Origin: Helicostylum pulchrum
Lineage: Eukaryota; Mucoromycota; Mucoromycetes; Mucorales; Mucoraceae
Length of the DNA stretch: 64,000 nt
NCBI GenBank assembly: GCA_025677825.1
Contig: JAIXMO010000038.1
Location: 124,001 to 188,000 of the forward strand
Direction: 5' to 3'
Below the pieces are notes generated by a model. That model was not told where the DNA came from. It saw only the letters and a program-made list of their open reading frames with translations, and did not search any database. Made by a program: the position numbers and the translations under genes. Shown piece after piece: positions 1-64,000 of this stretch (the first letter of the stretch is position 1; each line of letters starts with the position of its first letter).

Positions 1-163
1 AGCACTTGATGATTGCGCAAATGCTTTCATGCAATTGCTTGCCCATACCAATGATCCTTTGACACGTGAAGGTCTTCAATCTTCTATGGCTCAAAAGTTA
101 CTCAAACTCCAAAAAAGAATGGATGCCTTACCAAAAGCAAATGAAGACGGTATCCTTTACTAA
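1..163 (+). CDS. C-terminal end of an unrecognised protein (5' truncated by window edge)
   Basis: Reading from base 2, an open frame of 53 codons ends with TAA at 161-163. The peptide (starts ALDDCANAF, ends NEDGILY) is alpha-helical in character with a Leu/Lys-rich stretch (KLLKLQKRM), and codon use looks coding. The start and most of the gene lie outside the window. I do not recognise the family and assign no function. An overlapping ATG-initiated frame from 66 to 335 is in another frame and runs into A/T homopolymers, so I treat it as a shadow. Confidence 0.55.
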   Translation, partial: ALDDCANAFMQLLAHTNDPLTREGLQSSMAQKLLKLQKRMDALPKANEDGILY

Positions 164-2853
164 GAAAAAAACAAACATATATACCAAACCAACTTTTTTT
201 GTATATAATTTAAATAACTTTTTTTTTCTTATTGTAATTTTTTTCCTCATCCATCCTCTCCCCCCTTTTGTACATACATATACATATTTATATATAAATT
301 TCCCCCAAAACCCAAAAAAGTATTTCCACTATTAATATAATTAATAATTTTTTTTTTTTATAATAAACTTCGATCAACTCCGAAAATACTAAAATTGCCC
401 CAATCATGGCGCAATAAAAAATTTTTCTCTTGTTGTACGAGCCCGGTTGAAATCGGTGAAGCGAACATACTTAGGATTCAGCCAAAAAAAGTTTTTTTTT
501 TTTTTTGCCACAAATAATTTGGAGAAACTCGGATAAAAATAAATGCACAATAAGATTTCCCTATTTCATTGTTCTAAAGTAAATACACATTTATATTATA
601 CAAGCGGATATAACCCGTGCATTAAATTTTTTTTTTTATTCTTTTATAATAGACTTTTTTTTTAAAAGAAAAAAAATCTGAGGTTCATTTTCTTTACCCC
701 GCGGCTTCTAATAAGCCCGTCGTTGTCAAGAACTCTTCTTCTTTCTATATTTTACCGTGTACCTGTAAATCAGTGGCCAGGATAACAGGTTGTGAAGGAA
801 GGATACACAGTTACCATAGAGATGTAAAAGTTTATTACTAACCCGTATACTTTATCGTTATGCACAAGTTCGTCCCGGTTACCGTCATCTATTTTTTTTT
901 TCTGTGGGGGTTTTGGAAGATTTTTTTTTATTCAAAAAAAGCCACTTGGGGGGGGGGTATTACACAAAGATCCCACTATACAGTAGGCTTGCGTATATAT
1001 ATAAAATATGCACTGTCAGTCTCGGGGTGCGCGGGATACTTGAGGATAGGAACGGGTAAGATATAATATACAGGCCTTGTCACTTAATGTTATAGTATTC
1101 ATTATTGCTGAATAATTATGACACCATAACTAGGTTGTGAAACTGATACATGTAACGTAGGGCAATATAGATGACAAGAAGACAATAAACACTGCAATAG
1201 AAAAAAGTTTTTTTTCAGCAGTAAGCAATACCACCACCCTGTATATTACGAACTCAGAAGAAAAAGGGGAGAAAAGCAAAAAACCAAGATCCGTTCCAGC
1301 GTCATCTGTAGTAAGCATGACTCAGTCCTCCCTTTTTTTTAATCGATGACACAACAAGATAAACAAACAAGGCTGATGATCAATTTAAACCAAAAAAGAA
1401 GTAAATTGTATTATAAAACACGACGCATGGTCAATAGTTTTTAATATTCATGTGTATTTGTGTGTTTTATTCCAAGCTTAACAGCAAAAAAAACATTTGG
1501 TTCGTATTTCATGTGAAAGATTTTTCTCTTTCGAACCCCGTGTTCATTCACGAAAAAAGCATGGAAAATAAACAGTACGATGTAAGCATGATTGCACAAC
1601 ATGAGCAGATCCTATCGTTTAGCTCTCTTCGTTTTTTTTGGGGGGGGGGACATGTTACGTAAATAAAAAAGGCCAAAAGGGGCGGGAAACAAAATACCAA
1701 ATGGAAGTTTTCCTTTTTTTACTAATTGTATTTACTTTTTTTTTACTTCCGGGTAACAGCTATCACTGGTTTTATAAGTGATAATGCTTCCGTCTTTATT
1801 CTGAGTTGAGTCACTCTTTTGGGTGTATCGAAAGAGATGCTGACTTTAGTTAGTAGTAAATACTAAGAAATAAATCGGTTTATCTATTTGCTGCCGTTTA
1901 CTTTTTATGTGTAGGTAATCACTTTTTTGAGCACTTTATGCGATTTAATTTTATTAGTAATTCCAAATGACCGTACGATCGGTTTTAGTTTTCAAACCAA
2001 GGTGACAGATCGCGTCGTTCTTTGTGGCTCAAGGTATAAATACATTGTAGGACACATTTGCTTGTGAAAACAAAAACTGGGGAGTGAAATAGATAGAGAT
2101 AGAGATAGAGAGAGTAACTATGATAGAATGAGCATTATTACTTGTAACTTGTAAAAGAATACCTTTTTTTTTTCACTGCAATTTCTAAATTTTCAATTTG
2201 GTTCAAATTAAACGTGTTTTTTTATTTCTTCTGTTTTTGATTACAAGTGTTTTTGTTTGTTTTACTTATCCCACATCGAAACGAGATAACATCAGGCTTG
2301 TAAGAACATGGGATTAAGATATGCTTGAAATGGTGCTTAAATTCCTTAATTACCCATTTGGATCATTATCGTCCCAATGGTAATTTCCATAATAGGGCGT
2401 ATACACGCAATTATGAAAAGAGAGAAACAAACACGTAATAAATGTATCATTACTGATTTACCCAGATACTAACTGTGATACATGGATAGAATTGATTGGA
2501 CGCAGATAAAAATAATATTTTTAACCAAATGGTCATTGGTGTTCAAACAGATAAAAATAAATACACTCAAATATCTATATATTTTGACAACGGTTAAATG
2601 TAAACACCCTTTTTTTTACCCCGCAAAATAATTATAATTGAGATCAACGCTAGCTAATACCACTCATCTAAAATATATATGTATACATATTATCATAATG
2701 GTATCATTAATAGAGATGATGATGCGATAGGGGGAGTACATCTGATACTTACACTCTAATCGTATTTGGAATATAATAAACAAAAGTGTATACTTATACA
2801 TTCAACAACATTCATATTGCTTAATTTTATACAAAATGGGTGCGCGCATGACC
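164..2853. other. Intergenic, about 2.7 kb, no gene seen
   Basis: AT-rich spacer with many T and A homopolymers, a G10 tract at 1640-1649 followed by ACATGTTACGT, and a small GATAGA microsatellite near 2090-2115. The open frames here (for example 860-1066 and 1450-1662) are short, low in complexity and show no splice-supported extension. No tRNA with A and B boxes was recognised. Confidence 0.5.
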
Positions 2854-2967
2854 TACTGTATTTCCGCCGTCAATTGGTCACTTTTTTTTAGCCACAATTG
2901 GCCACTTAATAAATTGATCGTGTTAACTGTTTATCGCGACTTTTTACGCTGTTTTTTTAACTTAAGT

Positions 2968-4676
2968 ATGGATTCTAACATAGCTTTTTATCGCGAAGAT
3001 GGAAGAGGAAATATATTTGACGATAAGGGCAATAATGCAGCAGCTTATGACGTAGCCCCTTCATTTCGTCTCAAAAAAGTAACTGATCTCAAGAATCTTA
3101 TTAAAAACAACACTTATTCGGAATTGCACTCAATCGAAGAGGTTGATGTTGACATGAAGGAAACAGCAGCCAAAAAAGAAAGAGAAAGTGAATACAACAT
3201 ATATACAGAAAAGGATTGGCTACTGTATCTTTATTTCGTTTTTCAAAAGGGTATGAAACACAAGAAAGCTGCGGAGGCTGCCAACGTCAATCAGCATACT
3301 GCACGAAAATGGAAGCAGAAGTATCTACAAAATCCTGAAGAATAAGTACCTCACAAGTTAACAAACCTCGTTTCTTCTCGCCCTGTGAGTCAACTAGAGG
3401 ACAGAAATAAAGATCACTTGACCAGTTTTTTCGATGAGAACAAAAGAGCAACTATTGAAGATGCTGTCAACAGTCTGACACAAAACTTCGCAGATCTTCA
3501 AATTAAAAAAACCAGGGTAACCGAGTTCATGAGAGATGAATGCAATCTCTCCATCAAAGTAATCTCTAGGCACCGGACCAAAAGAAATAGTCCTGTTTGT
3601 TAAATTCGGAATAAATGGAGAAGTAAATAAAGAGTAATAATTAACAGGTCCAAATAAGTATGTTTTCTTTATTGATTTAAAAGGGTCTATGCTTTTATAG
3701 TTTCTGACAGCTATGTCGGACAACGTAAAAAGCTATATGTTATAAAAATAACCTGGATCTAAACTACGCGTTGTAACCTCGGGCTCCCTTGTTGTAAGAA
3801 TGGTTGGAAGATATTTACCCCAACGATATATTTATAGCTATTCCAGCTTATCAATCTTTGTAAGGTCTTCTATCTCAATCCATTCTTATCGATCTGTATC
3901 CCTTGGTCACATCTTGAGCTATTTATTCTTAATCCAATCTCGTCCTGAAATCATTACCTAACAAATGTTTATCCGTATATAACACTGTTGTCATCGCAAA
4001 ACGGGCTGTTTGGGCGAATGAGTGGCAAGAGAAGGGGATGATTTACTCTCAAAACTGTGTGTTTTTAGATGAGTCGGGATTCGACATAAATATGACCCGT
4101 GGAAGAGCTTGGTCAGCTGTTGGTGAGCCTGCTGTCGTAGAAACGCCCTCAGGGAGAGCTGTATCTCATACAGTATTGGGAGCTATCTCTTCCGCAGGCG
4201 TATTAAATGTGTCCATGAGAGAACCGGGCAACTTAAAGAGAAGAAAGGTAGTTGGAGCGACTAAGCGTAAGGCACCAGGTGATAAAGTGTCAGTGCCTAA
4301 TGGAACTACTGGTGCCCACTATATGCACTTCATTGTTGACACAATGGATATTATGGACACATTTCCAGATATGCAAGGGTATCATATTGTTATGGACAAT
4401 GCTCCTATACATGTTCCTGCTTTGATTGATTCTTTAATCGAAAAACGCGGTTATGTTCCTGTTTACCTTCCCCCTTATTCGCCTGAGCTTAATCCTATTG
4501 AAGATTTTTGGGCTATTGTTAAGTCAAATGTTAAACGTCATGCATTGAAAGATACAGAAACTCTGATTAGTAGAATAATAGAGTCTTGTGAAGAAGTCCC
4601 TCTTCAGTATCTTAAAAATTGTGTTCAACATTCTGTAAACTTATTTGATAAGTGCTTGAATAAAGAACCTATTTGA
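2968..4676 (+). pseudogene. Disrupted DD34E transposase of the 2854-4761 element
   Basis: The frame starts at ATG 2968 (MDSNIAFYREDG), has a helix-turn-helix-like N-terminus (KAAEAANVNQHTARKWKQ), then a TAA at 3343-3345 where the relative at 35413-36750 has Trp. It continues in the same frame (LTNLVSSRPVSQLEDRNKDH) until the solo LTR at 3598. Beyond the LTR the frame resumes without shift (KRAVWANEWQEKGM) into the catalytic core: FLDESGFD, VMDNAPIH and ELNPIEDFW, with 34 residues between the second D and the E. It ends at TGA 4674-4676. Known family: Tc1/mariner and IS630 DDE transposases. Two lesions make it a pseudogene. Confidence 0.88.
3598..3984. mobile_element. Solo LTR (387 bp) nested in the transposase gene
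   Basis: The insert starts TGTTAAATTC and ends TATATAACA, giving the TGTTA/TAACA terminal inverted repeat typical of retrotransposon LTRs. It is flanked by a perfect 5-bp direct repeat CTGTT at 3593-3597 and 3985-3989. Removing 387 bp plus one CTGTT restores an uninterrupted transposase frame across the junction, which is independent support for the boundaries. No internal retrotransposon sequence is present, so this is a solo LTR left by LTR-LTR recombination. Copia versus Gypsy origin cannot be decided from the LTR alone. Confidence 0.88.
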
Positions 4677-5041
4677 TCCCAACTTGTTGCTCACACAATA
4701 AATTTATTAAGTAGCCAATTGAAGTTCAGAAAAGTGACCAATTGACGGCGGAAATACAGTACTGCGCAGAAAATAATAAAAGATGTATTTTTGATACGGG
4801 TATTGGAATAGCCTTTTATACGTGCATGCCGGTTAATTTCTAAGCGAGCATTTACCACATCCGAGAACATGAATAAAAGAAAACAACATTTAGGCATTAA
4901 TTCGTGCAACATTACAGACAATGAAAAATAAAATAAAATAATCTATTTTGGATTCTATCCATAATGGAATAAATCCAGGTTTTATTGTTTCCTTGTACTG
5001 CAAATTAAAAGGTGATATGTGTGCAAATTATGTAAGTAAGC

Positions 5042-5820
5042 TTATTTGGCTTTACCCTTACCCTTTGTCTTAGTAACTGGCTTTTCTTCCTCCTTTTCTA
5101 CTTCTTCTTCTTCTTCTTCATCGTCTTCCTCATCTTCATCCGATGATAAATCATCATCAAATAAACTTGCGGATGTAGTAGCGACAGGTTTATGTGTAAC
5201 CTTTTGACGTTTAACTGCATCGCTTACTGCAGACTTTACATTTTCAACAATTTCTTCTCTATCTTCCAAGAATTTGTTGTCATCAAATAAATGTTTAACA
5301 GGTTCTCTTTCTTTAAGCGCATCCTCAATCTTTCTCTTTAATTTCTCTCTTTTTTCTGCTTCTCTTTCTGGAACAGCATCCAATTCTTCTTGTAATCTAA
5401 TTAACATATAAATTGTTAATATTATGCAAAAAAAAAAAATACTTTATAGTGTTAAGCTTACTTTTTAGCATCATTTACTGTTCGAATTCTTCGGCCTTGT
5501 AAATCTCTACATGCTTCAAAGTTAGTCGTCTTTTGAGCATTCATTCTACCACCTTGAGCACGAAGCATAGATCCGAAACCACCTTTACCACCTAAAAGTC
5601 TAGCAGACATATTGAATTGTAAAACGGATCCATCCAAATCAAACGTATCGTCACTAGTTAATATCTTGCCACCCATAGTACATAATACTTGATCTTGCAC
5701 TGGAATCGACGTGATGGAACATAATTGTTGTTTCAATAATTCTGTCGTGTTGTTGTTTTGGTTGATCGGTAAGCAGATGGGTGATTGGCCTGAAAGAAGT
5801 GAAATGATAGCTTGTGTCAT
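5042..5820 (-). CDS. sde2: SDE2-like protein (ubiquitin-fold precursor; splicing / genome maintenance)
   Basis: Exons 5820-5462 and 5396-5042 with a 65-nt GTAAGC...TTAG intron give 237 aa. Residues 1-78 form the ubiquitin-like domain ending in GG77-78, followed by [13 protein letters not shown], the hallmark processing site where a deubiquitinase exposes an N-terminal Lys. The conserved Sde2 block follows ([24 protein letters not shown]), then a Lys/Glu-rich helix, an acidic run ([13 protein letters not shown]) and a basic tail. Known role: after cleavage Sde2 joins the spliceosome (fission yeast) and takes part in the replication stress response (human). The intron falls inside the conserved NDAKKL motif, which fixes the junction. 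The start at 5820 is the first ATG and matches the short N-terminus of the family. Confidence 0.9.
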
Positions 5821-7677
5821 ATTATTTATTGATCCTGTAAATGAGGAAAAGTTATTATTTCAAAGAAAAAAAAAGAGCTTACATCACCCAACACCGATCA
5901 ATTTTAATTGGATAAAGTAAAACATAAAAAAGGCGCTGTTTGACAGTTTGTTTTAAGGCATCTAGCAACATCTTTTATGTTGACGCTTCTTTCTATATGG
6001 CTTAACAGCATAATGCCAGCTAAATTAGCATTTATAACTCAATTATAATTTTTCAAACCAGTTTATTCAACTAGAACTGGTTGTAGCTGCGTTAAATTAA
6101 TCATATAAAGTTTAAGAGGATACCAGTTACGGATCCTACTTTCTATTGTACTTTTTACCTTTATCTTTTATTTTACTTTATTTCTTAAGTCGTTCTATTT
6201 ATAAAACAGAAATTGGTGCTCATTTTTCATATTATTACCTTATAATTCTCTTTTTACACTTTACCACACTATTTTCTATTGATTAACAACGGTATCAAAA
6301 AGCTAAAAGACGAAAGATGTACTATAGCAGGATACTGCTTACTTTCTCATTAAATAGCTTTAAGACGAGTGGACATACAGACTGGTGTATGTTGGAATAC
6401 TTGCCAACTCCCTCTCTGTAGACGCAAACTTTTTTTTCTTTACTTTTTTTTTGGGGGGGGGGATCTGTTACGTTTTTGCCTTCGCGCGGTAGATCATGTT
6501 AATTGACTGCTCTCTTAAAAGCAGTTGAGGAAATATATTTCTTTATAAATAAACTTACTATTGAACCATGTTAATGATTCAAAAGTATATAACGAAGACT
6601 CTTAGTTTTGAGGTTAACGCTGTCCAATGTTTAATATCTAACATGCTGTATTAAAGCAAAGCCAATTATTGTTACACCTAAATTAGCTTCCCTGACTCAA
6701 GTCATACCAACTTGAGTCAATCACTCATACAGTTTTTTTTAAAAAGAAACAACCCACTTGTTTCAACCTCATTTGATCATAAGTTTGAAGTCCAATTGAC
6801 ACTTTTTTTCACTTGGAAAAATCAATTGGGGTTTATATCTACCTTGTGCTTGACTATCGAATTCAATTATAACTAACAAATAAAAGTAGTTTAAAAGGAT
6901 ATAAAGTTCCTGGGAGAATAGGATGGGGCAAAAGAGATTACTTTTTAAAAAAAACCAAAAAAATAGAGCTTTATCTTGTACGAGTTTAAGGTCACCAGAA
7001 TAACAGCTCCCTTTGACCGCCCCAATATCTGAGAGCGGTTGTGACTAAATAAAATATAAAACCACAATACTATATGTCAAAGAGATTAAAGACTTTTTGA
7101 AAAACATTTGTTATTATTATTTTTTTAAAAAAAAAGTTACTAGTGCTTTGGCCTTTACAATAAGGAAACAAAAAAAGTTTCCAAAGTGAAAGTTTCCCAA
7201 GACTAACCACGAGGAGGTACACTAGCTGAAGTCTCATCACGTTCATACATATACGTGAAAAAAATATATATACATGTATCTAAATATAAAAATAAACACA
7301 TACATAAATAAAAAAAAAAAGATGATGATGCCAAAGGATAAGTATCCACAACAACACAGCTAAATGATACTGTTTTCCTTAGAGAAGACTACCGAGACAG
7401 GAATCATCAATCCAACCTCCCTACGATATCCGCATGGTTGGTGTGCCATTACACGCAGGTTAAACTGTACGAACCGCTCGTAAACGAGACAGGGGAGAAG
7501 AAGATAAACAGCTCGTCAAAAAACCACTTTAGCAACCGTTCTGTCCTTTTGCTTTCAAAAGCCAGTAAAACTACAAATAGTGGTATTTCTAAATGGGTTA
7601 GAATCAGTTTAGAAGCAAAAATAAATAAAAATCTCATTTACCATTCTTTCCCGTCATATTAACAACGAATACAACAA

Positions 7678-7738
7678 CTGCAACACCAGCAGCAGCACCA
7701 GCAGCAGCACCAGCATCAGCACCAGCACCAGCATTTAC
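7678..7738 (+). repeat. Imperfect CAG/CAC microsatellite with a Gln/His open frame
   Basis: The stretch is built from CAGCAGCAC and CAGCAC units. Read in the frame that begins CAACAACTG it encodes an uninterrupted Gln/His run ending LPP and a TAA. The same frame upstream is closed by a stop at 7660-7662, directly after the short frame 7438-7662. It could be the last exon of an unrecognised Gln-rich gene, or simply a repeat. No splice site pair that joins it to a convincing coding exon was found. Confidence 0.3.
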
Positions 7739-9064
7739 CGCCATAAATAGTCATTATGATTAGGTTAAATCCTTACCTTTTAATAAAAGGAACAATCACC
7801 ACGATACAAAAGGATACAGTACTTGGAAGAAGCATCTTAAAAAGCATTATACTTATTAGTTCAGAAAACTAAAAAGCTTTTTTTTTTTTAGCTCATTGTA
7901 CTCAGGGTTTGGTTCATTACAGAAGAAAAAACCCCTTTATATGCTTAATGTTTTAAAACGGTTGACATTAAAGCTAACAAAAGTGAAATGACAAGAAGTG
8001 AAGGTTAAAATAGGGTTTACTTGAATATTTTTAGAAGTGTTTATGTAAACTTACATTTGTACCTGACAACATGCATCTGTCAAATGAAGGCGATCATATT
8101 TGTGTCAAAAGAAGCATTTTGTAACACAATAAGCTATTACAATACCCGCCACCAAACTGAATGTCTAGTTTCAAAATATCGCCATGAGCAACATTAGACA
8201 TATTAGGCAGTGTCTAGCAGTCTACTTTCAGAGAAAACAGCAATGTGTATCTTACATGTTGTAGAAATTAGAAGACATGAAGAGAAAAAAGGTTAAAAAA
8301 TGAAAAATCAGTAGCGAAGTCTTTCTTTTTTTTGTGCCTGCAAAAAAAATGCCCTGCCTGGATTTAATATCACAGTTTTTTTTTATTCCAACGTGAAGAA
8401 AATAATACGACTACAGTTAATTAAAAGGGGATAAAGAAAAGTAATTTAAGGTTTATAATTTGTAAACATAGTTTCCGCACCGGCAATTCGGTATCATGGC
8501 AAGTTTGATCCGTATCTCTGCAGAAATCGACTGTCTAAAAAAAATGGGCCCAGTTACAAAAAAAAATGTAAATCACTTTTTGTAAACAATTTAATCTTCA
8601 ATCTTTTCCTTTGCAAACTAGACATTTTGGAGAGGTATAGAGATGTAGAATTTACTTTTCAGCTTTATGTAAATTGATTGAGATGCCTAAATTAGATCTA
8701 GTTCAATAGATAAAATCTTACGCTTTAATAAAGTTTATACTATAGTCGTGTACCTTTCCAGTTTTTCTTCTTGAATGTGGATATAGATAAGATGGCTTCA
8801 AAAACAACAGTTTGTACCCGTAATGTCAATGACTATACGATATTATTGAATTGCTACTACCTGTAATCATTATATCCATTGTTGTTAAATGAGGTTGTGT
8901 GCGTGTTTTTTTTCTTGGTTCTTAAGCGAAAAAAAAAACTGATTTCTACTGGAATCATACATTTGGTTTATACGATTTTGTGTAAAACCATTATATTAAA
9001 TATCCCATTTATAGATTAAAAGGACGGTTCGTATAAAAAGGTACCAAATATATTAGTTTACCAG

Positions 9065-9178
9065 GAACCTCCTCGCGATTAGTTCTGGAAATACTTTTTT
9101 TTAAAGTGGCTAATACATCTCTTATATCTTTAATATTTAAATAAAATCAGTTTTTTTTCTTATTCAGTAATAATATTG
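9065..9178 (-). repeat. Dispersed repeat, copy A (inverted relative to copy B)
   Basis: The reverse complement of this stretch aligns with 52974-53087 for about 110 bp with few mismatches and small gaps. Shared blocks include ATATTAAAGATATA, AGAGATG, CACTTTAAAA or TACTTTAAAA, GTATTTCCA and CGCGAGGAGGTT. Similarity stops sharply after GAGGAGGTT. A weaker third match to the terminal part (ACTAACCACGAGGAGGT) lies at 7202-7218. No open frame is involved. Confidence 0.6.
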
Positions 9179-9456
9179 TGTATAAATCCAAGTTTTTAAA
9201 CAACTAGTAAGTTTGTGTAGCTCTTTTATGTAAGTTAGTTCTTTGAAAATATAGTAGTGCTATTAAACAAATGCTTTAGAAACAAAGATAAAAAAAAAGA
9301 TGTCTATGAGAAAGTGTTGTTTCGATTTATTTGAACTGTATTTTTGTCGCCTTAAATTAGTATCTTAATAGCTAACTTTCTCTATTTAAACGTTTCACTC
9401 GCTATAGCAGTATTTACGATTAGTTTGTAGCACCACTTATTGTAACCAAGATAATA

Positions 9457-9472
9457 ACGCGAATTAACGCGT
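9457..9472 (+). promoter_or_regulatory. Two MCB-like (ACGCG) sites upstream of DNA2
   Basis: ACGCGA at 9457-9462 and the perfect MluI cell-cycle box ACGCGT at 9467-9472 sit 10 bp apart, about 106-121 bp before the DNA2 start codon. In ascomycete yeasts MBF binds ACGCGT and drives G1/S expression of replication genes. Conservation of that code in this lineage is inferred, not shown. Confidence 0.45.
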
Positions 9473-9577
9473 TAAATGAAATACGCGCTACCTGAATTTG
9501 TTGTTAAAAAAATAAAATAAAAAAATCTATGCTTTTTGATTTTTTTTAATACACTTGAAAAAAATATATATAAAGAC

Positions 9578-12500
9578 ATGATCACTTTAGATTCAGTGAC
9601 TAATGAACATGGGAAAAGAGTTAAACTAGGTAAGTAAACTTCATTCTGTACCTGCAATGGTTCTTTCTTCTTTCTAAAACATGTGCCAACTAAATATACA
9701 TATGTATATATAATATTCTAGAGCATATACACGAATCAGTAGATAAAAACAATGACATTGACGATGACGATATGTTTGGTGATGACATTGCGTTTGAAGA
9801 ACTTGATGGACTTTCAGCATTAATAACAGAAGATATACCAATAGAGAAACTGGAGCAGGTATTAGGTAGTATAGAACCCAGTTCAGAAAAATGCCTTGAC
9901 AACGCCAAACGAGAGAAATTCATTCGATATACCGTTGCCTCCGTAACCGAAGGAAAATATTTTAAAAACGACGAAGAGTATACTGAATGTGTTGCATTAT
10001 TGATTCAAGAGGATGAAGATCGTGTAACCACAGCGAGGATACGAGAAGAATGGAGACAGACAGTAATCCAAGTAGGAGATGTAGTTCATATACCATTTAT
10101 AACGTACGCACCGGAGGTTATTATCGATGATGTCAATAATTTTATTGTGGTACATCCGGATCGACTCATCTCTTGTACGTCTGTAGCCGATAGTTATGTT
10201 TGTACACGAAAATCAGTTCTACAGTTAAAAGTACGGCCTATCAGTGAATATACAGAAGCGTTAGTGCACGGTAACATTATTCATAGTGTATTACAAAAGG
10301 CATTGGAAAAAGAGGATTTTGAAATTGACAGCATCAAACAAGAGATTGAACATGTTGTCATGACTAGATTATCGGATTTATACGCCATGGATCAAGATGA
10401 AGAGACAGCGTTAAAGATATTAAACGAGTATGCACCAGGTATAAGTAGGTTTGGCTCTACCTTTGTATCCAAGACCCCAAGACCTTCTGGTTATGTTAGT
10501 ACGGATATCGGTGTAGATCCTACACAGTTAATGGGATTCGAAACAATTTCTATTTCAGACGTTTTGGATATTGAAGAGCATTTCTGGAGCCCAACTTTCG
10601 GTTTAAAAGGGATGATTGATGCCACTGTAGAAATGACGATGAGTAAAAATAATAAAGTAATTACTGTACCGTTTGAATTAAAAACTGGTAAAACTGCAAG
10701 GTTTTTAACCAATCGTGCACAAACATTACTTTATACTTTACTCATGTCTGATAGATACGGTAAAATATTTTTATACATATATGATGATATTATGTTACTT
10801 ATATGCAAATTACTAGATATCGATATTAATGCTGGTCTACTCTATTATTCAAAAACAAACAGTATCTATGTAATCCCTTCTTCACGTAACGATTTGAGAT
10901 CACTTATAATTTCCAGAAATGCGCTTGCCTCAGCATTTAACAAGAAGGATTATATACCACCTATGATCAGAGACAGTCATACATGTCAATACTGTTTTGT
11001 TAACACTACATGTACAATTTACCACAAAGCAATTGAAAAAGGAACAGGATCGACAAGTGGATTATTTAATTTATTTGATGATAAGACAGATCATTTGAAT
11101 GAAAATGCGTGTCTATTCTTTGAACGTTGGTGGAATCTCTTGGATAAAGAAGAAGTGGATTTAGACTACATCCGGAAGAATATTTGGAGTCAACCTGCCG
11201 AGATAAGAGAACAAACGGGTAAATGTTTGGCAAGTATGGCGCTGAATATGTCTTCTTGTCGAATTGAACCAGCTATTGCTCAATGGCAGTATAGTTTTAT
11301 CCGTCATCCGTCGCAACCAAATAAGCCTTTACTTTGCTCGATATCAATTGGTGATCCTATTGTTGTATCAAGTATGCAGGGTCATATTAATCTATCCATG
11401 GGGTTTGTAAGTCGTATCAGTACAGAAGAAATCACAGTAGATTTATCAGAACCGCTTCGAACACCACCAGAAAAAGGGGATCAGTTTGATCCAACAAGTA
11501 AACAAAATTTCAATAGTTTTATTCGATCTGCATTTAGCACCAAAGATTTTTATACGCGCAATGATACCATGTATCGTATAGATAGAGATGAAATGATGAT
11601 CGGTATGGCTATGCTTCGAAACAACCTAGTATTAATGACAGAGAAGGATGCTCTTGGTGAATCAAAAAAAGCAAGATTAAGAGAGTTAGTGATTGATTTG
11701 GCAAAACCTGATTTTGACCTTGAACCGTTGGATTTACCACCTACACCTAGTATGAATTCTGATCAGCGAAAGGCGCTAAAAAAGGTTATTCAGGCAAGAG
11801 ATTATACTTTAATTCTTGGTATGCCTGGTACAGGTAAAACTACTACAACCGCAGAAATTATCAAGTTTTTGGTTTCAAGAGGTAAAACTGTTTTACTTAC
11901 GGCGTATACACATACTGCCTTGGACAATGTGTTGTGTAAAGTACGTAAGAATGGTTTAGATGTCTTGAGACTGGGTAATGTGCAGAAAGTGATGCCTAGT
12001 TTAAGAGATTGTGTACCGGCCAGTAATACGACGATTAAGTCAGTTGGTGCTATGCAGGATTTTTATAATTCTAAACGGGTTGTCGGTGTCACCTGTCTTG
12101 GTATTGGAGAGTAAAGTGACTTGTATAAAATAATATGATATATACTATACTAAAAAAATAATATTTATATTTTAAAATAGTGTTTTGCTTCAAAAGAGAG
12201 AATTTGATTATTGTATTGTAGACGAAGCTTCACAAATTACATTACCAACATGTATTGGACCTATTCGGTATGCCAAAAAGTTTGTACTTGTTGGCGATTT
12301 ATATCAATTACCACCTATTGTACGAAATAAGAGTGCTACTGAAGGAGGTTTAGACAAATCTTTATTTTCCATCTTGGCCGAGGCACAGCCGGATTCCATT
12401 TGCTACTTGGAATTTCAATATCGTATGAATAGAGATATTATGGATATATCAAATCATTTGGTGTACGGTAGAAAATTAAAATGTGGTACTTATCAAACAG

Positions 12501-13346
12501 CAACCAGAAGACTTGAATTGCCTGAAATGGATTTAGGAATGAAGTTGTTGCATAAAAATGAAAATCAAATGTGCGAAGGAAGATCAGATTGTTGGATAAA
12601 AAATTTATTGGATCCAAAGTAAGTAATATACTCAGAAAAAAAATATTTAAAATATACAGGGTAACTTATTTGTATAAAGTCGAAAGGTTATATTTGTAAA
12701 CATAGATGCACTTGATGGAAAAGAAAGTAGGCCATTTGAAGGGTTTCTCCAGAACGATATAGAAGCTACTTTAATTGAACAAACAGTAGAGAGTTTAATC
12801 GCAAGTGGTGTAGCTGAAGAACAATTGGCGTTAATTTCGGTTTATCGGTCTCAATTACGTATCATTTCTCATATCCTAAAAGCAAGACAAGGGATAGAAA
12901 TTGCTACAATTGATAAATATCAAGGTCGTGATAAAGATTGTGTTATTATTTCACTGGTACGTAATAACGAGGCCGGCAATGTTGGAGATCTATTAAGAGA
13001 TTGGCGTAGAATAAATGTGGCTGTGACTAGAGCTAAATCAAAGTTAATTATGTTTGGTTCCGTTACAACTTTAAAATCAACTGCATTATACTGTACTTTA
13101 TTAGATTATTTGGAAGAAAAAGGATGGGTAAAGAATACATATTTTTTTTGGTTTTTTTTTCTTAGTACTTACTGTTTTTTATAGATTCTCAACTTGAAAA
13201 AGAATGCAGAGATAGCACATCAGATTGGTAGTGGTGAAATTAACATGAGGCCGCCAAGTAAGGGCCAACCAAAGACTGTTTCAAGTATCAATGCAGTATT
13301 GAAAAAGAATAGAATTTTAAAGGACATTTATCAGAATACATTATAA
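9578..13346 (+). CDS. dna2: DNA replication ATP-dependent helicase/nuclease DNA2
   Basis: Exons 9578-9629, 9722-12110, 12181-12618, 12680-13127 and 13185-13346 give 1,162 aa. The RecB-type nuclease has the Fe-S cysteines C178, C439, C442 and C448 (spacing as in human DNA2), D317 in KGMIDATV, and E336/K338 in FELKTGK. The superfamily-1 helicase has Walker A GMPGTGKT at 717-724, DEAS at about 828, GDLYQLPP, and the C-terminal block DKYQGRDKDCVII ... INVAVTRAKSKL. Known role: processes long 5' flaps in Okazaki maturation and resects double-strand breaks. The N-terminal extension before the nuclease is short compared with yeast DNA2. The first exon (MITLDSVTNEHG) is supported by a GTAAGT donor and frame continuity; an upstream ATG at about 9476 is a weaker alternative. 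Confidence 0.93.
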
Positions 13347-13627
13347 TTTTCTCCTTTTAACAAACATATACAACTGCTTAAACCGTCACAGTTTTCCCTT
13401 GTATCTACAAAAATTGTATACACATATGTGTGTGTGTGCGTGCGTGCGTGCGTATATATGCGTATGTTTGGGGTATTTGTGTGTATATAATTATGATTAA
13501 CACGCCTCCTTTTTTTTTTTTTTTGAAAAATTTCCCTTTCTTTTTCATTAAATAATAATAATAAGAGCCTTTTTTTTTGGTTTTTGATTTTTTGCGCTGT
13601 GTACATTATATATATAAAAACATCTTT

Positions 13628-16318
13628 ATGGACTCATTACCAACAATAGATGAATGCAGTACTTGGATCTTGGAACATTGTCAAAGTATTCTATCTTTTA
13701 TTGAGCAAGAAAATTTTGATATAAAAGATTTAGTACAGACAACTTTTGATAGTACAAGGATATTAATTAATGCGCTTGATATCAGTAGAAAAGAAAGGCT
13801 AAAATTACTTAATAAACTTGAACGGTATTCCAAGTTTAAACATAATAATAATATGATGAAACTACTGGTAAATATTTAGACGGATATATTAATATAGTAC
13901 ATGTATATACTAAAGCTACAAGGTTAGATTTTGAATATCAAAGAAATCTGTTGTCAAGTAAATCAAACTAGAAAAGAACAAGAATATCTTTCAGTGACAA
14001 CAAATAATTTTATACGAGAAAAAGAGCGGATATTATCACCTAATCAAACCAGTTGTAAAGTCGACTACAATTCTATTTGGCCGGATCAAATAGATGAAAA
14101 GGCATGCTGGTTTAGAAATTACTTTGTTGGTAAACAGTATGTTACATTTATTGGACCTATTATGGATGATGAAAAGGATATGTCGTTGATATCTGTTGTG
14201 AAAGAGTATGAAAAAGGATCAAAGCAAAAAGCTATTCTACAATACAGAATTATTGTTCGTACCAAACAGGTATTTATGCAAAATATGCAATATTATATAT
14301 ATATATATTTGTTATTCAATTCCCTTCCCTTCCTCCCCTATTTTTTACATTACATTAGGATACCAATATGAGTTTTATAGTACATGAATCTGATGCAAAA
14401 GAATTAATTATACAGATTGAAGAGTCTTTAGGTCATAATAAGCTGGACGTAGAAAATGATTCAAAGAGACACCGTCCTTTAAGAAGTTTTTCTTCTGCTA
14501 TTATTACAGGTATGACAAACAATCAATATCATCAACAGCAATTACATCAATCAACAAGAACTATGCGCGCCGCCATCTTGTTTCTTTTTCAGGACATCAA
14601 TTTTAAGCTATTTAAAGAATTATCTGCTGAAACTACAATATTATCTGGCCTAGAGAAAGAGTTTCTAAGATATGACGAAATAGGGGTAACTTCAAATGCA
14701 TCTTTTTCTTTTCTTTTCTAACTAAAAAAATGATGATAGATTCCAAAGTATTACAAGTTTGGTGTGCTAAATATAAAAGAAGGACAAACTACTGAAGAAG
14801 AGTGGTTCTCTAATTCTGGTCTATCAGTTGGTTTAAGAAAACTATTGAATATTATTGCGAAACCTATTGAATTAAAAGGGTACAAAGGATATGCAGCTGG
14901 CCTGGATACCAAAAGTAAGTTTCTTTTTAAAAAGTGCCTATCAATCGATTAACTGCTTTGCACTATAGCGGGTGAATCAGGCGAGATATCCTATGTTTCC
15001 TCTTGGAGAGATCATGAAATTATGTATCACGTAGCCCCACTTATGCCCTCAAGAGAGCATGATGTACAACAGATTCACCGTAAAAGATATATAGGAAATG
15101 GTACTACTTATGATTTGTCTTCTCTTTTATGTGTATAGCTAACATTCATCTAGATATTGTAAGTATTGTGTTTATGGAGGGAAAGAATCAAAAATTTGAT
15201 CCAAATTCTATTCGATCAAAATTTCTACATGTTTTTATTATTGTGCATTTAGAAGTCATTAATAATCAAGATATATGGAGGTAATATAGACTTGGTTAGA
15301 TATGTATATGATTTTAATTTTCTTTCTAGAGTTGAAGTATTACACAATACAGACGTTGAACCGTTTTCTCCACCTTTACCAAGTCCGCCCTTGTTTTTAA
15401 AGGAAGAAGACCTTTGTAAATTTCTTGTATTAAAACGTATGTATGTTAATCACCTTTTTTTTTGTAAAAAAAAATAATATGTAAAGTCATTTACCGACTT
15501 TTTTTGCTAGTTATTAATGCAGAAAACTCATCTTTAAAATCCGACAAGTTTACACTTCCTAATAATAAGGCACGCCTAAGTATCTTAAAGACGTTGATCG
15601 ATACAGGGTTAGAAGCCAGTCAAGTAGCCAGGTCATTTGGCGGGAGTCATCATGGAAGGTTTCATGGAGAGAAAAAGCATCCTAGTGGCAATGGCGAAAG
15701 ACCTAAATCGGCAGGGGCACAACAGCAGCATATTTCTAGTGTACGAAGTAGTTTCAAATCAAATAGTAATAATCTTTTGGTCGAATCTTCTCGTTCTATT
15801 ACTCCTGAACTTCCTCCCATACCTTCTATTTCGAGGTCGAGTGTACTGCGTGACTTGAAGAGTTTCACTAGACGGAAAAGTGGAAATACCAGTACAAAGT
15901 TAGCAAATCAAAACCATCCTAATAATTCTACCAGCTTTGTCGTACCCAAGCAACTTCCGCAGTCGTCGAAACAGCCTGTGCCTACGCAACCAAAGTTACA
16001 GCAGCAGCAGCAGCAAAAAAAGAAAACCATTCAACATAGACCTTCTTTTCAAAGAAACGAAGTAACTACCGATGAAAAAGAAGGTAATGAGTATATAAAA
16101 AAAAAGAGAGTGTAAAGAGATATTAAACATACAGTATAGGTAAAAATGTAGTGGAAAAGAATAATATAGCAGATAAAAAAAAGGGACTCGAACCACTCAA
16201 TGAAAATAGTATTACGACAGTAACTGGGACTGGTATTCGTTACAAGGCACACAACTTGATGAATAGTATGATTGGGCGTCGAAATTCTCGGACGGGATTA
16301 CCACATCCTTCATCGTAA
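13628..16318 (+). CDS. Rap/Ran-GAP domain protein (Rap GTPase-activating protein)
   Basis: Nine exons (13628-13867, 13928-14269, 14359-14685, 14740-14914, 14969-15100, 15154-15280, 15330-15436, 15511-16083, 16140-16318) give 733 aa. An N-terminal helical segment is followed by the Rap1GAP dimerisation-like region (WFRNYFVGKQY ... QYRIIVRTKQ) and the catalytic domain from about residue 304: YYKFGVLNIKEGQTTEEEWF, LKGYKGYAAGLDTKTGESG, HEIMYHVAPLMP and RKRYIGNDIVSIVF. N405 in IGND is the catalytic Asn thumb, which supplies the role of an arginine finger. The last about 200 residues are Ser/Pro/Gln-rich and basic, probably disordered. A GTATG at 14510 looks like a donor, but splicing there breaks the frame, so exon 3 is kept continuous. 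Likely target: a Rap/Rsr1-type small GTPase. Confidence 0.88.
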
Positions 16319-16918
16319 AAAAAAAGAAGATACAAATAATAAAGCATATCTGTTTTATTAATAAATACTAGGATCGCTCCACTCATCATATAAATTGGTT
16401 CTACATGAAACCCATTTTTTTTTTATTAACTACTCTTATAAAAAGAAGATCCAGGTCCGTGCTATCTTTTTAAAAGCCTTCTGTTGATACAATTTTGGAC
16501 AAGGTAGTGCTTTGTACCACCATCATGAAGAACTTTAAATTTTTTTGTTTGTTTTGTTAACTATCTTTCAGTACATCCACTTTTTGAACTTGATACCTTT
16601 TACTTTTTTTTCTTTTAAAGAGAAACGTGACAAAAGAGAAAAAAAAGAGAGAGTAAATAATACATGTCTTCCCCCTTCTCTCTTTTTTTTTTTGAAAGTA
16701 TGTAAGTTTTCCATAAACAGAACGGAATAATAAAAAACTTGTTTATTTATTTTAATATATAAAGTTGCCATGGTTGAGGCTTGTCTTTTTCTCCTTAAAA
16801 AAAAATACAAAAAGAAGGGGGCACAAAATATATATAATATCTTGCTTGTTACTTTTTCTGTTTTTCTTCTTCTCTCTTTCTCTCTTCTTTTTTATATACG
16901 TATCTTTTTAAAAATAAA
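16319..16918. other. Intergenic between RapGAP and G-alpha
   Basis: About 600 bp of T-rich sequence containing the G-alpha promoter and leader. Pyrimidine tracts (TTTTTCTTCTTCTCTCTTTC) lie just upstream of the G-alpha start codon, as is common for highly expressed fungal genes. No coding feature is supported. Confidence 0.5.
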
Positions 16919-18119
16919 ATGGGCTGCTGTCAATCCACCGAACAAGTAGAAGAAAAACAAAGAAATCAAGAAATTGATGCACAAATTAAACGCGACCGCG
17001 TCAAGTTGAGAAAAGAGATTAAAATGTTACTCTTGGGTACGAGATATATATACATATATATTACGTGATTATGACGTTTACTTACTCTGTTATATATAAT
17101 AGGCGCAGGTGAATCAGGTAAATCAACCATATTGAAACAAATGAAATTAATTCATGATGGTGGATATACGCCTGAAGAAAGAGAAACATTTAAAGAGGTT
17201 ATTTTCAGTAATACTATGCAATCCATGAGAGTGACATTGGAAGCTATGGATAGTCTCGGAATCATGTTTCATAATTCAGAAAATGAAGGACACAAAAGAC
17301 TTGTTTTGGAAGCACCACCACAAATTGATTATTTGGGCCACGAGTTGGTAATTGCCATAACTTCTCTTTGGGACGATGAAGGTGTTCAAGAGTGTGTTCA
17401 AAGATCTAATGAATTTCAACTAAATGACTCGGCCCGATAGTAAGTAACATAATATTATATTTAAAGGGGGTTGGATATCGTTTACTAAATACAACCTTTT
17501 TTTTTTTTAAATAAGCTACTTTGATTCGATTCTCCGTATCGGACAGTCAAATTATATGCCTAGTGATCAAGATGTATTAAGATCTCGTGTAAAGTCTACG
17601 GGTATTACTGAAACTACATTTGTTATTGAAAACTTGACTTATCGTATGTTTGATGTTGGTGGACAAAGATCTGAGCGTAAAAAATGGATTCACTGTTTCG
17701 AAAATGTTACTGCGCTTGTATTTTTAGTAGCTATTTCTGAATACGATCAAGTACTATTTGAAGATGAAAGTGTAAATCGTTTACAAGAGTCTTTAACTTT
17801 ATTTGACTCAATTTGTAACTCAAGATGGTTTATAAAGACTTCCATCATCTTATTCTTGAACAAGATTGATTTATTTGAAGAAAAACTACCAAGAAGTCCT
17901 TTAATTGAATTCTTTCCTGATTATAAACATGGTGGTGATTATGATGCTGCTTGTCAATATTTATTAGAAAAGTTCGTTTCTTTGAATACAAGAGCTGATA
18001 CAAAGCAAATTTATACGCATTTAACATGTGCTACAGAAACAAAGCAAATCAAATTTGTCATGAATGCTGTAAATGATATTGTAGTTCATGACAATTTACG
18101 TAACGTTGGTTTATTATAA
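16919..18119 (+). CDS. Heterotrimeric G protein alpha subunit
   Basis: Exons 16919-17036, 17103-17439 and 17516-18119 give 352 aa, the standard G-alpha length. MGCC at the N-terminus supplies Gly2 for myristoylation and Cys3/4 for palmitoylation, so the protein should sit on the plasma membrane. The P-loop is GAGESGKST (40-48), Switch I carries the catalytic arginine R176 (SRVKSTG), Switch II is [12 protein letters not shown] with Q202, then FLNKIDLF and TCATET. The C-terminus ends NVGLL and lacks the Cys four residues from the end that pertussis toxin modifies in Gi. All GTPase residues are intact. It couples GPCRs to cAMP or MAPK signalling. The first intron splits the P-loop Gly codon, a common place for this family. 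Confidence 0.96.
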
Positions 18120-20540
18120 GCCTATCTCCCTCTCTCTTTCTCTTTCTTTAATTTGTAAAACCACTATCACCTTCCCACAAACCCATCCCCCAGTTACATA
18201 CATTTCTTTCCTTGTCTTATTACTACATATTATATCTTTTTTTTATCTTTTTTTTTCATTTACAGTGCTCTCTCTCTCTTTCTTTATTTCTCTCTTTCTC
18301 TTTCTGTTTTTTTCTTTTTAACACAACTGTTATTATTATATACTTACTCAAAAATTAAATTGAATAAAATTCGTTTGAACTTTCAAAAAAAGAGCTCCCT
18401 AAAAAAAAAATCTTTATGCAAAAATCAAAATAGTCGTACAAAAGTGTACTGTACTACCTTGTTAACGGTGGAGCCAACCCGAACTTTCCAGGGTTAATCT
18501 GTATATGTATTCGTTCTTTCACAAAAGAGAAAAATAAACCCTTATAATACATATTTATTACAATGTATTTATTGTTTACAAATACCAAGTAACAATTTCA
18601 AGTATATCCAAGTAAAAAACAACAACAAAATATTGCGTCAGACGCCGCCGCCGTATGATATTTACATGCGGTGGACACACAAAATTCAGGGGGTTCATGT
18701 GTGAGAAAATGAATGGTGCATTGTGCAGCTGAAAAAAGAGAGTTTTCCTCTTTTTACTGTTCATTTTTTTTTTTTTTTTTTTTTACAGATGAATCATGTC
18801 TTCCCCTTTTTAAACAGGGATGGCAAATAGACAGGAGCCGAATTGACAGTGCAGAGTAACAAAAAAAAAAAATTGTGAGCGTATAGAAAACATTGCTTAT
18901 TTGGGAACGGCACTTTTTAAAGTATCACGAAATATGAGGCGCTTAACTAATTTTTGCGCAGAACTTTTGTTCTCCCCATATAAATAAAGCTTTGGTGCAC
19001 CAAAAAAAATATTACAAAGTGTCAAAATAAAATACTCTCAAAAAAAGAGCCTGCGATAAAAAAAAAGGGGGATGTATAAAAAAGTGTTTAAGAAGTACAG
19101 AACAAAACATTGTAGGAGAGATTGTAGTATCATAAAGTTGTTTGTTTTAAGCGTAATAGGAGTGCGCGATACAGTAGTTTTCGTTCGAATTACTTTTTTA
19201 TCAAAATCTTTAAGGGGGACGGACTGCTATACGATACTCTGTTGTAAAAAAAACTACATTCTGTTTTGTCCTTTGCCATCGAGGGGTTATCTACTAGTTT
19301 ACATAAATTAATTTATTATAACTATATCTTCGAGGAGAGGAATAAAGGAATCTTCTCCCTTAAAACGCCAACGATAAAAAAAAGAAAAAAGGTATTTGAG
19401 ACATTCTTCAATATTCTTAAAATGCAATACTAAAAATATAAAACAGCTATAGAAGGGAGACTCCTAAAAGGATTCAGCTGTTTTCGTGTCTATACAGTAT
19501 TTTCTCATTGTCTAAATGAAGTCTTTAACGGCGTGTAGATACGTCTTCAAAAAAAAAGAGGGATTGTTAGGATAAGAACAAACGTTAAGAACGCATTCTC
19601 GTTTATAAAAAAAAAAGGTGGTACATTGTCAGTGGATTTGCCCACGGGTGACACCCAATAGGCGCCAGAGGTTGTGTGAGATATCTACTATTATAGCGAG
19701 GTACGGGGTAATTATCTCGGACAAATGCTAACTATGATTCGTATTGTTATAAGCTATTAGCGCACCAAAATGTCACGAGGAGACTTCAAAAAAGAGAAAC
19801 ATTTTTTTACTTGTACTATGATAGATGCTCTCTGTATTATCTAGCATAAAGACAACTGTTTAACAATGAAATAAACGTCATTTTATTGGCTTACGGGTAA
19901 GCACGTTTTATAATTATTTAGATTTTTTTTTTAAAATAGGTTATTTCAGTTATCAGCAGATTACAGTAACGTCTTTTCTCTATTTATGGAGATGTCCTTT
20001 ATTTTATTGGTTTGGATAAATTTATAAAACTTTATCAGATCCAAGCCAAGGACACTGAACGTGATAGCGTTTACGGAGGGGGGTTTTTTTTAAAAAAATA
20101 ACTGTATGAAAACTAAAAACGCGTAATAGCGAGAGAAATTAATCTGCATACAGAACTAAAAGAATAAAAATCGTGAATTCTACCAGTATGAAAAAAAAAA
20201 AATTCTATACTATTTATTACGTAAAAAGTAGACAACGTGGACAAGAGCAATTTTCCTATATGTATGTCCCCAAATTGGTTTTTTTTTTTACTTGAAACAT
20301 GTTACACGGGCGTTCGGTCTCTGAGCATGTGTTACAGCCGGTAAGAACAGATTAGCATCTTTTTTCTTGATTTGGCTATTAAACATTTAAGCAATTAGGA
20401 CACACTTTTTGCTACCAGAACTCTATGCATTCCGTATGAAAATCATGTGTACCTGTACTATTATTATTTTGTATATTTCGTACTAGAAACCTACGAAAAA
20501 AATTGTATCCCTTTTTTTTACAGAAGTAAAAGATCATATA

Positions 20541-20572
<32 letters not shown>

Positions 20573-21260
20573 GTCGGAAGCGTTTAAAGTATTAAAAGTA
20601 TTACATTATTCCCGTGTAAATCATAAAAAAAAAAGAGAGAAAATCATTTCGGTGGTGTAACAATAAAGATTAGACTGAACTAATAATAAAACTAGTACCT
20701 GATTTTCATTGAGAGAAAAAAAAAAGTATGTAAGTTGATTACATATTAGATGAAATGGGCACACGTAAAAAAAAAGGGCGTTCCCCAATAAATTTAGATA
20801 AGCCTTAATCAGTCCAATGTAACCGAAGATGCTTTGTATTGTGATAACGTGTGATTAGATCATTTGGTACGTGCTAAATAGAAGTAATAGAAAGGAAGGA
20901 GAGAAAATCCAATTATCACTAGCACGTATGCAATACACGCGCAATTAAGAAAAAAAAACGCTATAAATATGTGCTCTCAAGTTTATTGTTATGATTGTTA
21001 TTATTAAATGACGCTTTTTACAGCATAAATGGAAAATCAAAAAATATTAAGGTTCATCCAATCAGCTTTGTTTTTATTGCACGATTATTCGATATGTTTA
21101 AACAGAAAGAGAGAAAAAAAAAGGGGGGGGGTTTGGGGATCTATTATGTGATGTAATGTGCAGAAAGCGAACGAGAGAGAGAGAAAGATAATAAGCAGTA
21201 GTAGTAATAATAATAATAATAAGTGAGACCAAGTAGAGGTATAATTTTTTTTATAGTTCT
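18120..21260. other. Intergenic, about 3.1 kb, no gene seen
   Basis: CT-rich 3' region of the G-alpha gene (18120-18310) is followed by A/T-rich spacer with frequent A8-A12 tracts and a 30-nt T run at 20543-20572. Short frames (18576-18764, 19072-19311) have no recognisable product. A GA-rich and AATAAT-rich segment (21170-21225) precedes the 3' end of the cyclin gene. Confidence 0.5.
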
Positions 21261-22246
21261 TTAACAATCACCATGGGTATATGGAGATATTATAGTATCT
21301 GAATGATGTTGAGAAGAAGAATAAGGGGAATAAATATTATTACAAAGCAAGGTACTTTTTTTAGTATTTGTTACAGACTGTATTAGCGCTTGGTCTAGTA
21401 AAGCTTCAGACTTTTGTATTTTTGTAGTAGTATTTATGACTTCATCCGGCCTCTTTCGCTTTAATGGAAGAGAGGTAGATGTTGTAGGGGACGGAGAGTA
21501 AGATGAAGTGGCAGATGTAGAAGGAGAGAGTGGGGGAGATAGTGATGATGTAATAATTTTAATATGCTCATCCTCAAAAGCCAACGTGCACTGTTGTGTA
21601 AAAGCGTGCGTCAATAATTGATCTCCATAGGCCTGCATATCTTCAAGCTTGACGTGCAAATCAAAATTGCATAAGAAAAGAAACTCTAATTCCAACTGGT
21701 TTAATTCGTATAAGGGTAAACCACCCACCTAAAAAAAAAAACTTGTTAGTACTAATAATAAAAAAAGTTTGTTAGTTTGTCAGTTTTACCTTGGCATATC
21801 TCGTATTAGGATAAAATACATCTGATGTAAATTTAGATGCAACTACAATACTGATAATGTAATAATCAGTCAGAAACAAAAAAAAAAAAAAAAAAAAGTT
21901 AACAATTTTTTGTTTTGTACCTGGTAATCAGTAATCTATGGACAGTAAGAGAATTTACAGCATATTTAGCTTTTTCTAACTTTGCAATACGGTCAAAATA
22001 GACAAGTAAAGATAATAACACTTCATTTGAAAATGAAGCAAATTTGAGGATACGCGTAAGGTAAGAATATATTCCAATATTTGGTACAGCTCGTGAATGA
22101 AAATGAGTTACTGCTGAAGCATCATTTGTGATTATCAGTTTATCATTTGTCTCTATAATCGATTCTAACAAGTCTGCTACGATCTTTACAAGTGATGAAA
22201 CTGGGTATTCCGCTATATCTAGATGATAAATAGTAGTAGGTGACAT
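21261..22246 (-). CDS. PHO80-like cyclin
   Basis: Exons 22246-21921, 21850-21790 and 21728-21261 give 284 aa. The cyclin box is complete across the introns: LLESIIETNDKL, FHSRAVPNIGIYSYLTRIL, LVYFDRIAKL, VHRLLITSIVVASKFTSDVF, then YPNTRYAKVGGLPLYELN and LELEFLFLCNFDL. These are signatures of the PHO80 cyclin family, which bind Pho85/Cdk5-type kinases and act in phosphate and nutrient sensing. The 61-nt middle exon encodes the core of the conserved VASKF block. The Ser/Thr/Pro-rich C-terminal tail contains a basic patch (LPLKRKRPDE) that could be a nuclear signal. The intron ending at 21851 includes a long A tract. Confidence 0.9.
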
Positions 22247-23303
22247 TCAATTCTACTGTTCTTTGCAATAAAATAAAAGAAAAAAGAGAGAGAATTAAAT
22301 GCTTTTAAAAAAAAAAGAAGAAGAGAGAGAAAAAGAAAGAAAGAGATAAAATGAAAAATAATAAATAAATAACAATTGAAACCCGTGAGAGAAATAAAGT
22401 AGACTTAAAGGGGGAAGAGAGAAGAGGGGAAGTTCATTACTATTAGAAAAAAAAAAAAGGGTTAATTTCTGTGCCTGTGTGTGTGTGTATATCTTTTTTT
22501 AAAGAAGTTGTTGCTGCCGGATAACTTTTCTTCGGGGCTTAGTTTTAATGAATTTAATAGTTACCCCCCCCCCCCCTACTATTTTATACGCGGTCAGCCA
22601 ATCCAGTGTCATATTTAGTGCATATGTTTTGTTGGAATGTTTGATCAATTTCACCGCGTGTTGCTCCATTGACATTTGGTTGGATGACACAAGCAATTGT
22701 GACTTACTGGAAAAAAAAAAGAGTTAAACTGAGCGGTGATCCAATCACACACTCCTCAGTCAAAAAACAACAAACCATGACAGATCTCATTTTTTTTTAA
22801 ACAACCTTGCTGTCGTAACAAAGCAGCATCAAATGGTTCCTGACTTCAAAGTATTTTGGCTACTTTTTTTTTTCTGTAAGAAGTACACTTTTCTGAGAGC
22901 AAAAAACCCTTCGATCGCTTACCGAAATGCAAAAGATCCTGCTGTGTACAAGTTTTTTTATACCTTTCCCCCCTTTTTTTTTTGGTGTGCAAGCTATTGG
23001 TGTTCGCGTTCAAAAGGCGCTTATGTTCCTCCCACATCATATCTTATTTAAACGCGTAAAAAAAAAACCCATCCTCCACCTGCCTTGACAGGACATCATC
23101 ACTGCTTTAAAAAGGAAGAAAAGTCATCGTTTCTTTGCGCTTCTTACTTGTACCTGGTTTCTTATTACCATCTGATTGATTTTAAATAAATTATAGTGGT
23201 AAAAATTTATTTGCTAAACAACAACAAAAATGTAACCCCCATTTATGGAAAAAATCAACTGGGGGGACTTTCTTAATTAAAAAAACCCTAAATACAAAAA
23301 ATA
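22247..23303. other. Intergenic upstream of the cyclin gene
   Basis: Contains GA-rich leader sequence just upstream of the cyclin start, a TG repeat near 22470-22486, and a C-tract near 22564-22577. A 65-codon frame on the minus strand (22499-22696) crosses that homopolymer and lacks homologous features, so it is not called a gene. Confidence 0.45.
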
Positions 23304-24928
23304 TTAAGAAGTTGAAGAAGAAGATGATGAGACAGTGGTTGGAGGTCTTCTTCTGCCAGGAGCAGCGGGTCTCTTGAAGCCTTGCTTAGTACCGCCCAGT
23401 AACTGAATGCGATCACCAACCATACTACCAGTGGGTGTACTAGCACCAGATCCCCCATTGGAAGAGTTATCTAATTCTTCAGCGAAATAATCAAAAGTTA
23501 AATCACTCAAATCACTTGTTTCGAACTATAAAGGTTGATTACATAATTAGCCAATCTTCTTTTTTTTTTCCCACTGGGAATGCAGCGTAAAAAACTACCT
23601 TTTTGATCACTTTAATCGATGCTTCATTTTCTGCTTCAAGAATAACATTTGCTTTTGAAGAAGAATATAACATACGTTCTCTAATCTTGGAACCTGAAGG
23701 ACATGTGTAAATGAAGACTACCCAAAAAAAGTTATTAATTTTGATTAATCACTTCATGAGTTTTTTTTTTTTTGGTCTTACCAAGTGATTCTTTTCCTGC
23801 ACTACTTGAATAAATATAAAAAGTAAAACGTGGGGCATTTTCTGTAATTGTATTTCTCAATTCATTAATTGTTACATCAGCACTTTTATCCAAATCAATC
23901 GTTTCATTATTCAAGTGCTAGTAAAATCATCTATCAGTCATTTGTTATTTTCTCTCTCTCTTTTTATTTCTTACCAAAGATACAAAATTGCTTGAACGCT
24001 CTTCTTTAGCTTTTGTAAGTTGAGATAATGCTTCTACTGCCTTTTCAGTTAAAGGGAATGCAATACCGGGTGTAAAGGACTTTCTAGCAGTTGTTCCTTG
24101 ATAATCGGATACAGTTTGAGCCTAGTTTTTATTTTTGTTAAAAAAAGTCGGACCTTGTTTTTTTTACTCGCTTTTTTAAATATTTTACCTCTGCTGCCTT
24201 AATTTCCACCAACTCTTGTTCGCGTCTAGTCAAAGGAGCTTCAGCAGCCTTATGAGCAAGATGTTTCTTATATCCATCCCAAGTAAATTCAGACTATACA
24301 TTCTTTTTGTCAGCACTTATTAGGCACACACACACACACACACATATTTATATATATATATACCTTGTCAGTTCCATAAATATTATCAACAAATCTATAA
24401 TCGCCTAATTCTCTAGTTAATGTAGCTCTAGTAGAGGCATACAACATCTTGTCGCGCACTTTAGCGTGGTCGGGTACATAGCAAAGGAATAACCATTTAT
24501 ACTCGTCGTTACTCGTCTTTTCGTCCAATCTAACAAAGATATAAGCTGGTGTAGTAGTATCAAGATATTCCTCAATGTATTGTTTATAGTCTAAAGAGGT
24601 AATTTAGTGAGTATACGTATTTTTTTTTTAAGAAGAGACGGGTTTTATTCTACCTGCTTCGAAACCATCTTGAACAGTTGAAATACCATTAGGAATAAGA
24701 GACTCTATAAAACAAGAAATGAATACATACTCTAGTACTGTACATGAGAGGGAGTTCCTTACCGTGTTCAATAGAGACACGAATCATACGAGTAGTTCCG
24801 GTAGAAACAGCATCAGCAAAAACCTTGGAGAGTTCCTTTGATACTAACAAACACTATCAGATTGAAAACAAAAAAGTATAGTTTTTTTTTGCCTTGTTGT
24901 TACCTTGAATTCCACTTTGATGAGACAT
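23304..24928 (-). CDS. twf1: Twinfilin (two ADF-H domains; actin monomer and capping-protein binding)
   Basis: Nine exons (24928-24904, 24843-24763, 24704-24654, 24590-24364, 24293-24189, 24121-23975, 23917-23782, 23717-23599, 23525-23304) give 370 aa. The start MSHQSGIQVSKELSKVFADA is the twinfilin N-terminus. ADF-H 1 (about 5-140) includes YKWLFLCYVPDHAKVRDKMLYASTR, and ADF-H 2 (about 175-298) includes PRFTFYIYSS and FIYTCPSGSKIRERMLYSSSK. The tail (LLGGTKQGFKRP, PGRRRPP) resembles the capping-protein and phosphoinositide-binding motif of the family. Known role: sequesters ADP-actin monomers, helps depolymerise filament ends and binds capping protein in cortical patches. The intron at 24294-24363 carries a CA microsatellite. 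Confidence 0.95.
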
Positions 24929-25122
24929 TTTGATAAAAAGGAAGGAGTGAAAAAGAAAAAGAAAAAAACGGGATTTGAAACAAAACAAAAAAGTATCGTT
25001 CAGGTAAAAATATGATTTGATTGGCTAAGAGTTTTGACAATCTAAACCGAAGAAGAAAAAGAAAAAAAGTTTTTTTTTTTTTTCTCGATTGATCTTGCTT
25101 TTCAAAAAAAAAAAAAAAAAGC
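24929..25122. promoter_or_regulatory. Shared divergent promoter (twinfilin / 25123 gene)
   Basis: Only 194 bp separate two divergent start codons. The stretch is A/T-rich with a T15 and an A17 tract and no clear TATA box. Co-regulation is inferred from spacing only. Confidence 0.45.
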
Positions 25123-26129
25123 ATGGAAAGAAATAATGAAGAAGAAGAAGATCAAAAAGAGCTTGGTGCCCCACAACTTCTCGAACCTTTTCGTTTTGAG
25201 AATTATCTCGGTAGTGACGGTAAGTAGTATGGCCCTTTTTTTCTTCTCTGTAAGCCAAAAAAAAAAAACTAACACGCCATGTTAAAACAGACGCTGAAGG
25301 TACAGAATATAACCTGGTGGTAAGATAAAACAAAAATGAGGAAGAGGAAGAGGAGGAGGACTTATCTAGAATTACTTTTTTTTTTTTTTTTTTCTTGTAG
25401 AAACTATTAGAAACGATTAATCAAAGAGCAGCGAATTTTTCAAGGGACTGTCGACTACCAAAGATGAAGCTATCAGCACTTTACTGCCTTGGAGTCACAA
25501 TCCAAGAATACTCTCGATACCTCGCCACTGACATTCTGACCGAAAAACGAGCTACAGATGGTTTAGAACCCTTAACTTCGTTATTCGGTCAAGACGAACT
25601 GAATGAACAAACAATAGATTCCATTATTGAAAAGCACAAACCTAAAGATGATAAGCATATACCTGCAGTTGTTGAAAATGATGTACCAGCAGCAACAACA
25701 ACAACAAGCAAAAAACTAACCAATGGACGCAATCCTTTTGGTCCTCACCATAAATTCAACGTGACCACTTCAACCAATCCATCATTTTATGATAAAATGC
25801 TGGATTCTTCAGATTGGCGAGGCGTATTAAAGAAAAAGAAACGCGACCCCGAAGCTGAAGAACAGGCTGCTGAGAAACGTAGAGAAAAGAATAAGCTTTT
25901 AGCTCAGAGAATAGCAGAGGAAAGGGTTTTACTGGAAGAACGAAAGAAACAAGAACAAAGTAAAAGGATGTTACAAAACGCGAATCAATACCAACCACAA
26001 GTAGAACAAGAAAAGCCTGTAGCAAAGAGGAAAATCAAAGAAGAAGGTGATATATTTGATACCTCGAAAAAGAGGAAAACTGTCAGTACGAAAGCTAAAA
26101 AGAAGAAGAAGTCTGCTAATCCCTTTTAA
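25123..26129 (+). CDS. Unrecognised nuclear-type protein with coiled coil and basic tail
   Basis: Exons 25123-25219, 25291-25319 and 25401-26129 give 284 aa; all introns are GT-AG. Residues 1-15 are acidic (NNEEEEDQ). Residues about 25-85 are predicted helical (YNLVKLLETINQRAANFSRD, LYCLGVTIQEYSRYLATDIL) and could be a small helical-bundle or histone-fold-like module, but I cannot name the family. The central part has NPFGPHHKF and DSSDWRGVLKKKKR. A long charged helix (EAEEQAAEKRREKNKLLAQRIAEE) follows, then repeated basic clusters up to KAKKKKKSANPF, which look like nuclear or nucleolar signals. The 29-nt second exon is short but keeps frame. No function is assigned. Confidence 0.75.
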
Positions 26130-26470
26130 AAAGAAAGAACTTTTTTACATACCCCCTCTCTCTCTCCTTCACACATATTTATATATATTTGCATTCACTT
26201 GTCTAAAGAAAAAACCCACATTCATTTTAAACATTAATAAAAGTATTCATACAGGTGAAAAAAAAAAAAAAACGAAACTCCCCCATGCATGTCATTAATG
26301 TCAATTTACTTGGAAACAAAGGGTTAGATTTTATATCTGAAGCACGATCTTGAAGCTTAAAATGGTAACAATGATGAGACACTGGGTTTCAACAATAATT
26401 AAAGCTGAAACCTCTCTTTTTTTTTAATTCCTTTTTTCCTGTTTTTTTTTGCAATACACATAAAAAAAAA
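26130..26470. other. Intergenic, 341 bp
   Basis: 3' region of the preceding gene (CT-rich, then AATAAA-like AT sequence) and the short promoter of the next gene. Nothing else seen. Confidence 0.5.
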
Positions 26471-28210
26471 ATGACGCTTGTACAGTGTATTCAAGACCAA
26501 GCTTCTTATTACAAGAAACTTGCTTCCGAATTAAAATCCGAGTCGAAAGTCAATACAGAGCTCACCGATATAAAGTCTCAGCGATTAAAATTAGAACAAG
26601 ATATTGCGATAAAAAGAACAGAAATTATTGCACTTGAAGAAAACTCGTAAGTTTTTTATATTTTTTTTTTAGAGTTGATGCCGTTCGTAACCATTATATA
26701 GTAAAAAAGAGTTTAAAGATGTACGAAAGATGAGACATTTATCGTTTCGATCGGCTGCTGCTGCTTTATCTGGCAAAAAGAAAGAGTTGGTAGCGAAAGA
26801 AGAGGCGAAATACCAACTCGCCTTTGAGAATGAGCAAAGAGCCAGAAGAGATTTAGAAGCGATGGAATCACTGTACAATACTACTCTTAACAAAGTAAGC
26901 AAAGTAACAACAAAAAAGAGAGTGCTCTTATATCTGATGTACTTTTTTTATTAGGAAGAGTATCTTGTTCGACAAAAGAGCCAGTTTGATGAAACCAGAT
27001 ATCAATTTGACACATTATTAGAGCAGGTAGATAAATTAGCGTACTGTTATAATATATATACATGTACAAGCTGCTTACACAACATGATAGATTTTTTTAT
27101 TAGAAGATCCCAACTTTCCTATGGAGCCTAGACTAAAAGCCGAATTAACCAACTACATAGAACAAAAGCATTTGGTACGACAAAAGCTTAATGACATAAT
27201 AAACACACGTATTAAAAAAAGTCATGTTTATTAGGCAACCCGTGATAAGGGTCGATTCTTGGAAGCCGAAAAAGCACTTATCACTTGTCTAGGAGACACT
27301 AAAAAAGTGATTCGGTTATTAGATACTGTCGTCAATTATGTTCCCTTTGAAATATTCGGTGGTCCCATTATTGACGAAGAACAATTAGCCTATATTGATG
27401 GTAAATGATTACAGATATATTTTCTAGTGGTTAGTAACTGTTGGTTTATTATAGCTTCGAGAAGAAGACTTTGGGAAATACAAAGGTTATTAAATGTAGC
27501 TAGAACTGTGCTACCAGAGATCCCTTACCCTCAAACACTAGATGTTGTCACAAATAATCCATTATTACATATGCAAATTAATATGAACTATGTTGACATG
27601 GCATGGAAATGTAAGCAACAACAATAACAAAAAAGAATAACGAAAATCATGTACTAACACCTATAATACAGCTAAAACAACACAGTGTTTTGGTATGTTG
27701 GCTACTGCATACCGTAACATTCAAAATTCTTTAACTTGGGTTAAACAATATTTGGATTATACCACCGGAGCTATTGAAAGACTAAACACAGCATTAGAAT
27801 CGACTAAATTAGCCTTGGAAAAAGAGCGTTGCAGAATTATCGAGGCAGTACTCGCTGGATACGTCGACTCGTCTTCTTCTTCTGCAGGCTTACCGACATT
27901 TACGACGACAGATCATGACGCGAACGAACTCCCACCTCCTGTGTACGAAGCACCACCCACGAGCCTCGACAGTAACACATTGCATCAAAATAATATGCCC
28001 AATATTTCTACTAATATCACACCTACTTCTTCGTTATCTAATTTCCCCTTGAACGATCATTCGCCTGTCATCCCTGATGCACTTCCTTCACCTGTTGATA
28101 GTAGTGCACCACCCCATCCGATTACACCTGTCTTTGGTGACACACACATCAACAACACTCCTAATAATCAACCGTATGTATCTTCAAACAGTAATAATCC
28201 GTTTAAATAA
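26471..28210 (+). CDS. Unrecognised coiled-coil protein with PPxY motif
   Basis: Seven exons (26471-26646, 26702-26894, 26955-27026, 27091-27174, 27235-27400, 27455-27610, 27672-28210) give 461 aa. The N-terminal half is mostly coiled coil (SELKSESKVNTELTDIKSQR, KKKELVAKEEAKYQLAFENE, RARRDLEAMESLYNTTLNK). The middle is a helical domain with GRFLEAEKALITCLGDTKKV, RRRLWEIQRLLNVARTVLPE and TAYRNIQNSLTWVKQYLDYT. The last about 120 residues are Pro/Ser/Asn-rich and disordered, with PPPVYEAPP, a PPxY motif that could bind a WW-domain ubiquitin ligase of the Rsp5/Nedd4 type. I do not recognise the family. Six clean GT-AG introns argue for an active gene. Confidence 0.75.
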
Positions 28211-28379
28211 AAATTGAATTTCATGTACATAACATCATTATGACACGAAGCTTGTGATTATTGTTGTTATTGTGTGACTTTTTGGAGGACCGATTTTTAA
28301 TTGGCATTGTAAAAACTATCTCTTTTTTCCTCTCTTTTCTTTGTTTGAAAAAAAAAAATTATTCATTTGAAAAACTCGC

Positions 28380-30116
28380 ATGGGACAAACGCACACGAAA
28401 CAAGCTGGACATGAGAACCCAACAAAGAGTCCATCTTCTTTAAAACACCCTTTTAAAGCAAGAAAACACTTGACACGTATCGAACTAGTATCCTTACAGT
28501 ATATTTTCAATGACTTGAGGTCAACTTTTCCAGATGGTTTTACGTGTATTGAACCCAAGAATTTCTTGGTAAAAACCTCCTATAACAAAAATATATATAT
28601 ACTTTTTTATTTTTATTTTTATTAAAGTACTGAATATTAGGATCATTTGAATATACCTCAACAAGTGGAACCTGCAGCAGTACTTTTATTCAAATCATTT
28701 TCTTACCTCGGGTCTTATCCAAACTGCTCTACTGCCGGACCTGTTCCTCTTTCGTTTGATGCGTTTATTACTGCGTTTGTCATATTGATAGGCCGTTTAG
28801 ATGAAGAAACCGCTAATTTATCAGAATCACTTTTCTTTCAATCATTATCCGTATTACCTATTGACAGCGATAAAACAACGAAAGAAGAAGAAGAAGAAGA
28901 AGAACCAGTGATTGTTGAACGACCAGATGATCGATCACCTTCACCAAAAGGTTACTCATTAGCAGACCTAGGTGTTGATTTCAGCGATTTAGATTTCAAT
29001 ACAGAAGACCCCTCCAAAGTGAAAAAAGACACAGATGATGATGATGATGACGGATCGAAAATTCTAAATCGAGATTTAATTGAATTGTTTGTGTTACTCT
29101 TATGGCTTGGAGAAGTAGATCAACCTTCACATGATTTTAACCGTATACGAGAATTGGCAACTTTTATCGTCACTAAAATAAAGCCATCGAATACTACAAG
29201 TACAGATGAATTACCTTGTGTCTCGTATGATTTATTCAGTCACTGGAAAAACTCATTTTCCCCTCATTTATTCAAACCATTACAATCATTTATCACTAAA
29301 TCATTCGGTTATTATAATCCGACAGATGATGAAACAGAACCGAGATTATTACCTCAAGACAAAGTACCTGAACCAGATACAAGTGATATCTTAACACCGC
29401 TTTATTCTACGTTGCTCTCCTGGGCACTACCTGAAACGATCTTGATCACGAAACAATGGACACGCCTATACTCTGCAGACCAAGACGGGTTCTCGATGAA
29501 CCGATTTGAATCACATGTATTTAAATACCCAGGACCCACACTTTTTATTATGCAAGTGGAAGAAACACAGCACCAACGGTCCATGATACTGGGCGCGTTT
29601 ATTACGCAATCGTGGAAGCATTCAAAGCATTTCTGGGGTTCAGAGCAGTGCTTCTTATTTGAACTCGACCCCAACTACGACCTGTTTCGACCTGTTGTCA
29701 ATAAACACGCCAAGTATGATCACTATATCTACTACCATCATGATTTCGGAATCGGGTTCGGTGCTACACAAGGACAATTGCCGCCTCAGCCAGACGCTTT
29801 TATACTGTCGTTACAAAACACTTTACAGCAAGGACAGTATACTAATAAAGCGTACCCTTCACAGCCTACGTTCGAGCTCGCGACAGAGGCAAGACGGTCC
29901 GTGGATTTCAAGTACAAGTTTGATACTGAAAATATCGAGGTGTTTGGGCTCGGTAATGAAAAAGATCGTGAAAGACAAGCTCGTGAATGGAAATTCGATC
30001 AGAACGAAGCAGAAAGAAGAAGTGGGTTAAATATAAGAAAAGGAGATGGTGAATTAGATAAAGAGTTATTAAAACTTGCTGGTATTATTGACGAAGATAA
30101 CAGGCAAGACCGTTAA
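28380..30116 (+). CDS. rtc5: TLDc-domain protein, Rtc5/MEAK7-like
   Basis: Exons 28380-28568 and 28641-30116 give 554 aa. MGQTHTK at the N-terminus fits N-myristoylation, as in human MEAK7 and yeast Rtc5. The C-terminal TLDc fold includes WTRLYSADQDGFSMNRFESH, GPTLFIMQVEET, GAFITQSWKHSKHFWGSEQC, and the end strand FGIGFGATQ. Central acidic runs (EEEEEEE, DDDDDD) separate it from an N-terminal helical region. Known family: Rtc5 and Oxr1 TLDc proteins associate with the vacuolar V-ATPase in yeast; MEAK7 acts at lysosomes in TOR signalling. Vacuolar membrane location is inferred. The reverse-strand frames here are shadows. Confidence 0.85.
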
Positions 30117-30194
30117 TAAATAATGATGCTTTATAATAATAATAAAAAAGAGAGGAAACAGGATTATTATTATTTTACTTTATTTAAAAAGAAT

Positions 30195-32158
30195 CTAAAG
30201 TGTGGGCGGTGGAGGTGGTGGTTGATGTAACGTAAATGTATTGTGTTGATGATCATGGTTATGTAGTTTAAGATAACTCGTACTTTGGTTTAAATGATCA
30301 AGAGTAGGACTCCAGTGACCAGGATTTAAATAAAAATAATCTTCTGTATTGGTATTGTGATAACTAGGTGTCGTAGTTAATGGTGTGTTATTACTACTAC
30401 TGTTATAATTAATCGTATTAGTAGCATTAGTAGCAGTAGTAGTAGTAGTAGTAGTAGTGTTATATGTATTGATAAGAGTGGGTTGGTATTGTGGTAACTG
30501 CTGTAATTGGTACGATTGAAACTGTTCATCTTGCTGTCTTTGCTGCTCCAAAATCCATTCGGAGGTGACACGATGATTATTACCTGTATCTTCTCGAATG
30601 GGCGTAGTTAACCCACCATTGGTGGTTGTTGACCATAATCCAGGTGTGTTTGTCATATTATCTATGATAGAAGAAGTACTTGTTGAATTTTGAAACTGTT
30701 GTGGTATTAAACTAAAGTAGTCCAATGGCGTTTGAGACTGTACCTGTGGTGTAGTAGAGACCTTATTTTGATTTGTTAGTAGAGAGTTATAGAGTTCTGA
30801 TAATTGTTCGTCAATGCGAGGATCAAGGTGTGTGTACTTTATTGATTGTCTGATTTGTTGAATGAATTCATAATCGATTTTATCGTCTTCTCTTGACATG
30901 TTTACTTGTAAGCATAACATTAATGCAAAATTCGACATACGTGTACTTTGAATTGCACTTGTAAAACAAGATCTTGTTACTAGAGTATGTACCATACGCT
31001 GTAATCTATATGCGGTCTCGACTCGATCAAATTCAGTTTCTAGATGATAGTGAGAGAGTAATAATAAGTAGAGCATATCGTACAAGATGGCACTGTATAA
31101 TATCATGATATCAATCTCTTCTTCGTCTGTGGGACAAAGTGAAACTAGCCTACTTTGGGTGATAGGATGTAATGAATCGTGCCAATGTTGCCTGATCTTT
31201 TTAAACTGTTTTAAACAAATCAAATGACCGGTAGAACCAGTAATCATGCTTTGCACAGTATGAGAATACAAGACACTTAGATTAGCAATTTGAGAGAACC
31301 GATTTAAGTGATGTTGAGCCGAACACGTCTCGTTTTCATCCAATTCTTCTTCTTCGGATAAGGCTTGAGGTAATTCTAACGGTAAAGAGATCTTTGTATA
31401 AAGCTTGTTGAAACTTGGGTCTGATAGATTTGAGAAGCCAATGGAACCGAATAAGACCCAACGAGCGCGATTAATCATTTCTTGATGTTGTGGAATTAGT
31501 GATTGAATTTGACCAATCATTTCTTGTGCTCTCTCTAAATAATATATGCCGTGTTTAGATGAACTGAGAATTTCGTCATGTTTATATAATAAAAGTAACG
31601 TTTGTACTGTGTCTAGTCTAGGTGTTAAAGAAGAGACTTCGTGTCGAGCAATATCGTAAAAGTAGGTAGACGTAGGTAAAGATGTTGGTATCGTATAAGT
31701 AGGGAAATAATGACAAGCTAATGCCATAATAGCGTATCGTAAACCTCTACAAAGTAAGAATCTATCTTGAGAATGTATGTTTAAAATCGATTGTTTAAGT
31801 AATACTGGATAAGCAGGGTGAACGTTATCAAAATATAACTTGAATAATTTAGATTCTAAACCAATTGAAGGTTCGTTGTTGTCAGGCTTTGTTGTTGTTG
31901 GTTGTCGATTCAAGACAGATGGTAAATCGATTGGATTGGTTTCATATCCTACTTGACCATCTTTGATTAAAAGTAATGGAAATCTAAATAAAAACTGATC
32001 AAGTGTATTGAATAATGGTTCCTCAAGGCGAATAACTTCATTTCCCCGGTTAGTTGTTACAGGAGAAAAGATGCAGACCATTTGATGCTTTTGGCAATTT
32101 GAGCAAGTACCGGAACCAGGTATACCGATGTCGCACCTACACCAAAAAAAAATTTTAA

Positions 32159-32207
<49 letters not shown>

Positions 32208-32375
32208 AAACTTGGGCTTTTTTTTTTTTGTCTTTTTGTTTATTGTTTCTTACTTTGATTTACGACGGCGGCAAAAGTCACAAGCACGAGCAACCTTTAA
32301 CTTCTTGTACCTGTCTGGATCATTCATATCAACAAAGTGAAATTCAACAGGTTTCTTTTTACGGTGAGTGCTCAT
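30195..32375 (-). CDS. Zn2Cys6 fungal-type transcription factor
   Basis: Exons 32375-32254 and 32136-30195 give 687 aa. The binuclear zinc cluster is split by the intron: C32-x2-C35-x6-C42 then x9-C52-x2-C55-x6-C62, with basic RRRK between. A fungal-specific transcription-factor domain follows (LYFDNVHPAYPVLLKQSILN, YYLERAQEMIGQ, LLYKHDE, DEEEIDIMILYSAILYDMLY). The C-terminus is Gln, Asn and Thr rich and ends in a proline run, a plausible activation region. The start MSTHRKKKPVEFHF precedes the zinc cluster directly. The intron (32137-32253) holds a 45-nt T run. The regulon cannot be told from sequence. The gene is convergent with the TLDc gene, with stop codons only 78 bp apart. Confidence 0.9.
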
Positions 32376-32870
32376 ATATATATAAAAAAAGACTTTTTTT
32401 TTTTTATTATTATAACTAAAAAACAAAAAACAAAAAACAAAAAAAGAGAGAGAACGAAATAAAATAAAAAAAAGAATTGGTTAAAAAAATAAAAATAAAA
32501 AAAAAGGAATCAAGGGGTGATTGTATGTTGTGCGAAAAGAAAGGACAATTGAAGGTGGGCCAGGCCCTTGTATTCAATAACCGCCTTTCCTGTACCAACC
32601 ATTGCTTTCCTATCGTCACTTGACTCGACGCCACAAAAAAAATGTGTGTGGATATTACGGAGAATGAAGCGTTTTATTTTTCCTTTGAGGTTTTTTTTTC
32701 AAAAAGTTAAAGAACCCTTTTAATTTAAAATATTGCTGACATACCAGTAAAAAAATATGAAAAAAAAAAAAAAAAAAAAAAAAAAAACGAGATAATTCAT
32801 AATATAAAAATAGACACTTTTTTCAATTTCGATGTAATCATTCCCTTCTTTTTCTGTTTTATTTAATAAA
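32376..32870. other. Divergent spacer between the Zn2Cys6 gene and chitinase
   Basis: 495 bp of very A/T-rich promoter sequence with repeated AACAAAAA units and a 27-nt A run near 32760-32787. Two short frames across these tracts are not credible genes. Confidence 0.5.
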
Positions 32871-35108
32871 ATGAAATTGTCTTTTATTGCTGCTGCACTT
32901 GCATCGGCTGTTGCTCTGTGCGAAGGTTCCACAAAAATGGTGATTGGGTATTTATTATATCAATTTGGATTTTGAAATGTCAAGACTTATAATTGCTTTA
33001 GATATTTTCCAAACTGGTTATATGCTAATTATCCCGTAGAAAATATCCCATTTACAAAATATACTCATATCAATTACGGTAAAAAAAAAAAAAAAAAAAA
33101 AACTCCCGGTGTATATCTTTTAACATTAATATCATTTAATTTTAGCATTTGCTGTTTTAAACAATCTCGATAATGTTCCTTCGTTTCCAGACGACTGGGC
33201 TGTAGAAGCCGGTTTACCTCAAGTTGTCAAATTAGCTCACGAAAGTAAAACCAAGGTTTTATTATCAGTAGGAGGCTGGACAGGATCTAAGCGATTTAGT
33301 CCTATGGTAGCATCACCCCAATCACGAAAGGCATTTATCGATTGGAACTTAAACTTTATTGATAAATACCACACAGACGGCGTTGATCTGGATTGGGAAT
33401 ATCCTGGAAAGCAAGCTGCTGGCTGTAACGAATTTGCTGATAATGACGCAGATAACTTTTTATTATTATTAAAGGAATTGCGTCAAGCTCTTGATCTTAA
33501 ATTTCCTGATGAATACAAGGAGATATCTATGGCTGTACATGTTCAGCCCTTTATCAGATCAGGTATTCCAATGACTGATCTTAAAGCATTTGTACCTTAT
33601 TTTGATCATGTCAATTTAATGACTTACGGTAAGGGGATATTTATGTTTTTTTTTATTTATATGTACTAAACAAAATAAATTAAAAAAAAGATATTAATGG
33701 TGCTTGGGCTTCCACCACGGGTCCCAATGCCCCTTTCCAAGCTGATGATAAAGGAATAGGTGCTCCGTTCTCATTCGTAGAAAGTAAAGTATTACAAAAT
33801 CGTAAAATTACCTTAATAAGTTTGCTTACCATCGACATTTTTTTTTTTTTTATAGGTATTAGAGATTGGAAAGCCGCAGGTGTTCCAGCTGATAAGATAA
33901 CTGCCGGTTTAGCATTCTATGGTCGTTCAATGAAGGTACAAACCAGTATGACTGAACGTAATCAATTTGAAAAGTCTGTTGTCGGAGCACCCAAGGGTGA
34001 TTCCGATGACGCTTATTGGGATGATCCTTACTGTAACAAAGAGCCTGGTGGACTCTCTGGTATTTGGAAGTGGACAAATCTTCGTAAAGAAGGTCTCATA
34101 CAAGATGATATGACAAGTGCTGGACCTGGCTGGCAACGTAACTGGGATGAAACCTCTCAAACGCCTTGGTTATATAACCCCGAAACCAAGAATTTCATTT
34201 CTTATGATGACCCTCAATCATTAAATGTCAAAATAGACCATGCTCTGTGTGAAGATTTAGCTGGTGTAATGGTTTGGTAAGAATATAAATATTTATAAGA
34301 GCTAGTTTTTCTAATTGTGACTTTAGGGATATACATCAGGATAACGGCGAATTAATAGATGTTGTAAACAAAATTCATAACAAAGTTCCTACCTCATGCT
34401 CTAAATTATTAGATGGTTCTAGTCCTCTTGCTAAAGAAATTAATGTTCCTGATTTCTTAAATGATGATATCCCTGAAGAGGAACTTAAAGCCCCCACTTC
34501 ATCTTTTACCCCTACTAAACCTACCTCTGTTTGGTCCGGTGATGCAGAAGATAGTGATGATTATTATTATGATGAAGATGAAGAGGTTGTAGTTGAACCT
34601 AATTATACCACTACCCCACCCGTTCCTTCTACTGGACCTACTACTACCGCTACTACGCCTACGAATAATCATTCGGATTCTGACGGGTCCATCACCGATG
34701 AGTCCGATGCTAATGGTACTGAATGTTCTAACCCAGGGGAACACAAGTGTGTCAATTCCGGCAAATCGAGCCAATGGAAGACCTGTAACTTTGGCCAATG
34801 GTTAGTTCGTGATTGTGCCGCTGGTCTTGTATGTTACGATGGCAATGGTGGTAAGGAATGAGAATATAAATATTTTGTGCAACTTATTTATTAATTTATT
34901 ATCAGCTGGAGGACTTTATTGTAACTTTCCTAAAAAATTGAAAGCAGCTGCAATCCTCTCGGAAAGGAAAGCAGCATCATCCTTTTCATTACTTCCCACG
35001 CCTCGCGTATCGGCTGTAAAGGATTTACCTGATGCTATTATGGCTTCACCTATTCCAAAACACAGAGTCTCATTAGCTGTAGAACAACCTCAAGCTCAAG
35101 CTATTTAA
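32871..35108 (+). CDS. Secreted GH18 chitinase with CBM19-like chitin-binding module
   Basis: Seven exons (32871-32947, 33002-33078, 33146-33628, 33691-33783, 33856-34276, 34327-34850, 34906-35108) give 625 aa. A signal peptide (MKLSFIAAALASAVALCEG) precedes the GH18 barrel: SVGGWTGSKRF, then DGVDLDWEYP with E136 as the proton donor, and a barrel strand ending LMTYD. An acidic and Thr/Pro-rich linker (DYYYDEDEEVV ... TTTATTPT) joins a Cys-rich module (CSNPGEHKCV ... KTCNFGQWLVRDCAAGLVC) that fits CBM19. A basic 60-residue tail after the module is unusual. Known role: hydrolysis of beta-1,4-GlcNAc polymers in wall remodelling or nutrition. The catalytic DxxDxDxE is intact. Confidence 0.94.
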
Positions 35109-35252
35109 AATCTCTCTCTTTCTTTGTGTGTGTGTGTGTAACTAATTTATTTATTATGTAATCCAATAAAAAAAAAAGTGTTTTACGAAATCCATTAAAT
35201 TTCCATATGTCAGCATCCTTTTTTTTTTTTATTTTACTGTTACTTTCATATG

Positions 35253-36943
35253 TAGAGTCGTTCCAACGCCAAAAGGCGGCTTTTTTTTTATTATTCAAGG
35301 GCGGTTTTTTTCAACCCAAAAGGCGGCTTTCAATTTTTCAAATTTCGGTTTTTCACTTCAAAGTTCGTTTTATTATTTTAGAATCGAATAGCTATATCTT
35401 TATTAAAAAGCTTCATAAAGGGTCTCCGCGCAAGCAGATATCAAAGCAATTAACAGAGTGTTGAGCAAACGCATTCAAATGCTCGGGAGGGACGTTATTG
35501 CAAGCTTCAGCGATACGAGTGGCTAGATCTTCAGCATCTTTAAACGAACTTCGTTTTACCTTATTTTTGACAATGGACCAAAAATTCTCTATTGGGTTGA
35601 GCTCGGGAGAATAAGGAGGAAGATAGATGCTCCTGTAACCTCTCTCAGTAATCATTTCATTAATCCAGTCAGCAGTATGAATGGGCGCGTTGTCCATCAC
35701 AATATAATGGCCATTTAGTTCTAGATACAAATCCATTTCATCCATGCGCTTCTCGAGAAACCTAACGTAGTGGCCAGTTTCTGTACCCCCAGATTTTTTC
35801 TTTTTTTTCAGTAGGTGCTTTTCTTTTACGACCACTGTGAACAATTTTAATTCGCTTAGAGCGTTCTTCTTGAGGATTACGAAGTTCCATAGCAACAACA
35901 AACTTTGTTGATATGGCGCCTAATACAGTATGAGATACAGCTCTAGTGGTTGAAGTGGTCGTAATAGCGGGTGTTCCTTTTACAGAGCATCCGCTAGGAG
36001 GTCTCATGTTTATATCAAATGCAGACTCGTCTACGAATACACAGTTTTCTAAGTAATTCATATCAGTAGCAATCCACTTGATGACCCCATCTTTACGAGC
36101 TTGGATCTTATCTGAATTATTTCTAGCAACTGGCAAGCGTGTTAACTTCTTAAAAGAAAGGTTGCACTCATCCTTAAGGAAGTTGTAAACAGCACTTTTC
36201 TTCACAGTCAGATCAGAGAATTTTTGAGTGAGTGATTCCATTGCATCAAGCACTCGTGCTTGTGGCCAATAATCGTAAAACTCTAACAAGTGAACCTTAT
36301 GTCTTTCATCCAATTGTGGTTTTGGTCTATTGACCAAATTGGTTTGTTTCTCAAATATGTTCCAATCCTTATCCTCTTTGAGTTTCTTGGCCCATTTCTG
36401 TGCTGTTCTCTCGGCTATGCCGCCTGCTAAGCGCCCGGACTTAGCTGCGTTAAATAATTTAATACGGTTTAATACACAAAAGCGAGCTTTTGCTCGTTTG
36501 AGAATTTATGGTGAACTCTTTTCTGCTTCTTAACTATAGCTATGACTTCCTCCATATCAGCATCAAGGTTTCTCAAGGAATCTTCGGAGGAAACCCCTTC
36601 TTCCTCTTGCTTTCTACAATACTCTGTAATACGAGTCAGAGTTCTTAAGTGAAAAGGAGTAGCTTCCTCAACCCAGTCCATCGCATCGTTTCCTTCCTCA
36701 TCAACCAATTTTCCTTGGCCGTCTTCATAATAAAAGCGAGTAGTCATCATGTTTATTTGAAGAAAAAAAAACGAAGTTTAACAAAAAGAAAACCGAAATT
36801 TGAAAAATTGAAAGGCGCCTTTTGGGTTATCGATAACCGCCCTTGAATAAAAAAAAAGCCGGAATTGAAAAGCCGCCCTTTGGAAATATTTATTAACCGC
36901 CTTTTCATTTAAAAAGCCGCCTTTTGGCGTTGGAACGACTGTA
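35253..36943 (-). mobile_element. Second Tc1/mariner-type transposon, decayed
   Basis: TA-bounded (35253-35254 and 36942-36943), 1,691 bp. The terminal inverted repeats start AGTCGTTCCAACGCCAAAAG (first base C at the other end). The left arm is about 110 bp and the right arm about 165 bp; the difference is one extra repeat module. Each arm contains several copies of AAGGGCGG or AAAAGGCGGCTTT boxes, so the ends look like arrays of binding sites. The single encoded transposase runs on the minus strand. The element sits between the 3' ends of two convergent genes, a typical tolerated position. Its repeats differ from those of the 2854-4761 element although the transposases are related. Confidence 0.88.
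35413..36750 (-). pseudogene. Frameshifted DD34E transposase of the 35253-36943 element
   Basis: The frame opens at 36750 (MMTTRFYYEDGQGKLVDEEG), runs to KLAFVY, then shifts by one base near 36478 into NRIKLFNAAKSGRLAGGIAE (helix-turn-helix region). It continues through MVNRPKPQLDERHKVHLLEF and FVDESAFDIN, and shifts again in an A-rich tract near 35790-35800 into GHYIVMDNAPIH and LPPYSPELNPIENFW. The second Asp and the Glu are 34 residues apart (DD34E). It ends at 35413. Two single-base shifts make it non-functional as it stands; both are in or near slippery sequence, so assembly error is an alternative for the second. Confidence 0.85.
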
Positions 36944-37045
36944 CATATTAAAATCAAGTCTTTACCAAGGGCCAAAGATAGTCATCTAGTTTACATAAAA
37001 TAGATTGATTAGTTAGTGCCTAGGGGAGTTATTAATGTACTGTTA

Positions 37046-39416
37046 TTAGACCATACCAATAGTTTGAAGAGCAAGTAAATATTTAATGCTTAAAGGCCCC
37101 CTTCGTTCATTGAACTATAAAGCAAAATAAATTAAAACAAATAAAAATTACCCTTTAATAAATACTTGCCTTAAACAGAGATTCCATTATACTGAGTCTT
37201 TCCCTCTCTAAAGGTAACTCTGTAAATATAACTGGAGAATACAGGGTTTCGGTTAATATACATATGCATATATAAAAGAATATTTTAATTTACCCAAGTC
37301 AACTGAATGTAAAGATATATCTAAATCACTCATTTTCATATCTAAAAATATAAATTGAATAGAGTGACTTTGGTTGTATTCTTCACATATTGAATCCGAA
37401 GCATAGATATCATCCAAATGTGTAAGCTTCTTTTTTTTAGCTTTCAAATGCGCTTCTATCGCCTTAAAGACACTCTCGTTGTGATAAAAGACTGCGATCT
37501 TTGGCCTTTTATAAGTTTCAAATACATAGTCAAAGTATTGAATAATTTCTTCCTTCTTTACTTCTCCCGTCTTTTCATGCTACAATAGAGAAAAGAAGTG
37601 TTATTTTTATATATTGATGTATACAATAATAAATACTTGCCAGTATTTCCAGTTGTTCTTCGTCCACTGTTTCACAGTTATTACTAATAGAAATGATTTC
37701 TTCCACTTGACATTTTAACGCATTACTTTTTTTAATGGAAAATATCACCTCTTGACGATCAAAGTCAGGGAATTCAGGCTTTAGTTGTTCCGATTTTGGT
37801 GCGTACCAAACATTGGAGTCAAGCAAGTAGTTTAATTCTGGTTTATTGGATTCACCGTCGTAATTACAGCCAAATACAGTAGCTTTAGAGTCACAATATC
37901 GCTTTGCATACGATTCGAAATCGGTAAAGACTGTAGGTGCAATGGTCTGAACCAGTGGATAAAGACGCACAGGTTTACTATATCGTACTGAGTCAGACGT
38001 TAAAATGATCCTGTTATGTTTTTGTAATAATTGACTGATAAATTTGGATTCGCTTATCTGTGTGCAAAAAAAAAGAAAAAAAAAAAGTAAAAGTAAAAAA
38101 AACAAGGTTAGTTTTCTTCCACAAAAAAAAAAGAAAAAAAAAGAGAAGACAAAAAAAAGGAGGATGTTACTCATATTCTTCTCGAACTTACAGTCAAAGT
38201 TTTCCAATAATGACTATCTGAACACACTACAGTTTTAAAATCCTTGAGTTTTATTTCTCTTCGACGTTTAGAAGCATATCGATGGCTGGCAATATAAAAT
38301 TTGATATTGGATCCATGCTCTACATCGTCTTCTTGTTTCACTTTTACATCATCTTCATCATCACTTTCACTACTACTCTCATAATCTTCTTCATTTAATC
38401 TTATTTCCACCCTTTTTTTATAAGAAGCTCGAAACTTTGGTTGGCGAGCAGGCTTCTTTCGTTTCATCGGACCTTGCTTAAATGTTTCACGCGCAGGTGC
38501 CTTTGGATCCAGAACACAAATTTCATCATCACTTAGACCCAACCACTTTTTAATCTCATACTTCCAAGTATGACACAAGATATTGGGGCAAGTAACCAGC
38601 ACTGGCCATTCGTCTTGATAGACTTGTGTTAAAGCCAATACTTGGCCAATGGATCCAATCCCATTTTCATTACCAAATAACACTCTACCACACCTTTCCA
38701 ATCCAAACAACACACCGTTTCGTTGTACAGGTGTCAATAACCGAAACATGTCGCTTTCAACAAATTCGCTCCACTGGAATTCAATATCTGTCATCTCATT
38801 GGGATCATGCATACGTGCGTTGGATTCTAAAAGAGACATTTCAATAATAGAATCGAGAATGGCAGGTGGAATAGTTTCAATTTCAAGTTGTAAATTGGGG
38901 ATTTCGGTGGGCAAGGCAGAAATGGCTAAATTGTACATTGGCACCGTGGCCGGAATAGTCCACTGATCGTGTTCATCGCTCCATTTGATATTTTCGATCC
39001 CGGCAAATACAGGTTCCAAAGTCAGGTTGGCTTTGGTTTTGATACCAATTAATTCCTTTGATAAGATACTGAAGGCAACAGGAATTTTCGTCTTGGGAAT
39101 CGCTGATTGGGATTCTCGTAGTTCTAATTGAGTGCTAAAGTAAGACGGACGTGTGTTGAGTCGTGGTCTAATAGAGGAGTAGGCCTCTTCAGGATGTCTG
39201 ATAAATGGATGAGGTGATTCATCCCATGCGAAGAACCTACAGGTACCTGTTGGACACTAGAAAAAAAAAAAAAAAAAAAAGGCGTGTCAAAATAAAATAA
39301 AAAAGTATTGCTTGTAAAAAAGGAAAAGTTACCCTTTGATACCAACGACCCCTGTTTCTTCCAGGTGTTTTAACCTCTAAACTAAGAGGAACGTTATCAC
39401 AACGACATTTCCTCAT
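37046..39416 (-). CDS. zf-GRF + SMARCAL1/ZRANB3-like SNF2 protein with degenerate ATPase motifs
   Basis: Exons 39416-39333, 39256-38192, 38057-37641, 37579-37294, 37231-37170 and 37114-37046 give 660 aa. Residues 4-39 are a zf-GRF finger (C4, C6, C29, C34; NRGRWYQ, CRFFAWDE). The SNF2 part begins LLTPVQRNGVLFGLERCGR. Motif I reads GNENGIGSIG (223-232) where active enzymes have DEMGLGKT. Motif II reads CSDSHYW (373-379) in place of DESHF/DEAH. Motif III reads ILTSDS in place of LSGTP. The RYCDSK and EWPVLVTCP blocks match SMARCAL1-type proteins. The C-terminal VIFTEL ... FNERRGPLSIKYLLALQT occupies the motif V/VI position without the arginine-finger pattern. The third and fifth introns start GCAAGT (GC-AG). 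It probably binds nucleic acid but does not hydrolyse ATP (inference). Confidence 0.82.
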
Positions 39417-39569
39417 TGGTAGGTATTGTATATAAAAGGGGTAAAGGTAAAACAAGAAACATATTTTTCCCAGTTTTAGTTTTTTATATCATTTTTTAAG
39501 TCACGCAGATTTATCACTTTTCTTTCGTTTTTTATTTATTTTATTTTATTTTATAAAGTTATCTTGTTC
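39417..39569. promoter_or_regulatory. Shared divergent promoter (SNF2-like / RdRP)
   Basis: Only 153 bp separate the two start codons. The sequence is A/T-rich with TATAAAAGGG on one side, directed to the minus-strand gene, and TTTATAAAG near the plus-strand start. A single nucleosome-free region probably serves both genes. Confidence 0.5.
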
Positions 39570-42500
39570 ATGGAACAATACCAAGATAACAATTCGGGTA
39601 AGCGTGTACTTGCGATTATCTTGAAAGCTAGTTTACTTACATTGCTTTTCGTATGTAGAAGATTCCGATTACTGCTTTATTATAACAAACTTGACACCGA
39701 ATACTGATCGTGAAAAGTTATGGGAAATCTTTGGTGAATTTGGAACAATAAGACTTATTGAATTAAACGAAGAAACTTGGCATGCTGCAATTATTTACGC
39801 GTAACGACAACAGTTACTTTCAAAAGAAAGAAAGAAAGAAAAAAGTCGAATTAAAATGTAACACACTTTCTTTGTTTTAGGTTTAAACCGCTGGATCAGT
39901 TATTCTCTCAACTTATATATATTAACGACAGATTGATATCAATCAATCATATCCCTCTCTCAAAATACCTAAGCGTTGAAAGTTCACCAGTCTCCGTAAA
40001 TAAACTTGCATTAGGTGGATTATCTACACCTGAAGTTTTTATTGAAGAATGGATTACACAAGAATACGTTACATTTGACATCAATTTAAACCGAAACTAC
40101 GTGGATGTGTTTTTCGCTCATATGGATGGGTATTACCGTTTTCGTATTGAATACAGTCCAACCGACTTTAAAAACTCGGCCGTACTACAAAGACATGATG
40201 CTACTAATACTACTTCCTTAACCATTAGTGGTAAATACCCACCTCATTATTGGAAATCCAAAATTCCTATGCAAAAGTTGTCAGATACATATCACTTAAA
40301 ACATTGGGATCGAGTGGTTGAAATACCTTTGGATGAATTCTCTCGCGATATTATGAAACATAAAGCAGATAGTACCAGTAAAGATCCTGCAGTTCCCGGC
40401 GGCCGATTTCCAAATCACACAATCAAATTGAGTAATTGGACTGTTTATCGTCTCGAATTTGAGATGCCATTAAAGTCTAGTAAAAACACTGCTCATTTAT
40501 CTTTTGGCCCGAATAATGTGTCGCACGAAGCACTGGAGAGAAAAATCAATTTGGCAACTGCCTCACCGACCATTTTCACACCAGAACTTCAAGTACGTCG
40601 CGCTACAAAGAAAATCGATGTGGATGCTTATACTTTAAATATGTCATTTGAAGTCCGTTATATGATTGAACATGCTTTTAATTTAAAAATATTAAGAGAG
40701 TATAACGTTGAACCTGAATTCTTTAAAAAAATGCAGGAATTACCTTCACAGGTCTCTGTCTTGTTTTTGACTTTGTTGTCTGCTCCTCAACAGCGTGTTT
40801 ACAGTCCAGATACGATCATAAATCAAATATATTCTTTAACAAGAAATCATATTAACTATCAATCACCTATACCAAAAGGCCATGCTTTTTTGCGAAAATT
40901 AATCGTTACACCTACTTCCATCTATCCTTTACAACCTTCTATTGAACCCATGAATCATGTACAGTATCATTTTAGACAATATGCTGATAGGTTTTTATTG
41001 GTACAGTTTACCGACGAAGATTTGGAACCGATATTACCTCCTAATTCTGATGATAATGCCGATACTCAAAATATAAAGATATATGATCGTATCTATCAAG
41101 TATTACGTAAAGGAGTTAAAATTGCAGGACGAACCTATGAATTCTTAGGTACATCTATTGATGATATTCGCTCACATCAGTGCTGGTTTTTTGCTAGAAC
41201 AAACGAAATTGATAGAGTTTATATCTTAAATTGGATGGGTGATTTTAGAGAAATCAGTAAAGTTTCTACGTTTACCATTTGTTCAGGACAGGGCTTTGCT
41301 CCGAGATTAACAGATTTAACACTTGCACCGAACGAAATTGAAGAAGTCGAAGATTATGAATACAATGGTCATATATTTACAACAGACTGCGGTAAAATGT
41401 CGCCGCAAATAGCAAGAGAAATCGCAAAGAAATTAGATTTGGATTTTACACCAAGTGTTGTTAAATTTAATTTAGCTGGTGCTAAAGGTATTCTGATGAT
41501 ATCCAATTTCTTGACGAAACGCAAAGTTCAATTACGAGATACTCAAGTGAAGTTTAATAGCACTAGGTTAACATTGGAAGTCATCAAGGTATCGAAACCC
41601 AATAAAGTCTATCTGGACAGAAAAATCATCATCTTGTTATCTTCCTTGGGTATTCCAAACTACGTATTTATAGATCTGTCAAATGAAACCATGACTCAAT
41701 ACAAGCGAAACATGTTTACAAAAGATGAAATCAGTTTGGACTCCATGTGTGGTTTCTATTCAAACGGTATTATGCATGATTTTCAAAATATTCTTAATGC
41801 TGGCTTTTTAGATATGAATGATCCTTATATAAGTAATTTGGCGTCTGCGTACCAAAATAATGTCTTGCAAGATATTCGTAATGATTGTAAATTACATGTA
41901 GAGCAAGGTGTCAGAGTGTTTGCTATTATGGATGAGACTGGGGTTTTAGGCCCAACTGAGATTTTTCTGCAAATCACTGACAAGTCTGGGCTAGCTGTCA
42001 ATAGACGTATTATTGAAGGGCCCTGTTTAGTCCTTAGAGATTCCTCTTTCTTTCCCAGCGATATGAGAGTAGTGAATGCAGTGAATGAACGCAAGCTTCG
42101 ACATTATACTAACGTCCTGGTCTACTCTTCCGTTGAAGCTAGAGATATTCCAAGTGCATGCTCAAATGATGATCCAGCCGATGATAACTTTACGTAAGAA
42201 TTTTTATAAATCATTATAATAACACTGGTACTAAAAAAAAATAACGTTTATAGTGTCATTTGGGACCCAAAACTTATACCCAATACACAATCTTTAGCAC
42301 CCAGAAACTATGTCACCACTTACACACCAAACGACTTGCCCAAGATTTCATTCAAAGAAATCGCTAAATATTTCACAACCTATATATCTAAAGATCGTCT
42401 GGATGTGTTAAAGAAAGCTTATATAGCTATATCTGATAGACATAAAGAAGGTGTTTTTCACGGTGATTGTATATATCTTTCGCAACAACTTTCGAGAGCT

Positions 42501-43497
42501 CTTGGTAAGATATAGATAGATATTCTTGTAATATTTCTAATCCCAATTTTTTTTTAAAAAAATAGATTTTGCAAAAACCGGTTTATACGCGACAATATAT
42601 AGTGAATTTCATGAATATCCATTCCCCGATTTTATGGAAGAAAACAAACTATGCACTTACACATCGAAAAAGCCATCTGGACAAATATATCGCATCAGTT
42701 CGCAAATTGTAGGTAAACAGTACGTGGCAAATTACTGTTCGTATGATCCACGTCTATTTACAGACGACATGTACAAGTATATTGCCGACGCAAGAAAAGT
42801 CAAGGCCAAATACGACCACAGCTTACGTCTTGTATTAGGACGCTACACTGTTCGAACTGAAATCGAATTTATCTCGGGTCATATCTTGCATTGGCCAAAG
42901 TATCTGTCCATGAAGGATAAACCTCGTTTTATTGAAAGAATCAGGGCGGCTTATGTTAAGTTTAAAAATGATTGGAGGCAAGAGTTTGAAGCAGAGTTTT
43001 TAAACTATTGTGGTCAAGATTTACAGAGTTTAATAGAAGCAAAAGCAGCTGCATGGTATTACGTCACGTATCATCCGTCTGAATACAAGAGTGATGTTAC
43101 GTATAACTCTACAATGGAAAGATATATGAGTTTTCCTTGGGTTTTAGATGATTATATTGTGTCCATTGCTATTATCAATTCTACTAGACCAAGAGAAGAA
43201 CGATTCTTCCAAGCGGTTTCTGCTGAAATGATTAAGAATGCTGTAAAAGAGACAGCCGAATTCTTGTTTGATTCCGAGGACGAAGATAATGATAGTGACG
43301 ACGATAGTGAAGATGAAAGTAGTTCTGAAAGTGAACAAGAAGGCCAACTAGCAGACGTGTTAGAAGATAATACTGAGAACTATACTATTGAGCAAGAACA
43401 TATTCAAGATCAAGGAAGTGGAAATCGTTATAACACTGGTACTCAAGAAGAGGAAGAACTTGTCATAAGTGTAAAACTATCTGATCTGATTATGTAA
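39570..43497 (+). CDS. Cellular RNA-dependent RNA polymerase with altered catalytic motif
   Basis: Exons 39570-39597, 39659-39800, 39881-42193, 42254-42504 and 42566-43497 give 1,221 aa. An N-terminal RRM-like fold (CFIITNLTPNTDREKLWEIF, GTIRLIEL) precedes the RdRP region, seen as FTTDCGKMSPQIAREIAKKL, KGILMIS, RVFAIMDETGVL, EGPCLVLRDS, MRVVNAV, then CSNDDPADDNFTVIWDPKLI and SRALDFAKTG. Active cellular RdRPs have a DxDGD motif here; this protein has D821-P-A-D-D825, so the middle Asp and the Gly are replaced. The tail has an acidic Ser/Asp/Glu stretch. Known family: makes dsRNA from single-stranded templates in RNA silencing. The changed motif suggests lost or altered catalysis. No frameshift is present, so it looks under selection. 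Confidence 0.9.
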
Positions 43498-44496
43498 AAA
43501 AAACACGAAGGTTGTCAAAACAACTTTTCTTATTCTAAATAAATTCGTGTTACTCTTTCTGCTAACAAGGCGAAAACATAAAAATAATCGCACGAGCCAA
43601 AAAAAAAAAAATAAAAAAAAAATAGGTTTCTTTTATTTCAAAACAAAAAAAACAAAAAAAACATAAATCAAATACTTTGAATAAAGCTTTCATGTTACAA
43701 AATACTCTTCCAATTCTAATGCATATACGACACTAAAAAAAAGATATTTTGTGGGTTCCCTAATGGGGAATATCACATGTTGCTCCAATAAGTATGTATA
43801 CTTAATTTAGTGAGGCACCCGGTTTTCTGTACCATCACTTCGTTTCAGCCGGGACCACTAAATCAAAACTTCTTAAATGTCGTGCTTTTCGGAATAAGGA
43901 TACACCGTGACATATTACGTCGTATACAAGAGAAATTGCAATCACGTACGTTAATATAAAACACGTTCTTTAGATATTGATATTAAATATTTACCTATTT
44001 TTCTTTTGCACACACACACACGCACACACATATATAAAATATTAGAGAACCTTGGGTAAAAAGGTTTGATCTGAACACTTGATTTCAAAGAAAAAACTCC
44101 GAGGAAGTATTGCTGACATAATTGGGCCGCAGATCTTCTTGTTGTTCTTTGTTTAGCCAAGATTGGCATGTTTGCACAAATACAGATTGCCGTAATACCC
44201 AGGTACAAGCAATTACCAATCAAAGAAATAGAAGGAGCAGAAGAAAATAAGCAGAATCGAAGTAACCTTATCTTTCTTTTACAGTTAGTTGATTGAAACA
44301 TGTCACAAGTCTAATATTTCTTAAAAAAAAAATATAGTAATTGGTTTATTTTTTTGTAGTCATTAATATATATATAAAAAAAAATGAATAGGAAAGTAAT
44401 AGTTGTACAAGTAATAATAAGGAAAGTTAAAATAATAAATAGTAGTAGTTAAAAAAATTAAGGGGATTGGGTAAGATGGGGTAATGAGATGTTTTT
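43498..44496. other. Intergenic, about 1 kb
   Basis: 3' regions of the RdRP and of the minus-strand transporter, with A-rich tracts and a CA repeat at 44011-44031. A 116-codon minus frame (43951-44301) has a hydrophobic stretch and several Cys, but it runs into the CA repeat and lacks a convincing start or splice context, so it is not called. Confidence 0.45.
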
Positions 44497-46308
44497 TTAA
44501 ACAGCAGACTTTTCGGCTTCGTATTCAACAACATCAACTTCCTTGACATCACGACCGATAGCATCTTCCTCGACATCAGTAGCATCATTCTTTCCGTGAC
44601 AATAAAAGAAAAGGGGAGCGCAAATACCCATAGCGATAGAGATACCAGCGTACATCCACTTCAATTTAGGGTTATAGGCAACAGATACAAGAGCGAAACC
44701 AAGGATGGAACCGAAACAGTTCATGAACAAGAAAACGGCCATAACAAGAGACTTCATCTTCTCGGGAGCCTTCTTGTAAGCATATTCAAGACCAGTAATA
44801 GAAGCAAAGATTTCTGAGATAGCAATCAAGACATAAGCAGGTACAATTAAAGCACCAGAAACATCGTTCTTTTGGGTACCACTGGGGTCCTCATAATAAG
44901 GACCTCTGCTATAGATAAGAGCTTGGATACCAGCAGCGTAAGCCATAGCAAGTGCAGCAAATACGAAACCCCAAGTAATACGCATGATGGGACGGAAATG
45001 GAATCCCATCTTACGGAAACCAGGATATACGAAACGATCCATAATAGGAATGAAAAGAACTAAAGTCAAAGGATTGATATTTTGCATAATATCGTTGGGA
45101 ACACCACCAGTTTGCATAGTAGCAGCCATGGAAACCATGTTACTGGTCATTTGAGAGTAACAAAGCCAGTAAATGGGATACCAACAGAAAACAATGCAGG
45201 CCTTAAAAGTACGACGAAGTTCATCAATAAAGATATCATCCCAAGTGGCAAGAGCAGCAAGTTCTTGAGGCAAGTTTGAAGGCTTACAACCTTCGAGAGT
45301 ATGCTTGAAAGAAAGTTTAATAATCTTGTATACTTCAACAAAGATGGAACCACGAGGAGGATTTCTGACGTAAATTTTCTTACCAGCCCATACAATCAAG
45401 ATGGCGGGAATAAAGACAAGTGTGGGTAAAAGATAGGCGGCCCAGAAACCAACTTGTTGTTCAAGAACGATAGTAGTGATAGCGGCGAGAGAACCAATAT
45501 TAATACCCCAATAAAACATATTGAAAAGCTTTTGGTATGTAGCTTGAGGAGAAACAATAACACGGTAAGAACCTTCAGTAGTGACAGCGGAAGCATGAGG
45601 ATTGGAAACAACATGGTCACCTTCATCAGCAGCATACTTGGAAGAGACCTTGGGAGTAATTGTACGAACAAAAGGCTTATTATTACCGTATTGCTCTGCA
45701 ACAAGAGGTGCAACATTGGCTTTAATACCACCTGCAGCAAGACCAATAATAATAATAGAAACAATAAAACCGGGGAAAGTGGCACCAGATGCAATTGCAG
45801 CAGGAGTAGCAGTAGCAGTCAAGATAATTAAACCAAACAAATAGACACCAGAGAAAATAAGAATAGTGTTGTATTTACCCAAGTATTGATCTGCAATAAT
45901 AGCACCAATAACGGGAGTAACATAACACCAGAATTGGAAAAAAGTATTCAAAGCAGTAGCGGTCTGTTGACCTTTACCCATTGCACCAGGCAATTCGGCA
46001 GGATCTAAAAACACATGACTGCATCAGAACCAGCTTTGTGTTATTCTTTTTATTTACTTACAGCTTTCAGGGGCTTCATTCTGAATATAGTTTTGGAAAG
46101 GACCAGTTAAACCATAGTAAGTGAATCTCTCACAGAATTCAATAAGAATAACCAAGTAAGCAGCTTTTGGAATATCATCAGCTACCTCCTTTAAATTGAT
46201 CCAGTCTTCATCAGTGGGTGCAATACGAATTTCTCCATCCACAGAGACATCGATTTCATCGTTGTGTTTATGAACACTACTTTCATACTTGGTATCTTTT
46301 TCGTCCAT
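44497..46308 (-). CDS. ptr2: POT/PTR2-family peptide transporter, copy A
   Basis: Exons 46308-46062 and 46004-44497 give 584 aa. The ExxER motif is at IEFCERFTYYG, and the family signature FYWGINIGSLAA follows. About 12 hydrophobic segments are visible, with a loop after transmembrane segment 9-10 typical of fungal Ptr2. Known role: proton-coupled uptake of di- and tripeptides across the plasma membrane. The acidic, Lys-poor cytosolic tail ends VVEYEAEKSAV. It is the downstream member of a tandem pair with 48718-50547. Exon 1 length (247 nt), exon 2 length (1,508 nt) and the phase-1 intron position are identical in the two copies. GTAAGT donor and TTTTAG acceptor. Confidence 0.95.
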
Positions 46309-48717
46309 GAGATTTAATAGATGATATAAAAATGAATAAGAAGTATGTAAAAATAAAAAATAAAAGTTTGATCTGCTTTTATATTAATTGGGAAGGATGC
46401 GTCGGAACCTAAAGTAGTACTTTTGTGTATATATTGTCAAACCATTTATTTCCCTATAGTTCCATGTATTCTATTAACTCTAACACAAAATTCTATATTT
46501 AAAATTAGTAAAGCATATGGCTTCTGGGCGTGGCAAATACAATTTTTACCCTGGGAACTTTTTCAACAAGTCATTCTTTCTATATGTACACGATACAGCT
46601 CATTAAAGCTACTTGCATATTTTGTGTCTCAAATCTGCTCACTTTGCATAATTGCCAAACTTATTTATTAAAATCTATTCCAGACTAATGCTACTTTATG
46701 TAATCTACTACATATTAAAAATAATAATAAATGAAGGCGTACACTCATCTTGTTTGTGAATGGATTGTGAACTGTGCCCACACAAGTACTACCGTAACAA
46801 ATGTGCGGAAAGTGAAAAAAAAGTGATATGATTTGCAAGCTTCAGTTTTTCTCAAATTACAGATACTTGGTGATATAGATTTGATCTTAAATCAGCATGT
46901 CGTTTCTAGATTGAACGCATTTTCCTCCCACTTTGAAAAAAAAAAAAAAAAAAAAAACTGCTTGAATTATTTCATTTTCAATTACAGGAACCTGTCACTG
47001 TCCCATACCTATCTCTTCTCACAAAAGAATGTAGTTATTTAAAGATAGTTACAATTTAATTGAGGAGGTGAAGTATAGAGTCAACCTAAACCTCCATTTG
47101 AGATTTTTCTAGTAATGATTTGAAAATAACGAAACCCCCACTTGCAAAACAAAAGTCGGATTATTTCCAAAAGAGATTAAGTTTATCTGTAATGCCCTGT
47201 TCCAGTAACACAAAGTTAATCTTGGTTTGGAGAAACACAAAAAATATAGACCAATTGGAGTACAGAAAAATATTAAACCCTGATTCAAACTTAGAGTTAC
47301 GCTCTTATCACAGATTCTGAACATGTCGAGATGAGTATTAATATTTCGAAAAAGGAAAGAATATTCAAAAATGGCAATAGTCAAAAGTAGTTCACATGAT
47401 TATTTTTTTCAAGTCGGATACCCTGTACTCCGAGAAGAAGAAGAAGAAGAAAAGAATCAGTGTGTTTTTTTAGAAAAATAATCATTCTACCTCCTTGTAA
47501 CACTCACGTTCTAAAACGAGACCAGATTTATATTGGTACATGGCAAATAATTTAAACCTGACTATGTACTTAGACATTTCTCTTGTACAATATAATAAAA
47601 TCTTTTTTAGTAAATTTATTAACTGTCTCACGGCTAATCAGTACCACATTAGACATTCTCGTTTTTCTTAATAATGATATACTACTCCGCGCCCAGCTAG
47701 CTGATTTATTCGTTCTCATTTTGTATAGATTATAATCCAATTGTTTTAACTAAGCGTTATCCTATTTCGCGCTTTTGGTAAGAGCAAACAAGGACTTGTC
47801 AGATCAATCAGATAAGTGGAGATATTTATTGATAAAACTCGCCCGGGTTTTGGTAAAGATCCCTATGGCATAACACATTACTATAATCTGGAAACAAACC
47901 CTTTTCAGGGTCACGTTCTTGGATTCTAAATAAACCAAAAGAAAAATATAGATGACTAAAAGAAAAAGCCGTATATTTTGTACGAAAAAAACCTCTTTCA
48001 AAAGGTGCTAATAGTGTACTCTACGAAAAAGGAAATTTTATTTTACCACGGTATCTTTTCAATTGAGCAAATATTAGTTCCCACAATCAGTTGTAAAGTA
48101 ATACAGGACAGCGTGATTTATTTCGTGAAAATGACCATGATCGCTCATTATGTTATTATTTCATTTCGTTTTAACTTGAATATGATTATTGTAATTCCTT
48201 TATTATCAAAAATATTTATTTATGGTAACCAAGTACAAACCCAAATGATAGCATTGTTTAGTATTACTTGCAACTTGATCAAACCGAAATAGATGTCTCA
48301 ATTAAATCAACGTTAGCTGTTTTTATTACTTTTCCGTCTTAAAAAAATAAAAGGCATATACCCGAATGGGAGTAAACATACGTTTTTTGTAAGTTTAAAT
48401 GTTTCGCTCATGGAGCATTGTATGAGCGAGTTTTAATTCTTGAAAAAAAAACTTTAGAAGTGAAGGAAGACAAGTCTGAGTTCAGTTGAATAAGAAGTTT
48501 CTTTTCAAAAAAAAAAATTAATTATACTTACTCAAAACGAGTATTGGTATTTGTTAACTTGATTTTAAACAGCCGTTTTTTTTTTTCTTGGGTATTCAAT
48601 ATCGAAAGGTTTTTGCAACTCAAAAACGTATTTGACAATTCACAGTTTTATTATGGTATACGAGGGGAAAATAAACAGGTACAAAAAAATATACGCATAC
48701 AAAGATTAGAGTGAAAT
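46309..48717. other. Spacer between the two PTR2 copies, about 2.4 kb
   Basis: Contains the promoter of copy A and the 3' region of copy B. A/T-rich, with an A21 tract at 46937-46957. Several 60-100 codon frames (46423-46671, 47109-47384, 47978-48292) lack family features or splice support. Nothing else recognised. Confidence 0.5.
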
Positions 48718-50547
48718 TTAGAAGGCGGGCTTAGCCTCAGCTTCGTATTCATCAACGACTTCAGTATGACGGGATCTACCAATTGCATCTTCTGCGATAT
48801 CACTCTTATCATTCTTTCCGTGACAGAAATAGAAGAGTGGTGCACATATTCCCATTGCAATAGAAATACCAGCATACATCCATAAGAGTTTAGGATCAAC
48901 GGCCACAGATACCAGAGTAAACCCGAGAATAGAACCGAAACAGTTCATGAACAAAAAAACGGCCATAACAAGAGACTTCATCTTCTCTGGAGCCTTTCTG
49001 TAAGCATATTCAAGACCTGTAATGGAAGCAAAAATTTCGGAAATGGCAATGAAAATATAAGCAGGAACAATCAAACCAGCTGAAACATCATTCTTTCCGT
49101 TTCCGGTGGGATATTCGTAGTAAGGCCCTTGGCTATAGATATAGGCTTGAATGCCCGCAGCGTAACCCATGGCAATAGCAGCAAAGAAAAAACCACAAGT
49201 GATACGAGCCATAGGACCAAAGTGAATACCAAGACGACGAAGACCAGGGTAGAAGAATTTATCCATAATGGGAATAACAATAACCAAAGTTAAGGGGTTG
49301 ATGTTTTGCATAATATCGTTAGGAACATCACCAGTTTGCATTGTGGCGGTCATGGATACCATGTTATTAGTCATTTGTGAGTAACAAAGCCAGTAAATTG
49401 GGTACCAACAGAAAACGACACAAGCTCTGAAAGTACGGCGAAGTTCATCAATAAAGACATCGTCCCATGTAGCATTCTTTGCGACCTCTGGATGCTCTTT
49501 TTGTAAAACGGATGGCTTACATCCTTCGAGACCATATTTGAAAGAAAGACGAATGACCTTGAATACTTCCAAGAAAATAGAACCACGAGGAGGGTTACGA
49601 ACATAAAGTTTCTTACCGGCGAAAACAATTAAAATACCAGGAATAAAAACAAGTGTTGGTAAAAGATAGGCTGGCCAGAAACCAAAATTCTTTTCGAGGA
49701 TAACTGTAACCACAGCAGCAAGTGAACCGCAATTAATACCCCAGTAGAACATGTTGAAAAGCTTTTGGTAAGTAGCTTGAGGAGTAACAATGACACGGAC
49801 ATCACCTTTATTGGCAACGCTGTTATGAACTGGGAGATCACCTTCATCTGCAGCAAACTTGGAAGATAGCTTGGGCTTAATAGTTTTAACAAAAGGCTTA
49901 GTGTTTTTATATTGCTCAGCAACAAGAGGAGAAACATTAGCCTTAATACCACCAGTACCAAGACCAATAATAATAATAGCCACAATAAAACCGGGGAAGG
50001 TGGCACCCGAAGCAATAGCAGATGGAATGGATGTCAATGTCAAAACGATCAAACCAACAAAATAAATACAGGCAAAAATAAGAATAGTCTTATATTTACC
50101 CCAGTATTGATCTGCAATAACAGCACCAATTATAGGGGTGACATAGCACCAGAACTGAAAAAAGGTGGTTAATGCAGTAGCAGTTTGTTGACCTTTGCCC
50201 ATTGCACCAGGCAATTCTGCAGGGTCTAAATAGAAGAAGTTTAGCTAAAATGATCGTGGGAAACTAGTGTGGGAAAACTTAATATCTTTGTGTTACTTAC
50301 AGCTTGGCGGGTTTGGATTTTGAATATAGTTTTGGAAAGGACCGGTTAAACCATAGTAAGTAAATCTTTCACAAAATTCTACGAGGATGACAAGGTAGGC
50401 AGCCTTAGGAATACTGTCTGATACCTCTCTTAAAGTTTTCCAGTCTTCTTCTGTAGGTTCGATACGAATTTCACCGTCTTCATCAATCTCGAAACCTTGA
50501 TCACTTTGTTGTAATATAACGGCATCGTCTTTTTCTTTAATATCCAT
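48718..50547 (-). CDS. ptr2: POT/PTR2-family peptide transporter, copy B
   Basis: Exons 50547-50301 and 50225-48718 give 584 aa. The start is taken at MDIKEKDDAV, the position equivalent to copy A; an in-frame upstream Met (50622) would add 25 residues (MISYKKNPYP...) that have no counterpart. VEFCERFTYYG (ExxER) and FYWGINCGSLAA are intact. It differs from copy A mainly in the N-terminus, in the loop around EGCKPSVLQKEHPEVAKNAT and in the tail (EVVDEYEAEAKPAF). Same substrate class; tandem duplicates of Ptr2 often diverge in peptide preference or regulation, which is inference here. Confidence 0.95.
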
Positions 50548-51721
50548 GTTATATTTGTTAAATAAAGAAATTGAAAAAGATATCAATTTGATCGGATAGG
50601 GATTCTTTTTATAAGAAATCAAAGAAAAAAAAGAAAAAAAAACTTAAAAAGGGAATTTTTACATTCTCCTATAAAAAGTCTGAAACCTCTGGCTTTTATT
50701 TGACATGACTTGATAGAAAGTTCAGAAGTTTTATTAATCCTGACTGACGGCTTGCGGAAATACCACATACACTACCATGTCCAAACACTTTTTTTTTTCA
50801 AGTCGACTTTTGAGCGATTAATTGTCTGTCCTTGTATTTTATCAGTAGTAAATAAAACCCAAAGCTAATGGCAGTTGAATTTTGTTTATGCGTAGAAACT
50901 ATTGGTCCTTTACGAAGAGTTTTTACTAATAATTGCTCATGATTAAAGTACTAGTACCTTGTAATCCAATTATCCCATTTGAACGTCTCTTAACAACTCT
51001 ATTTCTCCATTACGGAACTTGACTACGAGGAACTCACCGTATATGTCCGATATTCTAAAGTCTTTGATCTGACTAATTAGCAACTGCTGGTGTAATTCTT
51101 GAACGATATTACTTGGATCTTCTATTTTTAACTTGATCACGAGCAGTGAATTATAAAGGAGTCTTTTGCCTCAGAATATATATTCTCCAAGTAACTTTGA
51201 AAGTCTTGCGTTATTTGCTAAATCCAAATCATTCATGCGGGAGTATTATCTGAAACAAAAACAGCCTTAAATACTTTTTTTTTTCTTTTTACAATTCGGT
51301 TGGTGCAATATAATTTTCAGTGATCAAATAGTCTTGATAGTGAGCGTAAAAACTGTTTCAGTGTTACTGTTTTTTTTTTCAATTCTGATGTCGTTGACTT
51401 TAGTAAACAAATAAAATTAAGATACGGTCAAACTATAAAAAAAAGCTAATTTATTTCGACTTAGAATAACGTTATACTCTTATCAATAGTGTAGGATGGA
51501 TATGTTTTCATGCCTGCATGAAATATAAAAAAAAGGCAGAAAAGAAAGAGATATCATACAGCTTCATTTAATTAGCGATATGTTTTTTATATCATCAATA
51601 ATTTATGCTTTATTATTCCGTTTTACAGTAGACATAAGGCACATTTAAGTACAAAAATTATCAATATGTGTGTGTAAACACCGTGTTTTATCCCACAGGA
51701 GCATTTAGTGATACCTGCCTA
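50548..51721. other. Intergenic upstream of PTR2 copy B
   Basis: Promoter of copy B, then A/T-rich spacer with poly-T tracts. The end nearest 51721 may hold further, unrecognisable remains of the PIF1-like pseudogene. No gene called. Confidence 0.4.
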
Positions 51722-52870
51722 TTAAAATGTAGAATTTAAAATAAAACCCTCATCTATCACGTCGTGACAGATTTCTGATTCGAATGTCTCTCTACGAGCA
51801 CCTGGCGGTAGCAGATCAGAATCCTCACAAAGTATAACCTATAGAAATATTTAGTTATTTAAAAAAACAAACAAACGCGAATGCCACCGAATGGTCTTTC
51901 ATCACGCCTGTTTTTTAAAAATCATCTACGTCGACCACTGAAAATCTATCAATAATTAAAACCCTCACTTCTTTAAGTTATTCAAGCTTTGTCGGGATTT
52001 TTCTTACTTTAGAGATATAATAGTCGACAGGTTGGTCTGGTATATCTATTGAAGCAAAACTAATTCATACTTAAATTAGATTCAAGTTTTGAATACACGC
52101 GATATATATACTCACCTATTGAGAGTACTTCCCCGAACATTCATAGCTGCAGCACTCGTAGATAGATGAGATGATAGCAGTGTGATCATGATTGTTTTCT
52201 GTCTTTAAAGAACTGATAATAGCTACACCATTTTAGTCTTTACATTCTAATAATATATTGTATCTACTTACATTTTAAAAGAGCAGATTTACCAGAACCT
52301 AAAACATATGTTTTTAAGATCATATCACAAACTAATTCCTCATAATTTTTTATACCTGCGGGTCCAATGATAAACACATTCTTCTTTTCGGACAATACAG
52401 CTTTATGGATTTCTTTCTGCTGCTGATTTAAGTTCATATAATCGATTTGCTTCCATAATAGGGCTAATTAACGAGGAGGAGGAGGAGGAGTATCCTCGAC
52501 TTGCTACAGTAATTTTTTTTAATTGGGATAATGCTCTTCTTTTTGGCGTAGGTCGAGGAGATACGGCAGCTTGTGGTTTGGTTATTTTTTGGGAAATATC
52601 TGGTCGTCATGTAAGGTTTTCATTAGCTGGTACTACTGTGGCAGGTCTTTTCGGTTCTATCGGATGAGTGTTTACAATAAGTGTATTCTTTAACTCATTA
52701 AGCGCTGGAATATCTGGCCCATGACGCAAAATCCATCCATTAGCTAATGGGTTGGGATCGTAAACAGTACCAATACAGTTTGGGATATTTCGCCAGCTTT
52801 CTTTTGAATCTTTAGATATTGTAAAGTTAATCAAGCGAAAAAATAAAAAGGAAATGGACCACCAACACAA
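51722..52870 (-). pseudogene. Decayed PIF1-like DNA helicase
   Basis: Reading 5' to 3' on the minus strand: a Pro/Lys-rich N-terminal stretch (PNPLANGWILRHGPDIPALN, a TGA, then PRPTPKRRALSQLKKIT), then MNLNQQQKEIHKAVLSEKKN and VFIIGPAG, a GT-AG intron, and GSGKSALLK (Walker A). Next come a frameshift and AAAMNVRGSTLN (motif Ia); then PDQPVDYYISKVRK, a TAA, and EVRVLIIDRFSVVDVDDF, where active PIF1 has IIDEISMVD. PFGGIRV and VILCEDSDLLPPG (normally GDFxQLPP), TFESEICHDVIDEGFILN and a double stop follow. Motif order is that of PIF1 family SF1 helicases. At least one frameshift, several stops and a lost Walker B Glu show it is dead. Confidence 0.8.
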
Positions 52871-55005
52871 CTAAATTTTGAACAAAATTTCAAATTTTAA
52901 GCGTAAACCAACTGCCAAAAAAAAAAGAATAACATACATAGGAGATAACTAACTTAAGTTTTTTTTTAAAAGAAAATTATGCTATTACAGAAAAGAAAAA
53001 ACTTATTTTATTTAAAATATTAAAGATATATAATAAGAGATGCATTAGCTACTTTAAAAAGTATTTCCAACTAACCGCGAGGAGGTTTATCTCTGTGTAG
53101 TTCCATTTTTTTTTATAGTAAAAGAGAACTCATTGGGACAGGGTACGACTGAACTCATTGGGACAGCGGCGTTGTTAAAAATGGAGTGGTAGTTTATTTG
53201 TAAAAATAGAGAGTAAGATATAAAATAAAAAGATATAATTTTATAAGTTCAATAAATTGAAAGTGAGCACCAGGTTTATAGTTGTACAACTAAGAAAAAG
53301 TACTATATAGAAGAATATAATACTTAAAAGAGTAAAATAAAATAAATAGGTTTACAGAGAATTATATGATAAGAAAGTATATAATTCAAGGGATCTTTAT
53401 AAAGTAGAAACAGAAATATAGAGTATAATTTATAAGGTAGATATAAGGTAAGATTTATTTGATATGTAAAACTATATGGTATTTATATTCAAAGGTGTCG
53501 GTCAGGACATCCTTTGAAACCTGTAAAATAGTTATGATATCAGGAATAACTTAGTTCCTTTTGATTCTAAATTAATGTAATATGGATAAGGTTTCTAAAC
53601 TAGATGTGTTGTTTTTGTTCTAGTTAACTAATATAATAAAATAAATTGATGCTTTTACAATCAGAAAGAACTAAACATCATTACGAAGTAAAATAAGGAG
53701 ATGGAGTAACATACCTGATGTTAAATGGAGGGTAAACTTAATGAAATAGTGTAATAAAAAGATGGAGTATAATAATAAAGTTAAGTGTATAGAAAGTGTA
53801 ACAAAAACTGAGATTTGAAATGAAAAGTAACTAATAATCTGAAATAATAAGGGTAAAAATAAGGGTAACTGAACTAAAAGCGAAAAGTATTCTAGATGAA
53901 AATGTATAACGGTGGAAAATAACAAAAGCGAAGTGGCAGAAAAACGGAGTGGAAATAATACTTGTTCAGATAAAAGATGTAAAATAGGGCTTTAAACCAG
54001 TACGATATTCTTCGATTCGTAACAGTGTCAAAGAAACAAAAAACTAAATGGACCACCGGACAGCCCACTATTTGGTCACAGCTAAAATTTGAGGAACCCT
54101 ATCTTATAGTTTCGCCAACCAGACAGAGACCAAAATGCGTTCAAACTATCAACTTTTTTTTTCAAAGGGAGGTCCAACTGGCTTGGCTTTACGGTAATAC
54201 AATATGCCACTTTGAGCTTCAGACCATCAGATAAAGAGGTTAGCAAAAAACTGTTTTAAAAACATACAAGTTGCCGTTTTATTAAATTTGTTTAAAAAAA
54301 GCGTTGGTGCTGATAAAGAAAAATAGGACAAGATAATTTAAAAGTTGAGCCACTACTTAGTGATTCTGTAATAACCAGTAACTGGTCTTTTACCAATAAT
54401 GCTACTCAATTCTACTCAGGATCTACTAAAGACCCACTGAAGTCATCAAGGCTACTATAAAAGGGTGCGCGAGCCTAATCAAACCTAATTTGTATTCTAC
54501 TTGCACACTTTAACAGTTACAAGGTTGAATTGTGCTACCAATCTCCATATACTTTAAGGAAGCAGCAATTGCAGCAGCCATATTTTCTTCCTACCTATAG
54601 TTTTTCCTTTGTCTTTTTTTTTCTACAATAACCGGATCCTTTTTAATACTATAAGATGATATTATATTTTGTTGATCTGATTATTTTAATGAGATCTCGA
54701 TTGCCTTTTTTAAATCGTCTTCGTATTGGTCTTCAGGGGGGAGGAGGAGCGGCAGTTAAGGTCTCGGCAGTCTTGGTCTTGATAGAATGTGTATATGCTG
54801 GTGTTAATGAAGCTGATGTACCAAGTAAATTTGGTATAGCGTCTTAATTTAATGTAACAACTGCCGCATGCGGTAAACCCATCAAATTTTCTGTTGAACT
54901 AGTCAATATATTGATGTTTTCTTTAGTGGTACTGATCTTCCAAACATTATATTATTATCAAAGATGAAAAAATAAAATGTAACCCTGAAAATAAACTAGC
55001 GTGCT
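52871..55005. other. Intergenic, about 2.1 kb, with repeat copy B
   Basis: Holds the dispersed repeat copy B (52974-53087) and a 16-bp direct repeat GAACTCATTGGGACAG at 53126-53141 and 53151-53166. From 53200 to 53990 the sequence is purine-biased and very A-rich on the plus strand with no credible gene. Frames 54025-54234 and 54656-54847 are short and unrecognised. Confidence 0.45.
52974..53087 (+). repeat. Dispersed repeat, copy B
   Basis: Matches the reverse complement of 9065-9178 over its length; the last block CTAACCGCGAGGAGGTT is the best conserved. It lies about 100 bp from the PIF1-like pseudogene. Sequence outside the block does not align between copies, so it is an insert-like unit rather than a segmental duplication. 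Confidence 0.6.
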
Positions 55006-55020
55006 CAACGGGAAATTTTT

Positions 55021-55122
55021 CAACTTTTTTACAAACATGTACAACTTTTTTACATGCAGTTAAATTTTTTACAGGCGTGAACAACTTTTTTACATCTAGT
55101 TCAAATTTTTTACAGGAGTGCC
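55021..55122 (+). repeat. Tandem array of five about 21-bp units (sub-terminal repeat)
   Basis: Units start near 55021, 55042, 55063, 55082 and 55103. Three carry CAACTTTTTTACA and two AAATTTTTTACAGG; the variable half of each unit differs. The period of about 21 bp is two helical turns, so all cores face the same side of the helix. Confidence 0.75.
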
Positions 55123-55251
55123 AATAAAACTTCTTTGCATTCACTATTTTTCTTTTGAACCAATAAAAATTGATCTTTTCAAAAAGAAATTCTATTTCTT
55201 TCTTACTTTTTCGTTAGTTTTTCTTAAACTTTTTTATTACAATATCTACAA

Positions 55252-56495
55252 ATGGCCAGTCAAAGAAACAACATTACTCTACTTGAAGTTCAAATGTTGC
55301 TCCAAAGAACTATTATAAACGAACCGCAAAGTATTTTAGGAAAGCTGGATGATCTTGGTGCGACAATTAATGATTTGAGAGAAGAAGCAATAGCCGCAAA
55401 AGAGGAAAATATGTCTTTGAAAGAGGAACTGTCTTCTTTAAAAAATAAAATTAATATGATCTATTCTTCCGTAAGAAATGACCTGTCTGTGTCTAGCCCG
55501 CGCTTTGCGGATGAAGCTACTGGTAGTGTCGAATAGAACGGTTTGTTTTCGGACAACTTGTACCCGTTAGGGAGTATTACTAAGAAAACTTTGAAAGTCC
55601 CTCTCATTTTGTTTAGGAGACTTATCACAAGCTTGCTGAAAGGGTTATTGGAAGTTCAATGACAAAAGAAGAATTTGACGGTTGCTTCGAAGATAATGTG
55701 AACATTGGTGTACTCAGCCCTGTCATGTACACCATTAAAAAGAGGTACGACTTGTTAAAAAAAATCTATTAACTTTGCCAAGCTACCATCCGATGTACTA
55801 GAGGGAGCCGGGCTTCTGTTAGAGAAGAAAGCTGGGCTATTTTTACCTCTTGCTGCGCGCACAGGCCGTTGGGGAGCGAAAATGCTGTTGATGAGAATGT
55901 GACACCGTACCTCTCAATATTATATTGATGAGATGAAGAAGAAGAAGGGGAAAACAGAGTCGCTGCTCAAACTATACTGCGACAGGAAGAGCAAGAAGAA
56001 CAAGAAGAAGAACAAGAAGAAGATGTACACAAAGAAGAAGATATACAAAATTTTACTGATACTGATCCGTTTGAAGAGTAAAATAATATCGTCCAAATAT
56101 ATACATTTTATCTCCATTTCTTTCAAATTACTGACGTTTTATACATAGGGACTTCTATCAAATATCGTTGCCTCTCTTGTTGGATCCTAGTATAGAAAAC
56201 CCTATTGTTGAAGGTCCACTACTTGAGCGTGCTGAAGGTATGTCATATTAACTATATTTTTTTAAAAAAAAACTTGACTGTATTAACCCTTAGTATGTGT
56301 ACTAGGTGAAGCTGCCCTTAAAGCAATTCAAAGAAAGAGAGGACGACCCTCGACCAAGAAGAAGACTACAGGTATACAAATATAAAGACTAATAATAATT
56401 GTAGATTTAGTAGACTAACAATCAGTACATTATTATTAGAAGCCACCACAAAACAAACTAATGGAAGTAAAAAAATAAAGATTAGAAGAACCTAA
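55252..56495 (+). CDS. Unrecognised coiled-coil / AT-hook protein (cassette gene)
   Basis: Seven exons (55252-55470, 55617-55744, 55802-55906, 55958-56077, 56149-56237, 56306-56371, 56440-56495) give 260 aa with every junction in frame. Residues about 30-73 are a leucine-heptad coiled coil (LDDLGATINDLREEAIAAKE, LKEELSSLKNKI). A helical domain follows (YHKLAERVIGSSMTKEEFDG, LSPVMYTIKKRRGSRASVRE, ESWAIFTSC), then a Gln/Glu-rich acidic run (QEEQEEQEEEQEED), DFYQISLPLLLDPSIENP, and a basic end with the AT-hook RKRGRPSTKKK. The first intron (146 nt) is longer than the others and its centre reads like coding sequence, so exon 1/2 joining is the least sure step. I know no family for it; DNA binding is inferred from the AT-hook. 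Confidence 0.65.
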
Positions 56496-56796
56496 GAGAT
56501 GGTAAGTGTATTGTTGAAAGAGGGACTTCTACTATTTAGTTATATTTCTAATTTAAAGCATCACATTAAATAGACGATTATAAAGCAAGGCAGGAGTAAT
56601 GAAGTTAAGTATGTCTGAGATATTATTGTGAATTTCTATATCATTTTATTTAAATAAATATTATATGTAAAATAAAGTAATCATTTGTATAATAAAATAA
56701 ACATAATGTAAAGAATATAAGTAATAAAAGTTTTAAAAGTGAGTGTATAAGCAAATAAAAAAATGAGGAAGCATGATGCTGGACCTTTCAGAATAA

Positions 56797-56880
56797 ATGT
56801 AAAAAAGTTGTATACAGTTGTAAAATTCTTGAATTTTTTTTTCAATTTTTTCACTTGAATGCAGCGACTTTTTTACATTT
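56797..56880 (-). repeat. Right-end sub-terminal repeats of the cassette
   Basis: ATGTAAAAAAGTTG at 56797-56810 is the exact reverse complement of the core CAACTTTTTTACAT of the left array. A second, weaker inverted unit (AGTTGTAAAATT) lies just downstream, and CGACTTTTTTACAT follows near 56864. Together with the 14-bp end they mirror the left terminus. Confidence 0.6.
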
Positions 56881-56916
56881 TAAAAAAATTAAAATCTCAG
56901 CCAAAATTTCCCGTTG

Positions 56917-59900
56917 TGGTGTCGCATAAATGCAAAGGCTGTATGTGTATGTACTTTCTTTTATTAACTCAGAGTACTTCATAAATTTAACTAAAAGTTT
57001 TAAAAATGAGTTATGGCTAAATAATAACAGAAACTGTTGCATAACGTGGTGATATACGCTATTTTCAGTTTAAAAGTCTCCAATATAATAATATCTAGTA
57101 GTCAAGGGTCAAGGTGCATTATGATCTATTTTTTTATTCCGCAGGAAACTTGATTTTTATTTTCTTGGTGGTCCTAACGAATATAAAAAAGAGAAAATAA
57201 AATCCATGTAGTTTTATTTACCATATCTACTCTTAAGTACAAAAGAAAAAGAAAAAAAGTCTCGGCGCGCAATGAACGTTTAACGGAGATCAAATCTAGA
57301 AGCTTAAATTGTTTTCGCTTTTTGTTGTGAAAATAAGTATGCAATTGGTTCAGGGCAGTGTTGTTGTTTTTTTTTTGTCTGACCGCGGATCCCTTTTTAA
57401 TTCGGTAGGGTCCCCTTTTTGTAAATATCATAGTGCCTTAGTAATTGTTTATCTTTCTTCCATATTCTACAATTAGCCGATTTTTAGATGATAGGTAAAA
57501 AGGTTCTGTCTGAGCCGTCCTCTCTATTCATAGATTTTTTTTTTTTTAAAAAAAAAATGGTGGCACCAAAACAAACTCGATCTCGAACTTACGTAGTATA
57601 CTTTAGACCGTGTTACAAAAGCCACACGCGTTTTTTTTTCACCCCACTTGTTTTTTTTAAAAAAAAACGGCATTACGAGAAAACATAATAGAGATTTAAA
57701 AACCCGGGGCACGACATTTTTTAGATATTAGTATATATTATTTTTCTGATTTTTATAATTGATAGTCATTTACGTGCATTTAGTTTCTACAACAAATACC
57801 ATAACTGCATTTTATCGTTGGGGGGGGGATAAGGTAACCACTTTCGATGAAAAATAAAAAGTGATCAATACCATATTGGATGGTTTCTCACAGAATATGT
57901 ATAAATAAACTAAAACTTGTATACCAATGATAAAAACAAAAAGGAATCTAAACACTGAAATTCCTATATTTGCTTATTCGATACATCTGTAAACACAGAA
58001 TGGCTTATACGTAGGTCGTACGCGCTCTTTTTTACTCTAGCGACTATATGTTTATCTATCTTTAGCACAGTTAGACGACAATAATGCCGTAATTTTTTTT
58101 TACGCTACCAGAAAAAAAAAATGAGTTTAAATTATAAAAAAAAAAGTATAATCAAACTGACATGTACTAATATGAAGTAATAGTTTTCATTTGGTACCTA
58201 ATTGATTCGCGTCTACAACTTTTTATCACGCATACAGTTGTTCTATTAAAAATGAACCTGCATTACCTATATATACCTTTTGACGTACAAAAGTTAATAG
58301 GAACTCCCCTTTTTCGGCCGTTGAAGTATGGTATTTTCCGCCACTCATACTGATCCCCCCCTCATTTTTTTTTTCGCGAAGGATAGTTTAAAGGATCCCC
58401 CGCTGATTGAAATCCACCATTTGGGAATTATAAGCACGGTAAATGGGATTTTTTCTTTTTTGTATATACATGTAAATCACTTGTTTTCTAAAATAAAAAG
58501 AATAAAAAAAAAAGCATGTTTCAGCTTGGAAATTACGACTAACTTTCAAAAAGACGTAAAAGTCAATTTGGGCTTAGAAGATATGCACTTTTTTTTAAAA
58601 ATAATGTTATATATTTAGAAACCGAGTAGACAACAGAATGCTACCCATGTTTATGAATCATCCATAATGATACATTTGCTTTTACTTAGAATTATAGCAT
58701 ATTTGATCGCCTCCTCCCGCTTTTTTAAAATAAATGATGGAATGTAATTTTTTTTTTCCAAGTGAGAGAAAAAATAATATATCTTACCGTCTACGTTACT
58801 CAAACGCTAGAACATGATGTCATGTGGATACTTATTCTTTATCTGTCTTTTTTTACAGTGGAAAGTAATAATCAAGGATTAAAAATAAAATAAAAGAGTA
58901 GAGCTTATAACAAATGCAATATAAATTTTGATCGCTTCATTTTAATATTTTTTTAAAAAAAAGGAATTATTTAACGTTTTAGTCATTATATAGCAGACGC
59001 CAACATGCTGGGATATAATTTTGACCTTATGACTAGAATAGAATGGTAAAAAAGGTATGTCATCAGACTAAATGGTTTGACACATTATAATATCATCATA
59101 GTATCTTATATGCAAATGGATCAATATGCTCTAGCATCATGCAATTATGAATTAGAAAGGAGAAGGAAAGGGGGGGGGGGTGATGAATTCATATAAAATG
59201 TTAAAAAAACACGTAGTTTTTTTTAAGTTACGTTAGTAACAGAAATAATAGAAGAACTGCTGTTCATATGTATAGTTTCAAGGTCGATGTGATTGGTGTG
59301 CGCTATCAGAACGTGTGGTGTAATCCGTAGTCATTCGTGTCTAGGGAATTATGACTCTTTAGGAACATGTAACACTACAGCAAACATGAGAGAGAGAGAG
59401 ACTCGTCAATATATATAATAGCCTAAAAGCTTTCTTTTTACTTTTTCGCATATCTATATTAAGGCCCTTATACTTATATAGACATAGTTTTTTTTTTTAT
59501 CATCATTGTATTCTTTTTCGGAACAGTCATGTACCCGTTATTTATTTTTATTTTCTCTCCGCTAATTTTTTTTTTTCGCCTAAAGTTTAGGTTTGAACCG
59601 AAGTAAAAAAAAAAAAATTCTCCCCCTTTGTCATACAACATGATAGATATATCTCTATCTGCTAAAGAGCTAGTAATAGTATCATTTTATTGAAACACTT
59701 ATATAGTTATTAGTTTTGTATGTAAACTATTTGTTTTTTTTTGTTCTCATTACGAGTTGAACACAAGAAAATAAACACTAAAACACGATTTGGCACATGA
59801 AAACAAAAAAAAAAAGAGTACATATATTATAAATAGGTTAATATTTTAATAAGTATATGTATATAAGTGGCTAAATATAAATGAATGAAGAAAAATGAAA

Positions 59901-60107
59901 GACCAAAAGAAAAAGAAAAGGCGGTATTTGGTGATAAGTGAAGGTAAAAGAAGAAGAAAAGGGGAAAGAAGGGGATAATATATATATATACAACGACATA
60001 TTCAAATGTTATGATTAATATTTTTTTTTTGAAGTTTTGCTTTTTTTCTTTTTGTAACAAAAAGGTATAGTATGGAACTATCCTTTTTTTTTTGACAAGC
60101 ACTTCAT
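56917..60107. other. Intergenic, about 3.2 kb, no gene seen
   Basis: A/T-rich spacer with many T(n)A(n) self-complementary tracts (for example 57536-57557, 57651-57667), a G9 tract near 57820, a G10 tract near 59170, and short frames without recognisable features. A TCGAACT-like B box near 57585 has no matching tRNA arms. Confidence 0.5.
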
Positions 60108-60543
60108 TTATGAGCTTGCCTTTTTCTCTTCATCTTTGATTTCAGAGGACGGTGCAACTTTGCTGTTGTAACTAGGTGGTGTTGTAAGTGAAGGCCATTT
60201 GTTATTGGTGGCACTATTGTGTGTAGGCGCAGGACACGAAGGTTGGTCAGACTGCAGAGAGTTTACAAATAAATATACATTAAAAAAAAAAAAAAAAAAG
60301 TAACTAAATAATTTATATATTTACCTTTTCTTCTAAGTGAGTTTCGTTATTTGGTGAGATATGAATGAAATGAGTTCCTTGTCCTTTGGGAACACGTTGA
60401 GCGACACCATTAGCATCTAAAGTAACTTCATGTACGGTTTCCTAAAAAAAAAGCGATATTAGTATAAATGACAGTACAATGATGAATTTGTATATCAAAA
60501 GTAGTACCTTTTCAAAGTAAGCATGCGATATACAACAACCCAT
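60108..60543 (-). CDS. Small MGCC (myristoyl/palmitoyl) protein, unrecognised
   Basis: Exons 60543-60508, 60441-60325 and 60251-60108 give 98 aa. The N-terminus MGCCISHAYFEK has Gly2 and Cys3/Cys4, the same dual-acylation pattern as the G-alpha in this window and as LAMTOR1-type Ragulator anchors. The middle reads VHEVTLDANGVAQRVPKGQG, a likely beta-strand segment. The C-terminal half is Pro/Ser/Asn-rich and ends KDEEKKASS. There are no transmembrane segments. Both introns are GT-AG and in phase 0. I do not recognise the family; a peripheral membrane adaptor is a guess. The open frame that overlaps exon 1 upstream (to 60696) is leader sequence. Confidence 0.7.
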
Positions 60544-60859
60544 TTTATTTAATATTTTTTTACAAGTAGTGTGATAATTAAAAAAAAAAGTAATAGAAAA
60601 AGGAAAAAAAGAAAAAGAAAAAAAGCTGAATTTTTGGCATGCGACATTTATATAAGTTTTGCATTTATTCGTTTCATAGTTCGGCCCCGGATCCATTTCT
60701 AAAAGGCTAAGAAAAAAGAAAAAAAAGTGATTGTTACACGATTACACAAGAAAGGTGTATGTCGGCGCGATATTAGACCGCAAACTAACGTTACCCCTAA
60801 TATTTCCAAAAGGGATCAGCTGTAAAAACAAGCTATTTTTTATTTATAATAATCATAAA
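60544..60859. other. Intergenic, 316 bp
   Basis: Promoter of the small MGCC gene and 3' region of CSA. A-rich; nothing else seen. Confidence 0.5.
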
Positions 60860-62500
60860 TCAAGCTGGTAAACTATCTTCACTTTCACTCCATGCATCTA
60901 CCTATACATTGTATTTATATATACACACACACATATATATTTTTTTAAAACTCATGTATTCATGCATTTAACACAATAAATAAAAAATAAAAAATACCTC
61001 TTCCGCAGCTTTAATCCAATCATCATCTCCATCATCTTGCATCGGAGGCTCCCAACTTAGTATTTCACTGGCGCTTGAACCACTATAAAACTCTTGATAG
61101 GCTTCTCTTTTTTCAATACAAGAGACCCTACCATAGTGGCCTTTTAGTTTTCGAACAAGTACACCATCAAGTAACCGATAAATCAATATTTTTCGATCAT
61201 CACTAGGTACGTATAAAAGTGGAGGCCATACGTCTGGGCCTGATATTGTAGGTTCTATTGACAGTTGGAATTGATTTCTCCAATTGGATCCATAGTTGAC
61301 CAATGTATTGTGTCCCGTCTCTGTATCCCATAACCGGATCTTTTCATCAAGTCCGAGTGACACTAAATATCTACCATCATTTGTCAGAGATAATCCATTC
61401 ACGCCTTTACCATGCGCTGTATTAGTGTCTGCCAAGGGATCAGCTAAATATATATTTTTTTAAGGGCGTTTCAATATTAAGTTATAGGAGGTTAATAAAT
61501 ATATACATATATACTTTACGGGCGTTATCTTTATCAAGTGACATTAAACAAGATGAAGCACGTCGAATATCCCAAACACGAATTGTATGATCGTTACTAC
61601 ACACAAAACAAGTTAAAATGACGATATGATAAGTAAACTTTTTACTTTACCCTCCAGAGTACAAGATATAGTCTTGATTGGGCGACCATATACAAGATAA
61701 AACCGATCCAGAGTGACCCATTAATGAGTGAGTAAAGGCACCACTGTTCAAGTCACACAACCTTATCCTGGGTTCTGAAGCTGCACCTATTACATGTATT
61801 TAATTAATTTATTGTTGTATCCGACCAAAAAAAAAAATAATCAACTTACTTGCGACAAGAGAATGAGAAGCAATTGGTGACATTGACTGTTGATTTATTC
61901 CACACTCAAAATCATATTGATACGCAATTGACATGGTATTCGTATCCCATACTTTTATTGTCTTGTCATAACTTGAAGTAACAAACATGCCTGTATCAAA
62001 TGGATACCAAGTTACCGAGGTGACAGCATATTGATGTCGATCGGCTCTGTAGGACTGAATTTTTTTAATTACTTGCAACTCTTTTTATTGGTCTTTTATT
62101 GTTATTAACCTGGAAATACTAGCAATAGCTTCTTTTCGAACATGCTCCGAATCAAGATCAAATATATGAACTTTACCATCACCGCCACCCGACAATAAAC
62201 TATAATTTCGTTTGTACAAAGAACGGAGGAGCTTCTTCTTTTTTTATATATTAAATAACTTACTATTTTTGTTCAGTTGTTTCTACCTTTAACGTATTAA
62301 CTCCACCTATTATTATTATAGTCATTATGCTGCGTATAAAAAAAAGGGGGGGGGGGAATCTATAGATTACCACGATGAGAAAGTGCAATCTCTTTCGATT
62401 GACTTAGTTGTAGATTATATGCACGTCTGGTTATTTCTTCTCTTTCCAGTTTTAAAGGATTTATTAAGCCGTACTGTCTTTGCTTTATAACACTATACAT
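60860..62500 (-). CDS. ercc8: WD40 protein CSA/ERCC8 (transcription-coupled repair)
   Basis: Exons 62500-62371, 62306-62264, 62199-62110, 62046-61850, 61786-61651, 61596-61520, 61443-60998 and 60901-60860 give 386 aa (human CSA has 396). Diagnostic blocks: GGVNTLKVE, LLSGGGDGKVHIFDLDSE, YAVTSVTWYPFDTGMFVTSS, YDKTIKVWDTNTM, SGSVLSCIWSPNQDYIL, RVWDIRRASSCLMSLDKDN, NTAHGKGVNGLSLTNDGRYL, GHNTLVNYG and KLKGHYGRVSCIEKREAYQE. The last exon encodes DAWSESEDSLPA, matching the conserved acidic DAWSSS-type tail. Known role: substrate receptor of a DDB1-CUL4 ubiquitin ligase recruited to stalled RNA polymerase II. For exon 6 the donor GTAAAG at 61519 is chosen because the next one (61514) breaks frame. 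Confidence 0.93.
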
Positions 62501-62571
62501 TTTTTTGTTTTGTGTTTTTTTTTAAAAAAAAAAGCGGATATTTAATAGAAACAAGAAAGCATTTATTATTA

Positions 62572-63938
62572 TTACTCCAATTCAATCTCTTCAACTTGGA
62601 AATTATGAGTTTCTCCTTTGATATCAGCAACACCACTCACTAATTGATAAGTTTTATCTTCATCGGAAACTAAACGACCATCAATATAACTTTCATCTAA
62701 AGTAGTCTTCTTTTCTTGTACTGGTGCTGGTGGCTGTTCTTCCTTTAATATTTGAGATTCTAAAAATTCTCGAATAGCAGTAAAGTAACCTGGCTGCATG
62801 CAAGTGTCATTATGCATACCATTAGGAAATCCTACCCAAGTTTTATTTCCTCTAGTTTCACTTAATTCATTTAATGCAACCATATGAGAAGGCGGCACCA
62901 ATTCATCTTTTGCACCTGCCAAGAATAAAATGGGTGTGTTGACGATTTGTCGAATACTCTTCTCACTTGGCCATTGCTGATGACATAAAAATGTAAAATG
63001 CTTTAAGAAAGGCATGACACTAGGAATTAATTTAGGCTACCGAATATAAAAAAAAACTAGTTTAGTATAGCGATATATAAAGATGTATAAAGTTTTTTTT
63101 TTTACCAAGCTTAAAAACGTATTTTCAATCATTAATCCAGAAAATGAATCTTCGTTACGAGAAACTAAATCAATAGCAACAGCACCACCAATGGATTGAC
63201 CATAAGCAATCAACGGTGTATTCTTCAATATATCATGTTCTCTTACGAAATCCAACATGGTTTGTGCATCAATTCTTAAACCCTTTTCATTGGGTGTACC
63301 TTCACTTTTGCCGTATCCTCTATATGACAACATGACTACATTACAGTTAAATCTATCATATAAAACTTTGGCAATAGGTAAACGATGACCCTATACAAAC
63401 ACAGAAAAAAAAAACAAATAAGTTTTCTCCTTTTATCCTCATCACCCTCCTTTTACACATATATACACATATATAAAAAATCAGACTCATTCTCCTTACC
63501 ATATTACCAGCGTTAGCCTATATGTTTTAAAAAGTTAATACAAGTGATACAAGATTTTTTTTTGGTTATTTGCTTACGTGGAAGTAAAGAATAGTGGGCG
63601 ACTTTTTGGCTATATTGGTATCTTGTTGTAAAATGATATAACTCTTTATTAACACTTTATCTTTGGTTATTAAATCTTGTTCGGTATATTGCATTCCAAA
63701 ATCAGAAGGTTTTGCTACCTTTTTTACATATTTTTTTTTAGTTGTATATTCTTCTTCATCACTTTGACTTGTTGTAACTTACCTCTTGACGTGAACCTTC
63801 AGGGAAGGAAGCAGGGTAAATGAGTTTACATTGGTACAGGTATAATAATATAACTCCAGTTAAGCCTGTAATGCCAGTGAAGGTTAAAGCATAATGAAGC
63901 CATTGAGGAACATTTTGCTTTAAAAAAGAGTCGGGCAT
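62572..63938 (-). CDS. bem46: Bem46/ABHD13-like alpha/beta hydrolase, membrane anchored
   Basis: Exons 63938-63783, 63718-63578, 63517-63500, 63390-63106 and 63036-62572 give 354 aa. A single N-terminal transmembrane helix (FTGITGLTGVILLYLY) precedes the hydrolase fold: ILYFHANAGNMGHR (oxyanion HxxAGN), SYRGYGKSEG, nucleophile elbow YGQSIGG, FLAGAKDELVPP with the acid Asp, and the catalytic His in FPNGMHNDT. Known family: Bem46 in fungi, ABHD13 in animals, membrane-linked serine hydrolases of unclear substrate, tied to polarity in some fungi. The third exon is only 18 nt and encodes ANAGNM of the oxyanion hole. The 3' end lies 71 bp from the CSA start, so CSA's promoter is very short. Confidence 0.93.
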
Positions 63939-64000
63939 CTCGTTAAAGGATATAAAGAAAAGAGAAAAGTAATAAAAAAAAGGGAAAAATATATAGTAAA

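What the first reader, a model, noticed from the sequence alone, without database searches (positions are those of the whole stretch)
37046..43497. Divergent pair of two catalytically altered silencing-type enzymes: a possible undescribed RNA-silencing module
The degenerate SNF2-like gene and the degenerate RdRP start 153 bp apart on opposite str ands and probably share one promoter. RdRPs work with helicase or SNF2-like partners elsewhere (Hrr1 in the fission yeast RdRP complex, CLASSY with RDR2 in plants). Two adjacent, co-oriented losses of catalysis in such partners suggest a complex that binds RNA or chromatin and perhaps recruits or antagonises the active RdRPs of the genome.
Basis: inference. 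Interest (0 to 1): 0.82.

Follow-up and report, generated by a model that had tools for sequence, protein, structure and literature searches.

The report
Disarmed polymerase and helicase gene pair
Two neighbouring fungal genes look like an RNA-copying enzyme and a DNA/RNA motor that have both lost working parts; the first appears to be a known RNA-degradation gene of Mucor called RdRP3, which suggests that it may act there as a scaffold rather than by copying RNA, with its unstudied neighbour as a possible partner.

Summary
The RdRP gene (39570-43497, +, 1221 aa) and the SNF2-like gene (36954-39416, -, 667 aa) start 153 bp apart. The RdRP falls in a clade (22 rows, 100/100) with a Mucor lusitanicus RdRP whose length, domain end and identities fit published RdRP3, a component of the non-canonical RNAi pathway (NCRIP). 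All 22 rows have an altered GGDLDGD loop; 6 of 22, the window among them, lost a catalytic Asp; 16 keep all three. This genome's two other RdRPs keep the loop. The neighbour belongs to an undescribed GRF-finger SNF2-like family: Walker-A Lys and Walker-B Glu lost in 17 of 17. Equal contig lengths suggest linkage in four other assemblies (consecutive locus tags in M. bainieri); Blakeslea appears unlinked. Best reading: RdRP3 is a pseudo-polymerase scaffold of NCRIP and its neighbour a candidate pseudo-ATPase partner. Shown: gene structures, motif losses. Inferred: orthology, linkage elsewhere, inactivity, partnership. "Undescribed module" is partly right: RdRP3 is known genetically; its altered active site and this neighbour were not reported in what I could search.

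The parts
36954..39416 (-). SNF2-like gene, 667 aa; exons 39416-39333, 39256-38192, 38057-37641, 37579-37294, 37231-37170, 37114-37057, 36985-36954; introns 3 and 5 are GC-AG
   Evidence: gene model by splice sites and agreement with P0001; PF00176 42.5 bits on the earlier 660-aa model
39215..39410 (-). GRF-type zinc finger (residues 3-42, split by intron 1)
   Evidence: PF06839 22.2 bits in the window protein, below the cut-off of 25.9; 12 of 17 family members match at E<=1, best 1.5e-9
38648..38674 (-). altered Walker A (residues 223-231, GNENGIGSI)
   Evidence: Lys lost at its place in 17 of 17 members (6 of 17 have a Lys one residue on); G223, N224, E225, G227, G229 the same in 17 of 17
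38210..38221 (-). altered Walker B / motif II (residues 374-377, SDSH)
   Evidence: Glu lost in 17 of 17 (Asp there in 7), Asp kept in 10 of 17
39417..39569 (.). 153-base divergent intergenic stretch between the two start codons
   Evidence: promoter function not tested
39570..43497 (+). RdRP3-like gene, 1221 aa; exons 39570-39597, 39659-39800, 39881-42193, 42254-42504, 42566-43497
   Evidence: clade with M. lusitanicus P0021, 100/100
39682..39765 (+). RRM-like stretch (residues 18-45 of the RdRP-like protein)
   Evidence: PF00076 20.4 bits, just under its cut-off of 20.7
40905..42693 (+). RdRP domain (residues 399-954)
   Evidence: PF05183 441 bits; predicted fold of the clade member P0022 matches plant RDR2 and QDE-1
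41463..41489 (+). altered first-barrel motif (residues 585-593, KFNLAGAKG; Q.R...KG in the intact homologues)
   Evidence: Gln lost in 21 of 22, Arg lost in 20 of 22
42165..42185 (+). altered catalytic loop NDDPADD (GGDLDGD in intact homologues), residues 819-825
   Evidence: altered in 22 of 22 clade rows

Best explanation
The RdRP gene is the orthologue of Mucor RdRP3. It has kept the polymerase fold but lost the conserved active-site architecture, and most likely acts as an RNA-binding scaffold (pseudo-polymerase) in the Dicer-independent mRNA-degradation pathway NCRIP, bringing target transcripts to the RNase R3B2 and the other RdRPs without copying them. The divergently transcribed neighbour is a conserved GRF-finger, SNF2-fold protein that can no longer be expected to hydrolyse ATP; it is a candidate nucleic-acid-binding partner of RdRP3. 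Shown here: gene structures, family membership, motif losses. Known from others: the RdRP3 deletion phenotypes. My sub-probabilities: RdRP3 orthology 0.93; SNF2-like protein without ATPase 0.92; RdRP without processive polymerase activity 0.75; the two proteins working together 0.5.
For: Orthology: the M. lusitanicus hit P0021 (1147 aa as predicted) lacks two internal stretches of 33 and 28 aa that P0019 has; with them it would be about 1208 aa with the Pfam domain ending near 943. Published RdRP3: 1210 aa, domain 407-944, 30% identity to RdRP2 and 17% to RdRP1 (PMC5384783). The window protein gives 30.2% and 16.8% of alignment columns against this genome's RdRP2-like and RdRP1-like proteins (33.9% and 25.4% of aligned pairs). 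Tree: 22 rows at 100/100 with a long stem of 1.04. Degeneracy: loop altered in 22 of 22, inner Gly kept in 1 of 22, a triad Asp lost in 6 of 22. Of 59 columns invariant in 9 homologues with an intact loop, 15 are lost in at least 90% of clade rows; in the three stretches around the loop and first-barrel motifs it is 9 of 17 against 6 of 42 elsewhere (stretches chosen after looking). Fold kept: model of P0022, pLDDT 76, best match maize RDR2, TM-score by target 0.74. SNF2-like family. Linkage. Functional fit: rdrp3 deletion raised both tested NCRIP target mRNAs yet left transgene silencing intact. Precedent: Paramecium RDR3, divergent and suggested by its authors to be possibly catalytically dead, needed for silencing (PMC4937312, passages).
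Against: 16 of 22 clade rows, including M. lusitanicus P0021 itself (DPDED), keep all three Asp, so some activity is possible. The clade is broadly diverged: 42 of 174 columns invariant in 7 intact homologues are lost in at least 90% of its rows, most of them away from the active site. No polymerase or ATPase assay exists here. Linkage: Blakeslea appears unlinked, the Thamnidium tags are 23 apart, and the background rate of conserved neighbours was not measured. The window gene has 4 introns against 5 reported for rdrp3. The SNF2-like model is of low confidence (pLDDT 57, pTM 0.36) and its structure matches have low TM-scores (0.2-0.4). R3B2 was not found by PF00035 in this genome (one hit, mL44/MRPL3-like by my reading), so an intact NCRIP is not shown here. 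The protein searches returned no SNF2-like partner for Cokeromyces, Mycotypha, Pilobolus, Sporodiniella, Rhizopus arrhizus and R. microsporus, which have the RdRP, and no RdRP for M. flavus, M. mucedo, M. hiemalis and M. velutinosus, which have the SNF2-like protein.
Confidence: 0.55

Rival explanations
1. RdRP3 is still a polymerase with an unusual active site: it keeps the metal-binding Asp residues in most species and makes short antisense stretches that mark mRNAs for R3B2, as NCRIP authors suggest.
For: All three Asp kept in 16 of 22 rows including M. lusitanicus; the literature model has the RdRPs synthesising short complementary strands.
Against: Inner Gly of the loop lost in 21 of 22, both preceding Gly lost in 22 of 22, first-barrel Gln and Arg lost in 21 and 20 of 22, and a triad Asp lost in 6 of 22 rows.
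Confidence: 0.2
2. The two genes are neighbours by descent only: the SNF2-like protein works in chromatin or DNA repair, and RdRP3 works without it.
For: GRF fingers and SNF2 domains are common in DNA repair proteins (recalled; the GRF match in PDB is NEIL3, E 0.022 with the single protein and 2.4e-6 with the profile); Blakeslea appears unlinked; background synteny unmeasured.
Against: Equal contig lengths in 4 other assemblies of 3 species, with consecutive tags in M. bainieri; both proteins lost catalytic motifs, whereas all 30 other SNF2 loci fetched from this genome held an intact DE.[HQ] box.
Confidence: 0.3
3. The degenerate RdRP is a dominant-negative decoy that binds substrates of the active RdRPs and blocks siRNA amplification.
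For: Loss of rdrp3 raises epimutation, an RdRP2-dependent process.
Against: Loss of rdrp3 also raises the tested NCRIP target mRNAs, so it has a positive role, and it does not change transgene-induced silencing.
Confidence: 0.12
4. Both genes are decaying pseudogenes.
For: Catalytic motifs lost.
Against: Open multi-exon frames, 90% (RdRP) and 78% (SNF2-like) identity to Thamnidium over full length, and GNE.G.G the same in 17 of 17 members.
Confidence: 0.02

Closest known systems
Mucor lusitanicus RdRP3 (NCRIP component)
   Same: Clade, length, domain end and identities to RdRP1/RdRP2 fit; probably the same gene
   Different: The passages read on RdRP3 describe a conserved RdRP domain; they did not mention an altered active site or an SNF2-like neighbour
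Paramecium tetraurelia RDR3
   Same: Divergent RdRP lacking conserved residues, suggested to be possibly catalytically dead yet needed for a silencing pathway
   Different: Acts in transgene-induced chromatin silencing; no SNF2-like neighbour mentioned in the passages read; orthology not tested
Plant RDR2 with CLSY SNF2-like proteins and Pol IV
   Same: RdRP fold (maize and Arabidopsis RDR2 are the best PDB matches); an RdRP linked with an SNF2-family protein (recalled)
   Different: The RDR2 chains aligned read GGDLDGD; a CLSY-type complex was not tested here
Hrr1/SAD-3/RnhA helicases of fungal RdRP pathways
   Same: Helicase-type protein acting in RdRP pathways; RnhA acts in NCRIP
   Different: RnhA is a UvrD/NF-X1-type helicase, not a GRF-SNF2 protein
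R3B2, the NCRIP RNase
   Same: Another NCRIP protein with substitutions in its catalytic signature
   Different: R3B2 retains nuclease activity on ssRNA in vitro

Membership tests
Mucor RdRP3 | groups with the M. lusitanicus RdRP of this type, apart from RdRP2-like and RdRP1-like proteins | tested here: met
   22-row clade, 100/100
Mucor RdRP3 | 1210 aa, RdRP domain ending at 944, 30% identity to RdRP2 and 17% to RdRP1 | tested here: met
   about 1208 aa and domain end near 943 for P0021 with its missing stretches counted; 30.2% and 16.8% of alignment columns for the window protein, 33.9% and 25.4% of aligned pairs (published values)
Mucor RdRP3 | five introns | tested here: inconclusive
   4 introns in the window model; another species
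Mucor RdRP3 | required for NCRIP mRNA degradation | not testable with these tools
   needs mutants
Active cellular RdRP | PF05183 domain and double-barrel fold | tested here: met
   441 bits; relative's model matches RDR2 and QDE-1
Active cellular RdRP | DbDGD catalytic loop | tested here: not met
   DPADD in the window; altered in 22 of 22 clade rows
SNF2 ATPases | SNF2-related domain | tested here: met
   PF00176 42.5 bits, cut-off 24.9; SNF2 remodellers and XPB-type helicases head the structure matches of P0001, from a low-confidence model
SNF2 ATPases | Walker A Lys and Walker B Glu | tested here: not met
   both lost in 17 of 17
SNF2 ATPases | motif VI arginine fingers | tested here: not met
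   absent in the 11 of 17 members that reach the region (motif recalled)
GRF zinc-finger proteins | PF06839 finger | tested here: inconclusive
   window 22.2 bits against 25.9; 12 of 17 members match at E<=1, best 1.5e-9
SMARCAL1/ZRANB3 subfamily | HARP domain | tested here: inconclusive
   no PF07443 match in the window protein or among the 25 of 28 families shown for the 17 members; 0 hits in the genome; likeness to this subfamily is my recollection
CLSY-RDR2 type complex | physical RdRP-SNF2 contact | not testable with these tools
   single-chain prediction only

The most novel reading that the evidence does not exclude
A dedicated RNA-decay module in Mucorales built from disarmed enzymes: a pseudo-RNA-polymerase (RdRP3) and a pseudo-SNF2 ATPase with a GRF finger, co-regulated from one short divergent promoter, form a nucleic-acid clamp that selects mRNAs for degradation by the altered RNase R3B2 without making double-stranded RNA.
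Probability: 0.35. Interest if true: 0.88.

Novelty: new variant of a known kind. Interest (0 to 1): 0.72.

Why it matters
NCRIP is reported to control virulence traits, transposons and the rate of drug-resistant epimutation in Mucorales, and the functions of its RdRPs are described as not fully understood (PMC11943222, passages). If RdRP3 cannot copy RNA, the model in which all three RdRPs mark targets by short complementary strands needs revision, and the sense-only, Dicer-independent products gain a simple reading. The SNF2-like family gives a concrete new gene to remove. It would also add a fungal case beside Paramecium RDR3, proposed as a possibly dead RdRP in silencing.

Tried and rejected
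Finding synteny directly: A1 against genome contigs and viral contigs gave 56 and 27 pattern matches and no relatives, as expected for collections of prokaryotes and viruses; fungal contigs of relatives could not be read, so linkage elsewhere rests on equal contig lengths and locus tags. Co-occurrence counts were dropped: the protein searches are limited by shared words and length, and each gene was returned for species in which the other was not, so absence means little.

SMARCAL1/ZRANB3 assignment: suggested by eye, but no HARP match was seen (in one search only 25 of 28 families were shown) and no other locus of the genome matched at E<=0.01; left open. R3B2 in this genome: PF00035 found one locus that I read as a mitochondrial ribosomal RNase III-like protein; not pursued. 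JGI protein IDs could not be used to pin RdRP3: 80729 is given for R3B2 in one paper and for rdrp3 in another, 159162 for rdrp3 in a third. dN/dS was not possible, since relatives were available as proteins only. The structure of the SNF2-like protein was too uncertain for detail. The 22 invariant columns of the SNF2-like alignment say little about the C-terminal half, because only 177 columns, residues 161-383, have a letter in all 17 members.

Papers: passages from term searches were read of PMC4395119, PMC5384783, PMC7377519, PMC7763443, PMC8072676, PMC11943222, PMC12863538, PMC6386414, PMC1750930, PMC4937312 and PMC12876857; no whole paper and no supplement. All other titles were seen in search listings only. 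That the RdRP3 active-site change and the SNF2-like neighbour are not in print rests on searches, of which I saw listings and the passages just named, in an open-access library that lacks most subscription papers (the first descriptions of Mucor RdRP1 and RdRP2 were not read).
Full report
What is there. The window lies in a 32.2 Mb genome of 168 contigs. The nearest named relative by the RdRP is Thamnidium elegans (Mucorales), 90% identical over the whole protein. Two genes diverge from a 153-base gap. On the + strand, five exons (39570-43497) code a 1221-aa protein with a weak RRM-like start and an RdRP domain (441 bits). On the - strand, seven exons (39416-36954) code a 667-aa protein with a GRF-like finger and an SNF2-related domain. 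Two of the introns are GC-AG. All searches used the 660-aa model that preceded this correction.

The RdRP is very probably RdRP3. Homologues form one clade of 22 rows at 100/100: 14 named database proteins, 7 unnamed partial ones, and the window. It is separate from this genome's RdRP2-like protein, Umbelopsis, Hesseltinella and Phycomyces. The named genera are Mucorales (Thamnidium and Pilobolus looked up, the rest recalled). The clade includes P0021, an RdRP of M. lusitanicus CBS 277.49. M. lusitanicus is reported to have three RdRPs. The published RdRP3 is 1210 aa with the domain at 407-944 and shares 30% and 17% identity with RdRP2 and RdRP1. P0021 counted with two stretches that P0019 has would be about 1208 aa, with the domain ending near 943. 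Against this genome's RdRP2-like and RdRP1-like proteins, the window protein gives 30.2% and 16.8% of all alignment columns, or 33.9% and 25.4% of aligned pairs; the paper's way of counting is not known to me (the paralogues were joined by eye from ORFs and named RdRP1-like and RdRP2-like by inference). The sequence of the gene deleted in the papers was not available by name, so this is strong inference, not proof.

Its active site is altered throughout the clade. In the 10 homologues outside the clade the loop reads GGDLDGD, GGDYDGD or, in Phycomyces, GGSLGGD. In the clade both leading Gly are lost in 22 of 22, the inner Gly is lost in 21 of 22 and is replaced by E, D, K, Q, I or L, and the hydrophobic position varies. 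All three Asp are kept in 16 of 22 and at least one is lost in 6 of 22: the window, Mycotypha, Rhizopus arrhizus, R. stolonifer, Sporodiniella and Pilobolus. On the tree this needs several separate losses (my reading). Of 59 columns invariant in nine homologues with an intact loop, 15 are lost in at least 90% of clade rows, among them R416, R419, R524, D558, G559, Q585 and R587 in window numbering. The protein is broadly diverged, so this has to be set against the background: in stretches around the loop and two first-barrel motifs 9 of 17 such columns are lost, elsewhere 6 of 42 (Fisher p 0.006; stretches chosen after looking). Q585 and K592 have the spacing of QDE-1 Q736 and K743, named as invariant active-cleft residues; the mapping is mine. 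K592 is still Lys in 10 of 22 rows and Arg in 8. The model of the Choanephora member folds like plant RDR2. This is the pattern of a pseudo-enzyme that still binds something. It is not proof of inactivity, because M. lusitanicus itself keeps the Asp triad.

The neighbour is an undescribed family. Sixteen relatives were found at first and seven more, all partial, with the profile; the named ones are of Mucor, Thamnidium, Parasitella, Blakeslea, Choanephora and Rhizopus. In the 17 aligned members the Walker A Lys is lost from its place in 17 (6 have a Lys one residue on), the Walker B Glu in 17, and motif VI in the 11 that reach it, while G-N-E-[NH]-G-[IVL]-G stands at the site of Walker A in all 17. 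That the site is kept suggests a use other than ATP hydrolysis (inference). In this genome, 30 of 30 other SNF2 loci fetched held an intact DE.[HQ] box in a search that looked for intact motifs only. The fold search finds SNF2 remodellers and XPB-type helicases, but from a low-confidence model and with low TM-scores and large rmsd.

Linkage. The search tables list equal contig lengths for both genes in two Parasitella records (209772 and 109877), M. bainieri (23386, tags MBANPS3_007276 and _007275) and Thamnidium (135585, tags INT48_000781 and _000758). In Blakeslea the lengths differ (245028 and 220711), which speaks against linkage there if both come from one assembly. Choanephora, Rhizopus stolonifer and M. 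lusitanicus/circinelloides could not be judged, because the records differ. So 4 of 5 judgeable assemblies appear to share a contig; adjacency is indicated only for M. bainieri (by tags) and shown for the window, and head-to-head orientation only for the window.

Function. Deleting rdrp3 in M. lusitanicus raised both NCRIP target mRNAs tested and the rate of epimutation, but did not affect transgene silencing. R3B2, the nuclease of the pathway, also has an altered catalytic signature and yet cuts ssRNA. A pseudo-polymerase that binds transcripts and does not copy them fits a pathway whose products are sense-only and Dicer-independent. Paramecium RDR3 is a precedent suggested in the literature. 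The SNF2-like protein is then the obvious candidate partner, at about even odds.

Verdict. In searches (listings, and passages of the papers named under Tried and rejected) I saw no paper that reports either.

Noticed in passing
window 36954-37046: The SNF2-like gene has a further intron and exon; the Mucor flavus database model P0002 ends in the same read-through residues.
   Followed up: yes
window 35413-36777 (-): A DDE_3 transposase ORF (35413-35919) with overlapping ORFs up to 36777 that had no Pfam match or were not scanned, on the 3' side of the SNF2-like gene; another DDE_3 ORF at 3933-4673 (+).
   Followed up: partly
window 44497-46023 and 48721-50244 (-): Two POT-family (PTR2) transporter ORFs with similar starts, beyond the 3' end of the RdRP gene.
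   Followed up: no
L037 2935-4686 and 4777-8496: The RdRP2-like gene is followed in tandem by what looks like a truncated copy with N- and C-terminal parts but no catalytic middle; assembly error not excluded.
   Followed up: no
P0040 (Phycomyces blakesleeanus): An RdRP outside the RdRP3 clade reads SGGSLGGDN, so two of three Asp are lost there too.
   Followed up: no
P0021 (M. lusitanicus) and P0020 (M. bainieri): Database models of the RdRP3-like protein lack internal (P0021) or N-terminal (P0020) stretches that P0019 has.
   Followed up: partly
PMC4395119 and PMC5384783: The same protein ID (80729) is given for R3B2 in one paper and for rdrp3 in the other; a third (PMC7377519) gives 159162 for rdrp3.
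   Followed up: no
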